This document shows, piece after piece, positions 1-64,000 of a stretch of DNA of 64,000 nt (positions are counted from its first letter, which is position 1; the number at the start of each line of letters is the position of its first letter). The translations under genes and the position numbers were made by a program. The DNA lies in NCBI GenBank assembly GCA_015522475.1, contig WAMF01000018.1, positions 1 through 64,000 of the forward strand, written 5' to 3'. This stretch comes from Microcaldota archaeon. Its GTDB lineage: Archaea > Micrarchaeota > Micrarchaeia > Anstonellales > J096. The notes beneath the pieces are model-generated. The model worked only from the letters and a program-made list of their open reading frames with translations, was not told the origin of the DNA and made no database searches.

Positions 1-397
1 CATCTAAGCTGCCTTTGAACCAGTTTAAGTCCTTTGCTATGATATAGCGAAGAATTAGATTTTTTTCTCTTTCTCTTCCACCCATCTCCTCTATCCTTTC
101 TTTCTCTTCCTCTGTTATAGTATTTCTCTCTACGAGTTGATTGAGCAGCTTCTTTTGATGATTTTGGTAGTAATAGTAAACACTGGAAGCAAAGCGATCC
201 CCTATAATTTCTTTGTAAGAAACGCGAATGAGCGCTTTCAACCTCTCTTCATAGCTTAGCTTTCCATTCTCTAGCTTAACCTCATCAGGATGCTTCTTAG
301 CCCAGTTTGTGAGGAAGCTTTCTAGAGCTTGCTTTCGCCATTCCTTATCTGAGGGCTTATTTTTGTCAACGGCTGAACTGGGTTCATTTACGTGCAT
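1..397 (-). CDS. Hypothetical protein, C-terminus beyond left edge
   Basis: This gene is not in the ORF track because it runs off the left edge. Reading the minus strand from the ATG at 397 gives at least 132 uninterrupted codons, starting MHVNEPSSAVDKNKPSD and rich in Lys, Glu, Tyr and Trp, so it looks like a soluble, mostly helical protein. A TTTTTAAA box around 420-427 sits about 26 nt upstream of the ATG, which supports this start and a leaderless mRNA. It is divergent from tmk. I do not recognise a family, and the end of the protein is not visible. Confidence 0.6.
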   Translation of the reverse strand, partial: MHVNEPSSAVDKNKPSDKEWRKQALESFLTNWAKKHPDEVKLENGKLSYEERLKALIRVSYKEIIGDRFASSVYYYYQNHQKKLLNQLVERNTITEEEKERIEEMGGREREKNLILRYIIAKDLNWFKGSLD

Positions 398-570
398 AAG
401 GCTTATTGTGGTTAGAAATGTTTAAAAAGAGTGGTGCAACGTGTACCTATATGTATTTGTATTTATACATAATCGCTCATATCTCAAATATGTGTGACAT
501 GTAAATGACGCCGAGTTAAGCTAATTATGTTAAGCTGCTGTGGGCAGGAGCCTGCAAACTACTTGCCAAT

Positions 571-583
571 TAGAGTTAAAAAC
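571..583 (+). promoter_or_regulatory. TATA box of tmk
   Basis: GAGTTAAAAAC is centred about 25 nt before the ATG at 604. This spacing matches the archaeal TATA-to-transcription-start distance, so transcription would begin at the start codon itself. Confidence 0.55.
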
Positions 584-603
584 CCTCCTTGAGAAAGCTC
601 ACT

Positions 604-1209
604 ATGCTTATTGTACTTGAAGGTCTCGACGGCACGGGTAAGTCAACTCAGGTAGAGCTGTTGAAAAAAGCAGGGTGGAAGAGCTTGCGTTTCCCCAACT
701 ACGAACGCGTCCCCATAATTAAGCGATTCTTAGCGGGGGAAGTGAGCTTAGACGAGAGAAGTGCCTTCCTTTTCTTTCTTGGCGACATATATGAAGGGGT
801 GAAGAGCCTAAAGGAACTAGAAAAGCACAGCTCTAATAACAATGCGCCAAATACGGTCATAGACCGCTACATCTTCTCAACGATAGCCTACGCTCATACT
901 CTGCCAATAGAAGATGCCATGGAGATTGTAAAAAGAATCGACTTCCCAAAGCCAGACGCTGTTATATACTTAAGCCTATCTGTAGAAGAGGCGCTCGAGA
1001 GGCGGAAAAAGGCCAATGCAAAGCAAAAAGAGGGGCTAAGCATAAGAGAGGCAAAGGAAAGCCTTGAGGAAACAGAAAAACGCTACGAAAGGCTTTTCAC
1101 AGAGGGCTTTTGGGCAAAGGAGTGGTATCAAGTAGATGCTTCCAAAAGCGTCGAAGATATACACAACGAGATAGTCTCCTTTATAGGGTGGCTGCAAGGG
1201 AAGCAATAA
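604..1209 (+). CDS. tmk: Thymidylate kinase
   Basis: Phosphorylates dTMP to dTDP with ATP in the cytoplasm, on the route to dTTP. The P-loop EGLDGTGKSTQ is at the N-terminus, the DR(Y/X) substrate motif IDRYIFSTIAYA near residue 90, and a Lys/Arg-rich lid region (ERRKKANAKQKEG) near residue 140. At 201 residues it has normal family length. The ORF track begins at a TTG at 589, but the ATG at 604 puts the P-loop at the usual distance from the N-terminus and lies about 25 nt after a TATA box, so I prefer 604. The helicase gene follows 118 nt downstream on the same strand. Confidence 0.93.
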   Translation: MLIVLEGLDGTGKSTQVELLKKAGWKSLRFPNYERVPIIKRFLAGEVSLDERSAFLFFLGDIYEGVKSLKELEKHSSNNNAPNTVIDRYIFSTIAYAHTLPIEDAMEIVKRIDFPKPDAVIYLSLSVEEALERRKKANAKQKEGLSIREAKESLEETEKRYERLFTEGFWAKEWYQVDASKSVEDIHNEIVSFIGWLQGKQ

Positions 1210-1327
1210 GATGCAGGAAACAGGGAGCAAGCAGAAGCAAGTTAAAAGCAAAGCCATAAAACAACTGCCAAGCTGCAAAAGGCCATGAAGGCATAGGAGG
1301 TCGTGGACTCCAAAGGGGGTTGAAGGA

Positions 1328-3046
1328 TTGAAAACGGGCAGGGAGACTGCAAAAATAGAGGAAAAGGCTGCCAAAGAAGAGAAAAATGCAAGAGAGCAGG
1401 CAAAACCAACACTTCATGAGCCTAGGCCTTACCAGGCTGAAATCATAGAAGCGGCCCGCAGATACCAGAGGACGATGGTTATACTGCCTACAGGCACGGG
1501 CAAGACGCTCATAGCCTTTTATCTTCTAAAAGACATAGGGCAAGAGAACAAAAAGGCTCTTATGATGGCGCCCACAAAGCCCCTTGTAGAACAGCATTAC
1601 AGGAACTTCACAAAGATTTTTGGCAAAGAGCGCGCAGCTTTAATCACAGGCGAGGTCCCTGCCAAAAAAAGAGCTGAACTCTACAACAAGACATGGATTT
1701 TTGCCACACCTCAAACAGTAAACAACGACGTAGAAAAAGGCCGGCTTGACATTGGGCAATTCTCGCTCATTGTATTCGATGAATCCCACCGAGCTGTTGG
1801 TGACTACGCCTATGCCAAAATAGGCCGCGCCATAAAAGACCTTGACATAAAAGTGTTGGCTTTAACAGCCTCACCGGGCAGTAAAAAAGAGCACATAATG
1901 GAGGTTGTGAAGAACTTAGATATAGATCACATTGAGATAAAAACAGAAGAAGACCTAGAGGCGTTTCTGGCGCGCAAATCCTTTAGGCGCATATACGTGC
2001 CCCTGCCAGCGACTATGATGAAGATAAGACTTCTGCTTAAGCAGCTATACGACGAATATAAGAGCAAGCTGCAAAAGGTGGGCATACGTGTGCCCTTCAG
2101 AAAGGGCGAGCTCATAGCCTTGGGCAACAGAATCATGAACATGCAAGGCCCAGCAAAGTTCGGCCTTATGAAGCTGTACGTGCCCCTTATTCATCTTCAG
2201 CACATGCTTGAGTTGTTAGAGACGCAAGGATTAGGCTCATTTGTACGCTATGCTGAGCATTTAAGGGAAGAAGGCAAAAGCACGACGCAGTCGCTCATAA
2301 AAAGCGAGGCTTTTTTAGAAGCGCTTGTTCTTGCAAAGCAGGCCAGGGAAAAAGGCCTTGACCATCCGAAGATGGAAAAACTGCTCGCCATATTAAAGGA
2401 GCTAAAGGGCATGCAAGCCATCGTGTTCGTTCAATACACAGATCAAATAAAGCGCATCGTCTCTCTCCTAAAAGAAAAGGGTTTCAAGGCAGAGGCTTTT
2501 ATGGGCAAGAAGCACGGCTTCAACAAGAACAAACAAAGAGAAATTATGGATGCATTCAGAAAAAGGGCATTTGACATACTCGTCTCATCCAGCATCGGAG
2601 AAGAGGGTATAGATGTGCCATCCGTCGATGCAGTTATATTTTACGAGCCCATACCCAGCGAGATAAGGAGTATACAACGCAAAGGCAGAACAGCTCGTGT
2701 GAAAGCGGGTGAGATCATCTTCCTAATAACAAGAGGCACAAGAGACGAAGCCTACTTCTACGCGTCTAGCAGAAGTGAGAAGCGTATGAAATACATTATA
2801 GAGAGCATAAAGGGCGAACTTAGAGGAAGAATAACGACGATGAGCAGCGCGAGCAGTGCAAGTAATGACAAAAGCAGTAGGGTCGGTACAAGCAGCGCTA
2901 TAAGTTCAGAAGAGAGGGTAAACAAAAGGAGTAGTAATGAGGGGAAAATAGCTGAAGAGAAGGAAAAAGAGGATAAAAACAAGGGGCAAGAGGAAAAGCA
3001 GGGTAAGAAGAAAGTCAAGCTTAACTCTCTCGACAAGTGGTTATGA
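1328..3046 (+). CDS. Hef/MPH1-type superfamily 2 DNA helicase without nuclease domain
   Basis: Predicted ATP-dependent helicase acting on forked or branched DNA during replication restart and repair. Visible SF2 motifs are LPTGTGKT (Walker A, about residue 58), FDESH (DEAH box, about 152), LTASPG (motif III) and a helicase-C module with GEEGIDVPSVD and QRKGRTAR (motifs V and VI). A helical insert lies between the two RecA domains, as in Hef. Euryarchaeal Hef carries a C-terminal XPF nuclease; this 572-residue protein instead ends in a low-complexity Ser/Lys/Glu tail and the peptide LNSLDKWL. No ATG lies before the Q-motif region, so the TTG at 1328, preceded by GGGGGT, is the probable start. 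tmk lies upstream on the same strand. Confidence 0.88.
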   Translation: MKTGRETAKIEEKAAKEEKNAREQAKPTLHEPRPYQAEIIEAARRYQRTMVILPTGTGKTLIAFYLLKDIGQENKKALMMAPTKPLVEQHYRNFTKIFGKERAALITGEVPAKKRAELYNKTWIFATPQTVNNDVEKGRLDIGQFSLIVFDESHRAVGDYAYAKIGRAIKDLDIKVLALTASPGSKKEHIMEVVKNLDIDHIEIKTEEDLEAFLARKSFRRIYVPLPATMMKIRLLLKQLYDEYKSKLQKVGIRVPFRKGELIALGNRIMNMQGPAKFGLMKLYVPLIHLQHMLELLETQGLGSFVRYAEHLREEGKSTTQSLIKSEAFLEALVLAKQAREKGLDHPKMEKLLAILKELKGMQAIVFVQYTDQIKRIVSLLKEKGFKAEAFMGKKHGFNKNKQREIMDAFRKRAFDILVSSSIGEEGIDVPSVDAVIFYEPIPSEIRSIQRKGRTARVKAGEIIFLITRGTRDEAYFYASSRSEKRMKYIIESIKGELRGRITTMSSASSASNDKSSRVGTSSAISSEERVNKRSSNEGKIAEEKEKEDKNKGQEEKQGKKKVKLNSLDKWL

Positions 3047-3060
3047 AAGGCCTGGAAAGA

Positions 3061-4035
3061 TTAGGATTGTTTTGCCACGAAGACACGCGTGGACTCTGTT
3101 AAATGAAGGCTTCTCTCTTTAGCATTGAAGAGGACACATAAAAGTATGAGATTTCTGCCAGGCACAGGAGAAAAAGGCAAGGGGAACTCAAAGGGATTTG
3201 TTGTCTGAAGAAGAGGCTTATTTAGAGAACAGCCAAGGTAAAGGGGAAATGCAGCATCTTTGCCTTTTAGATAAAATTGGCTCTGTTGGCTGTGTTTACT
3301 TTCGTTAACGACGTTATCAACGTCGCTATAGCTGGATTGGCCAACGTCTGAGCTTGTATTTGAGCTTAAGTTTAAGTTTGAGCTCGGGCTTGGGCCCAAA
3401 TAAAGCCTTCCTTTTACATTTACTTCAGAATAGATAGAATCAGCAGAGTTATTTGAGGCATTTGCATGCAGTAAGAGATCGGAAAGCTCATCTACACTGT
3501 ATATGCGCGCTGGCTTCTCTACATCGATAATGGAGAATCTATTAACGACAACCCTGCCCTTTCTAAACGAGACGTTCCTTAGTGTTATTAGATCACCTTT
3601 CTTTATACGCGTTATTCTGGTAGAATCTTTGTCAAAGAAGAAGACGCGCAAAGAAGGAAAGTTCTTGTGCTCCGGCACAATAGTTATAACACGATACTTG
3701 CCAGCCATTCTCTCTTCGGAGCTGCCTTTCTTGCTGTGGCTGCCGACGTGATTAGAGTGACTTCCGTTGTAGACACGTTCAGAGGAAACGTCGATGACAC
3801 GGACGTGAGGGATCGTTATATGAGAGAGAGTTGATAAAGGCGAAGCTGCTTTAAGCTCTTCAACTGTCTTAACGAATTCAGCGGCTTTAGCCTTTGCATA
3901 TAGTTCTCGCAGCTTATCGTCGAAAATTTCGTTCCATATGCGCGGGTCTGAGAAGGGCGAGCTCGCTACTTCCTTTCGCGCATTTGTGCCTTTATGTGGT
4001 TGAGCTGGCGGTTGCTGTGGTTGGTCTACACTCAC
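3061..4035 (-). CDS. OB-fold protein, probable RPA-like single-stranded DNA-binding protein
   Basis: A 324-residue soluble protein. Residues about 70-190 look like an OB fold of the RPA/aspartyl-tRNA-synthetase anticodon type: alternating strands with VRVIDVSSERV, a YRVITIVPEHK strand, DLITLRNVSFRKGRVVVN and a closing strand. A Ser/Asn-rich linker separates this from a second beta-rich block at the C-terminus. The start is GTG at 4035, about 26 nt after a CTTAAAGA box, so it is probably leaderless. It is convergent with the helicase gene, 14 nt apart. Assignment to RPA is by fold-like pattern only; another nucleic-acid-binding OB protein is possible. Confidence 0.55.
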   Translation of the reverse strand: MSVDQPQQPPAQPHKGTNARKEVASSPFSDPRIWNEIFDDKLRELYAKAKAAEFVKTVEELKAASPLSTLSHITIPHVRVIDVSSERVYNGSHSNHVGSHSKKGSSEERMAGKYRVITIVPEHKNFPSLRVFFFDKDSTRITRIKKGDLITLRNVSFRKGRVVVNRFSIIDVEKPARIYSVDELSDLLLHANASNNSADSIYSEVNVKGRLYLGPSPSSNLNLSSNTSSDVGQSSYSDVDNVVNESKHSQQSQFYLKGKDAAFPLYLGCSLNKPLLQTTNPFEFPLPFSPVPGRNLILLCVLFNAKERSLHLTESTRVFVAKQS

Positions 4036-4094
4036 ATTTAAATAAATTACACTACATTCTTTAAGACTAACGCCTCTATGTAACGCCTCTATGC

Positions 4095-4102
4095 CTTTAA
4101 TT
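4095..4102 (+). promoter_or_regulatory. TATA box of tRNA-His
   Basis: CTTTAATT is centred about 25 nt upstream of G1 of tRNA-His, the same spacing as in the leaderless protein genes here. A second weaker CTTTAATC at 4106-4113 is too close to act at that spacing. Confidence 0.5.
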
Positions 4103-4123
4103 GGCCTTTAATCATTTATTCGT

Positions 4124-4195
4124 GCCGGGGTGGCGTAAGTGGCAGCGTGAGAGGTTGTGGCCCTCTAGATCCGGGTTCAAATCCCGGCCCCGGCC
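4124..4195 (+). tRNA. tRNA-His (GTG anticodon)
   Basis: Cloverleaf found by eye: acceptor GCCGGGG pairs with CCCCGGC at 4188-4194, the T arm is CCGGG-TTCAAAT-CCCGG, and the anticodon stem AGAGG/CCTCT holds loop TTGTGGC with anticodon GTG. The discriminator is C, as expected for tRNA-His. Position -1 is T, not G, so the G-1 identity base is not encoded and would have to be added. CCA is not encoded and there is no intron. Confidence 0.95.
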
Positions 4196-4249
4196 CTCTT
4201 ATTCTATCAGCAGGCTCGACCATTTAGAAAAATTCTAGCAGAAGAATTG

Positions 4250-4567
4250 CTAGCCCGCATAAACGACGCGTACAATCTCAACGTTATCGCCATCTCTGCA
4301 TATGTAATCGTCCGGCACGATGCTGCCGTTAACCTTAAACATCACTTCTTGTAGAGAGTAACCATAGCTAAAAGCTAAGCTGCCCACTTCTGTGCCAGCT
4401 TTGCATGCCAGCTCTTCGTCTACGGCCTTCTCTTCAATAATAACATGAATATGAATCTTTTGCTCTTTGGCCTTGGCACTCTTGCTGCTCTTGTTGCTCT
4501 TGCTGCCAGAGGCCTTTTTTGAGTTCCTATCTGTCCTCTTATCAAGTCCAGGATTTTTGTCAGCCAT
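4250..4567 (-). CDS. Ubiquitin-like beta-grasp protein (MoaD/ThiS/SAMP type)
   Basis: A short protein with a Lys/Ser-rich, probably disordered N-terminal 40 residues followed by a beta-grasp-like domain: two opening strands (IHIHVIIEEK), a helix, then VMFKVNGSIVPDDYICRDGDNVEIVRVVYAG. The segment DGD-NVEIVRVV and the free small C-terminus are typical of MoaD/ThiS and archaeal small modifier proteins, but the last residues are AG rather than GG. The start at 4567 is chosen because GAGGTGA lies just upstream; the track start at 4594 is a GTG without a site. It follows the polyprenol kinase gene on the same strand by about 55 nt. Confidence 0.65.
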   Translation of the reverse strand: MADKNPGLDKRTDRNSKKASGSKSNKSSKSAKAKEQKIHIHVIIEEKAVDEELACKAGTEVGSLAFSYGYSLQEVMFKVNGSIVPDDYICRDGDNVEIVRVVYAG

Positions 4568-4622
4568 TTTTTCACCTCTTCCTTTTCTTCCCACAATAAT
4601 GCCACTATAGTTTTGGGAAAGA

Positions 4623-5189
4623 TTAAATTATACCTCCAATGTAGAGAAGAAGACCAAATAAAGCTGCCATAAAGGGCACCAAAATGTTGTCATTTATAGG
4701 AGAGAAAAGCTCTGTTAAAGCGACGAGAAGAGCCAAAGTTAGAGAGAAAAGCGGTGAAAAACCCAAAAAAAGCAGAGCTAGGAAATAAGCTAAGAATCCC
4801 CAGAGGGTCCCTTCGAGCGTCTTATTGCCGAAGAGCTTTTTCTCGCCAAACGTGAGGCCAAAAAGTGTGGAGAAGCCATCTTCTATAGCCAAAGCCAACG
4901 TCGCCACTATAATAAGCGAGAGTGGAAGTTCCTTCCAGCTAACTAAGAAGAGCAGGCTAGCCAAATAATAAAGAAGGCCAGCTCCTATTATAGGCCTCTC
5001 TGCTCTGAGAAGGAAAAAAGGGCACGTCTCCACATGACATGCGTTAACAAGCAGAGCAGCTAGAAGAAGAAAAACAAGAAGCATACCTACATTATCTACA
5101 CGCGAAAATAAGAGCAGCGTTATGAAGATAAACAAGCCCAAACCTATGTGAAAGAACTGCCTAATGAGTTCAGCCTTTGACCTTTCCAC
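4623..5189 (-). CDS. CTP-dependent polyprenol/dolichol (phytol-type) kinase family membrane protein
   Basis: Integral membrane kinase that would phosphorylate a long-chain isoprenoid alcohol, probably with CTP. About six membrane segments are seen. Family hallmarks are RQFFHIGLGL near the N-terminus, IEDGFSTLFGLTFG in the middle and NKTLEGTLWGF, which matches the KTlEGs signature. The 188-residue length is typical. The start is a GTG at 5189 preceded by GGAGG. It overlaps the 3' end of the PAP2 gene by 20 nt, indicating one operon; product and substrate are inferred from the family, which includes dolichol, phytol and diacylglycerol kinases. Confidence 0.8.
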   Translation of the reverse strand: MERSKAELIRQFFHIGLGLFIFITLLLFSRVDNVGMLLVFLLLAALLVNACHVETCPFFLLRAERPIIGAGLLYYLASLLFLVSWKELPLSLIIVATLALAIEDGFSTLFGLTFGEKKLFGNKTLEGTLWGFLAYFLALLFLGFSPLFSLTLALLVALTELFSPINDNILVPFMAALFGLLLYIGGII

Positions 5190-5685
5190 TGTAACGCCTC
5201 CATAAATACCTTAAATGGATGAGAAGGTTTTCGCCTCCCGACCAAGCACATGTCCAACCCAAAAGCCTGTCTACCTCCAAGAGAAGCGCTGCCAAAGCAA
5301 AGCCTGCAGCCACCTGCGACAATGAATGTAAGCCCAAATACACGCGGCTGTACGCCACAAGCAGTGCCAAGAGTAAGAGAAGGGTAAAGTGCTTCCGTCG
5401 AAGCTGAGAAAAGGCCAAAGCAGCTGCAAGCGTCGTATGACCACTGGGAAAACCGTAGTCTGTTTCGCATGAAGGAGAAGCAAAGCAGGGCCTCGGCTCA
5501 GCTATAAGAGGTTTGAGCACAAGGACAAGCACAATCGCAGCTATAACAAAGTAAAGAGCGCGCTTATTGAGAAGTGCCGCTATAACGAGGATTGTAGGAA
5601 TAAAAAGCATGTCGTTGTTGACAAGAAGAGAAAAGCCTGTGAGCAAGCTGTCCGCATTTAATGAATAGGCCAAAGCCAACGCCAT
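5170..5685 (-). CDS. PAP2-family membrane phosphatase
   Basis: Predicted membrane phosphatase acting on polyprenyl (di)phosphate or a lipid phosphate on the outer face of the membrane. The three PAP2 motifs are present: KPLIAEPRP, FPSGHTTLAAA and SRVYLGLHSLSQV. In the last one the usual Asp after the catalytic His (HxxxD) is Gln, a change also found in the glucose-6-phosphatase branch. About five membrane helices fill the rest. The ATG at 5685 lies about 25 nt after TTTTAAAG (5707-5714), so the operon probably starts leaderless here and continues into the kinase. Confidence 0.85.
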   Translation of the reverse strand: MALALAYSLNADSLLTGFSLLVNNDMLFIPTILVIAALLNKRALYFVIAAIVLVLVLKPLIAEPRPCFASPSCETDYGFPSGHTTLAAALAFSQLRRKHFTLLLLLALLVAYSRVYLGLHSLSQVAAGFALAALLLEVDRLLGWTCAWSGGENLLIHLRYLWRRYSGKVKG

Positions 5686-5689
5686 GAAT

Positions 5690-5884
5690 GAAAAGAGAGG
5701 GAAATGTTTTAAAGTCTATCTAGTAGTTTGTTGGGAAATGACGGGTTAAAGTAGTGTAGTTAGCCCCCACAATTTGAGAACAACAATTTGCAGATAATAT
5801 AAGTGTCTATCGTTCACCTTTTCTCCTTCCTCTATTCTACCTTAACTTTATTTTATTTCTTACCCTGACTTCTTATGTAGCTTA
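5690..5884. other. Intergenic, AT-rich
   Basis: Apart from the PAP2 promoter box at its left end, this stretch lies downstream of the pilus platform gene and shows no ORF, RNA or convincing terminator hairpin. Runs of T on the plus strand occur around 5820-5870. Confidence 0.4.
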
Positions 5885-7510
5885 TTATATCATAGCCGGC
5901 GATATGCGCAAGTTGAAGTAAATGAAGAGAGTTAGAAAGACAAGCACAAAGAAGTATATGAGCTCCTCTGTGCGCTTGCCTTCAAGACTTGTAATGAATA
6001 TGGCTGTGACTGCGCTCATAATAATAAGATAGGCAGGCACAACGCTTTCCTCTATGCCTTGAAGGGAGACACCCTTTGTAACGCCCAAGCTTGATATGAT
6101 GGAAAAAGCAGAGGAGACAATGAGTGGGACAAGGAGCATACCCATAAGAAGGGAGTACTTCTGTATAGAAATCATAGAAATCTGCTCGCGCTTTAGCTCA
6201 GAGAACATGAGAATGTCTTCAGCTATTTCGGATATCTTCTCACCCACGTTCTTGCCGGACTTGAATGCATAGTCCAAAATTTCTATAACACGCTCAAAGA
6301 GTTTGCTAGGCACTCTCTTCTTAAGGTCATCCATAACGTTGGTTATGTTCATATTGTTATCGAACTGTCGCTTAGCTATGCAAAACTCTTTGCTTATATA
6401 ACCCAGCTTTTCCTTGCAGAGCCTCTCGAAAAGCTCCTTCATATGCACGCCCTTTGGCAGAGTAGATGCCACAAGAAGGGCATCGCCAAGCTTTGCCTCC
6501 AGCTCATCTACACGCTTCCGCTTCCTGTATTCCTTTACAAACTTCGTCGCAGAGAGAAGAAAAGCTAAACCTATAATGACAAAGCGCCACAGTTGAGGGA
6601 TAGGCAAGAAGAAAAGCGCAGCCAGAGGAATAGCGACGTAGAGTGTAAGCAAGCTAAGGCTCTTAGATGCAAATATAACAGAGGGGAAAAGGCTTATACC
6701 CACTATAACCAATAAGAAGGCAAAGAGAGGGATAGCGATGTCCAAAACAAAGATGCTCTGTATGAACAAAGCCTTATTAGCCACATTCAAGGCAGACGAA
6801 GCAGATGCATTGCCATTAAACGAGCCTGCCTGAGATGCATTCAATGCATTGCCCACAACTTGGGCCACGATGAAAAAAGTAGGCCCTACAACCGCTAAAA
6901 CAATAAACAGCAAAGCCATAAGCGAGCTCTTAGCAGCGTACTGTTTTATCGTGTGCCTTTGGCCATTCAGCAACTCGTCGCCGAGCCTCTTAAGCTCATC
7001 TCCGCCGCCGTGCTCATAGACGGATATGATCTGTGCTATAGCTCTTTTTGTCGTGGTTGTGCCAAGCTTCTCTGCAAAGTCAAGAAGCGCCTTGGGTATG
7101 CTCACACCCCTTTCAATCTCCTTTATGACAAAACCCATGTGTTTGGCTAGGTTGCCTTCTTTAGACACAACCTTCAACGCCGTCAAAAAGGGAATACCCA
7201 TCTTAAGCAAAGAGCCCATCTGCCTAAGGAAGAGGGGCATCTCAGCCTCGATTTCCTTCTTGAGAGAGCTTAGCTCTAAATAGGGGAGAGTATATATGAA
7301 GGCGCCTATGAATAGAGCAAGCAAGCTAAGCAGAGAATTGAAGTAAAAGAAAGGAATAAACAGAAGCAGCGTCGTGAGCAAAGAGAAGCTCACCCAAGAA
7401 CGCGCATCTACGAGAAGGCCTAGAGCATAGAAGACATGCTGGAGGCCATCCACTTTCACCTTTATGGGAGGGACCTTTTTAGCTAGAGGAAGAAGCGTCT
7501 CCAGAAGCAT
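5885..7510 (-). CDS. Type II/IV pilus assembly platform membrane protein (TadC/ArlJ/GspF family)
   Basis: Inner-membrane platform that couples the cytoplasmic ATPase to assembly of a type IV pilus-like filament. At 541 residues it has the duplicated GspF arrangement: cytoplasmic helical domain with MPLFLRQMGSLLKMGIPF, membrane segments, then a second copy around ERVIEILDYAFKSGKNVGEK and several C-terminal helices. The double domain is typical of archaeal ArlJ/TadC-type proteins. The ATG is preceded by GGAGG and overlaps the ATPase gene by 32 nt, so the two are translationally coupled. No prepilin gene or prepilin peptidase is visible nearby. Confidence 0.88.
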   Translation of the reverse strand: MLLETLLPLAKKVPPIKVKVDGLQHVFYALGLLVDARSWVSFSLLTTLLLFIPFFYFNSLLSLLALFIGAFIYTLPYLELSSLKKEIEAEMPLFLRQMGSLLKMGIPFLTALKVVSKEGNLAKHMGFVIKEIERGVSIPKALLDFAEKLGTTTTKRAIAQIISVYEHGGGDELKRLGDELLNGQRHTIKQYAAKSSLMALLFIVLAVVGPTFFIVAQVVGNALNASQAGSFNGNASASSALNVANKALFIQSIFVLDIAIPLFAFLLVIVGISLFPSVIFASKSLSLLTLYVAIPLAALFFLPIPQLWRFVIIGLAFLLSATKFVKEYRKRKRVDELEAKLGDALLVASTLPKGVHMKELFERLCKEKLGYISKEFCIAKRQFDNNMNITNVMDDLKKRVPSKLFERVIEILDYAFKSGKNVGEKISEIAEDILMFSELKREQISMISIQKYSLLMGMLLVPLIVSSAFSIISSLGVTKGVSLQGIEESVVPAYLIIMSAVTAIFITSLEGKRTEELIYFFVLVFLTLFIYFNLRISPAMI

Positions 7511-8945
7511 GGTATACCTCCTTTTGAACGAAGTTGAAGAACGCTTTATAATCTTCGGGTGCCTTCTCCAATAGCTTTTCTCTTCTCTCGAGCTCCTTCT
7601 TAACCGCGGCTTTTCTTAGGCCCATCCTCTCAGAAATGACTGCCAAAGCCTCGTCGAGGTGCTTAACTTCCCATGTATCCTTGTTGACGTTGTATTTAAG
7701 CACGGGTAAAGGCTTACTCTCTGCTACGAGGGCAAACTCAGTCATACGACGCAATTCATGAAGCTCTTTCTCTTCGCCCTTGTATAGAAGCATACGCCTT
7801 TGCACTACAATGGCATCTATACTGTTTATATCAAGGAGAGGTATGCCAAAGCTCACAAGCCTCTTTACAACCTCATCGGCACTCTTACCATGAAACGTAG
7901 CATATGCACCTCTTGCCTGTCCTCCTAGCAACACGTCGAAGAGAGCTCTAGATTCTTCTGCATTTCTCACTTCGCCAACAATAACCCTGTCTGGCCTCAT
8001 ACGCAGGCTGTCGTATACAAGGTCCATAAGAGAGACGCCCATGTCCTTATTCGCCAAAAGACGAATGGTGTGGGACTGAAGAGGTTTTATTTCTGGTGTC
8101 TCTTCGGTTATGAGTATGCGCTCACGCATAGGAAAGAAGGCAAAAAGCGCGTTGAGCAGCGTCGTTTTGCCGCTGGCTGTGTTGCCGGCTACAATAAGGG
8201 AAAAGTCACCCTGAATGAAAAAGCTAAGCAGAGCCGCGGCGTTGCTTGGCAGGGCCTTGAAGGATATGAGCTTCTTCAGTGATAATGGCTTTGATTTGAA
8301 CTTCCTTATGGTCATCTCGCCTTCTGAAATGGGGGGCAAGGAAGCGTGAAGCCTGGAGCCGTCTGGCAGCGTCGTATCTAGGCGGGGATTCTGGAGCGTA
8401 ATGCGCCTACCGAGCGTCTTTGCCATCTTGTTTATGATCTCAGCTAAAAAATCTATAGACGTCACTTCCACGTTAACTGTGAGCCAGCCTTTTCTTACAA
8501 TGTAGACGTAGACTGGCTTATGAAGGCCTATAACCGCTATCTCTTCTATGTCGTCGTCCGCTAACAGCTCCTCAAAAAAAGCCAGGCCGTATATTTGGCT
8601 ATAAGCTACTTTGACAAGATATTTCTCCTGTTCTTCGTCTATAACCAAGCCCTGCTCATCGCACACCCTTAAAAGCGTGTCGTGAAGCAGACTTTCCACT
8701 TCTTCCCTGCTTTTGAACTCATATATGCGTGTGATCTCCCTAAAGTAGCGCTCGACGAGAAAAATAAGGCTTTCCTCCTCAGGCGTAAGCATAGGATATG
8801 AAAGCATGTATTCGCCGCTCTCTCGGATATGCCAGCCAAGAGATTGAGCCGAACCCTCCTCTTTATTAAGTCCCGCTTGTATAGAGTCGTCTCCAGCTTC
8901 TTCAACACCTTGAGCTCCGCTGCTCGCTTCTTTGTCATCTGCCAC
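7479..8945 (-). CDS. Type II/IV secretion ATPase (GspE/VirB11, ArlI-like)
   Basis: Hexameric cytoplasmic ATPase driving pilus or archaellum-like filament assembly. Motifs: VAGNTASGKTTLLNAL (Walker A, about residue 256), an Asp-box region ITEETPEIKP, RPDRVIVGEVRNAEE (Walker B, about 318) and the His box AYATFHGKSADEV. The 488-residue length fits archaeal members. The start is a GTG at 8945 about 25 nt after TATTTAAAAA, so leaderless initiation is likely. It is the first gene of a two-gene operon with the platform protein. Confidence 0.92.
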   Translation of the reverse strand: MADDKEASSGAQGVEEAGDDSIQAGLNKEEGSAQSLGWHIRESGEYMLSYPMLTPEEESLIFLVERYFREITRIYEFKSREEVESLLHDTLLRVCDEQGLVIDEEQEKYLVKVAYSQIYGLAFFEELLADDDIEEIAVIGLHKPVYVYIVRKGWLTVNVEVTSIDFLAEIINKMAKTLGRRITLQNPRLDTTLPDGSRLHASLPPISEGEMTIRKFKSKPLSLKKLISFKALPSNAAALLSFFIQGDFSLIVAGNTASGKTTLLNALFAFFPMRERILITEETPEIKPLQSHTIRLLANKDMGVSLMDLVYDSLRMRPDRVIVGEVRNAEESRALFDVLLGGQARGAYATFHGKSADEVVKRLVSFGIPLLDINSIDAIVVQRRMLLYKGEEKELHELRRMTEFALVAESKPLPVLKYNVNKDTWEVKHLDEALAVISERMGLRKAAVKKELERREKLLEKAPEDYKAFFNFVQKEVYHASGDASSSS

Positions 8946-8965
8946 GCAGAGCTTTGCCCCGCTGT

Positions 8966-8973
8966 ATTTAAAA
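8966..8973 (-). promoter_or_regulatory. TATA box of the secretion ATPase operon
   Basis: On the minus strand TTTTTTAAATA is centred about 25 nt before the GTG at 8945. The adjacent GGGCGCGAAGCGCGAG (8980-8996) can form a small GC-rich hairpin of unknown role. Confidence 0.5.
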
Positions 8974-9122
8974 AAGTTGGGGCGCGAAGCGCGAGAAAGT
9001 AGAGAGTCTAGACGATAAAGAGATTAAAAAAGCAGGGCTCCAAGATAACAAAGATAAAAGCAAGAGACGCCTATAATTTTCTACAATTGCCAAATATGGA
9101 GTAAATTAGACACACATAAACA

Positions 9123-9131
9123 TTTATAAAC
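9123..9131 (+). promoter_or_regulatory. TATA box of the frameshifted membrane protein gene
   Basis: TTTATAAAC is about 24 nt upstream of the ATG at 9150, which decides between the two in-frame ATG codons at 9150 and 9162. Confidence 0.5.
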
Positions 9132-9149
9132 ATAGAATGAGAAAAATAT

Positions 9150-10075
9150 ATGGGGGATGGCATGTCTGGTACAAAACAAAAGAAGCCCAAAAATGGGCAA
9201 GAGCAGAATAGGCAAGACAACCAAAATATGCAAAACGGGCAAAACGCACAAAATAATCCAGCACAGGAAATAAAAAAGGCTATAGAAAAAATGGGGGCGT
9301 CCTAGAAGAACCCAATAAAGACACAGAGAAAAAGAAAGATGGAAATGCTGACAACGCAGTTGAGAAGTTCATACCGCCTAACTTGAACGAATTGAACACG
9401 GTTGAAAGTGAAAGCAAGGGTAAAGTTGAAAACAAGGAAAGTAAAGAAGCCACGGAAAGCAAAGAGAAAGACAATAAGGAGGAGAAAGACAAGGACAAGA
9501 TTGTTCTCGATATAGAAAAGGAGAAAACAAAAAAGGAAAAGAAGTTCTCACTGAAGTTTCAGATGAGCTTAGGCTTCCTCACCGCCATAAGGAAGCTCTT
9601 AGAAAATCGTATTGTCCAATGGATCGTAGCTGTAATTATAGGTGGAGCCGGAACATTCGGCATAGACAAAGCTCTTCCAAAAAAAGCTCATACGCCGCCT
9701 ATATCACAACTTCCAATTGTAGGCACGCAAAACGAACAATCATCTGGCAATGAGCTGAGCATGAGGCTTACTGCCCTACCGTCTGCCTTCAAGATAGGCC
9801 AAACCATGACTATCGACAATTATGAAATTGAAGTTGTCGGCACGAAGACAAACACTCAGAAAGGCCTGGGAGGCGTTTACTTTCATATAAACAAAAAAGA
9901 GAACAAAGAGCTAGGCTCTGATTTGTTCGTAGAGGAAGGAAGGACAGCTCTATACGTAGACAACAAAGCTGGCAAGGGCATATTCATAAGCGTGAACAAA
10001 GTGAAAGAAGAGGTTCACACAGCCGAAAAAGAGTGCTGCTCCGTCAGGATAGGCCTCGTGCAGCTGAAGAAATAA
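9150..10075 (+). CDS. Single-pass membrane protein, interrupted by a -1 frameshift
   Basis: Two overlapping reading frames encode one protein-like sequence. The first starts at ATG 9150 (MGDGMSGTKQKKPKNG) and stops at 9305. The second frame is open from before the G5 run at 9293-9297 and continues as GVLEEPNKDTEKKKDG into the track ORF at 9383, whose TTG is not a credible start. Re-reading one G joins them into about 309 residues: a charged, disordered N-terminal half, a membrane helix (WIVAVIIGGAGTFGI) and an extracytoplasmic C-terminal domain of about 140 residues with two adjacent cysteines. No known family is recognised. The slip may be an assembly error, transcriptional or ribosomal slippage, or a real mutation. 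Confidence 0.6.
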
Positions 10076-10241
10076 AGAGATAAGATGGTAGTTGAAATAA
10101 GGTTAAAATAAGCAGTAAGTAGTGAAGACTAATAAATTAAATAGGCTAATAAGATATGAAGGAAGTAGAGAGTCAAGGAGAGCATCTAAGAAGCATCCGA
10201 GAATGCCAGAAGCAATAAAGCAAACGTTGAAATAGGGAAAA

Positions 10242-10250
10242 CTTATTTAA
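10242..10250 (+). promoter_or_regulatory. TATA box of the DUF92 gene
   Basis: CTTATTTAA lies about 26 nt before the ATG at 10272, supporting a leaderless message. The rest of the gap 10076-10241 holds no visible feature. Confidence 0.5.
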
Positions 10251-10271
10251 TATGTCGTCTCATTATACCGT

Positions 10272-11030
10272 ATGCCATCTCGTGAGTCATCTAGCTCAGC
10301 TAACTTAGCTAACTCAACAGGCTCCTCTCGGCTTAAACAACCTCTTAAGCAACACTCCAAACAGGAAAAGAAGAGAAACTCCACGAATAAAGCAAATAAA
10401 GCAAATAAGGAAATTAGCATTTTGGGTTTGGATACTACAGGGTTTCTCTCGGCATTAGTGGTTGGAGGTATTGTATGGTACTTTGCAGGCCTCGCCTATC
10501 TCACGCTTCTATTCACCTTTCTCTTATTAGCTCTCTACATAACATCTATAGGCTATAAAATAAAGGTCCGTTACGGTGTATTTGACTATGCAAGAGGTTG
10601 GCAAAATGTAGCGTCAAACGGGCTTATTCCATTCATAGCTGCGCTTCTCAGCCCATATATAGGCTCGTTACCGTTCATAGCAAGTGTAGCTGGGGCAACG
10701 GCAGACAAGTTTGCGTCTGAATTGGGCATACTCGGAGGAAAACCCATAGAGCTTTTCACATGGAAGCGCGTTAAGCCCGGGAAGAGTGGAGCTATCTCTT
10801 TGTTGGGCACATTCTTTTCCTTCGTCGGCGCGCTCACAATAACCTTTGCTGCCAAATTCCTTTTTCCCATCTCTTCTTACACAGCCCTTCTTCTAGCATT
10901 GGCAGGTTTCACCGGCAGCTTAGTAGACAGCATAGCCGGCTACTTCGAAGAGCGCGGCCTGGGCACAAAAGAGACAAGCAACTTCATATGCACACTCACG
11001 GCTTTCTTGTTGGCGTTTCTTATAAAGTAA
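10272..11030 (+). CDS. DUF92 / TIGR00297 membrane protein (VTE6-like prenyl-phosphate kinase family)
   Basis: Polytopic membrane protein. After a Ser/Lys-rich 50-residue N-terminus come about six membrane segments with the family signature patches ARGWQNVASNG, GATADKFASELG and VKPGKSGAISLLGT. The plant member VTE6 phosphorylates phytyl phosphate to phytyl diphosphate, so a role in prenyl-phosphate metabolism is plausible; function in archaea is inferred. A polyprenol kinase and a PAP2 phosphatase are about 5 kb away. The start is supported by the upstream TATA box. Confidence 0.85.
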   Translation: MPSRESSSSANLANSTGSSRLKQPLKQHSKQEKKRNSTNKANKANKEISILGLDTTGFLSALVVGGIVWYFAGLAYLTLLFTFLLLALYITSIGYKIKVRYGVFDYARGWQNVASNGLIPFIAALLSPYIGSLPFIASVAGATADKFASELGILGGKPIELFTWKRVKPGKSGAISLLGTFFSFVGALTITFAAKFLFPISSYTALLLALAGFTGSLVDSIAGYFEERGLGTKETSNFICTLTAFLLAFLIK

Positions 11031-11106
11031 CAAAATAACTACAAATGAATAGAACGTATCTAAAGCGTGGCCACCCAAAACACAAATGCATAGGGGGAAC
11101 AAAACC

Positions 11107-11712
11107 ATGAAAAGGTTAATAACCCTTGCCTTCATAATGCACATAACGTTCATACTAGGAGCGATGCTCATAGTCGCGGGAAGCGCGGGCTGCTTAAACA
11201 AAGCTCAGCCCGCGCGTAGAGCCCAGATGGATGTAAGCAAGCTCAATGGGGAGGTGAGGAATGTGAGCACAATAAATGTAAGTTCTGTATTTAAAAATGG
11301 CGAAAGAATACCTTCTAAGTACACATGCGAAGGTGAAGACGTTAATCCGCCTTTATACTTTGAAGGCCTACCTACAAACACGCAGAGTCTCATCGTGATT
11401 GTTGAAGACCCAGACGCACCTATAGGCACTTTCACCCATTGGATAGCATGGGACTTACCTCCACAAAACATAGACGAAGGAAAAAGTCACAGCATAGGTA
11501 AAGCAGGCAGAAACGACTTCGGCAGCCTAGGCTACGGCGGGCCATGTCCACCTCCTGGCGCGCCCCATAGATATTTCTTCAAAATATACGCGCTCGACAC
11601 AACCTTGGAGTTGCCAGAGGGTTCCACAAAGACAGAGCTCCTCCAAGCCCTAGAAAAAGAGAAAAACCATATTGTAGCAGAAGGAGAACTTATGGGTGTT
11701 TACTCGAGGTAG
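11107..11712 (+). CDS. Secreted PEBP/YbhB-family protein, probable lipoprotein
   Basis: Phosphatidylethanolamine-binding/Raf-kinase-inhibitor-like fold. Motifs: YTCEGEDVNPPLYF near the start of the domain, IVEDPDAPIGTFTHW and GYGGPCPPPGAPHRYFFKIYAL, the anion-binding site of the family. Residues 1-25 form a signal segment ending IVAGSAGC, which resembles a lipobox with Cys as anchor. ATG 11107 is preceded by AGGGGGAAC; an in-frame ATG at 11086, about 25 nt after TATCTAAAG, would give seven more residues and cannot be excluded. Bacterial and archaeal members have no firm substrate. Confidence 0.9.
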   Translation: MKRLITLAFIMHITFILGAMLIVAGSAGCLNKAQPARRAQMDVSKLNGEVRNVSTINVSSVFKNGERIPSKYTCEGEDVNPPLYFEGLPTNTQSLIVIVEDPDAPIGTFTHWIAWDLPPQNIDEGKSHSIGKAGRNDFGSLGYGGPCPPPGAPHRYFFKIYALDTTLELPEGSTKTELLQALEKEKNHIVAEGELMGVYSR

Positions 11713-11754
11713 AGCCATATTCCTTTTTAAACATTTTTCCACACAAGGGTATAT

Positions 11755-12801
11755 ATGAAGAAAAGAGAGAGGGGTAAGCTTTACCCAAAGAAGATTTTTG
11801 AAAAAAAATTGGAGAAGATGAAATCCCAAATAGGGCGTGCTTTCTATTCAAGAAAAGAAGGTAAGTTATTAGGGAACTTCGTCTTTAGATGGTACAAAGA
11901 ACGCTTGGAGAGCAACCTAGAGGCATGTATAGATAAGATAGAAAAAAGGTGGCTGTTGTATAAACAGCTCAACGACAAAAACCTATACATAGACAGCAGC
12001 TCTCTGCAAGAGTTAACTAAGGAATATGGGAGAGAAACACGTGCTCCTTTGAAAATATATGAAGTTTTTTGGAAGACACCCATACGCATTTTCATAGGTG
12101 ATGATTGGGACTATAGAATAATCGGCTACATGAAAGAATTGATTGACGAAGCTCAGCCCATACTTTTAGAAGAAAATAACCTCCCTCTACCTCCTTCAAC
12201 GAGGTGGATTGTAGCAAAAGCATTAGCGAACACAGAGAAGAAAATGAAAAACGTGATACAGTGGAATTTTAAGACCTACACACCTGCTTATTTCAAAGGG
12301 ATACCTTCAATGAGAAAAACAAGAGCGAGTGCAAAATACATCTTTGTATTACATTATCTGCTCCAGGACTTATCCTACAGATTTATGTTTGAAGGTGCAG
12401 ATAAAGGTCTCCTTTCAGAGGCTGGCCTTATATTTGCAGACGGTATAATTGAATGGCTAAGTCAAAATGAAGCTTTTTATAGGTATGTAAGGGATATAAA
12501 GCAATGGAGAGCTATTAAGAATGAGGAGTATGAAAAAGAATGGATAAAAGAACTCAACGAGAACAATAAGTTCTTGTCTATGTATCTAAGCCTAATGAGT
12601 GGTAGCATACTTCGAGGATTCAAGGACATTATTGAAAGTGTAGCAGAGGTATACACAGGCAGCGGAGAAATTTTGAACGTATTCATAAGGACAAATATAT
12701 ATCAAAATGTGATATACTTATTTGAGAGTGATGGACGCTACGATGTGAGGGTTCTAGAAGAGAGAGGTAAATACAAAGAGGATGAAAAAGAGACCACATA
12801 G
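11755..12801 (+). CDS. Uncharacterised 348-residue protein
   Basis: I do not recognise this protein. It is soluble, basic at the N-terminus (Lys/Arg-rich first 40 residues), rich in Trp and Tyr, and looks mostly alpha-helical throughout. There are no membrane segments and no Cys pairs or nucleotide-binding motifs. The TTTTTAAAC box at 11724-11732 is about 26 nt before the ATG, so it has its own promoter and is probably leaderless. AT content is a little higher than in the neighbours, fitting a lineage-specific gene. It converges on trm5. Confidence 0.7.
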   Translation: MKKRERGKLYPKKIFEKKLEKMKSQIGRAFYSRKEGKLLGNFVFRWYKERLESNLEACIDKIEKRWLLYKQLNDKNLYIDSSSLQELTKEYGRETRAPLKIYEVFWKTPIRIFIGDDWDYRIIGYMKELIDEAQPILLEENNLPLPPSTRWIVAKALANTEKKMKNVIQWNFKTYTPAYFKGIPSMRKTRASAKYIFVLHYLLQDLSYRFMFEGADKGLLSEAGLIFADGIIEWLSQNEAFYRYVRDIKQWRAIKNEEYEKEWIKELNENNKFLSMYLSLMSGSILRGFKDIIESVAEVYTGSGEILNVFIRTNIYQNVIYLFESDGRYDVRVLEERGKYKEDEKETT

Positions 12802-12846
12802 ATCTCCAGATTGATGAATTAAGATGACAATAAAGACAATAAAGAG

Positions 12847-13836
12847 TTAAACATATTGAAAATCTACTACCCAGCGACTGAGCGTAGGAGAATAGCTACC
12901 TACTTCCTTAGTTAAAAGAATGTTTATGGGCCTTCGGGTGGCCTTTTTAATTTCTCTCTCGGATGCTTCTTTATCCTCTGCAAAGATGTATGCGTGCACT
13001 ATGGCAGATGGCTTAGCTATATATTCTGCAACGTCGAAGAAACTTAAAACATCCTTTGGCAAAGGCATAACGATTCTATCTGCCCAGCCCTTAAAGCGCT
13101 CTTCTTTAAGCAAAGCTCTCACATCTGCATTTATCACTTCCACGTTGTCAACTTTGTTAAGCTTGGCATTTTCTTCAGCATACTTGCTGGCAACAGGGTT
13201 GATTTCGACGCTTACAACTTTACATGTAGGGCAACGCTTGCCTATAAGTATAGAATAAGGGCCTACACCTGCAAACAGCACAGCTACATGTTCACCCTCT
13301 TTTACAAGAGAAGCAATTCTCTGCCTTTCTGTGGAGAGACGGGGACTGAAATAAACCTTGTCCACATTCAGCTTCAAGATTATGCCATTTTCTTTATGCA
13401 AAGTCTCTGTTTTGTCCTCTCCTGTCAAGTAGGTGGTTTTCCTAACCCGATATGTCCCACTGACCGCAGTTTCCTTCAAACGGACAGTTTTGAGATGTTT
13501 ATGGCAGTTCAGCAAATTCTCTGCAGCTTTTTTGAGTTCTTCTTTGGAAAAGTTTCTCCCATCTATAATGGCTATATCCCCTATTATGTCGAGAGGCACG
13601 TCAATCATATTGCAGCCTTTTGAAGGATGGGCCTCATGTTCTCTTTCGACAATTTCAAAGTCCTCGGTTATCGAAGAGAGGGCCTGCTCTATAGCATCAT
13701 AATCTGAGCAACTTAGAGGTATGAATACATAATCTCCTTCTCGCTCTATTTTGTAGTTGCCGTCTACCCAGCCGCGTGTTATAAGCTCATCCCTTGCAAT
13801 AGCAGCGTACTCCTTATTTACTTTCAATGAAAGCAT
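12847..13836 (-). CDS. trm5: tRNA (guanine37-N1)-methyltransferase (Trm5 family)
   Basis: Transfers a methyl group from AdoMet to N1 of G37 next to the anticodon, preventing frameshifting, and in archaea is also the first step towards wyosine derivatives. The N-terminal 90 residues form the D1-like domain; the Rossmann core has VLFAGVGPYSILI (motif I), VSVEINPVASKYAEEN (motif II) and DRIVMPLPK in the position of the usual NLP-type motif IV. Length 329 is normal. AAAGGGGAT precedes the ATG. It lies 76 nt downstream of pheS on the same strand and may share its transcript. The TYW2-like aminocarboxypropyltransferase is the nearest alternative. Confidence 0.88.
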   Translation of the reverse strand: MLSLKVNKEYAAIARDELITRGWVDGNYKIEREGDYVFIPLSCSDYDAIEQALSSITEDFEIVEREHEAHPSKGCNMIDVPLDIIGDIAIIDGRNFSKEELKKAAENLLNCHKHLKTVRLKETAVSGTYRVRKTTYLTGEDKTETLHKENGIILKLNVDKVYFSPRLSTERQRIASLVKEGEHVAVLFAGVGPYSILIGKRCPTCKVVSVEINPVASKYAEENAKLNKVDNVEVINADVRALLKEERFKGWADRIVMPLPKDVLSFFDVAEYIAKPSAIVHAYIFAEDKEASEREIKKATRRPINILLTKEVGSYSPTLSRWVVDFQYV

Positions 13837-13912
13837 TTTATCCCCTTTCTCCTTTTGTTGCCCAAGTATTGCCCCAAGCCATCACACCATTAGCAAACAA
13901 AACCCCCTCATC

Positions 13913-15331
13913 TCACCACTTTTTTACGCTATCCAAGAGGTCGTAGGTATTTGTATAGAAATCACGTATGTCTTTTCTGCCAAGCAACATCATAAGAGGC
14001 CGCTCTAGGCTAAGCCCCCACGCGAGCACAGGATATTCAGCGCCAAGAGGCTCGACGACCTCTGGCCTAAATATGCCAGCCCCACCTAACTCAACCCATT
14101 CTTTTTTAGGCTCATACCAAACCTCTATTTCAAGACTAGGCTCTGTGTAGGGGAAAAAGCTTGGCCTGAAACGTATCTTCTCGAAGCCCATACGCTTGTA
14201 GAAGACTTTCAACATGCCTAGCAAGTTGGCAAAGTTCACCCGCTTATCCGCTATGATACCCTCAACCTGATAGAACTCCGCTAGATGCTTATAATCCGTG
14301 GCTTCGTTTCTGAAGACTCTGCCTACAGAGAAAAACTTCCCTCTTTTATACTTGTAAAGTGTTCTAGCAGATAGCACGGTTGTGTGTGTTCTAAGCACCA
14401 TCTTCCTAGCTTCCTTCTCACTCCATACATAATGCCAGCCCTTTTCATGAACAGCCTTGATTTTTTCCTCAAGTTCCTTTGGGAAAGTCCCTTCGTACGA
14501 GAAAGGTAGGAAAAACGTGTCTGCTAGCTCCCTGCTTGGGTGGTCCTGAGGCTGAAACAAAGCATCGAAGACCCAAAAAGACTCTTCGACGTAAGAGCCT
14601 GCCATCTCTCTAAAGCCCATGGAAAGGAAAATCTGACGTATTTTTTCTATGGCTCTAGCAAGAGGGTGCTCTAGGCCAGAAGACTCAGCAGGAATATCTT
14701 CTGCCTTAACAAGGTACGGCTGAAAACGCGCCTTCTTCCACGCACCACTTTCTATGAGCTCTCTTGTCAGCTTTCCCAGACCTTCGCTAGACGCGCCTTT
14801 TGAGAGCTCCTCGGCAACTTGCTTGCCTTTTTCTGTAAGTGTAGCAGAAAGCTTTAACTTAGACGACACTTTTGCAAGGCCACGCTTCTCCAAAGCATGC
14901 CTTTCTTCTTCAGACAAGGCTTTGCCTTCTCTAACCCTTTCTATCGCTGCCAAAAGTTTATAGTTAGATGTTGTGGGCTCTGCTTCGAGCGTAAACACGC
15001 CCTTTTCAACCTTAGCTAAGCCCGCTTCTTTCAGCTTACCGACGAAGGACCTAAGATCAGCCGGAATATCCTTCATGGCTTTTCCGCTATAGTTCACAAG
15101 CTTCTCTTCTTCAAGATGCACATCTGGAGAGATAAGCTCCACTCTCATGCTCTTATCAGACGTAAATGTAAGAAGCCCTTTTTCACTTAGAAAGTAAATA
15201 CCCCGCCTAACACCATCCATAGAAAGGCCTGTTGCCTCAACAAACTCCTCATCTACCCAAGATTTGCTTGGGTTGGAAGCCATAGCTTTAAGAATAGCTT
15301 TTTCATTCGATGACAAAGGTTCTTGCATCAT
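13913..15331 (-). CDS. pheS: Phenylalanyl-tRNA synthetase alpha subunit
   Basis: Catalytic subunit of the (alpha-beta)2 PheRS that charges tRNA-Phe. The N-terminal 200 residues have winged-helix DNA/tRNA-binding-like repeats typical of archaeal/eukaryotic alpha subunits. Class II motif 2 is FSVGRVFRNEATDYKH, and motif 3 is GLSLERPLMMLLG near the C-terminus; the Phe-binding region has PSLEIEVWYEP and ELGGAGIFRPEV. The 472-residue length is normal. Its start overlaps the stop of the upstream secreted protein (ATGA), so the two are co-translated. The beta subunit pheT is not in the window. Confidence 0.95.
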   Translation of the reverse strand: MMQEPLSSNEKAILKAMASNPSKSWVDEEFVEATGLSMDGVRRGIYFLSEKGLLTFTSDKSMRVELISPDVHLEEEKLVNYSGKAMKDIPADLRSFVGKLKEAGLAKVEKGVFTLEAEPTTSNYKLLAAIERVREGKALSEEERHALEKRGLAKVSSKLKLSATLTEKGKQVAEELSKGASSEGLGKLTRELIESGAWKKARFQPYLVKAEDIPAESSGLEHPLARAIEKIRQIFLSMGFREMAGSYVEESFWVFDALFQPQDHPSRELADTFFLPFSYEGTFPKELEEKIKAVHEKGWHYVWSEKEARKMVLRTHTTVLSARTLYKYKRGKFFSVGRVFRNEATDYKHLAEFYQVEGIIADKRVNFANLLGMLKVFYKRMGFEKIRFRPSFFPYTEPSLEIEVWYEPKKEWVELGGAGIFRPEVVEPLGAEYPVLAWGLSLERPLMMLLGRKDIRDFYTNTYDLLDSVKKW

Positions 15332-16275
15332 CTCGACCTCTTTTCATACTTTCCTTTAGATCTGCTTCCATGTCTGCCATGAGCACCATGTGCATGCTTA
15401 GCATTTCCCACGGCCCTATTCTTTTCCCTACTCAACTGTCCCTCTGACTGCCCCCATTGCCTAGAGGAGGGTTTAAGCGAATGGGCTTTTGTAAGTACAT
15501 AGAGGTAAGCCAGTAAAAGGAAGAGTGCTATGCCCAAAGTTATTTTCCCCTCTTCTGTAGTCATAAGGCTCGTAGTTTTCTTAGATAAACTTTCAAAGTA
15601 GTCTGAAATTTCCATAGGGATGGTTTCCTCTATATAAACTTTGAGCCTGAAACCCACAAGTATCATGTCCCTCCAATAGACCATGCTTGTCTTGAGGGGA
15701 AACTGGACATTTGTCATGCCCTTTGGAATAGGGTTGACATCAACAATTTCAGAGTTCTTTGGCAGCTTTATAATAAGAACAAGACCGTTGTTTAATATGA
15801 TGTTGCCAGCGTCTGTCCTCTTATAGCTAAGGAGAGAGGAATTAAGCTCGTATATATAAACGCGGGGCTTTATCTGCTCCTTTGTGAAAAGTGGCAGGCC
15901 ATTCTTCCCTATGTCATAACTAATGAGGATTTTCCCTATATAACGAGAGCTTAGCCCCGTCCTTACAGGTTGGGGATTAATCTGCAAATTTTCCACATCG
16001 ACTTTTGACGCATCGACATGCAGCTTGACATTTTCATTGTTGAGCGTCTTTATCCAACCCTCAAATGTGTTCTGCTCGGCTGCTTTATTGTATGTAACTA
16101 CGTCGAGCTCGTTGCTCATGACTATGTTAACGCTTTCCTCTACATGCACTTCTCCACGTGGAGATAAGGTGATAGTTGCAGTTATACTCGTGACATTTAA
16201 AGCTGCCCATAAAGGTGAGATAAGAATAGATGCAGCGAAGAGAACAAACACTAGCTTAGCCACTAAGGAATCCAT
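15328..16275 (-). CDS. Secreted, C-terminally membrane-anchored protein
   Basis: 315 residues: a signal peptide at 1-24 (ending PLWAALN), a beta-rich extracytoplasmic domain of about 215 residues beginning TSITATITLSPRGEVHVEES, one membrane helix near 250-270 (LGIALFLLLAYLYVL) and a basic His/Arg/Lys/Gly-rich cytoplasmic tail. The beginning resembles archaeal surface proteins with repeated Ig-like or DUF-type beta sheets, but I cannot name the family. It shares a promoter with the divergent small membrane protein at 16326 and overlaps pheS by 4 nt. Confidence 0.75.
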   Translation of the reverse strand: MDSLVAKLVFVLFAASILISPLWAALNVTSITATITLSPRGEVHVEESVNIVMSNELDVVTYNKAAEQNTFEGWIKTLNNENVKLHVDASKVDVENLQINPQPVRTGLSSRYIGKILISYDIGKNGLPLFTKEQIKPRVYIYELNSSLLSYKRTDAGNIILNNGLVLIIKLPKNSEIVDVNPIPKGMTNVQFPLKTSMVYWRDMILVGFRLKVYIEETIPMEISDYFESLSKKTTSLMTTEEGKITLGIALFLLLAYLYVLTKAHSLKPSSRQWGQSEGQLSREKNRAVGNAKHAHGAHGRHGSRSKGKYEKRSR

Positions 16276-16296
16276 GGCACATAATGACTTATAGGA

Positions 16297-16304
16297 TTTT
16301 TAAA
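16297..16304. promoter_or_regulatory. Single palindromic TATA box serving two divergent leaderless genes
   Basis: TTTTTAAA contains the palindrome TTTAAA at 16299-16304. Its centre is 26.5 nt from the minus-strand ATG at 16275 and 24.5 nt from the plus-strand ATG at 16326. No second box is visible for either gene, so one element appears to drive both. Confidence 0.6.
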
Positions 16305-16325
16305 CGTTCCGTCTGAAATAACAAC

Positions 16326-16718
16326 ATGTTGGTTAAGACAGAACCATTTCATGATTATAAAGAGGGTGAGTGGCTCGTCATAATAAGCGCTTTTTTGGCA
16401 GTGTTGGCAGGATGGTTTGCATTTAAAGGAACATGCCTCTTAGGTGTACCGCCAGCTTATGTTCCTATTGTTGCTCTAGCAACGCTGCTCCTCATGCTCG
16501 TTGACATATCCTTCGCCTATTCAAATATGATGAGTTACGAGGGTATTATGAGCGCGGGCAGAGTTGTACTTTATAGCTTAGCTTATTCTAGCCTCTTGTC
16601 AAGGCATCTTACAGCATACGTAGCTGTCTTCATAGCATTTGTGGCCGTGTTCTTCATGGCGGACGCCTACAAAAAGCAGCTCATAGCAGCCAACAAGCGA
16701 AGAAGAACAAAAAAGTAA
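16326..16718 (+). CDS. Small membrane protein with about four helices
   Basis: 130 residues, four predicted membrane helices (around 20-38, 42-60, 72-90 and 95-113) and a very basic C-terminal tail (NKRRRTKK), which would lie in the cytoplasm by the positive-inside rule. No catalytic motif is seen and no family is recognised. It starts leaderless from the shared divergent promoter. The following 260 nt (16719-16979) contain no gene. Confidence 0.7.
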   Translation: MLVKTEPFHDYKEGEWLVIISAFLAVLAGWFAFKGTCLLGVPPAYVPIVALATLLLMLVDISFAYSNMMSYEGIMSAGRVVLYSLAYSSLLSRHLTAYVAVFIAFVAVFFMADAYKKQLIAANKRRRTKK

Positions 16719-16979
16719 CAAAGCAAAGAAAAAGTAGAGTGGAATAGCAAAGTGTAATCAATAGAAACACGACGAAGGTCGATTTATGTCAAGGGCAGTT
16801 GATCGTGTTTAAAAGCGGGTTTAGAGTGGAGTATTTAAAGTATTGATTGATATTGGTTGTATATTAGTTGGCACAGATTTATAGAGTAGAAAAAGTCTGT
16901 GGCTGAAAAAGAAAAACGGAAAAAACAAGAGGTGGACAAAGAGCGAGAGTGACAAGAGATGCTGAAACCACCAAGCTAA
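16719..16979. other. Intergenic between small membrane protein and psmA 3' end
   Basis: Two TATA-like words, GTTTAAAAGC (16808) and GTATTTAAAGT (16830), stand in this gap although the next plus-strand gene is nearly 1 kb away. No ORF above 30 codons follows either on the plus strand; a short unannotated RNA is possible but I see no recognisable fold. Confidence 0.3.
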
Positions 16980-17681
16980 CTATACATACTTTTTGATGTC
17001 TTCGTTGCATAGCCTCTTGAAACGCTCATATCCCTTTTTGAACATTGTAACTTCGACAGCATATTTCATCTCGCCGCTTGTATACTCTTTTATAGCATCA
17101 TAGGCCAACTTTATGGCCTCCTTTGCTGATATGTCCTTCTTATAGTGCTTCTCCAAATAAGCATCCACTTCCTTCTTGTTCTCGCCTATGGTATCAGCAT
17201 AGTAGCCTGTTAAAGCTCCGCTTGGCTCTATTTCATAAAGATGGGGTTTTATATCGTAACCCGCTACAAGCAGAGAAACACCAAAGGGCCGTGCTCCCCC
17301 ATATTGAGTATATGCTTGAACGACGTCTGCAACATAAGCAGTTACACTTGGCACACGCGGAGCCTCGTCGTAGAGAAGGCGATGCCTCTCTGAATAATCG
17401 CGGGCGAGACTGACGAGTTTTCTGGCATCTGCTATTAAGCCAGCTGCAACAGTCATGATGTGCCTATCCACTTCAAAGACCTTCTTAACGGAATCTTCGA
17501 CCATGAGGTTGCTAAACTTATACTTTACAGCCGCCAATAGGACACCATCTTTGAATACAACACCCACACTTGTAGCCCCTCTTTTCACAGCCTCCTTAGC
17601 ATATTCTACTTGGAATAACCTGCCATCAGGACTGAATACAGTTATCGCCCTATCATAAGCCTGTTGTGTTGAACCATACAT
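16980..17681 (-). CDS. psmA: Proteasome alpha subunit
   Basis: Forms the outer heptameric rings of the 20S proteasome that gate entry to the proteolytic chamber. The N-terminus has the alpha-subunit signature YDRAITVFSPDGRLFQVEYA, including the YDR gate motif, and the protein is 233 residues, normal length. ATSVGVVFKDGVLLA begins the N-terminal nucleophile fold, without a catalytic Thr, as expected. GAGGTGG precedes the ATG, and a TTTTTAAAC box at 17715-17723 would start a very short leader containing this site. The beta subunit is not in the window. Confidence 0.96.
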   Translation of the reverse strand: MYGSTQQAYDRAITVFSPDGRLFQVEYAKEAVKRGATSVGVVFKDGVLLAAVKYKFSNLMVEDSVKKVFEVDRHIMTVAAGLIADARKLVSLARDYSERHRLLYDEAPRVPSVTAYVADVVQAYTQYGGARPFGVSLLVAGYDIKPHLYEIEPSGALTGYYADTIGENKKEVDAYLEKHYKKDISAKEAIKLAYDAIKEYTSGEMKYAVEVTMFKKGYERFKRLCNEDIKKYV

Positions 17682-17771
17682 TCATTCCACCTCTAGTGAG
17701 TTTGAGAAGTAAGGTTTTTAAACATGCCGACGGTTGCCGACGAACGAAAGAAACGATTGAGAACCCCATAG

Positions 17772-17780
17772 TTTTTAAAC
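17772..17780 (+). promoter_or_regulatory. TATA box of the 17803 gene
   Basis: TTTTTAAAC is centred 26.5 nt before the GTG at 17803, which fixes this otherwise unusual start codon and implies a leaderless message. Confidence 0.55.
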
Positions 17781-17802
17781 ACACTCAGACATAATAAGTA
17801 CT

Positions 17803-18353
17803 GTGACAAAAACTGTAAGAAGGGCTAATGAGATCGATGAAAAAAACATATCAAAGAAGTCAAAGAAGTTTGCAAGGTTACCAAGATCTCCAACCTTCGC
17901 AGACGTCTATGTGCAGAAGCTGAAGGAGAGTGAAGAGAAGGTTGAAAAGCTGAAAGCACAAGAGCTTAGCCCAGAAGAGAAGCAAAAGTTGAGGGTTTTG
18001 GAAGACTTCGTTAAGAACAAGATTATGAGTGTTTCTACTTATCCTCCTTTCAAAGAAGTGGAGCCCTACTTAAACACAATGCTTAAGAATCCGACAGTTC
18101 TTGTTCATATGGATAAAAAGCTGCCTATGAATGGTACGAGCTTTTTAGACACTTTTACTTAAAATTGGCACACTATTCGCACGTGCCCAAAAAAGTAAAC
18201 GATAAGTTTAAGGAATACGCTGAGCTCTTCGCTAGATACTTGCCTACAAGAGAATTAAGAGCTAAAGCAGAGATGTTGGGCACCGCCTACGGCGAGCTTA
18301 AAGCAGAACTAATAAGAGAGCCTCGAGGCAGAGATCCAAAACCCTTTTGGTAG
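17803..18353 (+). CDS. Helical hypothetical protein split by a -1 frameshift
   Basis: The track lists two ORFs (119 and 62 residues) in different frames. At the A5 run 18115-18119 the upstream frame ends in an unconvincing tail (LPMNGTSFLDTFT), while the downstream frame is open from 18117 and reads KAAYEWYELFRHFYLKLAHY directly into the second ORF. Adding one A gives a continuous protein of about 183 residues, soluble, charged and helical, with Tyr/Phe-rich repeats in the C-terminal third. The second ORF alone would need a TTG start without a ribosome-binding site. Family not recognised. Slip may be assembly error or real. Confidence 0.55.
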
Positions 18354-18508
18354 TTAGAAGAGCTTCAAAGAAACTTCAAAGAATAATTGTAATTTCCGGA
18401 CCAAGCCCCTTCCTATCTTATACCGTCAAACGTAGGTGGCAATGGAAATAAAGAAAAGTAGAAGATGGAAAAGAGAATAAAAAACAAAATCAATTAGCCA
18501 GCCGACAA

Positions 18509-19378
18509 TTACATGAGCTGCTCGAAGTCCTTGCTTAGGTCGCGCTTGAAGCTCTGTTTAACCAAGGGACCATCGGCGAAGGGATGCAGGTTTTCGTAGA
18601 AAGCGGCGTTTTTATCCGTCTGGTAGAAGATGCCAATGGGCAACTTTTCATACTTCGTCCTGTAAGGCTCCATTGCCTTGTCCATCGCGGCCTTCCAATC
18701 GCTCGTGTCGTGATTTTCCTTCTGCAAATCATAGACGCGCTCTTTATACCAGTCATAGCTGTAATTCTTGTTCCATGTGACACAGGGCTGATAAATATCA
18801 ACGAAGGCGAAGCCCTTATGCTCTATCGCCTTTTTCATCACGGTCTTCATGTGCATTAAATCGCCAGCGAAAGTGGCAGCGACGAATGTGGCGCCGGCTG
18901 CGAGGGCAACGGCCGTTGGGTGAAGAGGCTCTAAATAGGAACCGTTGAGGGTAGTTTTCGTCTTCCTGCCCTTTGGCGTCGTTGGGCTTACTTGGCCCGT
19001 CGTCAATGCGTAAATGAAGTTATCTTGCACAAAGTAGTTGACGTCGTTATTCCTCCTAACAGCGTGTATAAAGTGGTTTGTACCCTCCGAAAGGCCATCA
19101 CCATCTCCGCCTACGGCTACAACTGTTAACTTGTGATTAGCCAGCTTTATACCTTCTGCCAAAGGCAAGAGCCTGCCGTGTATGCCCTCATAGCCATAGG
19201 TGCGTATGTAGTGAGGCAATTTACTACCACAGCCAATTCCGCTAACGACGACTGTCTCATGGGGCTCTTTGTCCAGCTCTGCCAGCGCCTGCTTCAAACC
19301 CATTAAGATGATGTGATCGCCACATCCAGGACACCACTGAGGCTTTTCAGCCACGTTAAAATCTGCTAATCCTGCCAT
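18509..19378 (-). CDS. korB: 2-oxoacid:ferredoxin oxidoreductase, beta subunit
   Basis: Thiamine-diphosphate-binding subunit of an enzyme that oxidatively decarboxylates 2-oxoacids to acyl-CoA and reduces ferredoxin. Motifs: QWCPGCGDH near the N-terminus, SGIGCGSKLPHY, HGRLLPLAEGIKLAN and the TPP/Mg site GGDGDGLSEGTNHF. The 289-residue length fits the KorB/two-subunit class. The start has GAGGTGG upstream and the gene follows the alpha subunit by 9 nt. Substrate (pyruvate, 2-oxoglutarate or broad) cannot be read from the sequence. Confidence 0.93.
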   Translation of the reverse strand: MAGLADFNVAEKPQWCPGCGDHIILMGLKQALAELDKEPHETVVVSGIGCGSKLPHYIRTYGYEGIHGRLLPLAEGIKLANHKLTVVAVGGDGDGLSEGTNHFIHAVRRNNDVNYFVQDNFIYALTTGQVSPTTPKGRKTKTTLNGSYLEPLHPTAVALAAGATFVAATFAGDLMHMKTVMKKAIEHKGFAFVDIYQPCVTWNKNYSYDWYKERVYDLQKENHDTSDWKAAMDKAMEPYRTKYEKLPIGIFYQTDKNAAFYENLHPFADGPLVKQSFKRDLSKDFEQLM

Positions 19379-19387
19379 GTTTCCACC

Positions 19388-21181
19388 TCAAAAAGAGTAG
19401 CGCCAAGGCGTGTAGAACTCATACTTGTCAAAGCTCTCCGCCTGCCTTACTTCGGCCTTTATGCCGCTCTTCAAAGCATCTTTAACAACAGCTGCGATTT
19501 CCTCGGGAAACCACGGTCTTCCCGTATACTTCAAAGCCTTGCCCTCGGGTTTAAGGCCCGTCTCCATGAAGAGAAGTTTTGTGAAGAGCCCCGTGCTATT
19601 GTTCTCGAAGAATATCGTCTTGTCCTTCCACACGGCCTTAATCTTCTCGGGGTTAAGAGGATAAAGCCAAGAGAAGTGCAAAACCCTTGCTTTAATGCCT
19701 TCGGCTTCGAGGAGCGCCTGAGCATCCAACGCAGGGCCGAGTTGAGAGCCCCATACAGCAATAGTAATATCACCGTCGCCATAAACCGTTGGCTTCGGCT
19801 GCTCTTCGTAAAGGCCTTTCAATTTCGCCAAGCGCTTCTCCACCTGCTTCTTTCTCATGTCGAAATCCTCAGTTGTGAAGCTGTCCTCCCAGTGCTCATA
19901 GCTTGTCCCTACATGCATGCCGTTCTTAACGCCGGGCACGATCCTAGGAGAAACGCCGTCCTCTGTTAAAGCATAGCGATGGAACCTCTTACCCATGGGC
20001 AACTCCGGTTGGTCCTCTAACAAAAGCTTCCCTCTCTCTATCTTCGGCTGTTCTTTGGGCTCGTCCATGGTAAAGTGGCTCTCCGCCAAAAACTTATCGC
20101 TGAGCAGAATAACGGGGAGCTGCCATTTCTCCGCTACGTTCAAAGCTCCAGCAGCCAAGTAATAATTCTGCTCCAACGTGCCCGGAGCCAGGATGACGCG
20201 TAAAAACTCGCCCTGACTAGCCCCCAACATCTGGAATAAATCGCCCTGCTCAGTCCATGTCGGCATACCAGTGGAAGGCCCAACACGCTGCGCCACGTAA
20301 AAGACAACGGGTGTTTCAGCCAAAGCAGCCATACCTACGCTCTCTGTCATCAAGGCGAAGCCTCCGCCGCTGGTCCCTGCCATAGCTCGAACACCTGCGA
20401 AGTTAGCGCCAATGGCCATCTGAGCAGCGGCTATTTCATCCTCTGTCTGGACTACGACTACGTTGTGGCCATCTTTCTCCATCTTAGCGACGAGTGTATG
20501 CAGAACAGCGCTTGCCGGCGTCATGGGGTAAGCTGCATAAAGGCCAAGACCACCTGCAAGAGCTCCCAAAGCCGTTATCTCGTTGCCGCTTGCGTATATC
20601 CTTTTCGGCGCACCCTCGACAGGTTTAAGCTGAATCTCGGCCTTCTCAGTACTCTTCTTGTACATGAGCTGAGCAACCTTCTTATTCAAATTGAGAATCT
20701 CCTCACCCTTCCTCGAGAATTCCTCTTCGAGCACCTTCTCCAAGTAGGAGAGGGGCAAGCCAACAGCTGAGAGGGCAGCAGCCATAACAGCAACGTTCTT
20801 CATTATAACAGGAGCACTGGCCTCTTTAAGCACATCCGAAATGGGCAGAGGGGCTAATTTTACGCCCGGCTTAAACTCCAAACCATCAGTGGAGAACTGC
20901 TTACTGTAGAAGACGATGGCTTTATCTTTGAGGCTGTCCTTGTGGAACAAAAGGGCGTCTCGGCTCACAGCCAATAATACATCTACGTTCTGCCTCGGGC
21001 TATGAACGGGTTTATCACTGACGACAATGGTGTAGGCGTTGTGTCCACCTCTAACCAGCGACGGATATTCGGGATAGCCGTTCACATAATAACCGGCTCT
21101 GGCAAAAATCTTGCCCAACGTCCTTCCCATAACAAAAGCACCCTCTCCGGCGAGGGCCCCTATACGAAATACTACTTCCAT
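19388..21181 (-). CDS. korA: 2-oxoacid:ferredoxin oxidoreductase, fused gamma-alpha subunit
   Basis: Large subunit in which the gamma domain (FRIGALAGEGAFVMGRTLG, then PEYPSLVRGGHN) is fused in front of the alpha domain (ALGALAGGLGLYAAYPMTPAS, about residues 200-600), the arrangement of two-subunit archaeal/bacterial enzymes. Cofactor and CoA-binding parts such as GTSGGGFALMTE and a final transketolase-C-like domain are present. The ORF track starts at 21208, but GGTGGTGATGG directly precedes the ATG at 21181 and a CTTTAAATA box lies at 21213-21220, so I take 21181. No delta (ferredoxin) subunit is adjacent. Confidence 0.92.
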   Translation of the reverse strand: MEVVFRIGALAGEGAFVMGRTLGKIFARAGYYVNGYPEYPSLVRGGHNAYTIVVSDKPVHSPRQNVDVLLAVSRDALLFHKDSLKDKAIVFYSKQFSTDGLEFKPGVKLAPLPISDVLKEASAPVIMKNVAVMAAALSAVGLPLSYLEKVLEEEFSRKGEEILNLNKKVAQLMYKKSTEKAEIQLKPVEGAPKRIYASGNEITALGALAGGLGLYAAYPMTPASAVLHTLVAKMEKDGHNVVVVQTEDEIAAAQMAIGANFAGVRAMAGTSGGGFALMTESVGMAALAETPVVFYVAQRVGPSTGMPTWTEQGDLFQMLGASQGEFLRVILAPGTLEQNYYLAAGALNVAEKWQLPVILLSDKFLAESHFTMDEPKEQPKIERGKLLLEDQPELPMGKRFHRYALTEDGVSPRIVPGVKNGMHVGTSYEHWEDSFTTEDFDMRKKQVEKRLAKLKGLYEEQPKPTVYGDGDITIAVWGSQLGPALDAQALLEAEGIKARVLHFSWLYPLNPEKIKAVWKDKTIFFENNSTGLFTKLLFMETGLKPEGKALKYTGRPWFPEEIAAVVKDALKSGIKAEVRQAESFDKYEFYTPWRYSF

Positions 21182-21208
21182 TCCATCACCACCTGCCATT
21201 GAAGGCAT

Positions 21209-21385
21209 ATGTATTTAAAGCTCGCTGCTCGTCTTTCGCAATACGCCAAACGATTGGTAAGTAGAATACAAAAGAATAAGAGAGATATGAATAGATATCA
21301 ACAAAATGACGGACAAAACATAAAAATGGCAAAAGTAGGAAAATAATTGTGCAGCCAAAAGGGCGCCTAACCAAGAATTAGTAAA
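21209..21385. other. Intergenic with korAB promoter
   Basis: The korAB TATA box (CTTTAAATA on the minus strand, 21213-21220) is the only feature seen. The rest is AT-rich spacer downstream of the DUF192 gene. Confidence 0.4.
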
Positions 21386-21835
21386 TTAAAAGGGCAAGCG
21401 AGTGCGTATGAATGCTGAAAGCCCCTCACAAGAAGGTGGTAATTCCAAAGCTGCCACATACCTTTTACTCCCGCATAATTGGGAGAGATCGTGGGGCTTC
21501 ATCGTGTAATACTCTGGAGAAAACATCAATCGACCCTCCACATCTCGTTCTAGAAAGAAAAGCCCCACTGGAAAGGACACGTTGGCCATCCAAAAACACA
21601 TATAGTGTGGCTTTGATGCTGTGAACAAAATAGGCCTGCAGTTTTTCGGCTCTTTGGAGAACATAAAGCCTTTCGCCTTTGCTAACAGGTTATCGGCAAC
21701 GAGTAAGGGGAAATCCATTTCTAACCTAGGGCCATAAACAAGCCCCTTTGCCTCTAAAAAAGGAAAATGAGTAAGCCTATTTCCAAGCCTTTGCCAAAAG
21801 CTATGAGGGAGAAAATATGATAAGTATAACGCCAC
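21386..21835 (-). CDS. DUF192 family protein
   Basis: 149 residues. The DUF192 pattern is visible in order: LLVADNLLAKAKGFMFSKEP, ILFTASKPHYMCFWMANVSF and the downstream FPVGLFFLERD, ending with a beta strand. Function is unknown in the family; many members are secreted, but here the N-terminus has only a weak hydrophobic stretch. The start is a GTG with AAGGTG upstream. It stands alone between korAB and the large secretion ATPase. Confidence 0.8.
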   Translation of the reverse strand: MALYLSYFLPHSFWQRLGNRLTHFPFLEAKGLVYGPRLEMDFPLLVADNLLAKAKGFMFSKEPKNCRPILFTASKPHYMCFWMANVSFPVGLFFLERDVEGRLMFSPEYYTMKPHDLSQLCGSKRYVAALELPPSCEGLSAFIRTRLPF

Positions 21836-22141
21836 AATAACACCTTATTTACCTTCTTTGATAACACCTTTTTATTGCGTTTACCCCATTACTACATACA
21901 TGTGACATGAGACACGATTAAACCAAGAACAACATACTGATAATTCGCTTAATTCGCCTTAGCTATTCACCACCCTCTATTCATCACCCTCCTTACTACT
22001 TTTTACTATCCCTCTGTTATCTTTCATACTCACATACCATCTTATATACTTTTATAACATTAAAACATCCAATCTTCCGTCTCATTATCTTCTCTACATC
22101 CTTTTGTTCTCCTTTTGTTTCCACTTCCACATGTCTTCCCT
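21836..22141. other. Intergenic, about 300 nt, contains a TGTGACATGA motif
   Basis: No gene or RNA fold is seen. The only notable word is CATGTGACATGAGACAC at 21898-21914, which resembles the palindromic operator half-sites upstream of the winged-helix gene at 50609. Otherwise T/C-rich on the plus strand. Confidence 0.35.
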
Positions 22142-24442
22142 TTATGCCTTCTTAACCATCCCTTTAGCAGCAGCTTTTTTCTCTTTCTTATATTGGGCTA
22201 GACCCTCTGCTAAAAGCTTGGGATAACGCTCGTTCCAAATGGACATAGCTTTAACAAAATCAACATTACCCTCTTTATCCTCCAGAGAATCGACGATTCT
22301 ATTGGCTAACGTATTTGCTCTTAAGAAAAAGTCTAAATGGACAAGCTCCTCTAAATTGTTGTCAACAGCTGCTTTATATATATCGTAGAAAACCTTGCCT
22401 TTAAAGAATGCTTGCAAAATGTACTGCTCAGGTTTTATACCTGTGTCTTCACTTCTCTTTGCTAAAATAGGTGGAACAAATTTCACATCGAGCTCTCTCA
22501 CAATCTTAGCCATGTCAAAATTACTCCAGTCGCGCATAGATGCCTCTTCATTGCCCAAAAAGAGGCAAGAAATGGTTGAGCTGTCGATATCTATACCTCT
22601 CTTGAAGTCGAAGATTTTCTTAAACTTCCGTTGTTCCCTATCTGATTCAAATTCATAACCAAGAACACGGTAGACTTTACCTCGTCTGCCGAACTTTATC
22701 TTTTTAAGGAAAGTATAGCGATCAGTGGCAAACATGCTCGCAGCAGGAATACCAAAGACAAGCTCTAACCTATCACGTATATCTTCTAAGCTTTCGGCAT
22801 GAAGATTGTAGAGAAGGAAGACGCCCGGCTGTGTGTTAAGCAAGTTAATAATACCCTGCATAGCAACCCTGCTTCGAACCTCGTTGACAATCAAAGCAGC
22901 GTCACCCATACGAAGAAGAGCGTTCGCCATGCTAACAAGATCAAGCTCTGGCCCTGTAGGCCGCTCTAAATCAGAAGAGGCAACTTTGGCGGCGCCGACA
23001 TGAAAGCCTCTCTTTCTATAAGCTCTGACAGGGATTTCCCATATATCCTGAACAGGAATTACACGCCTATTTGGCCCTATAGCTGCGATTTTAGCGGCTG
23101 TGAAGCTCGTCTTACCAGAACCCTTAACACCCAAAACAGCTTCGCTACAGCCTAGCGTGACCATAACATCGTCGTAGCCAGCAAAAAACGGTGTGAAAGA
23201 TTTATACCAAAGGTATTGAGCATATGTAAAAGGCTCTTCTGCCAAAAGACGGAGAGCTCCCTGCAACTCGCCGAAAGTAGCGGGTGGCCTTTGAAGATGA
23301 GCCCTCAAAGCTAAGCGCTTAACAACAACATCAACCACCGGGTGCATCTCGTCGAACTTTTTGCCTTTCTCGGTAAAAATGGCATTCTTAAATGCCCTAT
23401 CCAACAGTTCGTGGGGATAGCGATAAAGTGTGTGAAGTATACCATACTCCTTGTGATCTATATAGATAGGTGCATTTTCAGCATCTACGTAAATATCAGT
23501 GACATACCGTCTATCAAGAAAGATGGTTTCAAGAGGGCCGCCCATACCAGCAACCCAATCTGCAGCCTCCTTAGCCATTATAACCGCTTCTCGGGGCGTT
23601 ATCTGTATGTTGCGTTGGAAAGCTGTCTCCATGAGCCATTGTTTGTATTCGTTAAGCTTAAGCAAGTAAACAACATTCAAATCCTTACCCACAAACACAT
23701 TTTTTATTTCACGAGCTATAAGCTCTTTTAAGAGAGTTTTCGCTTCCTTTGAAAGTTTATCAAGTGTAGGCCTAGAAATTACATAGTAGCGCATATCATT
23801 CTCTGCATCTTCATAGATTTGAACATGGTTGTCATAAGGAAGGTCATAATGGGCTTTTGGGCTGTCGATGGGCTTCGCCTGTTTGGGCAACTCCATCTTC
23901 AACATGTCTATAAAGAACAAGCTGTGTAAGCCAATAAGTGTTAAGAATGCTGTGCGGAGATTTCCAAGCTTCTCCACCAACTTAAAGAGCTTCGTCGCTT
24001 TATAGCGTTTCAGAATACCCCTAAGCCAGCCTGCAAAAATCTCTTGTCCTTTAAGAAAGATGCCTTTAGAAGGAGGTGGCTCATGATACTCCTCAAGCAC
24101 ACGCGCAGCCGTCAGAGGCTGAGTATAAGCATAGCCTAAGAACTTCTTAAGCACAGCAACCCTGTTAGGATATTGGGGGTCTGCTGGATTGCCGTAAATA
24201 TCGCGCCGCATGCGCAGCGCCTCGACATTGGCAAGAACACGCGCGTACTCTAATAAAATAGCTGTCTTTTGTTCGTCGAGCTCAAATGAGAGCTCCTCTT
24301 CATAAACAATACGTTTTATAGGCCTCTGAAGAGAAACAAGATCCCTTATATGAAAGTCAATAAATTCGGATGTGGCAAAGCCGAAAGAGCAGCGGCCCAT
24401 ATCCACTACGCCCACGTCGCCCCTAATTTCTAAATTACACAT
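22142..24442 (-). CDS. Large type II/IV secretion system ATPase (GspE/VirB11 superfamily)
   Basis: A second secretion NTPase, 766 residues, much larger and more divergent than the one at 7479. The C-terminal ATPase core shows GVKGSGKTSFTAAKIA (Walker A, about residue 430), DAALIVNEVRSRVAMQG (Walker B) and LYNLHAESLEDIRDRLE (His box). The N-terminal 300 residues are helical with one hydrophobic stretch (TAFLTLIGLHSLFFIDML). It resembles the long PilB/TadA-like ATPases of archaeal type IV pili. It stands alone here; its platform protein and pilins are not adjacent. The ATG is preceded by GGTGG. Confidence 0.85.
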   Translation of the reverse strand: MCNLEIRGDVGVVDMGRCSFGFATSEFIDFHIRDLVSLQRPIKRIVYEEELSFELDEQKTAILLEYARVLANVEALRMRRDIYGNPADPQYPNRVAVLKKFLGYAYTQPLTAARVLEEYHEPPPSKGIFLKGQEIFAGWLRGILKRYKATKLFKLVEKLGNLRTAFLTLIGLHSLFFIDMLKMELPKQAKPIDSPKAHYDLPYDNHVQIYEDAENDMRYYVISRPTLDKLSKEAKTLLKELIAREIKNVFVGKDLNVVYLLKLNEYKQWLMETAFQRNIQITPREAVIMAKEAADWVAGMGGPLETIFLDRRYVTDIYVDAENAPIYIDHKEYGILHTLYRYPHELLDRAFKNAIFTEKGKKFDEMHPVVDVVVKRLALRAHLQRPPATFGELQGALRLLAEEPFTYAQYLWYKSFTPFFAGYDDVMVTLGCSEAVLGVKGSGKTSFTAAKIAAIGPNRRVIPVQDIWEIPVRAYRKRGFHVGAAKVASSDLERPTGPELDLVSMANALLRMGDAALIVNEVRSRVAMQGIINLLNTQPGVFLLYNLHAESLEDIRDRLELVFGIPAASMFATDRYTFLKKIKFGRRGKVYRVLGYEFESDREQRKFKKIFDFKRGIDIDSSTISCLFLGNEEASMRDWSNFDMAKIVRELDVKFVPPILAKRSEDTGIKPEQYILQAFFKGKVFYDIYKAAVDNNLEELVHLDFFLRANTLANRIVDSLEDKEGNVDFVKAMSIWNERYPKLLAEGLAQYKKEKKAAAKGMVKKA

Positions 24443-24523
24443 TCAGCCCACCACTAAGAGTTGAGCTTATGATTTTATATAACTATCGTGAGTAATGAAA
24501 CAGAGCAAAAACAACTAAAACAA

Positions 24524-25219
24524 CTAAAGTTTATGGCTCTCGTTATCTATGAGCTTAGTGCTCTTCAATCTAGAAGGCTCAAAGGCCTTGTTAAGCTTAA
24601 CAATCTCAATGTTTCCCACACCCTCTACGGATATAGAGAAGGGCTTTTGGTCATAGCCAAAGACAACTACGTCGGGCTTGACAAGGCTTATGCACTTAGA
24701 CTTATCCTCCTTTCCCAATACAACTACATCAACGACACAAAGAGACGAGAGGAGCTCAGCTCGCTCTTCTTGTGTATGGAGAGGAACTCGCCCTTTAGCT
24801 TTTATATGTGCATCTCTTGCTACAAAGACAACAAGCACATCTCCTTGTTTAGATGCAGCTTCAAGCGTTTTCACATGACCAAGATGAATGCCGTCGAATA
24901 CACCACCCGTTGCTACTACTTTTATCAAAGACCTGAAGGTGGGTTTAAGGTGCCATTCACCACGAGCTTCATCTTCTTTATCTAAACCCTTGGGCTGCTG
25001 TTCAAGCATGGCTTTTTCTTCTTTAGAAAGCGCATCTAAAACAGCTGAAGGCAATGCACGCTCATATTTAAGAAGAAGTAGATAAAGCTGCTTCACTTTC
25101 TCTTTGACACCCTCTCCCTTTTTAGCGTTCAGTTTAGAGCTGGGCTCACGACGAACGTGAAAGACACATTTAGCTCTGCTCCCTTTCCCTATCTTTGACT
25201 TACCTTCCTTTTCTCTCAT
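24524..25219 (-). CDS. ribL: Cytidylyltransferase-like protein, probable RibL-type FAD synthase
   Basis: The C-terminal 140 residues form a nucleotidyltransferase domain with VVATGGVFDGIHLGHVKTLE (HxGH motif) and a later segment KPDVVVFGYDQ, as in archaeal RibL, which joins FMN and CTP/ATP to form FAD. A 95-residue N-terminal extension, basic then helical, is not usual for RibL (about 150 residues). ORF track start 25246 is a GTG; GGAGGT followed by an ATG at 25219 is a better start. Other HIGH-type cytidylyltransferases (glycerol-3-phosphate, ethanolamine) are alternatives. Confidence 0.7.
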   Translation of the reverse strand: MREKEGKSKIGKGSRAKCVFHVRREPSSKLNAKKGEGVKEKVKQLYLLLLKYERALPSAVLDALSKEEKAMLEQQPKGLDKEDEARGEWHLKPTFRSLIKVVATGGVFDGIHLGHVKTLEAASKQGDVLVVFVARDAHIKAKGRVPLHTQEERAELLSSLCVVDVVVLGKEDKSKCISLVKPDVVVFGYDQKPFSISVEGVGNIEIVKLNKAFEPSRLKSTKLIDNESHKL

Positions 25220-25312
25220 CCCCATACCTCCATAGCCACGTTCCACAAGCCACCCCTAAGTTGCCACATTCTAAGCCTAGATAACGACGGTTAAAAAAGG
25301 TTGTGCCCTTAC

Positions 25313-25322
25313 CTTTATATAA
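25313..25322 (+). promoter_or_regulatory. TATA box of the disulfide oxidoreductase gene
   Basis: CTTTATATAAG would start transcription near 25344, leaving a leader of about 30 nt with GGTGAG just before the ATG at 25374. Confidence 0.5.
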
Positions 25323-25373
25323 GTTTCCCTTCAGAACGGGAAGAATTCTGAAGGATGTTTGAATGGTGAGAAA

Positions 25374-26009
25374 ATGGGTATTTTAGAAGAAGATGTGAAA
25401 AAACAAGTTAAAGACTTCCTTAAAGACCTTGAAGGAGAGGTAATTATAGGATTTTACAACGTAAAAAACGGTCCATGCGAGTACTGTGGAGCCATAAAAG
25501 AGCTGATAAATGAAGTGGCGGAACTCAACCCAAAGATAAAGGTGGAGATACGCGAGCCAAAGGCTGGCGGCGAGATTGAAGACGCTCCAGTACTTTCAAT
25601 AGAAGGCAAAGTAAAGGGCAAGGTTTTATACTATGGTATTCCTGCAGGCCATGAATTCAGCGCCTTCCTCGGCGCGATTAAGATAGCTGGCTCTGGCAAT
25701 CCAGATATACTGGACGAAGACACAAAGAAAAAAGCTGCCAGCATAAACAAGCCTGTAAGAATTAGGGTATTTGTCACGCCAAGCTGCCCATATTGCCCAA
25801 CAGCTGCGCTTATAGCATACGGATTTGCAGTCGTTAATCCCAACATACGCTCAGAAACAATAGAAGCGCTTGAGTTCAATGAATTAGCCAACAAATATAG
25901 AGTTAGGGCCGTTCCAAAGATTGTGGCCAACGACATCGTCGAGTTTGAAGGGGCTATGCCTCCGGACATTTTCCTAAAGAAGATTATGGATGGCCTTGGA
26001 CTCCAATAA
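25374..26009 (+). CDS. Protein disulfide oxidoreductase (two thioredoxin folds)
   Basis: Archaeal PDO with two tandem thioredoxin/glutaredoxin units, each with an active-site pair: GPCEYCG near residue 35 and PSCPYCP near residue 140. It would form or rearrange disulfides in cytoplasmic proteins, or act as an electron carrier with a thioredoxin reductase. Each unit ends with a cis-Pro strand (DAPVLSIEGK and RAVPKIVAND). The 211-residue length is normal. The track start is a TTG at 25359; ATG 25374 has GGTGAG four nt upstream and is preferred. Confidence 0.92.
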   Translation: MGILEEDVKKQVKDFLKDLEGEVIIGFYNVKNGPCEYCGAIKELINEVAELNPKIKVEIREPKAGGEIEDAPVLSIEGKVKGKVLYYGIPAGHEFSAFLGAIKIAGSGNPDILDEDTKKKAASINKPVRIRVFVTPSCPYCPTAALIAYGFAVVNPNIRSETIEALEFNELANKYRVRAVPKIVANDIVEFEGAMPPDIFLKKIMDGLGLQ

Positions 26010-26294
26010 GGCCAAAAATGGTAGGAAAGGTAAAAGGTTGAAGGCAACGATGGCACCAATATACAGGATATATAAGAACATATGAGTTTAGTTTCCGAGC
26101 TCAACTTGGCATCTTTTTTATTCTCTTTTACTACACTTATTACACTTTCGCCCTTTTTCATCCTTTTCTTTTATTTTTCTATTTGCCGTTTTGTTTTTGC
26201 TTTTTGTTTTTGCTATGCCTATTTAGTTTATTGACCCTCTAGCTTTCTTTTTGACTTTATGTATTTTTCCCTAATTTATCTCCGTCGCGCTGCC
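26010..26294. other. Intergenic, AT-rich convergent region
   Basis: Lies between the converging PDO and corrinoid-transferase genes. T-rich on the plus strand, with repeats of TTTTTG/C words around 26160-26215. No ORF or RNA identified. Confidence 0.4.
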
Positions 26295-26801
26295 CTAGAA
26301 AAAGCGCATCTCGCCCCTCTCTTTTTGGACCTTGTAGGCGTATATGAAAATCACGTCGCTCATCCTGTTAAGGGCTTTAATGAGTGTTGGGTTCGCATGC
26401 TTAGAAGTGCCTTCTTCTCTTTCCTCTTCCTCTTTTAACTCTACAGCTAAGCTCTCCGCTTGCCGTACTTTTGTTCTGGCGAGGTGTATATAAGCGGCTT
26501 TGCCATAAGGCCTCACAAACCGGTGGAGCTCATCCTCTATACCTTTATCAGCAATCTCGTCGAGCCTTTTAAGTACTGCTGGGCTGCTTTTTTCTCCTCC
26601 GCTGACCTCGACTGCTAAAGCAGAGAGCATATCCTCTAGTCCTTCGAGCTCTCTTAAGCCCGTTTCAGCTTCTGCCACAGCTAGAGCAGCTATGGCCTCG
26701 TCGAGGAAACCTAAGAGCTTGACGCGCGTGCTTGCTTTCGAGAGCTTATTGTCCAAAAGTAAGGTATAGCCACTATCACCCTTTTTTGTTGTTACCTTCA
26801 T
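26295..26801 (-). CDS. ATP:corrinoid adenosyltransferase, PduO/MMAB type
   Basis: Transfers the adenosyl group of ATP to cob(I)alamin, the last step in making coenzyme B12. Signature patches: TTKKGDSGYTLLL at the N-terminus (nucleotide-binding), LGFLDEAIAALAVAEA, ARTKVRQAESLAVEL and ALNRMSDVIFIYAYKVQ. Length 168 fits the trimeric helical family. It overlaps the Mrp gene by 4 nt (ATGA), so it belongs to the Fe-S operon. No corrinoid-dependent enzyme is visible in the window. Confidence 0.85.
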   Translation of the reverse strand: MKVTTKKGDSGYTLLLDNKLSKASTRVKLLGFLDEAIAALAVAEAETGLRELEGLEDMLSALAVEVSGGEKSSPAVLKRLDEIADKGIEDELHRFVRPYGKAAYIHLARTKVRQAESLAVELKEEEEREEGTSKHANPTLIKALNRMSDVIFIYAYKVQKERGEMRFF

Positions 26802-27574
26802 GATTTCACCTTCAGAAAAGCAGAGATGCGCGTGACGAGCGCCCTGAATGTAGGTGCTGCTTCTTCCCTAGCAAAAAACAGCTCGCCTTCTTCTACAGCT
26901 TCGGCTATTCCCTTGGCAAGAGGCAGCTCAAAAACTGGAGAGACAAGCTTTTCAATCTCCGCCTTTTTAGATGGGAAAACATCCCCAACAAAGTTCTCAA
27001 CCACTGCCAAAATAGGCAAAGAGAAGCGCTCAGCAAGATCCTTCCCGACAAGCAAATCTTCTATAGCTAGTTTAGAAGGAGCAGTCACAAGTATAAGCGC
27101 ATCTAGGCCTATGTCGTGCATGAGCGTCAGAGGGATGTCGGACGTGCCGGGAGGTAAATCCACGACAACTACATCGCTATGCCATTTAACTCTATAAACG
27201 AGCTGCTCTATAGCTTGTGTCAAAAGAGGACCACGCCATGCCAGACTTTTATTCTGCTGTTTTATCATACCCATACTCACAACTTCAACACCGTTATGCA
27301 CATAAGGATAAATCACATTCTCTTCAGCACTGCCAACGAGTGGCGCATTTATACCCAAGTACGTGGTGACATTCGGAGCATCTATGTCTGCATCCAAGAG
27401 GCCCACTTTTAAGCTCTTGCCAAATATTTCTGGGCTTAACGCCTTGAGGGCATAGGCTAAATTGACGGCTACGACTGTCTTTCCAACACCACCCTTTGCA
27501 CTCCATACACCTATAAACTTAGAGGGCTTTTTCTTCTTTACATCTAGAGGGAGCTTTACATCAATCTTCGCCAT
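26798..27574 (-). CDS. Mrp/Nbp35-type P-loop ATPase, iron-sulfur cluster carrier
   Basis: ParA/MinD-like ATPase that carries and delivers Fe-S clusters. It has the deviant Walker A SAKGGVGKTVVAVNLA, DADIDAPNVTTYLGI, and VVVDLPPGTSDIPLTLM as Walker B with the family PPGT. The 258-residue length is near normal, but the C-terminal CxxC cluster-binding pair of many family members is not seen. It overlaps the MIP18 gene by 14 nt upstream and the corrinoid transferase by 4 nt downstream. Confidence 0.9.
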   Translation of the reverse strand: MAKIDVKLPLDVKKKKPSKFIGVWSAKGGVGKTVVAVNLAYALKALSPEIFGKSLKVGLLDADIDAPNVTTYLGINAPLVGSAEENVIYPYVHNGVEVVSMGMIKQQNKSLAWRGPLLTQAIEQLVYRVKWHSDVVVVDLPPGTSDIPLTLMHDIGLDALILVTAPSKLAIEDLLVGKDLAERFSLPILAVVENFVGDVFPSKKAEIEKLVSPVFELPLAKGIAEAVEEGELFFAREEAAPTFRALVTRISAFLKVKS

Positions 27575-27995
27575 AGTATCCCAACTTCTTCTTTGCCTCG
27601 TCGCTCATCATATTCACATTCCATGGTGGATCCCAAACAAGCTCGACACCAATCTCGTCGAGCTCTTCTATTTTTGATAAAGCCTCCTCCACTTGCCTCA
27701 GCAACACACCTGCATAGGGGCACGTAGGGGTTGTTAGCGTCATTTTAACGGTGGCTTTCCTATTCTTTACGTCGATATCTACACCATAAATAAGGCCCAG
27801 ACCCACAAGATCAACGCCAAGCTCTACATCTTTGACAGAGGCAAGTGCTTTGAGAATAACGTCCTTAAGCTTACCTTTTAACTTGGCTTCATTTTCCTCA
27901 TTAGCTCTACTGTTTCCACTACTTTCCCCTCTTTCTGCATGCTCCTTCTCCCGCTTGAGCTTTTCCTTTGGTTGTTTATTAGCTTGCTCTCCCAT
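27561..27995 (-). CDS. MIP18/SufT family (DUF59) iron-sulfur assembly factor
   Basis: Helps insert Fe-S clusters into target proteins, usually alongside Mrp/Nbp35. The C-terminal 100 residues show VILKALASVKDVELGVDLVG, TLTTPTCPYAGVLL (the conserved Cys) and VELVWDPPWNVNMM, all typical. The track ORF extends to a TTG at 28139; AGGTGA directly upstream of the ATG at 27995 supports the shorter 144-residue form. First gene of the operon MIP18-Mrp-PduO. A CTTTATTAG box at 28143-28151 may be its promoter, with a leader of about 125 nt. Confidence 0.85.
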   Translation of the reverse strand: MGEQANKQPKEKLKREKEHAERGESSGNSRANEENEAKLKGKLKDVILKALASVKDVELGVDLVGLGLIYGVDIDVKNRKATVKMTLTTPTCPYAGVLLRQVEEALSKIEELDEIGVELVWDPPWNVNMMSDEAKKKLGYYGED

Positions 27996-28176
27996 GCACT
28001 TCACCTTGCTTTTCACCCATTTTTTCTTTTTTCTTTTACTTTGGTCCCTTACTTTGTCACCCCTTCCCCTTTTTTGCAGTCTTTGCAAACTACAACTTCG
28101 CCCAGAACAGTTCCAACAAGCTTCAGAGAGGCGCGACAAATAACTAATAAAGCTCAGGCTCAGAGGCAGTAAGTGA

Positions 28177-29706
28177 CTAACTCTTTTTATTGCCTTTCTG
28201 CTTGCCTTTTTTGATTGACGAAGGGCCTTTTTGGCCGCCGCTTTTTTCTTGCGCCTCTATCTTTTCCATTCTCTTCAAGTTCTTGCTTACAGCCTCTTTT
28301 TGCTTAAGTTGTTTGACTACCTGTTTTATATTTGTGTTGGTCGGACCTGCATTTTGGCTCTGCTCCTTCATTAAGGAGAGATCTTGCGTATTTGACTGTG
28401 TGTTTGACTGTGTGCCTGGCCGTGTAGCGGGTTGCGCAACTGATTTGGATTCAGATGTGGTTAATAGAGCTCGACGTTTATTCCCACTATAAAGCCAGTA
28501 AATACCCCCCGAGGTAAAGAGGTTTGAGAAGAGGATGACGAGGACAGTAAACGCTTCCAACAGATCCATATATGGCTTGATAAGCATATTACCGCCGACG
28601 ATATCTGGCAGAATAGTCACAACAACTATAGCTGCTAATCCACGAGGAATCATTACAGCCGCGAACCATGAAACGAACTCGCTGGTAGATGGATAAAGAA
28701 GCTTAAAGATGCCATAACGGACGAGTATAAATAAAATGCTCACGACAATCGAGAGGATGAGCACAGCCCATGAAATGTTATTCAGAGACAAAAGCAAACC
28801 CGTCAGCACAAAGAGGAAGGTACGTATAAAGAATGTTATCTCCATATCAAAATTCTTTATCTCCGCTATAAGCAGCTTGTATATTTCACCCCTAAGACCA
28901 CCCAAGTAAGAAAAATAACGCTCGACGCTGCCGAAGTTGCCTAGGAGGATGCCAAATACAAATATGGCAAAGCCTCCACTACCACCCGTTCTCTGAGTAA
29001 GCACATATAGAAAAAGCATTATAGCTACGGTGAGCATGTATGAGAACTTATGCGTTTCAACTCTACTGAACAGCCATATCCACGACGCAAAACCTATTAA
29101 GCCCATTATAAGCGAGACTGAGATGTAACGAACGATCAGAATTATGGGATCTGTTGCTTGTGGAGAGGCAGAAGAGCCATAAAGCAATATATTAATCGTC
29201 ATAAGCGAAAAAACAACGACAAAGATATCTGTCAGCGTGGATTCTATAGACAACACAGTCTTCGTGTCCTCATCTACATCTGCACCTTCTAGAAGAGCAA
29301 TGACTATAGCTGAGCTCACGCCGCCGACGATGAAGCCTGCTAACAAAGCAACTAAAACGGGTACGTTGAAAAACAAACTGAAAAGGCCTGCAGCGACGCC
29401 GGCTGAGACTAGATACACTAGTGTCGTAAACAGCGTTGCCTTCCCAACCTCCTCTACAATGTTGCTAAGATTCAAACCCAAACCAGCATCGAACAGAAGG
29501 AAGATCAAAGCCAAAGTGGACATGAAAGGGGCTAAAGACCGAATAAGTGAGCCATAATCTGTGTTTACTAGATGGAAGATTGGACCTATAAGCAAGCCGA
29601 AGATAACAAGAACAATCACTTGGCTCAGCTTCGTTTTTTGAAAGATTTCGAGGGCTATGAAGCCAAGAGTGAGTATGAAAGCTATGAGGAAAATCACTTC
29701 CAACAT
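28177..29706 (-). CDS. Cation:proton antiporter (CPA2/Kef-NhaP2-like)
   Basis: Monovalent cation/proton exchanger with about 12 membrane helices over residues 1-415 and a hydrophilic, Gln/Lys/Asn-rich cytoplasmic tail of about 90 residues. Family patches: LLLFDAGLGLNL, GGVSSAIVIALLEG, and SIESTLTDIFVVV where the CPA ND/DD pair appears as TD. ATG 29706 (MLEVIFLIAF) is about 27 nt after TTTTTAA on the minus strand, so I prefer it over the track start at 29730. No KTN/TrkA regulatory domain is present. Confidence 0.88.
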   Translation of the reverse strand: MLEVIFLIAFILTLGFIALEIFQKTKLSQVIVLVIFGLLIGPIFHLVNTDYGSLIRSLAPFMSTLALIFLLFDAGLGLNLSNIVEEVGKATLFTTLVYLVSAGVAAGLFSLFFNVPVLVALLAGFIVGGVSSAIVIALLEGADVDEDTKTVLSIESTLTDIFVVVFSLMTINILLYGSSASPQATDPIILIVRYISVSLIMGLIGFASWIWLFSRVETHKFSYMLTVAIMLFLYVLTQRTGGSGGFAIFVFGILLGNFGSVERYFSYLGGLRGEIYKLLIAEIKNFDMEITFFIRTFLFVLTGLLLSLNNISWAVLILSIVVSILFILVRYGIFKLLYPSTSEFVSWFAAVMIPRGLAAIVVVTILPDIVGGNMLIKPYMDLLEAFTVLVILFSNLFTSGGIYWLYSGNKRRALLTTSESKSVAQPATRPGTQSNTQSNTQDLSLMKEQSQNAGPTNTNIKQVVKQLKQKEAVSKNLKRMEKIEAQEKSGGQKGPSSIKKGKQKGNKKS

Positions 29707-29983
29707 GCTTTTGCCGTTGTCTGCAATCAATTAAAAAGGTTTTGGATTGCTGTTTTGGATTACTGTATTGAAGATATTGGCAGAGTGCTACCGTACTTTA
29801 CTTTACCTTTGGTCTAAACGGGATATAATAAGTACATTGCCACCATCCCCTACATCGTTTTTCGCCTTTCCCCTACTCAACCGCTCAATAAAAGATCAGT
29901 CAATATAACTCACACTCAAGTTCTATAGGGGAACGCCAAAAACTATGAGAGCTTTAAAAATCTTTTTATTCAAAGGAGCATGA
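29707..29983. other. Divergent intergenic region
   Basis: Holds the antiporter TATA box at its left end and a CTTTAAAAATC box (29950-29960) for the TPR-AAA gene at its right end. Nothing else seen. Confidence 0.45.
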
Positions 29984-31648
29984 ATGCCAGGGGCCATTAC
30001 ACCACAGAAAAAGCCGAAGGGCGGGAATTTAGCAGATGCCAAGAAATACTATGACTTAGCTGAAGAGTACTTCGACAGACGCGACTACGAAAAGGCCATA
30101 GAAAATTACAACATGGCTATACTCCTTAATCCCCTTTTCTCAGAGGCATACTTTGGAAGAGCCCTCTCGTACTACAAGCTTAAAGAATATGACAAGGCCA
30201 TAGCAGACTACACAAAGACGCTAGAGCTCGATCCTAAGAATCCCATCATATACAACAACAGAGGAGATTCATATTATAGAAAAGGTGACTTCGTAGCAGC
30301 AATAAAAGACTATGACAAGGCCATCATGCTCAACCCTAACTACATGAAAGCTTATTACAATCGTGGCCTCTGCTATGCGTCTCTCGAGCAATACGACAAA
30401 GCTGTCGAAGATTTTTCAAAGGTCATAGAGCTCCGCCCAGATTTCGCCGAAGCATACCACTTAAGAGGATTAGCCAAGGAGTACAGCGACGATTTAGATG
30501 GGGCAATAGACGATTACAAAAAAGCGCTTGAACTTAAGCCTGATTTGATGGAAGCTAAAGCCCACCTCGACGCCGCAAAGGCCAAACTTGAGCAAGGTGG
30601 AGAAGGTGGAGAAGGCGGCGGCGAAGGCAAAAAGAACCAAATCCAAATGGTAGAAAGGCCCAAGACAAACTTTAAAGATGTAGCGGGCATGGAGAAAATA
30701 AAAGAGAAGATTCGTGAGTCTATAATTTACCCTCTTCAAAATCCAGAGTTGGCTAGAGAATATGGTAAATTTGGTGGTGGGGGTATCCTCCTATATGGAC
30801 CGCCAGGTTGTGGTAAAACATACATCGTCAAAGCAGCAGCAGGCGAAATAGGTTGTGCTTTCATAAATGCCAAGCTCAGTGATTTATTGGATATGTACGT
30901 CGGCAACACCGAGAAGAATATACACAAGGTGTTCGAGCTAGCTAGGAAAAATGCGCCTTCCATCGTGTTCTTCGACGAGATTGATGCTATAGGTGCGAGA
31001 AGAGGTGAAGGACAGCAAAGCCAAGCCATGCGCATGGCTGTCAACCAACTTCTCTACGAAATGGATGGTATAGAAGCCAATAACCAAAATGTTCTTGTCT
31101 TAGCAGCTACCAACGCCCCTTGGGATGTCGATCCGGCCTTGAGAAGAAGTGGCCGTTTCACAGACGCCATATATATACCCGAGCCAGACTTCAAAAGCAG
31201 GCGCGAAATCTTCAGGATCCATTCAAAACACCGCTTTATAGCTAAGCACATAGCATGGAACCGCTTAGCTTTAGCAACCACAGGTTATTCAGCAGCTGAT
31301 ATAAAGGCCATATGCGACGACGCGGCTACATATCCATGGAAGGAAGCACAACTCAAAGGCAAGAAGAGGCCCATAAAAACGGGCGACTTCGTAAGGGCCA
31401 TATGGAAAAGAAAAAGTTCACTGTCTCCCTGGTACGGGCAAGCAAACAAGCAAATAGGTAAACAAGAGGAGGTCTCATGGATCGACGGTAAGAAGCACGT
31501 CCGCTACATAGAGAGTAAGCTTGGTCCCGAAGAGAGAGAGCAATTTGCACCCCTTCTAAAGGAAATAAAGCATAGGAATGGCATTATGTACAAAATAAGC
31601 ACCACCCTTATAAAATACCTTGCGCTTATTTTACCCATTCCGTTCTAA
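29984..31648 (+). CDS. TPR-AAA+ ATPase fusion
   Basis: 554 residues. Residues 17-205 hold about five to six tetratricopeptide repeats (AYFGRALSYYKLKEYDKAI, YNNRGDSYYRKGDFVAAI and so on). After a Gly/Glu-rich linker comes one AAA+ domain of the FtsH/VPS4/Cdc48 classic clade: LLYGPPGCGKTYIVKAAA (Walker A), IVFFDEIDAIGARRG (Walker B), AATNAPWDVDPALRRSGRF (sensor 1 and arginine finger region). A 110-residue C-terminal part ends hydrophobic (YLALILPIPF). The TPRs probably select a substrate or membrane partner. GGAG precedes the ATG. Exact role unknown. Confidence 0.88.
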   Translation: MPGAITPQKKPKGGNLADAKKYYDLAEEYFDRRDYEKAIENYNMAILLNPLFSEAYFGRALSYYKLKEYDKAIADYTKTLELDPKNPIIYNNRGDSYYRKGDFVAAIKDYDKAIMLNPNYMKAYYNRGLCYASLEQYDKAVEDFSKVIELRPDFAEAYHLRGLAKEYSDDLDGAIDDYKKALELKPDLMEAKAHLDAAKAKLEQGGEGGEGGGEGKKNQIQMVERPKTNFKDVAGMEKIKEKIRESIIYPLQNPELAREYGKFGGGGILLYGPPGCGKTYIVKAAAGEIGCAFINAKLSDLLDMYVGNTEKNIHKVFELARKNAPSIVFFDEIDAIGARRGEGQQSQAMRMAVNQLLYEMDGIEANNQNVLVLAATNAPWDVDPALRRSGRFTDAIYIPEPDFKSRREIFRIHSKHRFIAKHIAWNRLALATTGYSAADIKAICDDAATYPWKEAQLKGKKRPIKTGDFVRAIWKRKSSLSPWYGQANKQIGKQEEVSWIDGKKHVRYIESKLGPEEREQFAPLLKEIKHRNGIMYKISTTLIKYLALILPIPF

Positions 31649-31857
31649 GTTGGTCGTCTTTAACATTTTAAACATTTTAAGAAGACTTAAAGATAGGACA
31701 CTTTAAGGACATTTTGGAAAAATTGTTGGTAGAGGCAAAGGTAAAAAAGACAAAAGAGGGCTGAGCAGAACTAGCGCATTTTTAATCGTGGGTCAGGTTT
31801 CTATGCCTTCTATGTTTCCCATTATGTGAGCTTCAATCTTCATTCAGCTCCATTCAG
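31649..31857. other. Convergent intergenic region
   Basis: Between TPR-AAA and the 31858 gene. A/T-rich words such as ACATTTTAAACATTTTAAG occur; no gene seen. Confidence 0.35.
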
Positions 31858-33192
31858 CTATTCACTTATACTCATTTTAGAACGCCTTTCTAATCTAAAA
31901 CGATGAGCATGCTCCCCTAAAAAGATTGCTCTGTATGCTCGTGGGTTCTTCACCTTAAGCACATGTTTTAGGTTATAGTCGGAGAGTTTAAAGCCCTCTT
32001 TATATCGCTGGCTCCTGTCTCTGAGCTTGGATAGGTACATAGATGGTATCTTCAGCATTTTGTGCAGTTTTTCTGGCCAAGGGTAGAGAAGCTCTTTTAA
32101 GGGCAAAAAGACGTGTTCCGCTCCCTTGCTCAAAGCCAAGCGCTCTAAAGCAGTATAACCCTTTTCATCCCTTTGAAGGAGAGCTTTTTCAAGGTAGTCG
32201 CTCGTCGTCATCAAAAGCAACTTTGTCAACGGGATTCTCTCGTATGTTTTTATGATGGCCTCCAAATCCGCGCCCACCTTTAGAAGGTTTACTCTCTTCC
32301 AATCAAGCTCAGCCAAGCCAGAAGACGGCAGAGAAGGAAGGCTTTGTTCTATCAAAGGTTTATTGTTGACAAACCAGCGCAGCCTTACCTGCACATAGGG
32401 GGGATAAACAAATGTATGCTCAGACGTGCGCGCCCACTTCTGCTCGGCTCTATTGAAAAAGAAAGACATTGAACTCCCAAAAGGGGCTGGGGCAAGAGCA
32501 GCTTCTACCTTTTTATAGTGCTCTTCAACAATATCCTTCAGACTTTCGCTCGTAAAGCGGTTCAAGTAGAGGTGATAAAAAGCAAAGAAATTCACATCAA
32601 GAGGTGAGGGCAAAGCAGTGGTTAAAGAGAATAAGAAATTGGCCCGCGAATCTCTAGCAAAAAACAAGTTAAACACTGAATTGTAATATTCTTGAAGTGT
32701 AACATAGTTTTGCGTTAGCGCTGCTTCCAGATTCAGGCCCGCAAAATAAGAGTAAAGTATCGCTAATTTTTCTAGGGTTTCTTTTTCCATCTCTGTAGGC
32801 AGAGAAGGCATTCCTTCTCTCCCTGTACGATAACCCCTACCATTTTCTATTCCGTTCTCCATTTCCTCCAAGTCCATAGGAATAGCAAAATTAAGCCCCA
32901 TGACAATTTCAGAAAACAAGCTCCTTATGAAGGTGGGAAGTTTTCCTACATTGTTAACACGCACATAGACACCCTCGCTGTTCTGCACATAGTAAGGTTG
33001 AGCCCCATCAAGTGCATCTCCTTCAATAACAAAACATTCTTTTGTGCTTCCCCCTCTTGTGCTTCCCTCTTTTCCTTCCATTTCCAGCCCTCGTAGAAAC
33101 TCCTCTTCTGGCAAAAGAGGCTTAGCGCCCGACGATTCCTCAAATCTCATCTTTAGCTCATCTATTACTTTCCTCTTCTCATCATCTTTCAT
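31858..33192 (-). CDS. Uncharacterised 444-residue protein
   Basis: Not recognised. It is soluble with no signal peptide, acidic at the N-terminus (EEEFLRGLEMEGKEG), with a middle part rich in Phe, Tyr and Leu that looks helical, and a basic C-terminus (RFRLERRSKM). No nucleotide-binding or metal motif is evident. The ATG at 33192 is preceded by AGGGTGAT; the track's GTG at 33201 overlaps that site. It is divergent from the giant secreted protein and may belong to the same accessory block. Confidence 0.7.
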   Translation of the reverse strand: MKDDEKRKVIDELKMRFEESSGAKPLLPEEEFLRGLEMEGKEGSTRGGSTKECFVIEGDALDGAQPYYVQNSEGVYVRVNNVGKLPTFIRSLFSEIVMGLNFAIPMDLEEMENGIENGRGYRTGREGMPSLPTEMEKETLEKLAILYSYFAGLNLEAALTQNYVTLQEYYNSVFNLFFARDSRANFLFSLTTALPSPLDVNFFAFYHLYLNRFTSESLKDIVEEHYKKVEAALAPAPFGSSMSFFFNRAEQKWARTSEHTFVYPPYVQVRLRWFVNNKPLIEQSLPSLPSSGLAELDWKRVNLLKVGADLEAIIKTYERIPLTKLLLMTTSDYLEKALLQRDEKGYTALERLALSKGAEHVFLPLKELLYPWPEKLHKMLKIPSMYLSKLRDRSQRYKEGFKLSDYNLKHVLKVKNPRAYRAIFLGEHAHRFRLERRSKMSISE

Positions 33193-33284
33193 GTATATCA
33201 CCCTGAGTAGATACGTCCTATTTCCAATAGCTTCTCCAACAATTCCAACAAACAGTTTAAAAATAATATGGTGTCAAAAAGAGC

Positions 33285-33293
33285 ATATTTAAA
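33285..33293 (+). promoter_or_regulatory. TATA box of the giant secreted protein gene
   Basis: ATATTTAAA is followed at the right distance by a start near 33315 and AGGTG just ahead of the ATG at 33331. A second box, GTTTAAAAAT at 33255-33264, may serve the divergent gene. Confidence 0.45.
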
Positions 33294-33330
33294 AACACAT
33301 CCATCCCTATATTTTCATAGGTGCAAGCCT

Positions 33331-36300
33331 ATGGAGACACAAAAACAATTTGACAGTTATAATGGGCGAGAAATTAGAAAGCATGATAAGCATATGAGAT
33401 TAAGATTAAGGCTAGCAAAGCCTCCTGAAGCCACTGCAAGCAAAAGACAGACGCCAGAAAATACAACGGGAACATTAGAGGCGCCAAAAACGGGAAATAA
33501 AAGCATAAAGGAAAAACTCTTCTACCTCTTCTTGGCAGGTTGGCTTTCAGCTTTTCCTCTAGCAACAACGGCTATGGCAAAAACGGGAAGCACAGCTAGC
33601 ACAGCCTCGCCATCCGTTGGCCAAGCCCTAAATGAAGAGAAAAAAGCTAATGAGCTCATAAAGTGGGCTGACGAAGAGGAAAAAAGCCTTCAGGCGTGGG
33701 AAAGCAATCTCAAAGCCTTCATATACAACACGCCATGGAACTCGCGTGACTATGTCTATAGGGCAAGCAGGCTCGACGACATAGAACAAAGCTTTTACAA
33801 CATAACAAGCAACTACGTACAATTCAAAAAGCGGCCAAAGATACTTGACACACTCAGCTTTCTCAGAGACAGAGCGAGGGAAATAGAACATGCATTCTCT
33901 TCATACGAATCCATCCTAAAAGGAAGGGCCTACAGTAAAAAGGGTGTCAAAACACTAGAAAAAGCCTATGCCAAAATTTTCGCACTGCTTCGCAAGCACG
34001 ATATTCGCCGACGTTCAATAGCAAGAATGCTCTTTCTCTTCCTTCAGCCGGAGGAGATTCAAAGATGGGAAAAGGGCAAGCTCTCTACGCGCGGCCTATT
34101 AAAAACCATATCCTTCACATCCAACATCACATCAGCCATAAAGACCCTCAATGGCTTCCTCAAGATAGATGGCCTTCAGATTAAACGCGTTGAGGAGCTG
34201 TTTGGCAAAGATAGGGCCTCGCTCATAGACTATGCAAGCTATATAAACCTCGGCACCATTGAAAAAATAAGTTTAGCTTCTACGCTCGAGAGCTTACATT
34301 GGCAGCTCAATCCCACATCAGTATTGGCATTCCTAAAAAGCTTAGAAGGCATTCAAGATGTATCCGTGAGAGTGGCTATGATTAAGTACGTGCTGCCTGT
34401 AGTTGCAGCAAGTTATGTAGATCCCGCGGATGTATATAGAGTTAGCTCGACAGTAGCAAACTTCGCCGCCCAAATAGACGGGCAGAACGCGCCCCACTTA
34501 GCCGTCGAATACATAATGTATACTTCCCACATGCTGAAGAGCGTTTATCCAACAACAGAAGAACTTAGAAGAGAAACGCTCAAAGAAATGCCAGCTAGCC
34601 TTTATACATGGCAAAACGTACCCACTCAAATGCAAAGGGCATGGAGCTTTTCTTCATACGGAATAGCCGGCCAACTCATAAGTAGAAAAACAACCCTTTC
34701 TGCAAACGCGGTGCTGCCTCCAGAGAGTGTGGACAATGGAACAGTCTTCAAAAGCAACACAACCATCAAAGCTGAGATGCACGAACCACTTGTAAGTGTA
34801 GACATAACAAAGCCTTATACATACAGCTATAGATGGAGCTCTGCTTACAATATATACGCACTCCAACCGCCACCCCAGTACTACCCTATGGGCGGCATTG
34901 TATTCACGTCGCATGCAGATATGGGCGCTAGTTATGAAAGAGATAGATCATTAGAAGTGAGAAACGGCGAGATAAAAAGGACAGAGAGCGACATGCTCTC
35001 ATGGCAAACCCATGTAAAAGAAGATGAAAGGACAGACGCCAATGCGAATATAAACTGGACATATTCTGCAAGTTCAGTAACCGATACCACAAGCCAAGTG
35101 GGCTCATCCACTTCATTGCACGAGTTCACAGGTGAGGCAAACGCTTATGAAGCTTTCAACAGAGGCACAATGAGCGCTTCGTTCTTTTACAACGAAAATC
35201 AAAGCCCCATAGAGGGAAGCTATTCTACATACGCTTCCATGAATGGAGCTTTCCCCTCCATAAATGCCTCGACAAACTACAGACGAGAAGAGAATGAAAA
35301 GCACAACTTAGACGGCAGTGTGAAAACAGCAGAAGAAGAAGGCAAGGTAGAGATGGTTGCCAACGCGCCATTCATATGGCCCGATTACTTTCTATTCACG
35401 GGCCTACAGACAGACTATAGCTCTACAATAAGCCAATTTCCCGGTGCCGTAACAGACGCGCCCTTGAAAGGGCATAGAGAAGAGCTGGGATGGAACGGTA
35501 AAAAGGCGAAGATCAGTGGGGGCCAAAGTTTCATAGAAAGCGACGATAAAAAGCAAGAGACTGGTTACGTAGAAGGCGGAAACGCAAAGACATGGGGCGT
35601 CGGCTTATACAGTGGCAACGTTAACATGGATGAATATGGGGTGAACGAAGGACAGCCTCCTGCACAAGTCGAAGCAGGCTATATACATAACACCGCTAAT
35701 TCCCAAACGGTTCTGCGCGGTGGCAGCAAAAACGGCGACGCCAACATATACGGAAAACATGCCAATGACACTTCACACATAGAAGGCCAAGCAAGCAAAA
35801 AAGGCAAAAAAGGAAGTGTTGCAGTACTCGCTCAAGGCAACATCTCGTCATATATAACTCATGGTTCGGTGTACGCCGAATACAGCAATGAGAGGGATGT
35901 AGAAAGCTCAGCCATTCAAGCAAATGGAAATGTAGGAGAATGGATAGTCGGCACTTCCTACGCTCACTTGTCTAACTCAGCCAACCATGCAAGACAGAGC
36001 AGCTTCACAGCATATGGAGGAAACGGCACACTGACGGCCATGGTTGGTGAAGCGAATGAGAGCAGCCCAAACAGGGATAAAACATACACACGCTATGGCG
36101 CGCTTCTCGACTATAGATGGGGCAAGGCACAAGGAGATACATTGGGGAATGAAGGCCTAGGCGCTATATACAAGAGAAACCAATTCTACGGCTTGTTATT
36201 GGGCGGCAGCTTAGACTTAGGTAAGCACTGGACAATCACTGCCCACGCTAGACACATGTTCATGCCCACACATCCCACTCTTTTAGCTACAGAAGTGCAG

Positions 36301-37113
36301 AAAAGAGAGCCCGTGTTGTTAGATATAGGCGCATATTCTAGGAGCTCGACGGGCACCGCTAGAGGAGGGGGCATATGGTTATATACCGGAAGCGCAGATT
36401 ACTCTTGGTTTGTCTTCGGTAGTTATGCTGTTGACTACACTTCGCTCAACACGTTTACATACTTTTCGCAAAGTGGTATGAACAGCAGTTCTGCCTTAGA
36501 CGAGCTATTCAAGCCCCTTGCAAGCCTCGACACACAGAGAGAGCTTATACGAAATCTTGAGTTGGCAACGGGCTGGCAGCTCTACAACTACTCCCAATTC
36601 GGCAACTGGAGAGGAAACAGAAAGCGCATAAAATATTGGTACTCAAATAGCAGTGATTGGATGGCAGCTAGATGGCTCTATTCGAAGGACTTCAAAAACA
36701 ATAAAGGGTATGCCGCCATACTTGACTGGTGGCATATATATCAAGAATATGACCTCGTTGAAACAAGAGACCTAAAGTTATTCAGAGATAAAGGCCATAA
36801 AGAAGGCGTGGAGCTGAAATGGGGGCAGTACACCTTGGCGAGACCTAGACCCTTCTATCCTATAGACTTCATGGGCCAAAACATCTTTTCACTCTCTGCC
36901 TATTACGAAAGCCACACATATAACCCTACATACAAAGGATGGGCGCGCATCGAAGGCTTCGGCAAGCTATTATTTGCTCACCAAGAAAACTACACGACAA
37001 GCGGCATATGGAAAGCCAAAAACTGGCGTCTTGGCGTTAAGCTAAAGGCAAGCATAGATATGCTGGGGAGGCTATGGAGAAAAACGTGGCACATTCTCTT
37101 TGGAAGATGGTAG
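33331..37113 (+). CDS. Giant secreted beta-rich protein, outer-membrane-barrel-like
   Basis: 1260 residues. After a basic leader there is a hydrophobic segment ending SAFPLATTAMAKTGS, a credible signal peptide. Residues about 80-420 look helical; from about 480 to the end the sequence is a long series of amphipathic strands with Gly, Ser, Asn and aromatic residues, alternating polar and Tyr/Trp/Phe (for example GSADYSWFVFGSYAVDY). There is no cysteine at all, and there are many N-x-S/T sites. This pattern resembles outer-membrane porins or autotransporters more than S-layer proteins. Starts at METQKQ because AGGTG precedes it. Followed 22 nt later by the 37136 gene. No homologue recognised. 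Confidence 0.75.
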   Translation: METQKQFDSYNGREIRKHDKHMRLRLRLAKPPEATASKRQTPENTTGTLEAPKTGNKSIKEKLFYLFLAGWLSAFPLATTAMAKTGSTASTASPSVGQALNEEKKANELIKWADEEEKSLQAWESNLKAFIYNTPWNSRDYVYRASRLDDIEQSFYNITSNYVQFKKRPKILDTLSFLRDRAREIEHAFSSYESILKGRAYSKKGVKTLEKAYAKIFALLRKHDIRRRSIARMLFLFLQPEEIQRWEKGKLSTRGLLKTISFTSNITSAIKTLNGFLKIDGLQIKRVEELFGKDRASLIDYASYINLGTIEKISLASTLESLHWQLNPTSVLAFLKSLEGIQDVSVRVAMIKYVLPVVAASYVDPADVYRVSSTVANFAAQIDGQNAPHLAVEYIMYTSHMLKSVYPTTEELRRETLKEMPASLYTWQNVPTQMQRAWSFSSYGIAGQLISRKTTLSANAVLPPESVDNGTVFKSNTTIKAEMHEPLVSVDITKPYTYSYRWSSAYNIYALQPPPQYYPMGGIVFTSHADMGASYERDRSLEVRNGEIKRTESDMLSWQTHVKEDERTDANANINWTYSASSVTDTTSQVGSSTSLHEFTGEANAYEAFNRGTMSASFFYNENQSPIEGSYSTYASMNGAFPSINASTNYRREENEKHNLDGSVKTAEEEGKVEMVANAPFIWPDYFLFTGLQTDYSSTISQFPGAVTDAPLKGHREELGWNGKKAKISGGQSFIESDDKKQETGYVEGGNAKTWGVGLYSGNVNMDEYGVNEGQPPAQVEAGYIHNTANSQTVLRGGSKNGDANIYGKHANDTSHIEGQASKKGKKGSVAVLAQGNISSYITHGSVYAEYSNERDVESSAIQANGNVGEWIVGTSYAHLSNSANHARQSSFTAYGGNGTLTAMVGEANESSPNRDKTYTRYGALLDYRWGKAQGDTLGNEGLGAIYKRNQFYGLLLGGSLDLGKHWTITAHARHMFMPTHPTLLATEVQKREPVLLDIGAYSRSSTGTARGGGIWLYTGSADYSWFVFGSYAVDYTSLNTFTYFSQSGMNSSSALDELFKPLASLDTQRELIRNLELATGWQLYNYSQFGNWRGNRKRIKYWYSNSSDWMAARWLYSKDFKNNKGYAAILDWWHIYQEYDLVETRDLKLFRDKGHKEGVELKWGQYTLARPRPFYPIDFMGQNIFSLSAYYESHTYNPTYKGWARIEGFGKLLFAHQENYTTSGIWKAKNWRLGVKLKASIDMLGRLWRKTWHILFGRW

Positions 37114-37135
37114 GAATGTGGTTTAGAGGGAAATC

Positions 37136-38119
37136 ATGAGTAAAAAAGATAGCAAAGAGGAAGATTTGCTAAATTTGGAGAATAATATGAAACAGCTCTT
37201 AGAAGAAATTAGAAGTAACAAACTTGCTATAGATAAACTTAGCAATGAAATGCTTGTGAATATAACGATAAATCCTTATGATTTCAACATCGCAAAAAAA
37301 TCCCTTCTTGCAATCTATAGGCGGGAGGAGATAGAGCTCTTAAAGGAAAGCCTTAAAAGTCCCTTTAAGAGCGTTAGAGACCTTGCGAAGACATTCATAA
37401 AAAAGTTAGAGAAAAAGGTGGGAAAAGACCCTATAGAACTCGCCATATCCTCTGTCTTGATACGAGAAGCGTTTCAGGGCCTCGAGCGGGTTTTAGAAGA
37501 AGATGACATAGACGCCCTTGCAAAAATAGGGCGAGAGAGTAAGCACAAAGGCGTAAAGACGCTTGCTTGGGCACTTCATCTAGAGAGTTACTTTGACGTG
37601 TATAATCTGCTAGCCCACTATGCAAAGCTAGGTACACAACTTAGTGGAGGTTTCTTAACATTGTTAGACGCATTGAAGGGAGATGAAAAAGTACTAGACG
37701 ACTTAAAAGACAAGTATGTATACTTAAAAATTGTGGCCACTGTAGGCAAGGAAAACACTGCCGAGAAAGCAGTGGATCTCTTAGCACAATCTGAACACAT
37801 TGAGCAGAACTTGAAGAGAAGTATATTAGAAGATGTTGCCAAATATGCAGAAAACAAATCTGTGAAAGAAAAAGCAAAGGCGAAAATAATTGAGATTACC
37901 AAACTCAAAAGCAACAGTTCATCCAAAGAGAACGGCCCAGATGGCCCCAGCATAATAGAAGACAAGGGTGTGCTCTTAAACGGCGCTTCAGAAACAAACC
38001 GTGCCTTTAAAGGGAAGATCAAAAACCATCCAAAACAATTAGGCCCAAACGACTCAAACATAGCGAACAAAACGTCCGACAAAGCAAAAAAAGCAAGGAA
38101 ACAAACAAGTAACGAGTAG
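37136..38119 (+). CDS. Helical repeat (HEAT-like) hypothetical protein
   Basis: 327 residues, all alpha-helical in appearance. After a coiled-coil-like N-terminus (LLNLENNMKQLLEEI) come pairs of short helices such as FKSVRDLAKTFIKKLEKKV that resemble an alpha solenoid. The last 80 residues are polar and low complexity, rich in Lys, Asn and Ser. It lies 22 nt after the giant secreted protein and is probably co-transcribed with it. No family assignment. Confidence 0.65.
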   Translation: MSKKDSKEEDLLNLENNMKQLLEEIRSNKLAIDKLSNEMLVNITINPYDFNIAKKSLLAIYRREEIELLKESLKSPFKSVRDLAKTFIKKLEKKVGKDPIELAISSVLIREAFQGLERVLEEDDIDALAKIGRESKHKGVKTLAWALHLESYFDVYNLLAHYAKLGTQLSGGFLTLLDALKGDEKVLDDLKDKYVYLKIVATVGKENTAEKAVDLLAQSEHIEQNLKRSILEDVAKYAENKSVKEKAKAKIIEITKLKSNSSSKENGPDGPSIIEDKGVLLNGASETNRAFKGKIKNHPKQLGPNDSNIANKTSDKAKKARKQTSNE

Positions 38120-38180
38120 TAAGAGAGCGAGCCAAAAGCTAAGAGATACGAAAAAGCACACACTATAAAGGCGAAAATCC

Positions 38181-38187
38181 TTTAAAG
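38181..38187 (+). promoter_or_regulatory. TATA box of the S16 protease gene
   Basis: CTTTAAAG is centred 26.5 nt before the ATG at 38210, so this gene has its own leaderless promoter inside the accessory block. Confidence 0.5.
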
Positions 38188-38209
38188 CCTTCAATACAAG
38201 TAGGGCGGC

Positions 38210-40219
38210 ATGATATATAAAGCTAAGGATGAAGTTGATAGAAGAGATAATAAACCGCTAGGTTTTGTAGCTTTCACATTTCCCTTAGCAGCCCTAACAA
38301 TTCTCTCTTTAATCATAGGCACTGTTTGGGCCAACCCTTGTAGAGAAGTAACCGCTTACCCCTTAGCTGTTTTATCTGACGTAGGACAAGGCGAGGTTAT
38401 ACCTTTCCACTTTATACCTGTAGACAACGAAACAACGCAAAAACTACCCTCTGTATTCTTAGACGTAGATAAAACACGCTATGGCAAAGACTTTCAGCAA
38501 AGCGTCCAGAATGCCGCTTATTTAGGTGGTAAAATGGCGGGAGGCTTCTGCTCTGCTATAGTAGATGTAGAGAATCCGGGGGAAGAGATGGATGGACCCT
38601 CTGGAGGCCTTCTGTTTACGCTGGCATTCTATTCTATGGATAAGGGTAGAGTCTTACCTCTCAATGAATATGCCATAACTGGAGCAGTAGACAAAGAAGG
38701 GAATGTATTACCTGTAGGGGGTATAATTGAAAAGCTGGAAGCGGCTGAGAAGAAGGGTAGAAAAAAGGCCATCATCCCATTAACATCTCGCTACGATTAT
38801 ATACTAGCACACAAGCTCTTCCCAGACATGCAAATTTACTACGTAAGTACCGCCAAAGAAGCTATCGACGTCATAGAAGGCAGGAAAAACGTGAAACAAA
38901 GCAGTGAAGAAGCTGAGCACGCTCTTTTCAATGTCAACTTGACACTTTCATTGCGGGCAAATTTAACTAATTACAACAACAGCGTCAATTTTACACCTTA
39001 TTACACTTCATTGGAAGAGTTGTATAGAGAAAACCTTGATGCAGTAGAAAACGAGCTCCCTCCAACAGCCAAAGCTTACTACAAAGCCGTCTTAAACAGA
39101 AGTGAAGAGGTTGCCCAAAAAGGGTACATGTACGCAGCTGCAAACGCCCTATTCCTAACAAATGGTGAGCTCATGGCTATGAAAGAGGTCTTCAATGCGT
39201 TAAACAAAGGAGAGTTAAAAGATATCCAACCCAACGAAACAACAACCTACAAAAAAGCTGCTACGTGCATTAGCAAAGTAGAGGAGCTGAGGAAAAATGT
39301 GCAAATTTCAGAGAACAACTTCGAATACATAGGCGGAGCAAATCTGCGTCTAACAAGGGCAGAAACATATCTTCACAGAACAGTGGAAGAGGGGGAAAAC
39401 ACACTTGCATGGAAAGTGTATACTATATACAACTATGCTGAAGCCTACGAATGGTGCGAATTTAGCAAACAGCTTTACGAGACAGCTGAGAAGATAAAAG
39501 AGGCTAATAGAGGAGGGCAGAACAAAGCGGGAAACACCAGTTCATATGCATATTCAGCAAGTTCAACTTCGCCATCTCTACCCTTTCCAAAAGAACTCAT
39601 AAAATCGTGGGTTGTTTATCATATAGATAACATAACATCAAACTATGTAGTCAACAACGAGATAAAACTGGACGGGGAAGAGAAAGAATTCTATTTAGCT
39701 ACACTCATAAGCCTAGCGCACGACGACATACTTACCGCCGCGTATTATACGGCGTACTTAGAAGCAGACCTTAACCATTGTGCAAGCATGAGAAACTTTT
39801 CTTCTTTTTGGGGAAAAGTCTTCCACAGTAGTTACGTATTCTTTGGAAGCAAGAATGCCAGATACGTGGAGTGCTTAGCAAAGAATCTAGAAGAGCTCAA
39901 AACAATCGTAGACGCTGCTTACTATGCTTACGGTGGGGAGCTCACAAACAGTACAGTTCCATCAGAGAAGAACAGAGCTAAAGGCTCAAGCCTCTCAAAT
40001 TGGCCAAGCGAGCAAAGCAAGAAGGGGAGCAAGGCAAATGAAAACAAAGAAGGATATAATGAAAGTGTGCTGTGGATCATTTTGATTATCCTATTTGTAA
40101 TTGCCGTCGTATGGGCATTTTGGCAGAAAGGGAGCATATACGTCGGTAAGAGCAATAAGAACCTACGACCCAGACAGCCATACGGAAAGCCTTATAATAA
40201 GAAGGGAAAGAAGGGCTAA
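38210..40219 (+). CDS. Membrane-anchored Lon-type serine protease (S16 family, no ATPase domain)
   Basis: A signal anchor (about residues 18-42, ending TVWANPC) is followed by an S16 peptidase domain with the nucleophile motif MDGPSGGLLFTLAF (Ser131) and AITGAVDKEGNVLPVGGIIEK with the general-base Lys175; the 44-residue spacing is what Lon proteases use. There is no AAA+ module. A long helical region follows, then a C-terminal membrane helix (VLWIILIILFVIAVVWAFW) and a basic tail. It matches the archaeal group of secreted Lon-like proteases (COG1750 type), acting outside the cytoplasm. Substrates unknown; the giant secreted protein upstream is an obvious candidate. Confidence 0.88.
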   Translation: MIYKAKDEVDRRDNKPLGFVAFTFPLAALTILSLIIGTVWANPCREVTAYPLAVLSDVGQGEVIPFHFIPVDNETTQKLPSVFLDVDKTRYGKDFQQSVQNAAYLGGKMAGGFCSAIVDVENPGEEMDGPSGGLLFTLAFYSMDKGRVLPLNEYAITGAVDKEGNVLPVGGIIEKLEAAEKKGRKKAIIPLTSRYDYILAHKLFPDMQIYYVSTAKEAIDVIEGRKNVKQSSEEAEHALFNVNLTLSLRANLTNYNNSVNFTPYYTSLEELYRENLDAVENELPPTAKAYYKAVLNRSEEVAQKGYMYAAANALFLTNGELMAMKEVFNALNKGELKDIQPNETTTYKKAATCISKVEELRKNVQISENNFEYIGGANLRLTRAETYLHRTVEEGENTLAWKVYTIYNYAEAYEWCEFSKQLYETAEKIKEANRGGQNKAGNTSSYAYSASSTSPSLPFPKELIKSWVVYHIDNITSNYVVNNEIKLDGEEKEFYLATLISLAHDDILTAAYYTAYLEADLNHCASMRNFSSFWGKVFHSSYVFFGSKNARYVECLAKNLEELKTIVDAAYYAYGGELTNSTVPSEKNRAKGSSLSNWPSEQSKKGSKANENKEGYNESVLWIILIILFVIAVVWAFWQKGSIYVGKSNKNLRPRQPYGKPYNKKGKKG

Positions 40220-40260
40220 GAGGTAAAAGAAGTGAAAAGAAATATATGCAAGGTGAGTTA

Positions 40261-41100
40261 ATGAAAAAGAAGATAAAGGCACTTGCAGAGAGATGGAATG
40301 CTTATATACGGGCCATGCAAAAGGGTGAAGCACTCCCAGAATTAGAGGTGCCAGAGTTTCCCTTAGCGTACGGTATCAAGATAAAAGATTGCTTAAAAAC
40401 ACTCAAAGGCCTTCGACGAGAAGAATTAAAGGAAAAACTAAGCTCAACCCAGTTTAAGAAAAAGCTCCGCTTGTGCTCTTTTCTTATAAAGCACAACTAT
40501 ATTCATGCAAATACATTGGAAAAGCTCCTCAGTGAAACACCTGAAGACATAAGAGAAAGTATAGCCAAGGCATTGAACAAGGGTGTTTGGCCAGATGAGG
40601 AGAATGGTGAAAAAATTGAAGAGGTTAAGCGAAGTAACATAGCCACAGCATTAAGGAAATTATATATAGGTGTATCTTACGATGGCAAGTTAAAATCCAG
40701 CTTCCCCTACGAACTAATAATCCACCCTATAAAAGGTAAAATTATATGGGTACGCGAAGACATAGCACCCAAGTTAGAAGAGCTGGCGAGCAGCTTAGAA
40801 AAGACGAGTGCCCAAATCCAGCTCATGAACGCTCAGAGACAGATTAGAAAATTCAGCGACGAGGAAGAAAAACAATTTGAACATCTTCAAAAGCAATATT
40901 TAGAGCTGTCAAACAAGATAAATAAACTCATCGAAGATGAAAGAGCTAGCGAGCAAGGAGAAGAGCACGAAAACAAAGAAGAAGAAACTGCCAACTCTGA
41001 AGAAAAGGAAAGAGGAGAAAGTGAAGACCAAGAGGAAATCAACGATGAGGAAGAAGATGAGGAGAAGGGAATAGAAAACGATATTGAATTTGAAGATTAA
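40261..41100 (+). CDS. Hypothetical protein with acidic tail
   Basis: 279 residues: basic helical N-terminal 100 residues, a small beta-rich patch (PYELIIHPIKGKIIWVRE), a coiled-coil stretch of Gln/Glu/Lys, then 60 residues almost entirely Glu and Asp. The tail suggests binding to basic proteins or nucleic acid partners, but this is conjecture. AAGGTGAG precedes ATG 40261; track start 40246 lacks a site. 41 nt after the S16 gene, probably same operon. Confidence 0.65.
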   Translation: MKKKIKALAERWNAYIRAMQKGEALPELEVPEFPLAYGIKIKDCLKTLKGLRREELKEKLSSTQFKKKLRLCSFLIKHNYIHANTLEKLLSETPEDIRESIAKALNKGVWPDEENGEKIEEVKRSNIATALRKLYIGVSYDGKLKSSFPYELIIHPIKGKIIWVREDIAPKLEELASSLEKTSAQIQLMNAQRQIRKFSDEEEKQFEHLQKQYLELSNKINKLIEDERASEQGEEHENKEEETANSEEKERGESEDQEEINDEEEDEEKGIENDIEFED

Positions 41101-41279
41101 ATGAAGAACATCAAAGATAGAAAGAACGGTAGATTAATAGAAAAAGTTTTTTGTTTTTGGCACCTTAATGCACCCACTATATCCAATAATTTAATGTCCC
41201 CCTTCTATTGAATAATTTAACCGATTAAATTAAGTCTTATTTAATAGAATATCAGATACTAGGTAAAACAAATCCCTAG
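41101..41279. other. Convergent intergenic region
   Basis: AT-rich, with two near-identical words, AATAATTTAATG (41186) and GAATAATTTAACC (41209), and the inverted pair TTAAATTAAG/CTTATTTAATAG. May act in termination for either flanking gene. No ORF. Confidence 0.35.
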
Positions 41280-42083
41280 TTACTCTCTCACAATGAATGA
41301 TTTTTCTTCTGTATTTATAGAGGGAACCTGAGGGGGATCGTAGAGCCAAAAGGCTTGGGGAGAGAAGTATTTGCCCTTTAAGTTCATGTTTGTTATCAAA
41401 GAAACATCGAAGGCTTCTTTGCCGTCCTTCATAACGATGAATGTCCAAAGGCTTGTGAAACTAGGCACATATGCTGCGTATGATAGATGGTGTGAAAAAA
41501 GAGAGCTAACTCTATTCAAAAGTTCTTCATATTTGTAATAATCGACGTGCGTAGCTAGAATACCTCCTTCTGTTAAAAACAACTTATAATGATTAAAAGC
41601 ACTCTGAGAATAAAGTTGAGGCACATCTGCAAAATCTGTCAAATCAATATAAACAACATCAAACTTTTTATCCGTCGTATAAGTAAGGGCATCCCCTATT
41701 ACAACGTGTGCCTTATCCAAAGCCCATGCGCCCATATCATAGAAATATTTTTTTGAAAGTTCCACGACCTCTTTATCCAAATCTACGATGGTCACATCCA
41801 AGCCCAGATTAAGCAACCTGCTCGCCAAAAGACCATCGCCTCCACCTAGGATAAGCACACGCTTCTCACGCTTTGGCGAAAAGAGATAAGGAGGATAAGC
41901 AAGCATCTCATGATATACGTGTTCATCTAGCTCCGAAAACTGTATTTCACCATCTAAAACAAGCAAGCGGCCAAACTCTTCAGCCTCAGCAACAAGGAGG
42001 TGTTGGTAAGGCGAACGCCTTTCTTCTATAGGAGAAAGGGACAAGTCCACTGTAAGTGGACCTCCCGCTACCCTAACCTTCAT
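41280..42083 (-). CDS. speE: Spermidine synthase (aminopropyltransferase)
   Basis: Transfers the aminopropyl group of decarboxylated AdoMet to putrescine or agmatine. Family motifs: SPYQHLLVAEAEEFGRLLVLDG, HEMLAYPP, LILGGGDGLLASRLL (AdoMet site), VDLDKEVVELSKKYF and VVYIDLTDFAD. The 267-residue length is normal. It overlaps speD by 11 nt, making a two-gene polyamine operon. Confidence 0.95.
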   Translation of the reverse strand: MKVRVAGGPLTVDLSLSPIEERRSPYQHLLVAEAEEFGRLLVLDGEIQFSELDEHVYHEMLAYPPYLFSPKREKRVLILGGGDGLLASRLLNLGLDVTIVDLDKEVVELSKKYFYDMGAWALDKAHVVIGDALTYTTDKKFDVVYIDLTDFADVPQLYSQSAFNHYKLFLTEGGILATHVDYYKYEELLNRVSSLFSHHLSYAAYVPSFTSLWTFIVMKDGKEAFDVSLITNMNLKGKYFSPQAFWLYDPPQVPSINTEEKSFIVRE

Positions 42084-42477
42084 CGAGCGGCCCCCTTTCT
42101 AAATAAACTACATCTACCTTTGTAGCCTCGAACTCTCGTATGAGTGTATCGACCGCTTGTTTAGCATCTCCTCCACAAGTATAAACATCCAGTGCTGCAT
42201 AGCCTAGCTCTGGCCAAGTATGAATGCTTAAATGGCTCTCTGAAAGAAGATAAACTGCTGTAAAGCCTTGTGGGTGAAAACGTTTCGTGGCTCTTCCCTC
42301 AACTGTTAAATTGCCTGCCTTTGCAGCTTTATCTAGAACACGCATAATACCTTCTGGATCATCCAAGAGCTTCCTGTTATTTGTGTGAAGCTCTACGATG
42401 TAATGTTCACCTACGACATTCTTCTTTGGTGTATCGATAACTTTAACGTGTTCTGGACCACGCTTAGAAAGAGCCAT
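42073..42477 (-). CDS. speD: S-adenosylmethionine decarboxylase proenzyme
   Basis: Pyruvoyl enzyme that makes decarboxylated AdoMet for polyamine synthesis. The self-cleavage site is in LLSESHLSIHTWPELGYAA (Glu-Ser bond; Ser becomes the pyruvoyl group), and the C-terminal half has DVYTCGGDA. The track ORF reaches 42573, but MALSKRGPEHVKV at 42477 is the natural start: CTTTATAAAAG lies 26 nt upstream, giving a leaderless mRNA. The 134-residue length fits the short archaeal/Gram-positive class. First gene of speD-speE. Confidence 0.94.
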   Translation of the reverse strand: MALSKRGPEHVKVIDTPKKNVVGEHYIVELHTNNRKLLDDPEGIMRVLDKAAKAGNLTVEGRATKRFHPQGFTAVYLLSESHLSIHTWPELGYAALDVYTCGGDAKQAVDTLIREFEATKVDVVYLERGPLDEG

Positions 42478-42578
42478 GTTTCCCTTTTGCACAGAAACTT
42501 TTATAAAGATTCCAGCTTTTGGCAAATCAGCAAAGAAAGATAAACAAACATTACAAGATAACATCGATAACATCTCTA

Positions 42579-42588
42579 TTTTTTAAAG
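42579..42588 (+). promoter_or_regulatory. TATA box of tRNA-Val
   Basis: TTTTTTAAAG is centred 26.5 nt before the mature 5' G of tRNA-Val, the spacing seen for leaderless mRNAs in this window. Confidence 0.55.
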
Positions 42589-42610
42589 TTTCCCTGCTAA
42601 GGCAAGAGAA

Positions 42611-42683
42611 GGGCCCGTAGTCGAGCGGCTAAGACGTCGCCCTTACAAGGCGAAGATCCCAGGTTCGAATCCTGGCGGGCCCA
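42611..42683 (+). tRNA. tRNA-Val (TAC anticodon)
   Basis: Acceptor GGGCCCG pairs with CGGGCCC at 42676-42682, discriminator A. The anticodon stem TCGCC/GGCGA holds CTTACAA with anticodon TAC, and the T arm is CCAGG-TTCGAAT-CCTGG. D arm GTC/GAC. No intron and no encoded CCA. Confidence 0.96.
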
Positions 42684-42685
42684 TC

Positions 42686-42709
42686 GGAACCTTTTTAAAA
42701 AAAGGTTCC
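42686..42709. terminator. Hairpin directly after tRNA-Val
   Basis: GGAACCTTTTT pairs with AAAAAGGTTCC with a two-base centre. It begins three bases after the tRNA and its left arm ends in a T run, so it may end or trim the tRNA transcript. Confidence 0.45.
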
Positions 42710-42733
42710 ATCGAAAAAATTTGGGTGTTTATA

Positions 42734-42772
42734 AGCTCATCTTCTTGATCAAACTTCTTTCTAAGAAGTTTG
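42734..42772. repeat. Direct repeat copy 1 with internal hairpin
   Basis: AGCTCAT followed by CTTGATCAAACTTC..., repeated at 42812. It contains the hairpin AAACTTCTT-TCT-AAGAAGTTT (42751-42771). Confidence 0.8.
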
Positions 42773-42811
42773 TAAGAAAAGCTCAACCAAAAGAAATTTT
42801 GAGCACATACG

Positions 42812-42849
42812 AGCTCATTTCTTGATCAAACTTCTTTCTAAGAAGTTTG
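42812..42849. repeat. Direct repeat copy 2 with internal hairpin
   Basis: Second copy, one base shorter near its left end, with the identical TCT-loop hairpin at 42828-42848. A third, shorter hairpin with the same loop (CTTCTTT-TCT-AAAGAAG, 42857-42873) abuts the argS stop codon. Confidence 0.8.
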
Positions 42850-42876
42850 GGTGGAGCTTCTTTTCTAAAGAAGGTC

Positions 42877-44778
42877 CTACATGTCCTCGACAGGTTCTAT
42901 GCCCAAAAGCGCGAGGCCCTTTTCAAGTGTTGTGGCGAATCTCTCTACTATAACTAAGCGCTTAGCTTCTTCGTCGCTACCTATAACTTTGTGCTTTTCA
43001 TAGAATCTGCTGAATAGAGCTGAAAGATCCAATAAGTACTCTGCTACAACGTTGGGCTCGAAGCTCCTTGCAGCCCCTTCTACATAGAGAGGGAAAAGCC
43101 AAATATGCCGCATAAGAGCCTGTTCTTCGTCGTTGAGTTGATTAAGCCCTTCTTCAACATTGACATTGGAAACCTCTTCTTTGTTGCCCTTTGAAGACTC
43201 CGCTTTTTCCAAGATGTGTTTAGCCCTGACGAGAGAATAAAGTAAGTAGACGCCACTGTCGCCTTCGAATGAAAGAGCCTTGTTCCAATCAAACACAAAA
43301 TCCTTTCTAGCAGAAGGCTTAAGGAAACTGAATTTTATAGCTGCTAAGGCTATTTTTTCTTTGGGTCCCTTCTCGACGCGGCGCTTACCTTCTTCAAGCA
43401 ACTCATCAGCTGTGAAGCCTAGCCATGTACCCTTTCTGCCCGAAAAAGAGCCCTCTTTCTTCCGCACTCTTCCATATGCTACATGAATGTACTGCTTCTC
43501 ATCTTTTATGACACCCAGCTCAAGAAGAATGTTTTTAACGACCTCTTGAGGGAAGCTTTGTTCATTACCCACAATGTTGACAGCAACAACGGGCTGAGAG
43601 AAGCTCACCTCTTCTTTGCCCGGCGTCGCCTTTACAGCAAGATCATTCGGTTGCGTATCAAAAGTGGAAAAACCCATGTGCTTAAGCAAGCCGAACTTCC
43701 ACATATGGAAAATGATGTCTTTACCCGTATATGTGGGCGTGCCATCGCTACGTAGGAGCACTTTATAGGGTTGTTTTAGCTGAGGCATCCATCTGCTTAA
43801 ATCTACAGCCAAACAGCCCTTAAGCTCGCCTTCGTCTATTTTCACGACGTGGTGTGAGCTCTTTATAAAGTCGAAACCTTCCTTGCCTAAAAACTGCAAG
43901 ACATTACTCTCGAATACAATATAATTATGAAAGATGCCATAAGCGTAAGCCGTCTGCCTTTGAGCTTTGACCACGCGTTTGATAAAGGTTCTGAATTCGT
44001 CGGTAGGATGCCCTTCCAAGCGCTTCATCAAAGCTCTTACTTCCTTCTCTATGCCAGTGTTGCTCTCAAAGAGCTTATGCGCCTCTACATATGCCTTACC
44101 AACAAAGAAATCAAACTTCTCTTCCACACTTCCTTTCCCGCTCGCTGTTTTTTCTTCTTTTCCTGCCCTCTGACCTTTTCTGTGCATCCAATACCAAAAA
44201 CTCTCTGCAACCTGCAAGCCCAAATCATTTATATAATCCAAGCGAACAACATCGTAACCAACAGCTTCTAAAAGATTGGCTATAGCAAAACCCAAAAGAG
44301 CATTCCTCAAATGACCAAGATGCCAGGGTTTGTTTGGGTTTACAGACGGCCCTTCTACTATGGCAGTTGTGCTTTTCTTCTCTAGGGGAAACGCGGCCTG
44401 TGCAAAGAGCATAACAGAATGGGCTCTAACGTTTATATAGGAGCCAACAGCCTCTGCCTTTAAGGGCAAGGCTTCATTTACGAAGAAGGAATTTAAGGCC
44501 TTTGCCAAAGAATTAGCTAGCTCTTGAGGTGTTTTTCCTTCAATTTGAATTTGGCTTGTATTGGAATTATTTTCCCCCTTAGCCATGACCTTGGCTAAAA
44601 CGAACGCCATGCGTGAAGAGAATCCGCCAAACTCTGGCTTTGCTATCTCAATAGTTGAGAGTGCTTCCTCTTCGCTTTTCCCTGTAACGTGCGCCAAAGC
44701 AAGGGCAAAGACACGCCTAGCCTCTAGCGCAGTTAGCAGTTTTTTATTACCTTTTACGACGTCAGTGCCGACTGCCAT
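42877..44778 (-). CDS. argS: Arginyl-tRNA synthetase
   Basis: Class I synthetase charging tRNA-Arg. The HIGH motif appears as NPNKPWHLGHLRNALLG, followed by DYINDLGLQVAESF; the KMSK position reads SFSGRKGTW, one of the variants that ArgS tolerates. The N-terminal Add-1 domain and the C-terminal DALR anticodon domain are present and length 633 is normal. AAGGTGA precedes the ATG. The 44839 gene is upstream with a 60-nt gap. Confidence 0.95.
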   Translation of the reverse strand: MAVGTDVVKGNKKLLTALEARRVFALALAHVTGKSEEEALSTIEIAKPEFGGFSSRMAFVLAKVMAKGENNSNTSQIQIEGKTPQELANSLAKALNSFFVNEALPLKAEAVGSYINVRAHSVMLFAQAAFPLEKKSTTAIVEGPSVNPNKPWHLGHLRNALLGFAIANLLEAVGYDVVRLDYINDLGLQVAESFWYWMHRKGQRAGKEEKTASGKGSVEEKFDFFVGKAYVEAHKLFESNTGIEKEVRALMKRLEGHPTDEFRTFIKRVVKAQRQTAYAYGIFHNYIVFESNVLQFLGKEGFDFIKSSHHVVKIDEGELKGCLAVDLSRWMPQLKQPYKVLLRSDGTPTYTGKDIIFHMWKFGLLKHMGFSTFDTQPNDLAVKATPGKEEVSFSQPVVAVNIVGNEQSFPQEVVKNILLELGVIKDEKQYIHVAYGRVRKKEGSFSGRKGTWLGFTADELLEEGKRRVEKGPKEKIALAAIKFSFLKPSARKDFVFDWNKALSFEGDSGVYLLYSLVRAKHILEKAESSKGNKEEVSNVNVEEGLNQLNDEEQALMRHIWLFPLYVEGAARSFEPNVVAEYLLDLSALFSRFYEKHKVIGSDEEAKRLVIVERFATTLEKGLALLGIEPVEDM

Positions 44779-44838
44779 AGATTCACCTTGCGATTCATCG
44801 CTTCATTTGGCTTATCAGTTAGGTTACTTAAAACTGTG

Positions 44839-45891
44839 TTATCTATATTGAGCGTACTCCCCAACCTTCTTAGGCTTTTTAGCCCTTTCGAGGATTTCCT
44901 GAGCTAGTTTTTCCTCTTCGTCTAACAGCTTGACCTTGCCTTTAACAATCTTCTGCCCCCATGCTGAGAGGGATTTCTCAACCTCTGCTTCTATATCGAC
45001 GCCCTTTATGAGCTCCTTATAGTAGAGAAGGGTATGAAATGCATGCTTTGTCTTCATTTTGCCAAGCAGTGCTATGCCTTTAATGGCAAGTCCTCTGAAT
45101 GAAAGGAAGGGTTGTGAAAGATAACGCGTAATGTGAAATGTAAGGAGCTTCGTCGCGAGTTCATCGTCGAATGCAGCAAGCAGTTCCAAAAAGTAAGCGG
45201 CGCCTTCCACAGACGAGGAGAAGTCCAAAATCTTAGCCGTTATCTCCGCTGGATTAACGCGCTCTGAATGGCGCTTTTCCTTCAAGTAGTCGAGACATAT
45301 AAAGTCACGGTACTCTCGGGCGCTGGAGAGTTTCTCATTCATATAAGCCAATATAGAGCCCTTTATGTTATCATCAACTTTTTTGTAAAGATGCACGAGA
45401 GCCTTACGCGCCTCTTCCCTCTGTTTAAATGAAGCGCCGACGGGATATGCTGAGATTTGCATTATGAGTTCTTTGACCCGTCTGTAATCACGCTCGTGTT
45501 TCGTCAGCTGGGAAGAAGGTTGTGAAAAGGCATTCGCTTGTTGCTGTTGAGCTGGCTTTGAAGAGGGAGTTGAGGACATCGTAGCTTGCAGAGGTGGAGT
45601 TGATTTAGTAGGCACTGTCTGTTGTGCAGATTGAGCGGGTTGGCTCTCTATAGGAAATGGCGCCACGCCAACGGAAACATGTTGTGCATTAGCTGCTCTC
45701 TCCGAACTTTGCCTTTTCTGCATGTTGTGAGGAGAACCTCTCGACTTCTTGCCATCTAACTTCGAATGTAACTTAGAATGCTCTTTAGCCTTCCCTCCTT
45801 TGTTCTCTCCTTTGTCTTTTTTTGCTATCTTAGCGGCTCTAGCCTCTCTAGCCTTCGTACCCCTCTTGCGGTCTTCTTTCTTCTTAACCAT
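44839..45891 (-). CDS. Hypothetical protein, disordered N-terminus and helical repeats
   Basis: 350 residues. The first 150 are a Lys/Arg-rich then Pro/Gln/Ser/Thr-rich linker (QPAQSAQQTVPTKST), clearly disordered. The remaining 200 look like an alpha solenoid of short helix pairs (FLSFRGLAIKGIALLGKMK). The start at 45891 is preceded by AGGGGTG; the GTG at 45900 of the track overlaps it. The layout is similar in kind to the 37136 protein but in reverse order, and I see no clear sequence kinship. Function unknown. Confidence 0.65.
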   Translation of the reverse strand: MVKKKEDRKRGTKAREARAAKIAKKDKGENKGGKAKEHSKLHSKLDGKKSRGSPHNMQKRQSSERAANAQHVSVGVAPFPIESQPAQSAQQTVPTKSTPPLQATMSSTPSSKPAQQQQANAFSQPSSQLTKHERDYRRVKELIMQISAYPVGASFKQREEARKALVHLYKKVDDNIKGSILAYMNEKLSSAREYRDFICLDYLKEKRHSERVNPAEITAKILDFSSSVEGAAYFLELLAAFDDELATKLLTFHITRYLSQPFLSFRGLAIKGIALLGKMKTKHAFHTLLYYKELIKGVDIEAEVEKSLSAWGQKIVKGKVKLLDEEEKLAQEILERAKKPKKVGEYAQYR

Positions 45892-45900
45892 AAGCATCAC

Positions 45901-46158
45901 CCCTTACCTCTCATTCATATCTTTATTCACATCTTAACGTCTTCAGGTTTTCCTTTGCAGTTACCTTCCTCGTGGTGCCCTTTAATCTTCATCTTCAATA
46001 CCCCTAAGTTGTACTGTCAACAGAGGGCATGGCAATCCACAAGGACAGCATTGCCTTTTGAAGCAAGGGCTTTATAAAACTTCCAAATGAGCCCTGGAAT
46101 AAGCGGGCTAGCTAAGCTGCAGCTTGCATTTTAAAGACTCCCTTTCTTAAAGGAGGCA
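45901..46158. other. Divergent intergenic region before rad50
   Basis: Contains a CATTTTAAAGAC box (46126-46137) centred about 26 nt before the rad50 ATG, and a strong AAAGGAGG site directly before that ATG. Nothing else seen in the remaining 220 nt. Confidence 0.45.
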
Positions 46159-48447
46159 ATGATAAAAGCAGTTAGGCTCATTAACTGGCGCTCCCATAAA
46201 GACACATACATTGAATTCGAAAAAGGCGCAAACATATTCGTAGGTAGCATGGGAAGCGGAAAGAGTTCTGTATTAGAGGCTATCTCCTTCGCGCTCTTTG
46301 GCAATCCCTCCGCTAAAAAAGGTGGCAAATTAATGGACCGAGTAAGGAGAGGTGAAGAGAGAGCCAAAGTGGAGCTCATATTAAGCATCGACGGCAAGGA
46401 AGTAAGAATTGAAAGAGAACTCTCTGCAAAAAAGGCCAAGGCTAAGCTATTCATTGACGGCCAACTAAAGGCAGAGATGGCCTCGCGCGTCAACCCAGAG
46501 ATAGAAAAACTCCTTGGCATGAACCGCGAGTTATTTTTAAGAGCTGTCTACGGCGAGCAGAACGAGCTCGACCTCTTCATAAAGATGCCACCAACAGATA
46601 GAAAAAAATACATCGACAGACTTATGGGTATCGAAGAGTTAGAAACTGCTATAGCTGCAGCTAGAGAAGCCATTAGAATCCTAAAAAAGGATGTAGAAAG
46701 GCTTCACGTCGAATACAGAGGAGAGGAGCTCACGAAGATAAGAGAAGAAAGCAAGAAGCTCCACAACACTATAGAAGAACTGTCCAAAAAGCTGGCTGAA
46801 AAAGAAAGCGCCGCTGAAAAAGAAAGAGCTGCTTTCGAAGAGGTAAAGAGGAAATGGCAAGAGTTAAATGAGAAAAGACAGAGGTGGCTTGAGCTTAAGG
46901 CGGAGCTGGAGAGAAAGCGTGGCACCGTCGAGGAGTTAAGTAAGGAAGTGGAAAGCTCAGAGGAAGAAGAGCGCTCATATGAGGCGTTGGAGAAGAAGCA
47001 TGCGGCCATAGCCAAAAAGCTCGCCGAAAAAAGAGTGCTTGTCTCTCAACTGGAAAAAGAGATAGACAAGCTCAAAAAGGCAGCGGCAGAAGCTGAAGCA
47101 ATTGAGAAGCAGATTAAAGAGCTTGTGGAACGCATAGACAAACGAAAGGCAATTTTGGCAAAGTACGACGAGAATGCTCTGGAGAAAGAGGTAAAAAGCT
47201 TAGAAGAAGCACTGAGGAAAGATGAAGCTGAGCTCTCTAGCACAAAAAACGAGCTGGCGAAGATAAAAGAGACACTTACGTACTTAGGAAAGGCCGACAA
47301 AGAAGAGAAGAAATGCCCTGTATGTCAAAGGCCTTTAGAAGACAAAGGGCTTAAAGCCGTAGTTAAGTACTGGGAGGAGCAGAAGAAAAAGTTGGTGGAA
47401 AAAGGCAAAGCTAAGATGACAAAGTTGAACGAAGAGAAAAGCACACTTGAAGAAAAGAAAAAGCTCTTAGACAAAATTAGGCTTATGAGCGAACGGCTAA
47501 AGACAGAAAAAGAGGAACTCGAAGGCTTAGAGCAACGGCTCGATGAATTCAAAGGTGCTGCTAGTAAAGAAAAGCAAGAGACGCTTAAAGCAGAGCTCAA
47601 AGTCGGGCGAGATGAGCTAGAGCAGCTCCTTAAAGATGAAGAAGCGCTTAAAGCGGAGATGCAAGAACAAAGAAGGCGACTCGAAAAGGCTAAGAGGCTC
47701 GAGGCGGCTCGAAAGGATATCAAAAGGCTCGAAAAAGAGTTTGGCAGTTTAGGATACAGTGAAGACGCTTGGAAAGAAGCGGAGGAAGTTTTGAGAGAAA
47801 GGCAAGCAAGGCTAAGGGCAGCAACAGCTGCACTTGACAAGGAAAAAACCCTCCTGAAAGAATTGGCTAAGCGCTATGAGATGCTTCTAAAGAACACCAA
47901 AGAGTTGTTGGAAAAGAAAGAGCGGCTAGAGAAAAGTGAAGCGGCCCTTCACATGGCTCAAGCCATAAAGACGACGCTCGAAGTATTTCAAGCTAAGAAA
48001 AGGAAAGCGGTTATAGAAGCACTGAACACATCTTTAAACGAATTCTGGCAACATCTCTACCCCTATGCAGATTATACTGCAGCTCGAGTGAAGAGCGAAG
48101 AAGGTGCTTATATCTTCGAGGTTTATGACGGCGAAGAATGGCGTGTCCTTGACAATGTAGCCAGTGGTGGTGAGCGAGCAACGTTTGCACTTGCATTAAG
48201 AGTGGCTATGAGCTCTCTCATGGCCGAAAAGCTCAGCTGGCTTATACTGGATGAACCCACACACAACCTAGACAGTCAAGCCATAGACACATTTGTTGAG
48301 GTTATAAAAGAAAAGTTGCCCTCTGTTGTTGAGCAGTTCTTCATCGTCACGCACGACGAGCGCCTGAAGGAAGCGGGTATAGGCAAAGTCTTCATATTCG
48401 ATAGGGGAGCAGAGAAAAAGGAACCCACACAAGTGAAAAAACTGTAA
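46159..48447 (+). CDS. rad50: Rad50 DNA double-strand-break repair ATPase
   Basis: SMC-like ATPase that works with Mre11 at DNA ends. Walker A FVGSMGSGKSSVLEAISFAL is at the N-terminus, the zinc hook CPVCQRPL is at about residue 386 between two long coiled coils, and the C-terminus has the signature ASGGERATFALALR and Walker B SWLILDEPTHNLD. Length 762 is at the short end for archaeal Rad50 (about 850-900), so the coiled coils are short. A strong AAAGGAGG precedes the ATG. mre11, herA and nurA, common partners in archaea, are not adjacent. Confidence 0.95.
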   Translation: MIKAVRLINWRSHKDTYIEFEKGANIFVGSMGSGKSSVLEAISFALFGNPSAKKGGKLMDRVRRGEERAKVELILSIDGKEVRIERELSAKKAKAKLFIDGQLKAEMASRVNPEIEKLLGMNRELFLRAVYGEQNELDLFIKMPPTDRKKYIDRLMGIEELETAIAAAREAIRILKKDVERLHVEYRGEELTKIREESKKLHNTIEELSKKLAEKESAAEKERAAFEEVKRKWQELNEKRQRWLELKAELERKRGTVEELSKEVESSEEEERSYEALEKKHAAIAKKLAEKRVLVSQLEKEIDKLKKAAAEAEAIEKQIKELVERIDKRKAILAKYDENALEKEVKSLEEALRKDEAELSSTKNELAKIKETLTYLGKADKEEKKCPVCQRPLEDKGLKAVVKYWEEQKKKLVEKGKAKMTKLNEEKSTLEEKKKLLDKIRLMSERLKTEKEELEGLEQRLDEFKGAASKEKQETLKAELKVGRDELEQLLKDEEALKAEMQEQRRRLEKAKRLEAARKDIKRLEKEFGSLGYSEDAWKEAEEVLRERQARLRAATAALDKEKTLLKELAKRYEMLLKNTKELLEKKERLEKSEAALHMAQAIKTTLEVFQAKKRKAVIEALNTSLNEFWQHLYPYADYTAARVKSEEGAYIFEVYDGEEWRVLDNVASGGERATFALALRVAMSSLMAEKLSWLILDEPTHNLDSQAIDTFVEVIKEKLPSVVEQFFIVTHDERLKEAGIGKVFIFDRGAEKKEPTQVKKL

Positions 48448-48486
48448 AGGGCTCTGATTTTTAAAGTGAAAGCTTCATATATGGGC

Positions 48487-50118
48487 ATGCCAAGAAAAAA
48501 GCCCCAAGAGACTAGCCAAGAGATTGGTAAAACTAGTAGAGATGGTACAATGCCAAAACCCAAAACATCATCTAAAGCCAGCAGTTATAAGTCTAAAATT
48601 GATGAAGCCATAGGCAATGAACATGTTGTAGAACTCATGAAGCAAGATGAGGGGGCTGCAGCTTACTTCAAATATCTCATGGATGCTTACGAGACATATG
48701 AAAACACGGCTGAGCTCCGCTTGCCAGCAAACCCACTCCTACGCGTCATAGGGCAAGAGCATGCTGTGCTCATAGCTAGGCTCTCTGCCAAACAGAGAAG
48801 GCACCTTCTCCTCGTAGGTCCGCCGGGCATAGGAAAGAGTATGTTGGCCAAGGGCATAGCCCAACTCTTGGGCAAGCCTCAATGGCAGCTCTCCGTTTAC
48901 CACAACGAGAGAAAACCTGAAAGGCCCATATTAAGGGTAGAGCACCGTTCAGAAGTAGAGAAGGAGCAACCTAAGAATGAAGAACCCATAGGCAAACTAG
49001 TTTCGCCCAGCGAAGTACCTATCTTTGTATCCGAGCAGTTGGGTTATAGATGTAAGCACTGTGGAGAGATAAGTCCGCCCAACGTCGAGTTTTGCCCTGC
49101 CTGTGGAGCAAGAAAGTTCGAATCATCGAGGAATCCTTTCGAGGATTTGATATTAACGGCTATTTCTCCTCAGAGGAAGCGCACAGTAAGAACAACAAGA
49201 ATAACGCAGGATGGCAAAAAAGAAACGATTGTATACGAGGAAGCGGGCGAATTTATAAGAGTTTTGACAGAAAAAGACCTTAGAGCGCTAGCCAAAGGCA
49301 ATCAAGGCGAGAAGAAGAAGGTAATTGTGCCTTTGAACAGGAGCCTCTTTGTCCAAGTAACGGGGGCAAGCGAAAGCGAACTTTTGGGCGATGTGCAGCA
49401 CGACCCCTATGGCGGACATCCTGAGATAGGCGTACCCCCGTATATAAGAGTTGTAGCCGGAGCTGTCCACGAGGCGCATGAAGGCGTGCTCTTCATAGAC
49501 GAGCTTGCTTCATTCAGCCTACAACTCCAAAAGCACATACTGACCGCTATGCAAGAGAAAAAATTCACGATAACGGGAAGAAACACGACGAGCACGGGCG
49601 CTGTCGTCAGAGTAGAGAACGTTCCCTGTGATTTCATACTCGTGGGGGCCATAAACATAAACGACCTTGGTCTGCTTGTTCCACCCCTTAGGAACAGGAT
49701 AAGAGGAAGTGGATACGAGCTCCTTATGAAGACGGTTATGGCAGATACTGTCTTCAACAGAGCCAGGTTTGCCCAGTTTGTAGCTCAAGAAATAAATGAA
49801 GAAAAGAACATTCCACATGCGACGAGAGCGGCTGTGGAAATGATGGAAGGCATAGCCAGAGAAATGGCCAAAAAAATAGACAACAGCGCCGCGGGCCTTA
49901 CGCTAAGGTTAAGAACGCTCTCAGGTATAATAAGGCTAGCTGGCGACATGGCCATTATAGAAGGCTCAGAAGTTATAGATAAAGAGCATGTTGCAAAAGC
50001 CAAGAAAAATTCAAAGCCCATAGAAGAGCAAATTATAGAACAGTATGGCAGCGTTTGGAGGGCAAACGAAGCTGATTATGAATTTTCTCACAAGAAGAAG
50101 GGGAGTGGCGTGGCTTAG
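48487..50118 (+). CDS. LonB-type AAA+ ATPase lacking the protease domain, with zinc ribbon insert
   Basis: 543 residues. The sequence follows archaeal LonB closely: LLLVGPPGIGKSMLAKGIAQ (Walker A), LLGDVQHDPYGG, GVLFIDELASF (Walker B), LTAMQEKKFTITGRN, VENVPCDFILVGA, LRNRIRGSGYELLM and LTLRLRTLSGIIRLAGD. It stops after the ATPase lid where LonB would continue into the S16 protease. Between Walker A and B, where LonB has its two membrane helices, there is a zinc ribbon (CKHC...CPAC). It should therefore be a soluble remodelling ATPase. ATG 48487 lies about 25 nt after TTTTTAAAG; the track starts at GTG 48466. Confidence 0.88.
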   Translation: MPRKKPQETSQEIGKTSRDGTMPKPKTSSKASSYKSKIDEAIGNEHVVELMKQDEGAAAYFKYLMDAYETYENTAELRLPANPLLRVIGQEHAVLIARLSAKQRRHLLLVGPPGIGKSMLAKGIAQLLGKPQWQLSVYHNERKPERPILRVEHRSEVEKEQPKNEEPIGKLVSPSEVPIFVSEQLGYRCKHCGEISPPNVEFCPACGARKFESSRNPFEDLILTAISPQRKRTVRTTRITQDGKKETIVYEEAGEFIRVLTEKDLRALAKGNQGEKKKVIVPLNRSLFVQVTGASESELLGDVQHDPYGGHPEIGVPPYIRVVAGAVHEAHEGVLFIDELASFSLQLQKHILTAMQEKKFTITGRNTTSTGAVVRVENVPCDFILVGAININDLGLLVPPLRNRIRGSGYELLMKTVMADTVFNRARFAQFVAQEINEEKNIPHATRAAVEMMEGIAREMAKKIDNSAAGLTLRLRTLSGIIRLAGDMAIIEGSEVIDKEHVAKAKKNSKPIEEQIIEQYGSVWRANEADYEFSHKKKGSGVA

Positions 50119-50153
50119 AGGCGGAAACCCAAGAGCATCGTACTATTGCCGGT

Positions 50154-50609
50154 TTACGACCTGTTTAGCTCTTTAAGCCCCTCTCTAAGCCCACCACGGT
50201 TGGTTGGGGATGGCCACCTTGCCAGGAAGAAATACACTTTCTTACCCACATAAGCCTTTTTCAGAAGGCCTATGGAACATAACTTATTGAGTCGAGCAGA
50301 GGCAGCGTTTGTTCCTTTGTAATGAAGCTCTGCTTTCACGTCTGCAGCACTCACTTCACCCCTGCTCTTTACGAGAGACATAATCTGTTCATCTACGGGC
50401 GAGAGAATGGGCTCTTCCAATTCAGCCTTCATACCTCTGGCCTTTCCAGCTTCGAGCTCTTCTATCTTCTTTTCGAGCAGCTCGATCTTTCTTATGAGCG
50501 TCATGATGAGCTTGTTTGTGTCCTCGACGCGCGTGGTGAGCTGATACAGTGAAGTGGCAAGAGAAGCCTCACCCTCGTATGCGGAACGTTTATATTCGTT
50601 TCCTCTCAT
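50154..50609 (-). CDS. Winged-helix transcriptional regulator with N-terminal coiled coil
   Basis: 151 residues. Residues about 25-55 form a coiled coil (TLIRKIELLEKKIEELEAG) for dimerisation; residues 68-135 look like a winged helix-turn-helix: SPVDEQIMSLVKSRGEVSAA, then recognition helix GTNAASARLNKLCSIGLL and a wing KKAYVGKKVYFFLAR. The promoter region contains several palindromes around TGACATGTCA, so it is probably an autoregulated DNA-binding protein. It converges on the LonB-like gene and is divergent from the 50935 gene. Ligand and targets unknown. Confidence 0.8.
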   Translation of the reverse strand: MRGNEYKRSAYEGEASLATSLYQLTTRVEDTNKLIMTLIRKIELLEKKIEELEAGKARGMKAELEEPILSPVDEQIMSLVKSRGEVSAADVKAELHYKGTNAASARLNKLCSIGLLKKAYVGKKVYFFLARWPSPTNRGGLREGLKELNRS

Positions 50610-50636
50610 ATTAGCTCACTCTACAAGTCACGCGGT

Positions 50637-50714
50637 TGTGACATGTCATGTATGTGTCACGCATATCATGAACGTATCAAGACATGTCACGCTTATATCA
50701 TGATATTGTCATGA
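50637..50714. promoter_or_regulatory. Cluster of palindromic operator-like sites
   Basis: In 78 nt there are three palindromes with a shared CATG centre: TGACATGTCA (50639-50648, perfect), GACATGTC (50681-50688) and ATATCATGATAT (50695-50706, perfect), plus TGTCATGATA following. They lie between the winged-helix gene and a TTTTTTAAAG promoter box (50719-50728) for the divergent side, the position expected for operators. Confidence 0.65.
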
Positions 50715-50934
50715 TAGGTTTTTTAAAGCTTTCGGTTGCTAGGTTGTGTTTTGTCGTGAGACTGAGAAAACAGCGTCGATGGGCAGTTTGGCACTTGAAG
50801 AGGTAGAATTGCCGCTATTATCAAAAAGGCTTAAAAGCTCAAAAGTGCCATTCTTGCAAGAAACATGCACAAATGTCAAAAAAATTCTACGTAATATTTA
50901 TATCGTTGTAAAGAGTGGTCCTTGTGGTGATAAT

Positions 50935-51339
50935 ATGGATAAGGAGAAAATGAAGGGTAAGAAGTGGTATGAGAAATTAAAGGCACCACCCCAACACATA
51001 AGTAGAAGAAGGATTGCTGAACCTCAGCCATTAGCCGAAAAATACAATGTGGCTAAAGACATTAGCTGGTTTGAAACGGAAGATAAAGGAGACATCAAGG
51101 ATATTATAAGCAAACTCGAAGAAAGTGAAAGGAAGTTGAGAGAGCACCTCGTGGTAAGAGAAGGCTTTATCAATGCGCTTGAAGGAATCAGATTGGCTGA
51201 AGGGAAGCTCGGAATACCTCATATCAAGAGAGAAGGAGAGGAGAAAGAAGATGAGATAAGGCAAGAAATAAAAGAAATTAAGGAAAATTTGGCAGAGATC
51301 GCTAAACTGAAGAAGGAACTAAGAGAGAAAGGCTTCTAG
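50935..51339 (+). CDS. Small coiled-coil hypothetical protein
   Basis: 134 residues from the ATG at 50935, which has GGTGAT upstream. Basic N-terminus, then long charged helices (ISKLEESERKLREHLVVREG, IKEIKENLAEIAKLKKEL) that should form a coiled coil. In-frame sequence extends back to a GTG at 50746 that is about 26 nt after TTTTTTAAAG and could be a leaderless start of a 197-residue form. Expression is probably controlled by the operator cluster. Not recognised. Confidence 0.55.
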   Translation: MDKEKMKGKKWYEKLKAPPQHISRRRIAEPQPLAEKYNVAKDISWFETEDKGDIKDIISKLEESERKLREHLVVREGFINALEGIRLAEGKLGIPHIKREGEEKEDEIRQEIKEIKENLAEIAKLKKELREKGF

Positions 51340-51520
51340 ATCAATTTAGCCTCCTTCTCCTTTTGTTTTTCATTCTATACTGCCTGCACTTACACTTACT
51401 TCTGCAAATAATGCTAAATTGGTGCCAGTCGGAAGACAAAGCAACAGCTATAAGCATCTCCTTTTTAATACTTTCCTCAAAAGTAAGTAGAGCCAACACA
51501 GATGTGAGAGGTGAACATGA
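51340..51520. other. Promoter region of the ribosomal/translation cluster
   Basis: TTTTTAATAC near 51460-51469 is a likely TATA box, giving a leader of about 30 nt with GAGGTGA before rps19e. Nothing else found. Confidence 0.45.
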
Positions 51521-51943
51521 ATGATTACACCCTACGACGTAGAACCTAACAAGTTTATAGAGGCGCTAGCCAAAGAGCTAGAGAAGATAGGTATAGAGAA
51601 AGCTGAGTTCGTCGAGTATGTAAAGAGCGGTGCTCATAAGGAGAGGCCTCCGGAACAGGAGGATTTCTTCTACAGGAGATGCGCGGCCATATTGAGGAAA
51701 GCTTACATACAAGGTAAAGTTGGCACAAACAAGCTGAGAAGAGCCTTCGGCGGCAGAAAAAATAGAGGTGTAAAACCAGAACACAAAGTGAAAGCAGGGG
51801 GCAAGATTATACGTGTGGCCTTGCAGTCTCTGGAAAAAGCGGGCCTTATGCAAAAAGGACCAGATGGAAAAGGCAGAGTATTAAGCCCAAAAGGCAGAGC
51901 TCTCCTAGACAAAGTAGCTAAAAATATTGCTGGGAGTAACTAA
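51521..51943 (+). CDS. rps19e: Small-subunit ribosomal protein S19e
   Basis: Binds the head of the 30S subunit and is needed for late maturation of 18S/16S-type rRNA; archaeal and eukaryotic only. Patches: TPYDVEPNKFIEALAKELE, FFYRRCAAILRKAYIQGKVG, RAFGGRKNRGVKPEHK and VALQSLEKAGLM. The 140-residue length is normal. It opens the translation cluster; GAGGTGA precedes the ATG. Confidence 0.96.
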   Translation: MITPYDVEPNKFIEALAKELEKIGIEKAEFVEYVKSGAHKERPPEQEDFFYRRCAAILRKAYIQGKVGTNKLRRAFGGRKNRGVKPEHKVKAGGKIIRVALQSLEKAGLMQKGPDGKGRVLSPKGRALLDKVAKNIAGSN

Positions 51944-52069
51944 AGGATGTAAAGGATAAATGGAATAGTCAAAAAAGCAAAGAAGACCGCAAGAGCGAGG
52001 ATTGGTTTGCCATTCATATTCGCTCATATAGGACAAAGTCCCTATTGAAGAAAGTGAAGAAGGGGAAGT

Positions 52070-52396
52070 ATGACGAGGATTATATCTGGATCAGGTGAGT
52101 CTGAAGGAAGAGGCAATTTGCCAAAGGAAGGCACTTCAGCATCTGACAACGAGCAACTCCTCGTCATAAAAAAGGCAAGCTCCGCCCTCCTAGAACCAGA
52201 GGCACATGCAAGGCTTATGTTCATAGTTCAGACGCACGCCGACGGCATGCAAACGGCTCAACAAATCTTGCAGTTAGCTCAAAGGCGTGTCCTACAGACA
52301 GGGCGAAAGCTTACAGAAGAAGAGCTCATCCGCCTCCTACAGCTCCTTAAGGGGAGCAGGAAGCACGAAGGCAGGATTACTATTCACAGAAAGTGA
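52070..52396 (+). CDS. PDCD5/TFAR19 family DNA-binding protein
   Basis: Conserved archaeal-eukaryotic small helical protein. The core LEPEAHARLMFIVQTHADGM, LAQRRVLQTGRKLTEEELIRLL and terminal RITIHRK match the family. The first 35 residues are a disordered Gly/Ser/Glu stretch. Its place between rps19e and rpl39e is the standard archaeal order. Cellular role is not firmly established. Confidence 0.9.
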   Translation: MTRIISGSGESEGRGNLPKEGTSASDNEQLLVIKKASSALLEPEAHARLMFIVQTHADGMQTAQQILQLAQRRVLQTGRKLTEEELIRLLQLLKGSRKHEGRITIHRK

Positions 52397-52468
52397 AGGA
52401 TAGAAAAAGTAAAAAATAGAAAGGTACGTAGCCACGAGTACAATAAGTAAAATGGAGAGGTGTTTAGA

Positions 52469-52642
52469 ATGGCAAAAAAGAATCTCACAAGCAAGTTAAG
52501 GCTCAATGCAGCCACACGCCAAAACAGGCGTTTGCCTACCTTTGCAATAGTGAAGAGCGGGAGAAAGGTTAGAGTCAATCCCAAACAGAGGAACTGGCGC
52601 ACAGATAAGATGAATACAAGGAATTGGCGGAAGCGCAAATAA
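52469..52642 (+). CDS. rpl39e: Large-subunit ribosomal protein L39e
   Basis: 57-residue highly basic protein lining the peptide exit tunnel. SKLRLNAATRQNRRLPTFA, then NPKQRNWRTDKM match L39e. The track start at 52460 is a GTG; the ATG at 52469 follows AGGTG at proper spacing and gives normal length. Confidence 0.95.
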   Translation: MAKKNLTSKLRLNAATRQNRRLPTFAIVKSGRKVRVNPKQRNWRTDKMNTRNWRKRK

Positions 52643-52674
52643 GTAGGTGCGGGTTAAAGTAGATGGGTGAAAGC

Positions 52675-53133
52675 ATGGCTGAAGAAGCAAGCAAGAAAAA
52701 CGAAGAAAGAGCAAAAAAAGACGAGAAAACCAAAGAGGTGGAAAAAGTAAAGGCAGAAGCAAAGCTCGCAAAAACTGCAAATCAAGAGAAAACTAAAAAA
52801 GAGGCTCAAAATAAGGCAGAGGGCAAGAAGGAAAAGAAGAAGGAGACTAAAAAAGAGGCTAAGAAAAAAGTTAAAGAAGAAAAGGAAAAGCCTGTTCTCG
52901 AGCGCGTGTATACTGTCCCCCTAAGGAAAGCTTATGATAAGCCCAGAACCAAGCGTCATAAGAGGGCTGTGAATGTGCTACGCTCATTTATACAGAGACA
53001 CATGAAAGGTATAGCTGTTAAAATCGACAACGCCGTCAACAACATAATATGGAAAGGCCAAAAGCCCCCTCGACGTGTAAAGGTTAAAGCTGTTAAAGAT
53101 AAAGATGGCGTTGTACGTGTAAAGAAGGTCTAA
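52675..53133 (+). CDS. rpl31e: Large-subunit ribosomal protein L31e with N-terminal extension
   Basis: The C-terminal 80 residues are L31e: RVYTVPLRKAYDKPRTKRHK, FIQRHMKG, NNIIWKGQKPPRRVKVK. L31e sits near the exit tunnel on the 50S surface. In front are about 70 extra residues made almost entirely of Lys, Glu and Ala, a charged helical tail not found in usual L31e (about 80-90 residues). ATG 52675 follows GGGTGAA; 52663 is the alternative. Confidence 0.93.
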   Translation: MAEEASKKNEERAKKDEKTKEVEKVKAEAKLAKTANQEKTKKEAQNKAEGKKEKKKETKKEAKKKVKEEKEKPVLERVYTVPLRKAYDKPRTKRHKRAVNVLRSFIQRHMKGIAVKIDNAVNNIIWKGQKPPRRVKVKAVKDKDGVVRVKKV

Positions 53134-53147
53134 GGATACGTGTAAGG

Positions 53148-53807
53148 ATGATAAGGAAGGGACATTTCTTCGGCAACCACTACGTTGGCTTATTCAGTGT
53201 GGCTAACGACAAAGTAGCGCTCTCGCCGAAGGAGGACACAGGAAAATTTGAGCGCCTTCTTAAGGAGACACTAGACGTAGAGGTAAAAAAGGCCAGCATT
53301 GCAGATTCACCCATACTCGGCATTTACGCCGCTATAAGCAACGCTGGCATTGTTTTGCCGGAGTTGACAACAGAGGAGGAGGCGAAATATTTAGCTGAGT
53401 TGTTCGACATAGTCTATGTAAGTGGAGAACCTCTCAATGCATGGGGAAACAACCTTGTTATGACAACAAAAGGAGCCATAATAAATCCAGATATGGAAGA
53501 AGAAGGCAAGCACATAGAAGATGTGTTCGGCATAGAGGTTGTACCCATGAAAATAGCTGGTTACAAAACAGTGGGAAGCGCAGTCGTAGCTACGGAAAAG
53601 GGCTTTATAACCTCTTACAAAGCAAACGACGACGAAATAAAAAGGATAGAAGAGATCTTGCATGTAAGAGGGCGAAGAGCTAGCACAAACATGGGAAGTG
53701 CTCTTCCGTCTATAGGTATAGTGGCCAACTCTAAGGGGGCTATCGTCGGCGAACTCACAACGGGAGTAGAATTAGCCTATATAGAAGAAGGCTTAGACCT
53801 GATTTAA
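53148..53807 (+). CDS. eif6: Translation initiation factor 6 (ribosome anti-association)
   Basis: Binds the 50S subunit and prevents premature joining of 30S. The fivefold pseudo-repeat is visible through recurring strands such as SPILGIYAAISNAGIVLPE, NAWGNNLVMTTKGAIINPD, TVGSAVVATEKGFITS and IGIVANSKGAIVGELTTG. The 219-residue length is normal. Follows rpl31e by 14 nt, the standard archaeal order. Confidence 0.96.
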   Translation: MIRKGHFFGNHYVGLFSVANDKVALSPKEDTGKFERLLKETLDVEVKKASIADSPILGIYAAISNAGIVLPELTTEEEAKYLAELFDIVYVSGEPLNAWGNNLVMTTKGAIINPDMEEEGKHIEDVFGIEVVPMKIAGYKTVGSAVVATEKGFITSYKANDDEIKRIEEILHVRGRRASTNMGSALPSIGIVANSKGAIVGELTTGVELAYIEEGLDLI

Positions 53808-53873
53808 TAATATACTTAACGGTGTGTACTATAATGTATACTTACTCAAAAAGGGAAAGTCGAAGGTGGAAAC

Positions 53874-54218
53874 ATGGCTGACGAGCAAAAAGAGCAGATC
53901 AGTTATGAGGAGTTTGCTAAGCTCGATATAAGGACTGCCAAAGTGCTTGAAGCAGAGCCTCTCGGCGAGAAGCTCATTAAAATGCTCATGGACGTCGGTG
54001 GCGAGAAAAGAACGATTGTTGCCGGCATAAGACGCTGGTACAAACCGGAGGAACTTGTAGGCAAGACAGTCATAATCCTTTATAATCTTAAGGGCAGAAA
54101 GATATTGGGTGTAGAAAGCCAAGGCATGGTCCTTGGTGTTGATGGCTTAGAAGAAGACGGCACATACACTCTCATAGTGCCAGAGAAGGATGTTCCATCT
54201 GGAAGACGAGTTAGATGA
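53874..54218 (+). CDS. tRNA-binding domain protein (Trbp111/CsaA/MetRS-C type)
   Basis: 114 residues: an OB-fold tRNA-binding domain like that appended to MetRS and the free Trbp111/CsaA. FAKLDIRTAKVLEAEPL, KRTIVAGIRRWYKPEELVGK and ESQGMVLGVDG are characteristic. It may serve as the detached C-terminal dimerisation domain of MetRS (metG is not in the window) or as a general tRNA chaperone. Confidence 0.88.
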   Translation: MADEQKEQISYEEFAKLDIRTAKVLEAEPLGEKLIKMLMDVGGEKRTIVAGIRRWYKPEELVGKTVIILYNLKGRKILGVESQGMVLGVDGLEEDGTYTLIVPEKDVPSGRRVR

Positions 54219-54366
54219 AAGGTTGGTTGGAGTTGGATAGTGGAGTCAGACAATGTTAATAAGATCAAGTGGTAAAGTTGTAAGTGTAGGTGGACACAAG
54301 AAAGGGTGTGAATGATTAACAGCTGCTCCACTAAAGCTGGAGGATGGAAAAATCAAAGGTGAGAAA

Positions 54367-54585
54367 ATGGTAAATGCAAACAAAAAAGATGCGCATGTTA
54401 AGAAAGATGTGAAGAAGTTTGAGGTTAGTGGCTTCATAAAGAAGCTAAACAGACCATTCAAGAAAGTTGTTGAAGCGGGTAGTGAGAACTTCGCCGTACA
54501 CAAGGTGCTCTCGCTATTCGGTGCTAACAACGGGGTTAAGCGAAGTCAGATTGTCGTGGAGAGCGTGAAAGAGATGAAGGGATAA
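54367..54585 (+). CDS. rplX: Large-subunit ribosomal protein LX (L18Ae family)
   Basis: 72 residues. The C-terminal part SENFAVHKVLSLFGANNGVK followed by RSQIVVESVKEM matches LX/L18Ae. The first 15 residues are a Lys-rich extension. GGTGAGAAA lies directly before the ATG. It is followed after one base by prefoldin alpha, as in most archaea. Confidence 0.9.
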   Translation: MVNANKKDAHVKKDVKKFEVSGFIKKLNRPFKKVVEAGSENFAVHKVLSLFGANNGVKRSQIVVESVKEMKG

Positions 54586-54586
54586 A

Positions 54587-54991
54587 ATGGCCCCAAATCA
54601 ACAACCAAGCAGAGAGGAAGTTGAGCTCGCTGCTAAAATGAAAGAGCTCGACATAAAGCTCAAGCAGCTCAAAGAAGAGTTGGAGCGCGTTAATAAAGTT
54701 ATGGTCGAGCTTAGCAAGGCAGAGCTGGCCCTTTCCAACGTAAAAGAGGGAGACGAGCTCTTAGTTCCCATAGGCTCGAACGTATTGGGAAAAGTTAAGC
54801 TCGTGGCTGACACCTTCCTAATACCAGTAGGCGCCGGCTACTACGTTGAAGTAGAAAAGGACAAAGCAGTCGAGGAAGTGAAGAGAAGCATAAGTCAAAC
54901 AAAGGAGTATTCCCTTAAGCTGGGCGAGATGACAAAGAATATGGAAAGAGAGTTTGTGCAACTCCTCAAAAAAGCAAGACAATATCTCTAA
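54587..54991 (+). CDS. pfdA: Prefoldin alpha subunit
   Basis: Hexameric jellyfish-shaped co-chaperone that hands unfolded proteins to the thermosome. Two coiled coils (residues 10-50 and 90-130) flank the beta hairpins ELLVPIGSNVLGKVKLV and TFLIPVGAGYYVEVEKD. Length 134 is normal. It is coupled to LX (stop and ATG separated by one base). Confidence 0.94.
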   Translation: MAPNQQPSREEVELAAKMKELDIKLKQLKEELERVNKVMVELSKAELALSNVKEGDELLVPIGSNVLGKVKLVADTFLIPVGAGYYVEVEKDKAVEEVKRSISQTKEYSLKLGEMTKNMEREFVQLLKKARQYL

Positions 54992-55090
54992 TATAAGTTA
55001 TTTATGTTATTTGTTTTTTATCTTCCTCTAAAACATGTTATAACGTATAAACGTTAACTATCCTTTCATTTTCACATACGTCGTGAGACC

Positions 55091-56365
55091 ATGTTTGATG
55101 CACTCAAGAGAAAACTGGCATCTTTTGTCGAAGCTGTCACAAAAGGAGAAGAGGAAAAGAAGGAAAAAGTTGAGAAAGAAGAAATAGGGGAAAAAGAAAA
55201 ACCATTGGAAGAAGGTAAAAATGAAGAGAAGCAACTTATTGTTGAACCCACTGAGTACATCGAAGAGAAAGCTACTCCGGAGCGCGGAGAAGAAGAACAG
55301 AAGATAAGAGAAGCAATCCAGAAAGAGACGAAGGAGGTTAGCACAGAACAAAGCACAAAACAAGAAAAAACAGTGGAGGCACCGAAGCCAAAAGAAGTAA
55401 AAGAAACGAAGACAAACAGAGAGGAAGCGGAAGAAGTCGGCAAAGAGGAAAGCAAAGCTCTTCCAAAGACAAAGGTAAAAGTGGGCTTAGCTAAAAAGGC
55501 CCTGGCCTTGTTTACAAAAAAGGTAAAAATCGAAGCTAAAGAGCTGGATACGGCTCTAGAACAATTAGAGCTAGACCTAATAGAGGCGGATGTAGCTTTT
55601 GAGCTTGTTGAAGAAATAAAGGAAGAAATAAAGGCTCAGCTCGAAGGAAAAGAACTCTCGCCAAAAGAAGTAGAAGAAGCAGTTAGGCACGTCATACACG
55701 ACGTCGTAGAGAAATCCATGAAAGAAGGCTTTAACATAGTGGAGAGAGCTAAGGCCAAAGAGGAAAAGCCCTTTGTTATAGCATTCTTCGGTGTTAACGG
55801 CGTAGGCAAAACAACGACAATAGCAAAAATCGCATACATGTTGAAAAAGGCGGGCCTTAAAGTTGTCCTATGTGCATCGGACACCTTTAGAGCGGCAGCC
55901 ATAGAACAGCTAGAGAAGCATGCTAAGGCACTAGACGTCGATTTCATAAAAGGAGAGTATGGGGCACATCCTGCGAGCGTAGCCTACAATGCCATAGAGC
56001 ACGCAAAAGCAAGGGGATACGACGTCGTATTAATAGACACCGCCGGAAGGCAAGAAGTGAATAGAAACCTCATGAAGGAACTAGAAAAGCTTATACGCGT
56101 GGCAAAGCCGGACTTGAAAATATTTGTAGGAGAGAGTATAGCAGGCAACGCTCTATACGAGCAAGTCAACACATACAAAGAGCTTGTAGGTATAGACGGC
56201 ATTATACTTACAAAGTTGGATTTAGATCCTAAGGGTGGAACGGCCATCTCTGCCAGCAAAGCCACAGGCGCCCCCATACTTTATGTCACAACAGGCCAAG
56301 AATACAAAGACATCGAACCCTTTTCAAAAGAGAAGATTTTGCAGAAGATATTCAGCAACAATTAA
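55091..56365 (+). CDS. ftsY: Signal recognition particle receptor FtsY
   Basis: Membrane-associated GTPase receiving SRP-ribosome complexes. N-terminal 120 residues are a Glu/Lys-rich acidic A-domain. The NG domain follows: GVNGVGKTTTIAKIAYML (G1), DTFRAAAIEQLEKHA, VVLIDTAGRQEVN (G3), LTKLDLDPKGGTAISA (G4). At 424 residues it is slightly longer than average because of the A-domain. Ends the pfdA-ftsY arrangement typical of archaea. Confidence 0.97.
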   Translation: MFDALKRKLASFVEAVTKGEEEKKEKVEKEEIGEKEKPLEEGKNEEKQLIVEPTEYIEEKATPERGEEEQKIREAIQKETKEVSTEQSTKQEKTVEAPKPKEVKETKTNREEAEEVGKEESKALPKTKVKVGLAKKALALFTKKVKIEAKELDTALEQLELDLIEADVAFELVEEIKEEIKAQLEGKELSPKEVEEAVRHVIHDVVEKSMKEGFNIVERAKAKEEKPFVIAFFGVNGVGKTTTIAKIAYMLKKAGLKVVLCASDTFRAAAIEQLEKHAKALDVDFIKGEYGAHPASVAYNAIEHAKARGYDVVLIDTAGRQEVNRNLMKELEKLIRVAKPDLKIFVGESIAGNALYEQVNTYKELVGIDGIILTKLDLDPKGGTAISASKATGAPILYVTTGQEYKDIEPFSKEKILQKIFSNN

Positions 56366-56460
56366 AAGCAATAAGATTGGCATGTTAAGATGGTGCCATT
56401 GGTAATATAAGGAACATAAATAAAGAAATCCAACGGGAAAGGAGAAAAGGAGGGCAAAGT

Positions 56461-56904
56461 ATGGTATTGAATAAGATGGATGAAAAAACAGGTGGAGGGG
56501 AAAAAGAAAATGAAGAACAGCCCTTTGTCATATGTGTAGATACAAATTTTCTTATATATATTATAAAGCAAAAGATTGAGCTTTCCTCTATAAAGGAGCT
56601 CTTCAGTGAGCCTGTTGTTATAGCCACTGTGCCTGCAGTTATCAAAGAATTGGAGAGGCTAGCTGAGAATAAAGGTAAAGCAGGCATAGCCGCCCGTATT
56701 GCATTAGATTTGCCCCTCTTTATAATAAAGGGTGAAAGCAACGCTTATCTTTCGCCCTATGCAGACAGTGCCCTCGTCCAAGCTGTGAAAGATAAGCTCT
56801 GTAGGGGCGTAGCAACAAACGACAAAAAACTAAGTAAGGCTATAAAGGAAGCTGGGGGTATTGTTGTTGGTGTTAGAGGTACTCGTCAGCTCCAGAGATA
56901 TTGA
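56461..56904 (+). CDS. PIN-domain protein (FCF1/VapC-like ribonuclease)
   Basis: 147 residues. After 20 disordered residues comes a PIN domain: FVICVDTNFLIYII with the first acidic residue, VPAVIKELERL with the second, and ADSALVQAVKDKL then VATNDKKLSKAIKEAGG with the others. It resembles the archaeal stand-alone PIN proteins related to Fcf1/Utp24, which cut pre-rRNA, more than toxin VapC, since no antitoxin gene is next to it. GGAGGG precedes the ATG. Confidence 0.85.
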   Translation: MVLNKMDEKTGGGEKENEEQPFVICVDTNFLIYIIKQKIELSSIKELFSEPVVIATVPAVIKELERLAENKGKAGIAARIALDLPLFIIKGESNAYLSPYADSALVQAVKDKLCRGVATNDKKLSKAIKEAGGIVVGVRGTRQLQRY

Positions 56905-57069
56905 CTTCACTCTTAGTAGTTCGGCAGACATTCTCACTTGTTTTTTGTTTTCCGTAATGTTTCTCTTGTTTTTCGCGTTGGTTTTAACTCTATCCCACCA
57001 TTCCTTGGCCCTCTTTACTCTCTTTATGCATTTCTCTCTATACCCAGGTTTTTGTGTCCCTTTTTGTGC
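56905..57069. other. Convergent intergenic region
   Basis: Between the two PIN genes. T/C-rich on the plus strand; no gene or hairpin of note. Confidence 0.35.
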
Positions 57070-57765
57070 TTAGGGCTGCGACACCTTGCAATGTTTTTTG
57101 AGCCACTCAAAAAAGTTGGCTGGCTCCATATATGCAACGCCTATATGAGATGCAAAGGACATGAGCCCCTCGTCTGCTGTAACAAGTGTAGCGCCCAGAG
57201 TATGCGCCAAAAGGGCTATATCCACGTCTGCCTTGCTGTCGAGAATGCCAGCTCTTAATGCCTCCCTATACTGCTCACGCATTGCCTTGAGCTTACTGGA
57301 TAGTACAGAATCCTTACCTTCCTTAGCCTCTTCTGGCTTAAGCTGCGCCGCTTCTCTTACATAGCGCTCAGCTATCCTTAAACCTTTATTTGTTCTTTCG
57401 CGCATCTCTCCCACAAATGAGCGAAGGACCTCTGCTGGAATCTGCGTATTTAAAGGGGCGCGCTTGATGAATATAAGAGAACCCAGCACATTTGCAGACG
57501 GTATAAAGTGTATAAGCTCATTATAAGCTGACGGCGGCATGTAGAACTTGGCATTTTTACAATCCAAGGCAAGGTTCGCAAACGTCTCTACGGCAGAGTG
57601 TTTTGTCTTAGCAAAGCCGCTTATAGAAGCAGGATTTACAAAAACGCTTGTATCCAATACAAAACGTTCGTAGCAATGCTGACAATGCAGATTCTTTTTA
57701 ACGGCCTTTTCTTTGACCTCTTCATGTCCTTCGACATTCTTGGCCTTTGCCTTATTGCTTACCAT
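57070..57765 (-). CDS. HARP-type (PIN_5/UPF0278) protein, candidate protein-only RNase P
   Basis: 231 residues. Features of the family formerly called RNA ligase partner/UPF0278: RFVLDTSVFVNP (first Asp), a helical middle with PSAYNELIHFI, and a C-terminal ILDSKADVDIALLAHTLGAT, then VTADEGLMSFA with the remaining acidic residues. Homologs of Aquifex RNase P (HARP) belong here and remove 5' leaders from pre-tRNA. The first 30 residues are a Lys-rich extension with CQHC. In archaea its in vivo role is unsettled because RNA-based RNase P usually coexists. Confidence 0.78.
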   Translation of the reverse strand: MVSNKAKAKNVEGHEEVKEKAVKKNLHCQHCYERFVLDTSVFVNPASISGFAKTKHSAVETFANLALDCKNAKFYMPPSAYNELIHFIPSANVLGSLIFIKRAPLNTQIPAEVLRSFVGEMRERTNKGLRIAERYVREAAQLKPEEAKEGKDSVLSSKLKAMREQYREALRAGILDSKADVDIALLAHTLGATLVTADEGLMSFASHIGVAYMEPANFFEWLKKHCKVSQP

Positions 57766-57847
57766 TCATATCGCCTTCTTCTTTTTTATTTTTTTGTTTT
57801 TACTCTCTAATGATTCACATTTTATTCTCATTTTTATCTGCACCAAC

Positions 57848-58834
57848 TTATATAAACTTTATAAGACCTCTGCCTATTTCTGATAGGCGGTCACCAAATA
57901 TTGTGGATGTGACGTTTGTAAATGTAAAGGTTATAGCTAAAGCTATGAGAGGTATTAGGCATTGGTCTGTTATGAGGTTGGCTGTATATGTGGAGAGCTC
58001 TGTAAATATGTTGAAAAGTCTGTGTGAGAAGTAAACTTCAAAGAGGTTGGCAAGGGCTGAGACGTTGCTTGTGGCATTAACAAAGCCAGTTATACCTGAA
58101 AGACTAGAAAGTGTGCATGTCTCGTTGCTCCACAGTGTGCCTAGAACATAAATGTAAGATAAAGGAAGGACGTAGTAAAATGCAAGGCCAACTGCCACCA
58201 TGTAGCCACCGGCGCCTCTCGTAGGAGTAAAGGCTCTAAGCATGAATCCTAGGTATATGAATGTAGGCGCAATGAACGTTGAAAATGCAAGAATCTTTAT
58301 GTAGAGAAGAATAACCATAATCATGAACATTGTCAAAGAAAGGGCATTGTTCAACACAGCTAAGAGAAAGCCGGGCTTGTATGAAATGGGTACATAAACA
58401 CCCTTCGCGCGCGTAGAGAAACCGGCTGAGAAGCTAACGATCGTATTGGATATAACCAATGTGGAAAGCACACCAGTAGGACAGCTAGCAGTAGCATCTA
58501 CAAGATAAGTGGCAATAACACCTATAGGGGGATTTGTTGGGGGATATATCCGAGAGTACTTTGCTACTACTTGAGAATAAACGTGTGGAGAAACGCTGTG
58601 GAGAATTTCCATACTGAAAGGCCTAAAGACGTGTATATCAAAGTGGTACAAAAGAACCATTAAAAGTAGGGCTGCAAATATGTTGACAACCCCTTCTAAA
58701 ATTTCTCTCTTATAAATCTTCTTCAGTCTATCAGATTTAAGAATGACACTCACCATATATATGCCTGCAGCTCCTAAAAAGCCTATGATAGAAAGCATAA
58801 TTGTAATTTGTTGCCATTCTTGTAGTGCCATCAT
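57848..58834 (-). CDS. Polytopic membrane protein with RAFxxxRxxGG loop, paralogue 4
   Basis: 328 residues, about seven to eight membrane helices. N-terminal pattern: a helix, a basic loop KSDRLKKIYKREILEG, a second helix. The family loop is GFMLRAFTPTRGAGGYM at residues 196-212, followed by a membrane segment, and the protein ends SEIGRGLIKFI. The extracytoplasmic loop between helices 2 and 3 contains a Cys (ASCPT) that may pair with a later Cys. Preceded by GGAGG. Last gene of the array. Family not recognised; architecture is reminiscent of VirB6/TrbL/CedA channel proteins. Confidence 0.75.
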   Translation of the reverse strand: MMALQEWQQITIMLSIIGFLGAAGIYMVSVILKSDRLKKIYKREILEGVVNIFAALLLMVLLYHFDIHVFRPFSMEILHSVSPHVYSQVVAKYSRIYPPTNPPIGVIATYLVDATASCPTGVLSTLVISNTIVSFSAGFSTRAKGVYVPISYKPGFLLAVLNNALSLTMFMIMVILLYIKILAFSTFIAPTFIYLGFMLRAFTPTRGAGGYMVAVGLAFYYVLPLSYIYVLGTLWSNETCTLSSLSGITGFVNATSNVSALANLFEVYFSHRLFNIFTELSTYTANLITDQCLIPLIALAITFTFTNVTSTIFGDRLSEIGRGLIKFI

Positions 58835-59010
58835 TTCCCTCCTTATTTTCTTCCTTTACCTTCTTCCACTTTTTTATTATTCCTCTTATTCCTCCCTGCC
58901 TTTATCCTCCTGTATTCCTTATTTTTGCCTTCCAGCTTTTCCTCTTTTTTCTCACTCTTATTTTCTTTTCACCTTTTTTATTTTTATGCTCGCCATTTAT
59001 CTATATTCAT
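58835..59010. other. Purine-rich (minus strand) spacer within the array
   Basis: 176 nt almost purely pyrimidine on the plus strand, so the transcript would be A/G-rich and unstructured, with several AGGAGG words. No ORF longer than 15 codons. It ends with the ribosome-binding site of the 58834 gene. Confidence 0.5.
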
Positions 59011-60315
59011 TTACACCAGCCTCGTCAAGTTGGAGATGTCCAAAGGTTCGCCAAAGAAGGCTGTGAACACTTTCAAAGCTGTATTAAGTATAGCGGTTAT
59101 GACCGTAACTGTGAAGGCAAGCTCAAGAACAATGGGTAAGAACTGAATGGAAAAGACTGTCATGGCCATTAATATGCTAAGTGCACCCACTGTAGTAAAT
59201 AATCCCCCTGCAGCCGCGCTCGTCCGCCCGGGAAGCAGGACGCTAATATAAGAGCCCATCATACTTATACCCGCACTACCAAGCGGACCTAGGAGCCACC
59301 ACGGTGAAAGTCCATAGGCTGTAGGCACTAAGCTAGGCTGCTTTGGAGGTGTCACATCCTCTTTTTTAACGGGCTGGCCCGCTTGATCACTCGCTAAATT
59401 CTGGGCATTTTTGCCTACTTTGTTGGTTATATCTTTCGCGAGGTTTTTAATCTTTATAGACGAGATTTTGTTGAGGTTTTTGAGCACATCCCTATAAGCA
59501 GGGGAGGACAGTTCTGGTTTGTTAGTTTGCAAATTGTATCTCACGATCATCTGCCCCGAGAAGAACTCATAGAAGAGGGCTGAAAGAAGAGGCAAGAAAA
59601 GTGCCATGCCCACAGACAAGCCCACAAGCGTCCCACCGATTTTTCTGAATGGAGGGAACGCCCTTAAGATGACACCCAAAGGCAAGAGCACCTCTATGAA
59701 GCCATACGTCATAATATCGTAGAGGTATAGCATGCTAGCGGATACAATCTCTGATGTGGCTATACTTATCATCGTCGTGTTCATCACAGCCTTAATAAGA
59801 CTCCATATACCTTGAAAGGCCATGGGACTAGTGAAGTATATTGTGTGGATGTTTGGTGTAAACACGCCGCCCGCTATAAAGGCCATGATCTGTAAGAAAT
59901 AAAATGAGAGTTTCAGCGTAGCAGTCATCTCCAACCACAGTCTATAGCCTATTGAGTACACGCTTTCTGTGCCTCCGAAGAGAGGTAAGGGTAAGCAGTT
60001 CACTTCGAGCAACACAGGAATTACTACAATAACAAAGATAATGAAGAAGAAGAACTCCGTAAGTTCTGCCTTTGAATAGCTTTGGAGTCGTTTATTACCT
60101 ATAAGAATGCCTAGCAAGTAGAGGAACACCAAAAAGAAGACACCACTCACACCTATGAAGAGGTATGTAGGAAGAAGTGCCTTTAGAGTCCCAACAACGC
60201 TGCCTCCACACACCGCCTTTTCTATGATTGGTGGTCTGAAGACACCCTCAAATCCCAGCATTTCTACGAGTTTTTGCCATAGAGCAGTTGCCGCGCTCCC
60301 TACTGTCCCTGCCAC
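59011..60315 (-). CDS. Polytopic membrane protein with RAFPxxRxxGG loop, paralogue 3
   Basis: 434 residues with about eight membrane helices. The early loop reads NKRLQSYSKAELTEFFF, the family loop GVILRAFPPFRKIGGTLVG is at residues 214-232, and the protein ends PLDISNLTRLV. Between helices near residues 255-330 is a Lys/Asn-rich soluble insert (IKNLAKDITNKVGKNAQN), probably cytoplasmic or exported depending on topology. Its start overlaps the stop of the upstream gene by one base. Function unknown; the same family as its three neighbours. Confidence 0.78.
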   Translation of the reverse strand: MAGTVGSAATALWQKLVEMLGFEGVFRPPIIEKAVCGGSVVGTLKALLPTYLFIGVSGVFFLVFLYLLGILIGNKRLQSYSKAELTEFFFFIIFVIVVIPVLLEVNCLPLPLFGGTESVYSIGYRLWLEMTATLKLSFYFLQIMAFIAGGVFTPNIHTIYFTSPMAFQGIWSLIKAVMNTTMISIATSEIVSASMLYLYDIMTYGFIEVLLPLGVILRAFPPFRKIGGTLVGLSVGMALFLPLLSALFYEFFSGQMIVRYNLQTNKPELSSPAYRDVLKNLNKISSIKIKNLAKDITNKVGKNAQNLASDQAGQPVKKEDVTPPKQPSLVPTAYGLSPWWLLGPLGSAGISMMGSYISVLLPGRTSAAAGGLFTTVGALSILMAMTVFSIQFLPIVLELAFTVTVITAILNTALKVFTAFFGEPLDISNLTRLV

Positions 60316-61982
60316 TATATCACCTTCATTATTGCCGCTATGTCAATGGGCGTACGCATGGCCCTTGATATAACAAACGTCGCACCTATTACGATGTAAA
60401 CGTTTAAAGCAGTGAGTATAACACTAAATAAACCTATTATGACAGCACTCTGTATAGCCACATAGAGTACAAGTCTAGCTACAAGATAGGCTAAGCTCAA
60501 ACCCGCAAAGAAGCGGAAAACACCTACAAATGCTGAAGAGACAAAATAGCGCAAGTTCCTTACAGTCGTGGCAGAGGGAGAACCACTACGCCCAAAATTA
60601 ATACCTAATTTAGAGAAGAAGCTTGCCAAGACACTTCTTATTGTCTTATCTTTTGTCACTACTTGCAAAGCACCCTTACCTAAAAACGCCGTAGTAGATG
60701 CTCCAAATATTGTAGCAATGATACCGCCAGTAAATGTAAGCTGGTGCATGGGAATAGACATATTGTTGGGTGTGTCCCAGCCTATGAATATGGTATAAAT
60801 AGCTGCGTCTATAGAGAGAAGGAAAGGATACAGGAAAAAGAGAGATAAACTTATAGCGATGAGGTTATTGCCTAAGCCTTCTGTGAGCTTTATAGCCCTA
60901 AATATCATACCTATAGGGAATATAACTGTAAGGAGGTAGCTGTCTGTAAAGCACAGAACCAAATATTTGGCCATCCATTCGCCCATAGCTAGGGTCATAA
61001 ACTCCAATATGAATGACGCGCCGTCTATAAGCGGTCTAACGAAATGACCTAAAGGTAAGTCAAAAGCTAGCAAAGAATCTGACGTGAGAGGGAAGTGCAT
61101 AACGATGCCGTAGAGTTGATATACAAGTTCCAAAGAGAGACCTGTAAATGTAGAATAGGCTGCCATCTCAGACACAAGGTTCATTGTGAAGCGTTTTGCA
61201 AAGTCCATGAGATAATAGTTGCCATTCTTGTCTATGAAAGCCTGCATGAGGAATAAGACAAAAACAAAGAGGACAATATTGAATATGATATGCTCTATGT
61301 AGAGGACGAGTTCTGCATAAGCGGAAGCTCCATTGGGGTCGGTTATCTTCTTAAGGAAGTACTTAAAGATGCCTAAAGCTAGGATGAAAACAGACGCAAC
61401 ACCTACGTAAATGCCCACATCCACCATTAAGTAAGGATTGGGATAGCATACGAACTTCTTGTATATGCTAGTAGCGAGATTAACCCACCACTTATGGGTT
61501 GAGTCATACAAACTTTTGGCGAATTTCTCGAGAGGGGAAGGTTGTTTAGGTGGAGCTGGCGGATTGGACGGCGGAGGATTATTAGTGGGACCTTGAACGG
61601 GGTTGGGGTATGAAGGGGGAATAGAGTTAGAAAGTGAATAAGCACGTGAAGTGGGTGAATAACGGGAGCGGCTGTAATGGGCAAAGTAAGTATTTGAGGA
61701 GGATGCAGACAAAGATGGAGATGAAGGTATAGATGAGTGCGAAAGTGTAGTCGAGGTTGTGGAGATGGAAGAGCCATTAAACTTAACATGCACTACCTGG
61801 CCATGCTCGTGCCCAAGCTCAGAAGCTGCCCAAATAGTGGGAAGCGCAAATACCAGCAAGACAAGGAATATCACAAGCGCTGTGGATAGCTGAGATAGAC
61901 GTGCAAATACAAGCTTTGAAAGCTTTGTAGGTTTTGTAGGCTCATATGAATTGTGTGAGACCCGCGATTTCAAAGTCACCAC
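60315..61982 (-). CDS. Polytopic membrane protein with RA-loop, paralogue 2, with Ser/Pro-rich exported N-terminus
   Basis: 555 residues. A signal peptide (LVIFLVLLVFALPTIWAASE) leads to a Ser/Thr- then Pro/Asn-rich extracytoplasmic linker (residues 55-145) not found in the neighbours. The membrane part then follows the family plan, with AELVLYIEHI in the early loop and a diverged central loop GMIFRAIKLTEGLGNNLIA at about residues 358-376. It ends PIDIAAIMKVI. It overlaps the upstream gene by 41 nt. Function unknown. Confidence 0.78.
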   Translation of the reverse strand: MVTLKSRVSHNSYEPTKPTKLSKLVFARLSQLSTALVIFLVLLVFALPTIWAASELGHEHGQVVHVKFNGSSISTTSTTLSHSSIPSSPSLSASSSNTYFAHYSRSRYSPTSRAYSLSNSIPPSYPNPVQGPTNNPPPSNPPAPPKQPSPLEKFAKSLYDSTHKWWVNLATSIYKKFVCYPNPYLMVDVGIYVGVASVFILALGIFKYFLKKITDPNGASAYAELVLYIEHIIFNIVLFVFVLFLMQAFIDKNGNYYLMDFAKRFTMNLVSEMAAYSTFTGLSLELVYQLYGIVMHFPLTSDSLLAFDLPLGHFVRPLIDGASFILEFMTLAMGEWMAKYLVLCFTDSYLLTVIFPIGMIFRAIKLTEGLGNNLIAISLSLFFLYPFLLSIDAAIYTIFIGWDTPNNMSIPMHQLTFTGGIIATIFGASTTAFLGKGALQVVTKDKTIRSVLASFFSKLGINFGRSGSPSATTVRNLRYFVSSAFVGVFRFFAGLSLAYLVARLVLYVAIQSAVIIGLFSVILTALNVYIVIGATFVISRAMRTPIDIAAIMKVI

Positions 61983-63672
61983 CCAAGAAACGGGATGTGC
62001 CCTTCATGGCTCCAATTGTTGCCACTATAGCTATGTATGAAAGAAAACCTCCGAAAAATACAAAGTTCGCCACCATATCGCCCAATGCAATGACTAAATA
62101 GAAGAGGAATTGTGTGTAAGATAAGAAAGACGAAACGCCTATAGCCGCCATGCCTGCAATACCTGCGCCTATAAGAAGGTCTCCTACTGGCGAGGCAGCA
62201 ATAGCTCTCCCTGCACTCACAACAAAGCCGCTGATTCTACCGCCGAAAATTCTGCCAAAGAGAGAACCCACCCCCCTTACAGCTGCCAGACCACCGGATG
62301 CAAGCACGCCCGGCACATAAGGAGCTATTAAGAGTGTGCTTTTAGTGAAGAGGTTGAGAAGCCAGCTTATAACTTTCTTAACTTTGCTTACCCTCTGAGT
62401 TAAGGGAACATTCTTATCAAGAATTTGCTCTGCTGCAGTGATAGCGGGACCTTCTAGCTGCAAAAACTCATTGTACTGTTGCTCAGCTTGCTCTACATCG
62501 TTTTGCTGTTCTTGGGGCAGAGTGGATTGAATGGGAGACGTCGGTATACGACCGTCTGGTGTTAGACGTGTATATGCATAGGCAAAGTTCCAGTTGTTTA
62601 TAGCACCTTTAATTTTTTTGGGTGATCCCGAGAGCCACGTTTGATAATCCTTTACCTCCAGCATAAGCCCACTAGCTCCCGTATATATTCGATTAAGGCG
62701 CATGTGCGTGTGAGGGCTAGGCTCTATAGAAAAGTAAATAGAATCCATGATTGACAACACAGCTGGATAGAAGAAGAAAAGGCTGAGATAGACACCCAAT
62801 ATAGTTCCACCCATCTTTCTCGTTAATGGGAAAGCTCGAAGTATTGAACCCACAAAGACCATTATAACGAACGTCTTCGCTACGAAGTCATATAGGAAGT
62901 ATTGGAAAGCTATGAGTATCATAACCTTCTGGAAGAAGCCCATGTAATATTCAATTATAACGTTGAGAGGCGCGAGATAGCCACCTACCCTTTGAGAGAA
63001 TTCAACACCCTGCTGGCCAAAACTAGAGGCAGTCGTCTCACCCATCTTTGAAAAGATGTAAAAAGAGAGCACATTCCTATAAGCTGCTATGGATTCGACA
63101 AGGAGAGCTCTAAGATATCCATCTCCGACAAGAATAAAGCAAGGATCTATAGTGGAGGATGAAGGAGAAGCTTGAGGAGGTGTAGTGGGTGGCTGCTGGC
63201 CGGGTTGGCCACCATATTGGCTGCCGGAATGACCCCCAGATTGACCTCCTGACTGACCACTAGGCTGGTTGCCAGACTGACCGCCATATATTATACCATT
63301 TAGATATTGCCTGAATATACTCTGTATGCTAACACCTGGACCAAACGATTGACCCCCTGAACTGCCGCCAGAACCTCCAGAAGAAGGTGGCGTTACAAAA
63401 CTCGCTGTGCAGTAGTACTTAGCTCCTATAGGGTCTATGCTTCTCACAGCTGCAGACGATATGTTTGCAAGGCTAGGAAGGAAAAGGCTGAAGAGAAGCA
63501 CGACCAAAACGAGCTCCCATAGCTCGCTCCAAGCAGCCTTTTTATACTTCTCGTTGTTCAAGATATAACCTAAAAAGAGTAGACCCACACCTAGCAGGAT
63601 ACCCCCTACTATTAAATAGGAAAGGTACGAAAGCGCAACGCTATACCAATTGAACCAGCTTACTGCAACCAT
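61942..63672 (-). CDS. Polytopic membrane protein with RAFPxxRxxGG loop, paralogue 1, with Gly/Gln/Ser repeat loop
   Basis: 576 residues. Early loop NEKYKKAAWSELWELVLV, then a long external loop of Gly, Gln and Ser repeats (GQSGGQSGGHSGSQYGGQPG, residues 95-165) bounded by two Cys residues (YYCTAS and DPCFIL). The central family loop is GSILRAFPLTRKMGGTILG at residues 276-294. A second large hydrophilic region (330-420) precedes further helices, and the end is FEIAGLTQFI. GGTGAAA lies before the ATG. Function unknown. Confidence 0.78.
   Translation of the reverse strand: MVAVSWFNWYSVALSYLSYLIVGGILLGVGLLFLGYILNNEKYKKAAWSELWELVLVVLLFSLFLPSLANISSAAVRSIDPIGAKYYCTASFVTPPSSGGSGGSSGGQSFGPGVSIQSIFRQYLNGIIYGGQSGNQPSGQSGGQSGGHSGSQYGGQPGQQPPTTPPQASPSSSTIDPCFILVGDGYLRALLVESIAAYRNVLSFYIFSKMGETTASSFGQQGVEFSQRVGGYLAPLNVIIEYYMGFFQKVMILIAFQYFLYDFVAKTFVIMVFVGSILRAFPLTRKMGGTILGVYLSLFFFYPAVLSIMDSIYFSIEPSPHTHMRLNRIYTGASGLMLEVKDYQTWLSGSPKKIKGAINNWNFAYAYTRLTPDGRIPTSPIQSTLPQEQQNDVEQAEQQYNEFLQLEGPAITAAEQILDKNVPLTQRVSKVKKVISWLLNLFTKSTLLIAPYVPGVLASGGLAAVRGVGSLFGRIFGGRISGFVVSAGRAIAASPVGDLLIGAGIAGMAAIGVSSFLSYTQFLFYLVIALGDMVANFVFFGGFLSYIAIVATIGAMKGTSRFLGGDFEIAGLTQFI
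63185..63300. repeat. Low-complexity Gly-Gln-Ser coding repeats
   Basis: Imperfect short repeats encoding GGQ/SGGQ units inside paralogue 1 (plus-strand view: repeats of TGACC(A/G)CC(T/A)). They form an extended flexible external loop and may vary in length between strains. Confidence 0.7.
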
Positions 63673-63742
63673 TTATTTCACCACTAAGCTTACTAGGCTT
63701 GCACGCTTACTTGTTTTACTAGCCCACCAACTAGATTACTAC

Positions 63743-64000
63743 TTATTTCATTTCTAAGACGTCTTGCAAGGCCTTTACTAGGCTTATAGTAGATATGAAT
63801 ATAAAGGTCGGCAACATGACTGTCACAGCTCCTAAGAAACCTATTTCTTCGATGGTATTCACTATACCGTAGCCAAAGGCAAAATAAAAGCTACCTAAAG
63901 AATAGTCCCAAAAGGGAAATATGAGTGTGTGAAAGAGGTCCCGTATCTTACTGAGTATGCTTGTATTGGGCGAGTAATACGGCTGGAAAAATGACGGCTG
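63743..64000 (-). CDS. Membrane protein, C-terminal fragment at right edge
   Basis: Not in the ORF track. The minus strand is open from the window edge to a TAA at 63743 and encodes the last 85 residues of a protein: an extracytoplasmic-looking stretch (FFQPYYSPNTSILSKIRDLF) then one or two membrane helices (GFLGAVTVMLPTFIFISTI) and SLVKALQDVLEMK. It precedes paralogue 1 by about 70 nt and its end has the same hydrophobic-helix-plus-short-amphipathic-tail form, so it may be a fifth member of the array. Confidence 0.6.
   Translation of the reverse strand, partial: QPSFFQPYYSPNTSILSKIRDLFHTLIFPFWDYSLGSFYFAFGYGIVNTIEEIGFLGAVTVMLPTFIFISTISLVKALQDVLEMK

Follow-up and report, generated by a model that had tools for sequence, protein, structure and literature searches.

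Our analysis indicates that HARP, a single-protein RNase P, has probably replaced the RNA-based RNase P completely in some lineages of Micrarchaeota, which would make these the first archaeal lineages known in this state. The replacement would have happened at least twice, in genera g1 and g3 of family f1 and in genera g17 and g21 of family f8, with relatives that have both enzymes as intermediates; in f1 the tRNA-His gene would also have lost its encoded G-1. The window, the 64,000-nucleotide stretch of DNA analyzed here, is part of contig C18 in G000, a draft genome of 0.91 Mb that is 88% complete with 3.97% contamination. We place it in Micrarchaeota on the grounds of one protein match to a Micrarchaeota MAG and of the small genomes of archaeal type. 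For the lineage of this genome we hold with rather more confidence that RNA-based RNase P is lacking, that pre-tRNAs are trimmed by HARP, that tRNA promoters have two placements and that tRNA-His is near-leaderless without an encoded G-1. This scheme draws on sequences, spacing statistics, the presence or absence of genes and the active-site residues of HARP. The lineage would have lost its RNA-based RNase P, and the product of the HARP gene would act as a single-protein RNase P that trims pre-tRNAs. Transcripts of about one third of the tRNA genes, probably including tRNA-His, would start no more than about 5 nt from the mature end, and another third or so would have leaders of about 12–28 nt to be removed by HARP. 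For tRNA-His the box just upstream (Table 1) would produce little or no leader, and the gene does not supply G-1.

Table 1. Features of the window discussed in the text.
Feature	Position	Strand	Details	Basis
TATA-like box CTTTAATT	4095..4102	+	centre -25.5 from G1; weak, 4.1 bits	sequence and PWM score
CCTTTAAT, box repeat spaced by 11 nt	4105..4112	+		sequence
Position -1 of tRNA-His, T	4123..4123	+	G-1 not encoded	sequence
tRNA-His (anticodon GTG)	4124..4195	+	ARAGORN 4124-4196	Rfam RF00005, 58.1 bits
tRNA-Val (TAC)	42611..42683	+	strong TTTTTTAAA box centred -28; second short-slot tRNA promoter of the window	
HARP, protein-only RNase P, 231 aa	57073..57765	-	stop codon 57070-57072; PIN_5 domain from residue 34	
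Uncharacterized membrane-protein-like gene, upstream of HARP	57848..58834	-		BLASTP, 38% (G001) and 24% (G003) identity

The HARP protein matched TIGR03875 (E 2e-51, 173.1 bits, cut-off 95.3), PF08745 (PIN_5; E 5e-50, 170.1 bits, cut-off 27) and the solved RNA-free RNase Ps 8kd9 and 7f3e (E ~1e-37). In Aq880, residues D7, D138, D142 and D161 are indispensable and an R125/R129 double mutant is inactive (PMC8266387). We mapped the catalytic residues to Aq880 numbering through conserved motifs and found that the equivalents of D7, D138, D142, D161, R125 and R129 are kept in 14 aligned Micrarchaeota HARPs and in comparison with the solved HARPs. Judged by its sequence, HARP appears to be the tRNA-trimming enzyme of this organism, and we infer its activity there on the same grounds. 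HARP is slower than the RNP enzyme, and in vitro some bacterial HARPs show no activity. According to a 2025 survey (PMC12153264), a Hydrogenobacter HARP is about 10-fold slower on pre-tRNAs that bear CCA, so the finding that no tRNA of the draft genome encodes CCA suits HARP.

The membrane-protein-like gene adjoins HARP at the same place in G000 and in two other members of f1 (G001 and G003), which points to vertical descent of HARP within this family; the HARP tree was poorly resolved. In G003 and G023 an RNA ligase gene lies beside HARP in the opposite orientation (L077:2027-3154 and L085:2075-3133). Both match the HARP-RNA ligase linkage described in the 2025 survey (PMC12153264).

The archaeal model RF00373 detected no RNase P RNA in G000. 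We also built a lineage-specific model (R1) from 11 RNase P RNAs found within the order, including one from family f1. R1 scored 44-221 bits in 28 of the 39 genomes of the order, 19 of which were outside model building. Its best score in G000 was 7.6 bits, no higher than the noise in other genomes. Thus neither model detected an RNase P RNA in this draft genome. Among the 39 genomes searched with R1, a credible RNase P RNA was missing from nine of the ten f1 genomes (all but G003) and from G023 and G027 of f8. The RNase P RNA of G003 is short (208 nt), and its neighbors had no match within the compared part of G000. RF02357, the model for type T RNase P RNA, found nothing in G000, but likewise nothing in the control genomes.

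Of the RNP proteins Rpp29, Rpp30, Pop5 and Rpp21, the search covered the first two. Rpp29 was above the cut-off in 46 of 59 genomes; in this profile search it was missing from G000, G001, G002, G004, G006-G009, G023, G027, G047, G051 and G018, the last of which has an RNase P RNA. Rpp30 went undetected in all f1 genomes and in G023, G027, G047 and G051, with a profile so insensitive that it misses some RNA-positive genomes. For G000 the result is therefore an absence of Rpp29 backed by good controls and an absence of Rpp30 by a weak profile. In the ribosomal operon of relatives, rpp29 is flanked by SUI1 and S17. The S17-L14-L24-S4e-L5 operon of G000 is on the HARP contig, where sampling of stretches placed the S17-to-SecY part at about 77-86 kb. 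Before S17 there is a gene of the metallo-beta-lactamase fold (recognized by eye from its HxHxDH motif) and then a CTTTTTAAAT promoter-like box. Thus rpp29 is absent from its usual place beside S17; that it is missing from the rest of the genome is the result of the profile search. The ribosomal operon is interrupted just before S17 (L226, G000:C18:76943), and the SUI1/L29/S3 part was not located on the stretches sampled.

Both RNase P RNA and Rpp29 were missing from 10 of the 39 genomes of the order, in two families. HARP was found in 16 of the 39, split evenly between f8 (eight genomes) and f1 (eight of its ten). It was present in 9/10 genomes that lack RNA and Rpp29 compared with 7/29 of the others (Fisher p 4e-4, kinship ignored). 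The tenth genome, G009, is one of two HARP-less f1 members, both just 77% complete. The other, G005, has Rpp29, while RNase P RNA and HARP were not detected; since Rpp29 is present and no HARP was detected, G005 probably keeps the RNP enzyme. The genomes with HARP but neither RNA nor Rpp29 fall in two families, which suggests at least two replacements.

Because G000 is a draft MAG, single absences prove nothing, and the argument rests on several genomes. In principle, MAG incompleteness, binning or contamination could explain the absences, given the completeness and contamination of G000 and the low completeness of the HARP-less f1 members. We consider this highly unlikely, as RNA and Rpp29 are each present in 28 of the 29 RNP-positive genomes and both are gone in 10 genomes of two families, and as one 153-kb contig bears HARP, tRNA-His and the ribosomal operon. 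It is also improbable, though less so, that a diverged or minimal RNase P RNA like that of Pyrobaculum is present and was missed, with HARP as an accessory as in euryarchaea. A minimal RNase P RNA is known in Pyrobaculum, and archaeal RNase P RNAs can shrink, as the G003 version of just 208 nt illustrates; the negative result with RF02357 came without a positive control and is uninformative on this point. However, R1, which was built in part from the same family, found nothing above noise in nine of ten family members, and Rpp29 is missing from eight of these nine. The absence of Rpp29 counts against a minimal RNA, whose protein partners would be expected to persist.

The preliminary description had placed a box about 25 nt before G1 of tRNA-His, at the spacing of the leaderless protein genes of the window, and both observations were borne out. 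In a 9-mer metric the tRNA-His box is centered at -26, and in the leaderless protein genes of the window the boxes cluster at -26 to -29 with a peak at -28. When this box was scored with a PWM derived from the tRNA promoters of the genome itself, we found that 11% of shuffled upstream sequences reach its 4.1 bits in the slot. Since the spacing is about that of leaderless protein genes, tRNA-His is predicted to be near-leaderless, and a transcription start at G1 or within about two bases is a plausible and fair reading. The CCTTTAAT copy at 4105-4112 is too close to G1 for directing a full-length tRNA. Inspection and scoring placed an AT box, its core resembling TTTAA/TTAAA, at -26 to -33 in 8/9 tRNA-His genes of the family (the one described here included; G002 is the sole exception), and several of these boxes score just 4-7 bits with the G000 PWM. 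The tRNA-His promoter region (4069-4112) is filled by 13-nt and 11-nt direct repeats, with AACGCCTCTATG at 4069 and 4082 and CCTTTAAT at 4094 and 4105.

Across the genome, the spacing of tRNA promoters is mixed. The PWM was learned from the tRNA upstream regions of G000 (consensus CTTTTTAAA), and on leaderless protein genes the same PWM placed boxes at -26 to -29, with a peak at -28. Strong boxes were found at -24 to -33 in 13 of 43 tRNA genes (1.3 expected from shuffles) and at -40 to -56 in 15 of 43 (1.8 expected), excesses that are somewhat inflated because the PWM was trained and counted on the same upstream regions. Both slots were filled in two of the 43 genes, and several tRNA genes have their sole good box at -60 or beyond. 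We infer the transcription starts of the tRNAs from these box positions. Taking -28 as the spacing that gives no leader, the short slot would yield leaders of about 0-5 nt and the long slot leaders of about 12-28 nt. Leaders of at least 12-28 nt are thus predicted on many pre-tRNAs and would need 5' trimming. The earlier suggestion that such trimming could be dispensable therefore did not hold up, given the 15 long-slot promoters and the HARP gene in the window; leaderless transcription is plausible for tRNA-His but, from the box positions, does not hold for the tRNA genes of this genome in general. One tRNA match (L037, G000:C23:4550-4728) spans 179 bases, suggesting a long intron; there are others that span 98-121 bases.

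Nanoarchaeum equitans is without RNase P, and its tRNA promoters lie 26-27 nt upstream so that no 5' leader is made. We give very little credence to a similar state in G000, in which no tRNA would be made with a leader, RNase P would be superfluous in any form and HARP would do some other job. The spacing of tRNA-His, the 13 short-slot tRNA promoters and the failure to find RNase P RNA would all agree with it, but not the strong boxes at -40 to -56 in 15 of 43 tRNAs, the several tRNAs with boxes only at -60 or beyond, or the retention of HARP in nine of the ten genomes without RNA and Rpp29. A full Nanoarchaeum-type reading was thus rejected on the mixed spacing (13 short and 15 long of 43), and, as to the absence of an RNase P enzyme of any kind, the window itself holds a HARP gene. 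For tRNA-His alone, a leader-bearing transcript from a box further upstream is a distinct, if lesser, possibility, the box at -25.5 being then a by-product of local tandem duplications. That box is weak and within reach of chance, and the region is packed with the direct repeats. The candidate distal boxes are CTTTAAG at 4059-4065, with a leader of about 34 nt, and CATTTAAAT at -85. The latter reaches 9.9 bits but may serve the divergent gene, whereas CTTTAAG is even weaker than the proximal box (2.7 bits), and the presence of a box at -26 to -33 in most tRNA-His genes of the family argues for the near-leaderless start.

The preliminary description had also noted T at -1 of tRNA-His and that G-1 is not encoded, and base 4123 is indeed T. 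The gene keeps C73 (position 4195) and does not encode CCA. Among f1 genomes, G-1 was encoded in none of nine tRNA-His genes: the base at -1 is A in eight and T in G000, and C73 is kept. Outside f1 the comparison consisted of two f8 genomes, G041 and G055, and both encode G-1. G003 has an RNase P RNA and yet a tRNA-His without encoded G-1, so loss of G-1 may predate loss of the RNP enzyme. It had been proposed that a Thg1-like enzyme must add G-1. In contrast, we found no Thg1 (Pfam PF04446) in G000 or its 58 relatives, while the Methanosarcina control was positive. With Thg1 undetected and G-1 not encoded, C73 and the anticodon are probably what HisRS recognizes in tRNA-His. In 44 tRNA genes of the genome the base at -1 is A in 21, T in 15 and C in 8, and never G, tRNA-His included.

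HARP-bearing archaea have been described as all encoding RNA-based RNase P too (PMC10941002, PMC8266387, PMC6380272), and a 2019 survey found HARP in no DPANN genome (PMC6380272). Micrarchaeota are not named among the main archaeal orders with HARP given in the available part of the 2025 survey (PMC12153264). We found no paper in the literature on RNase P with Micrarchaeota, and a HARP-only state in Archaea appears to be undescribed in the literature searched; such a lineage would be new against the published surveys. If true, HARP would have a housekeeping role in Archaea, and a HARP-only clade with sister genera that have both enzymes would form a natural series for the replacement of a ribozyme by a protein. 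The data also raise the question of tRNA-His identity without an encoded G-1 or detectable Thg1.

One close likeness is to Aquifex aeolicus, where tRNA 5' processing is by HARP only; the two share a one-protein PIN_5 enzyme whose catalytic Asp and Arg residues are identical, and in both RNase P RNA is not found. G000 differs in belonging to the Archaea (Micrarchaeota), in having relatives that hold both enzymes and so represent intermediate states, and in that the activity of its HARP is predicted from sequence. Euryarchaeal HARPs are dispensable. The protein is homologous in Haloferax volcanii and Methanosarcina mazei, and an RNA ligase adjoins HARP in two Micrarchaeota genomes, but in those euryarchaea the RNP enzyme is kept, whereas in G000 RNA and Rpp29 are missing. 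With Nanoarchaeum equitans G000 shares the lack of a detected RNP RNase P and a set of tRNA promoters whose spacing fits transcription from the mature end; it differs in its mixed spacing, in the presence of a protein RNase P and in the tRNA-His whose G-1 is not encoded. Some Alphaproteobacteria likewise have a tRNA-His with G-1 not encoded and no Thg1 found, but G000 keeps C73 and its G-1 state is known from the gene, not the mature tRNA.

Three large minus-strand ORFs at 59011-63672 (434, 555 and 576 aa) had no Pfam or NCBIfam match. A Hef-like helicase gene at 1328-3046 matches the Hef nuclease model in its helicase part alone (positions 10-568 of 781). In a protein search, a secretion ATPase showed 53% identity to a protein of a Micrarchaeota MAG.
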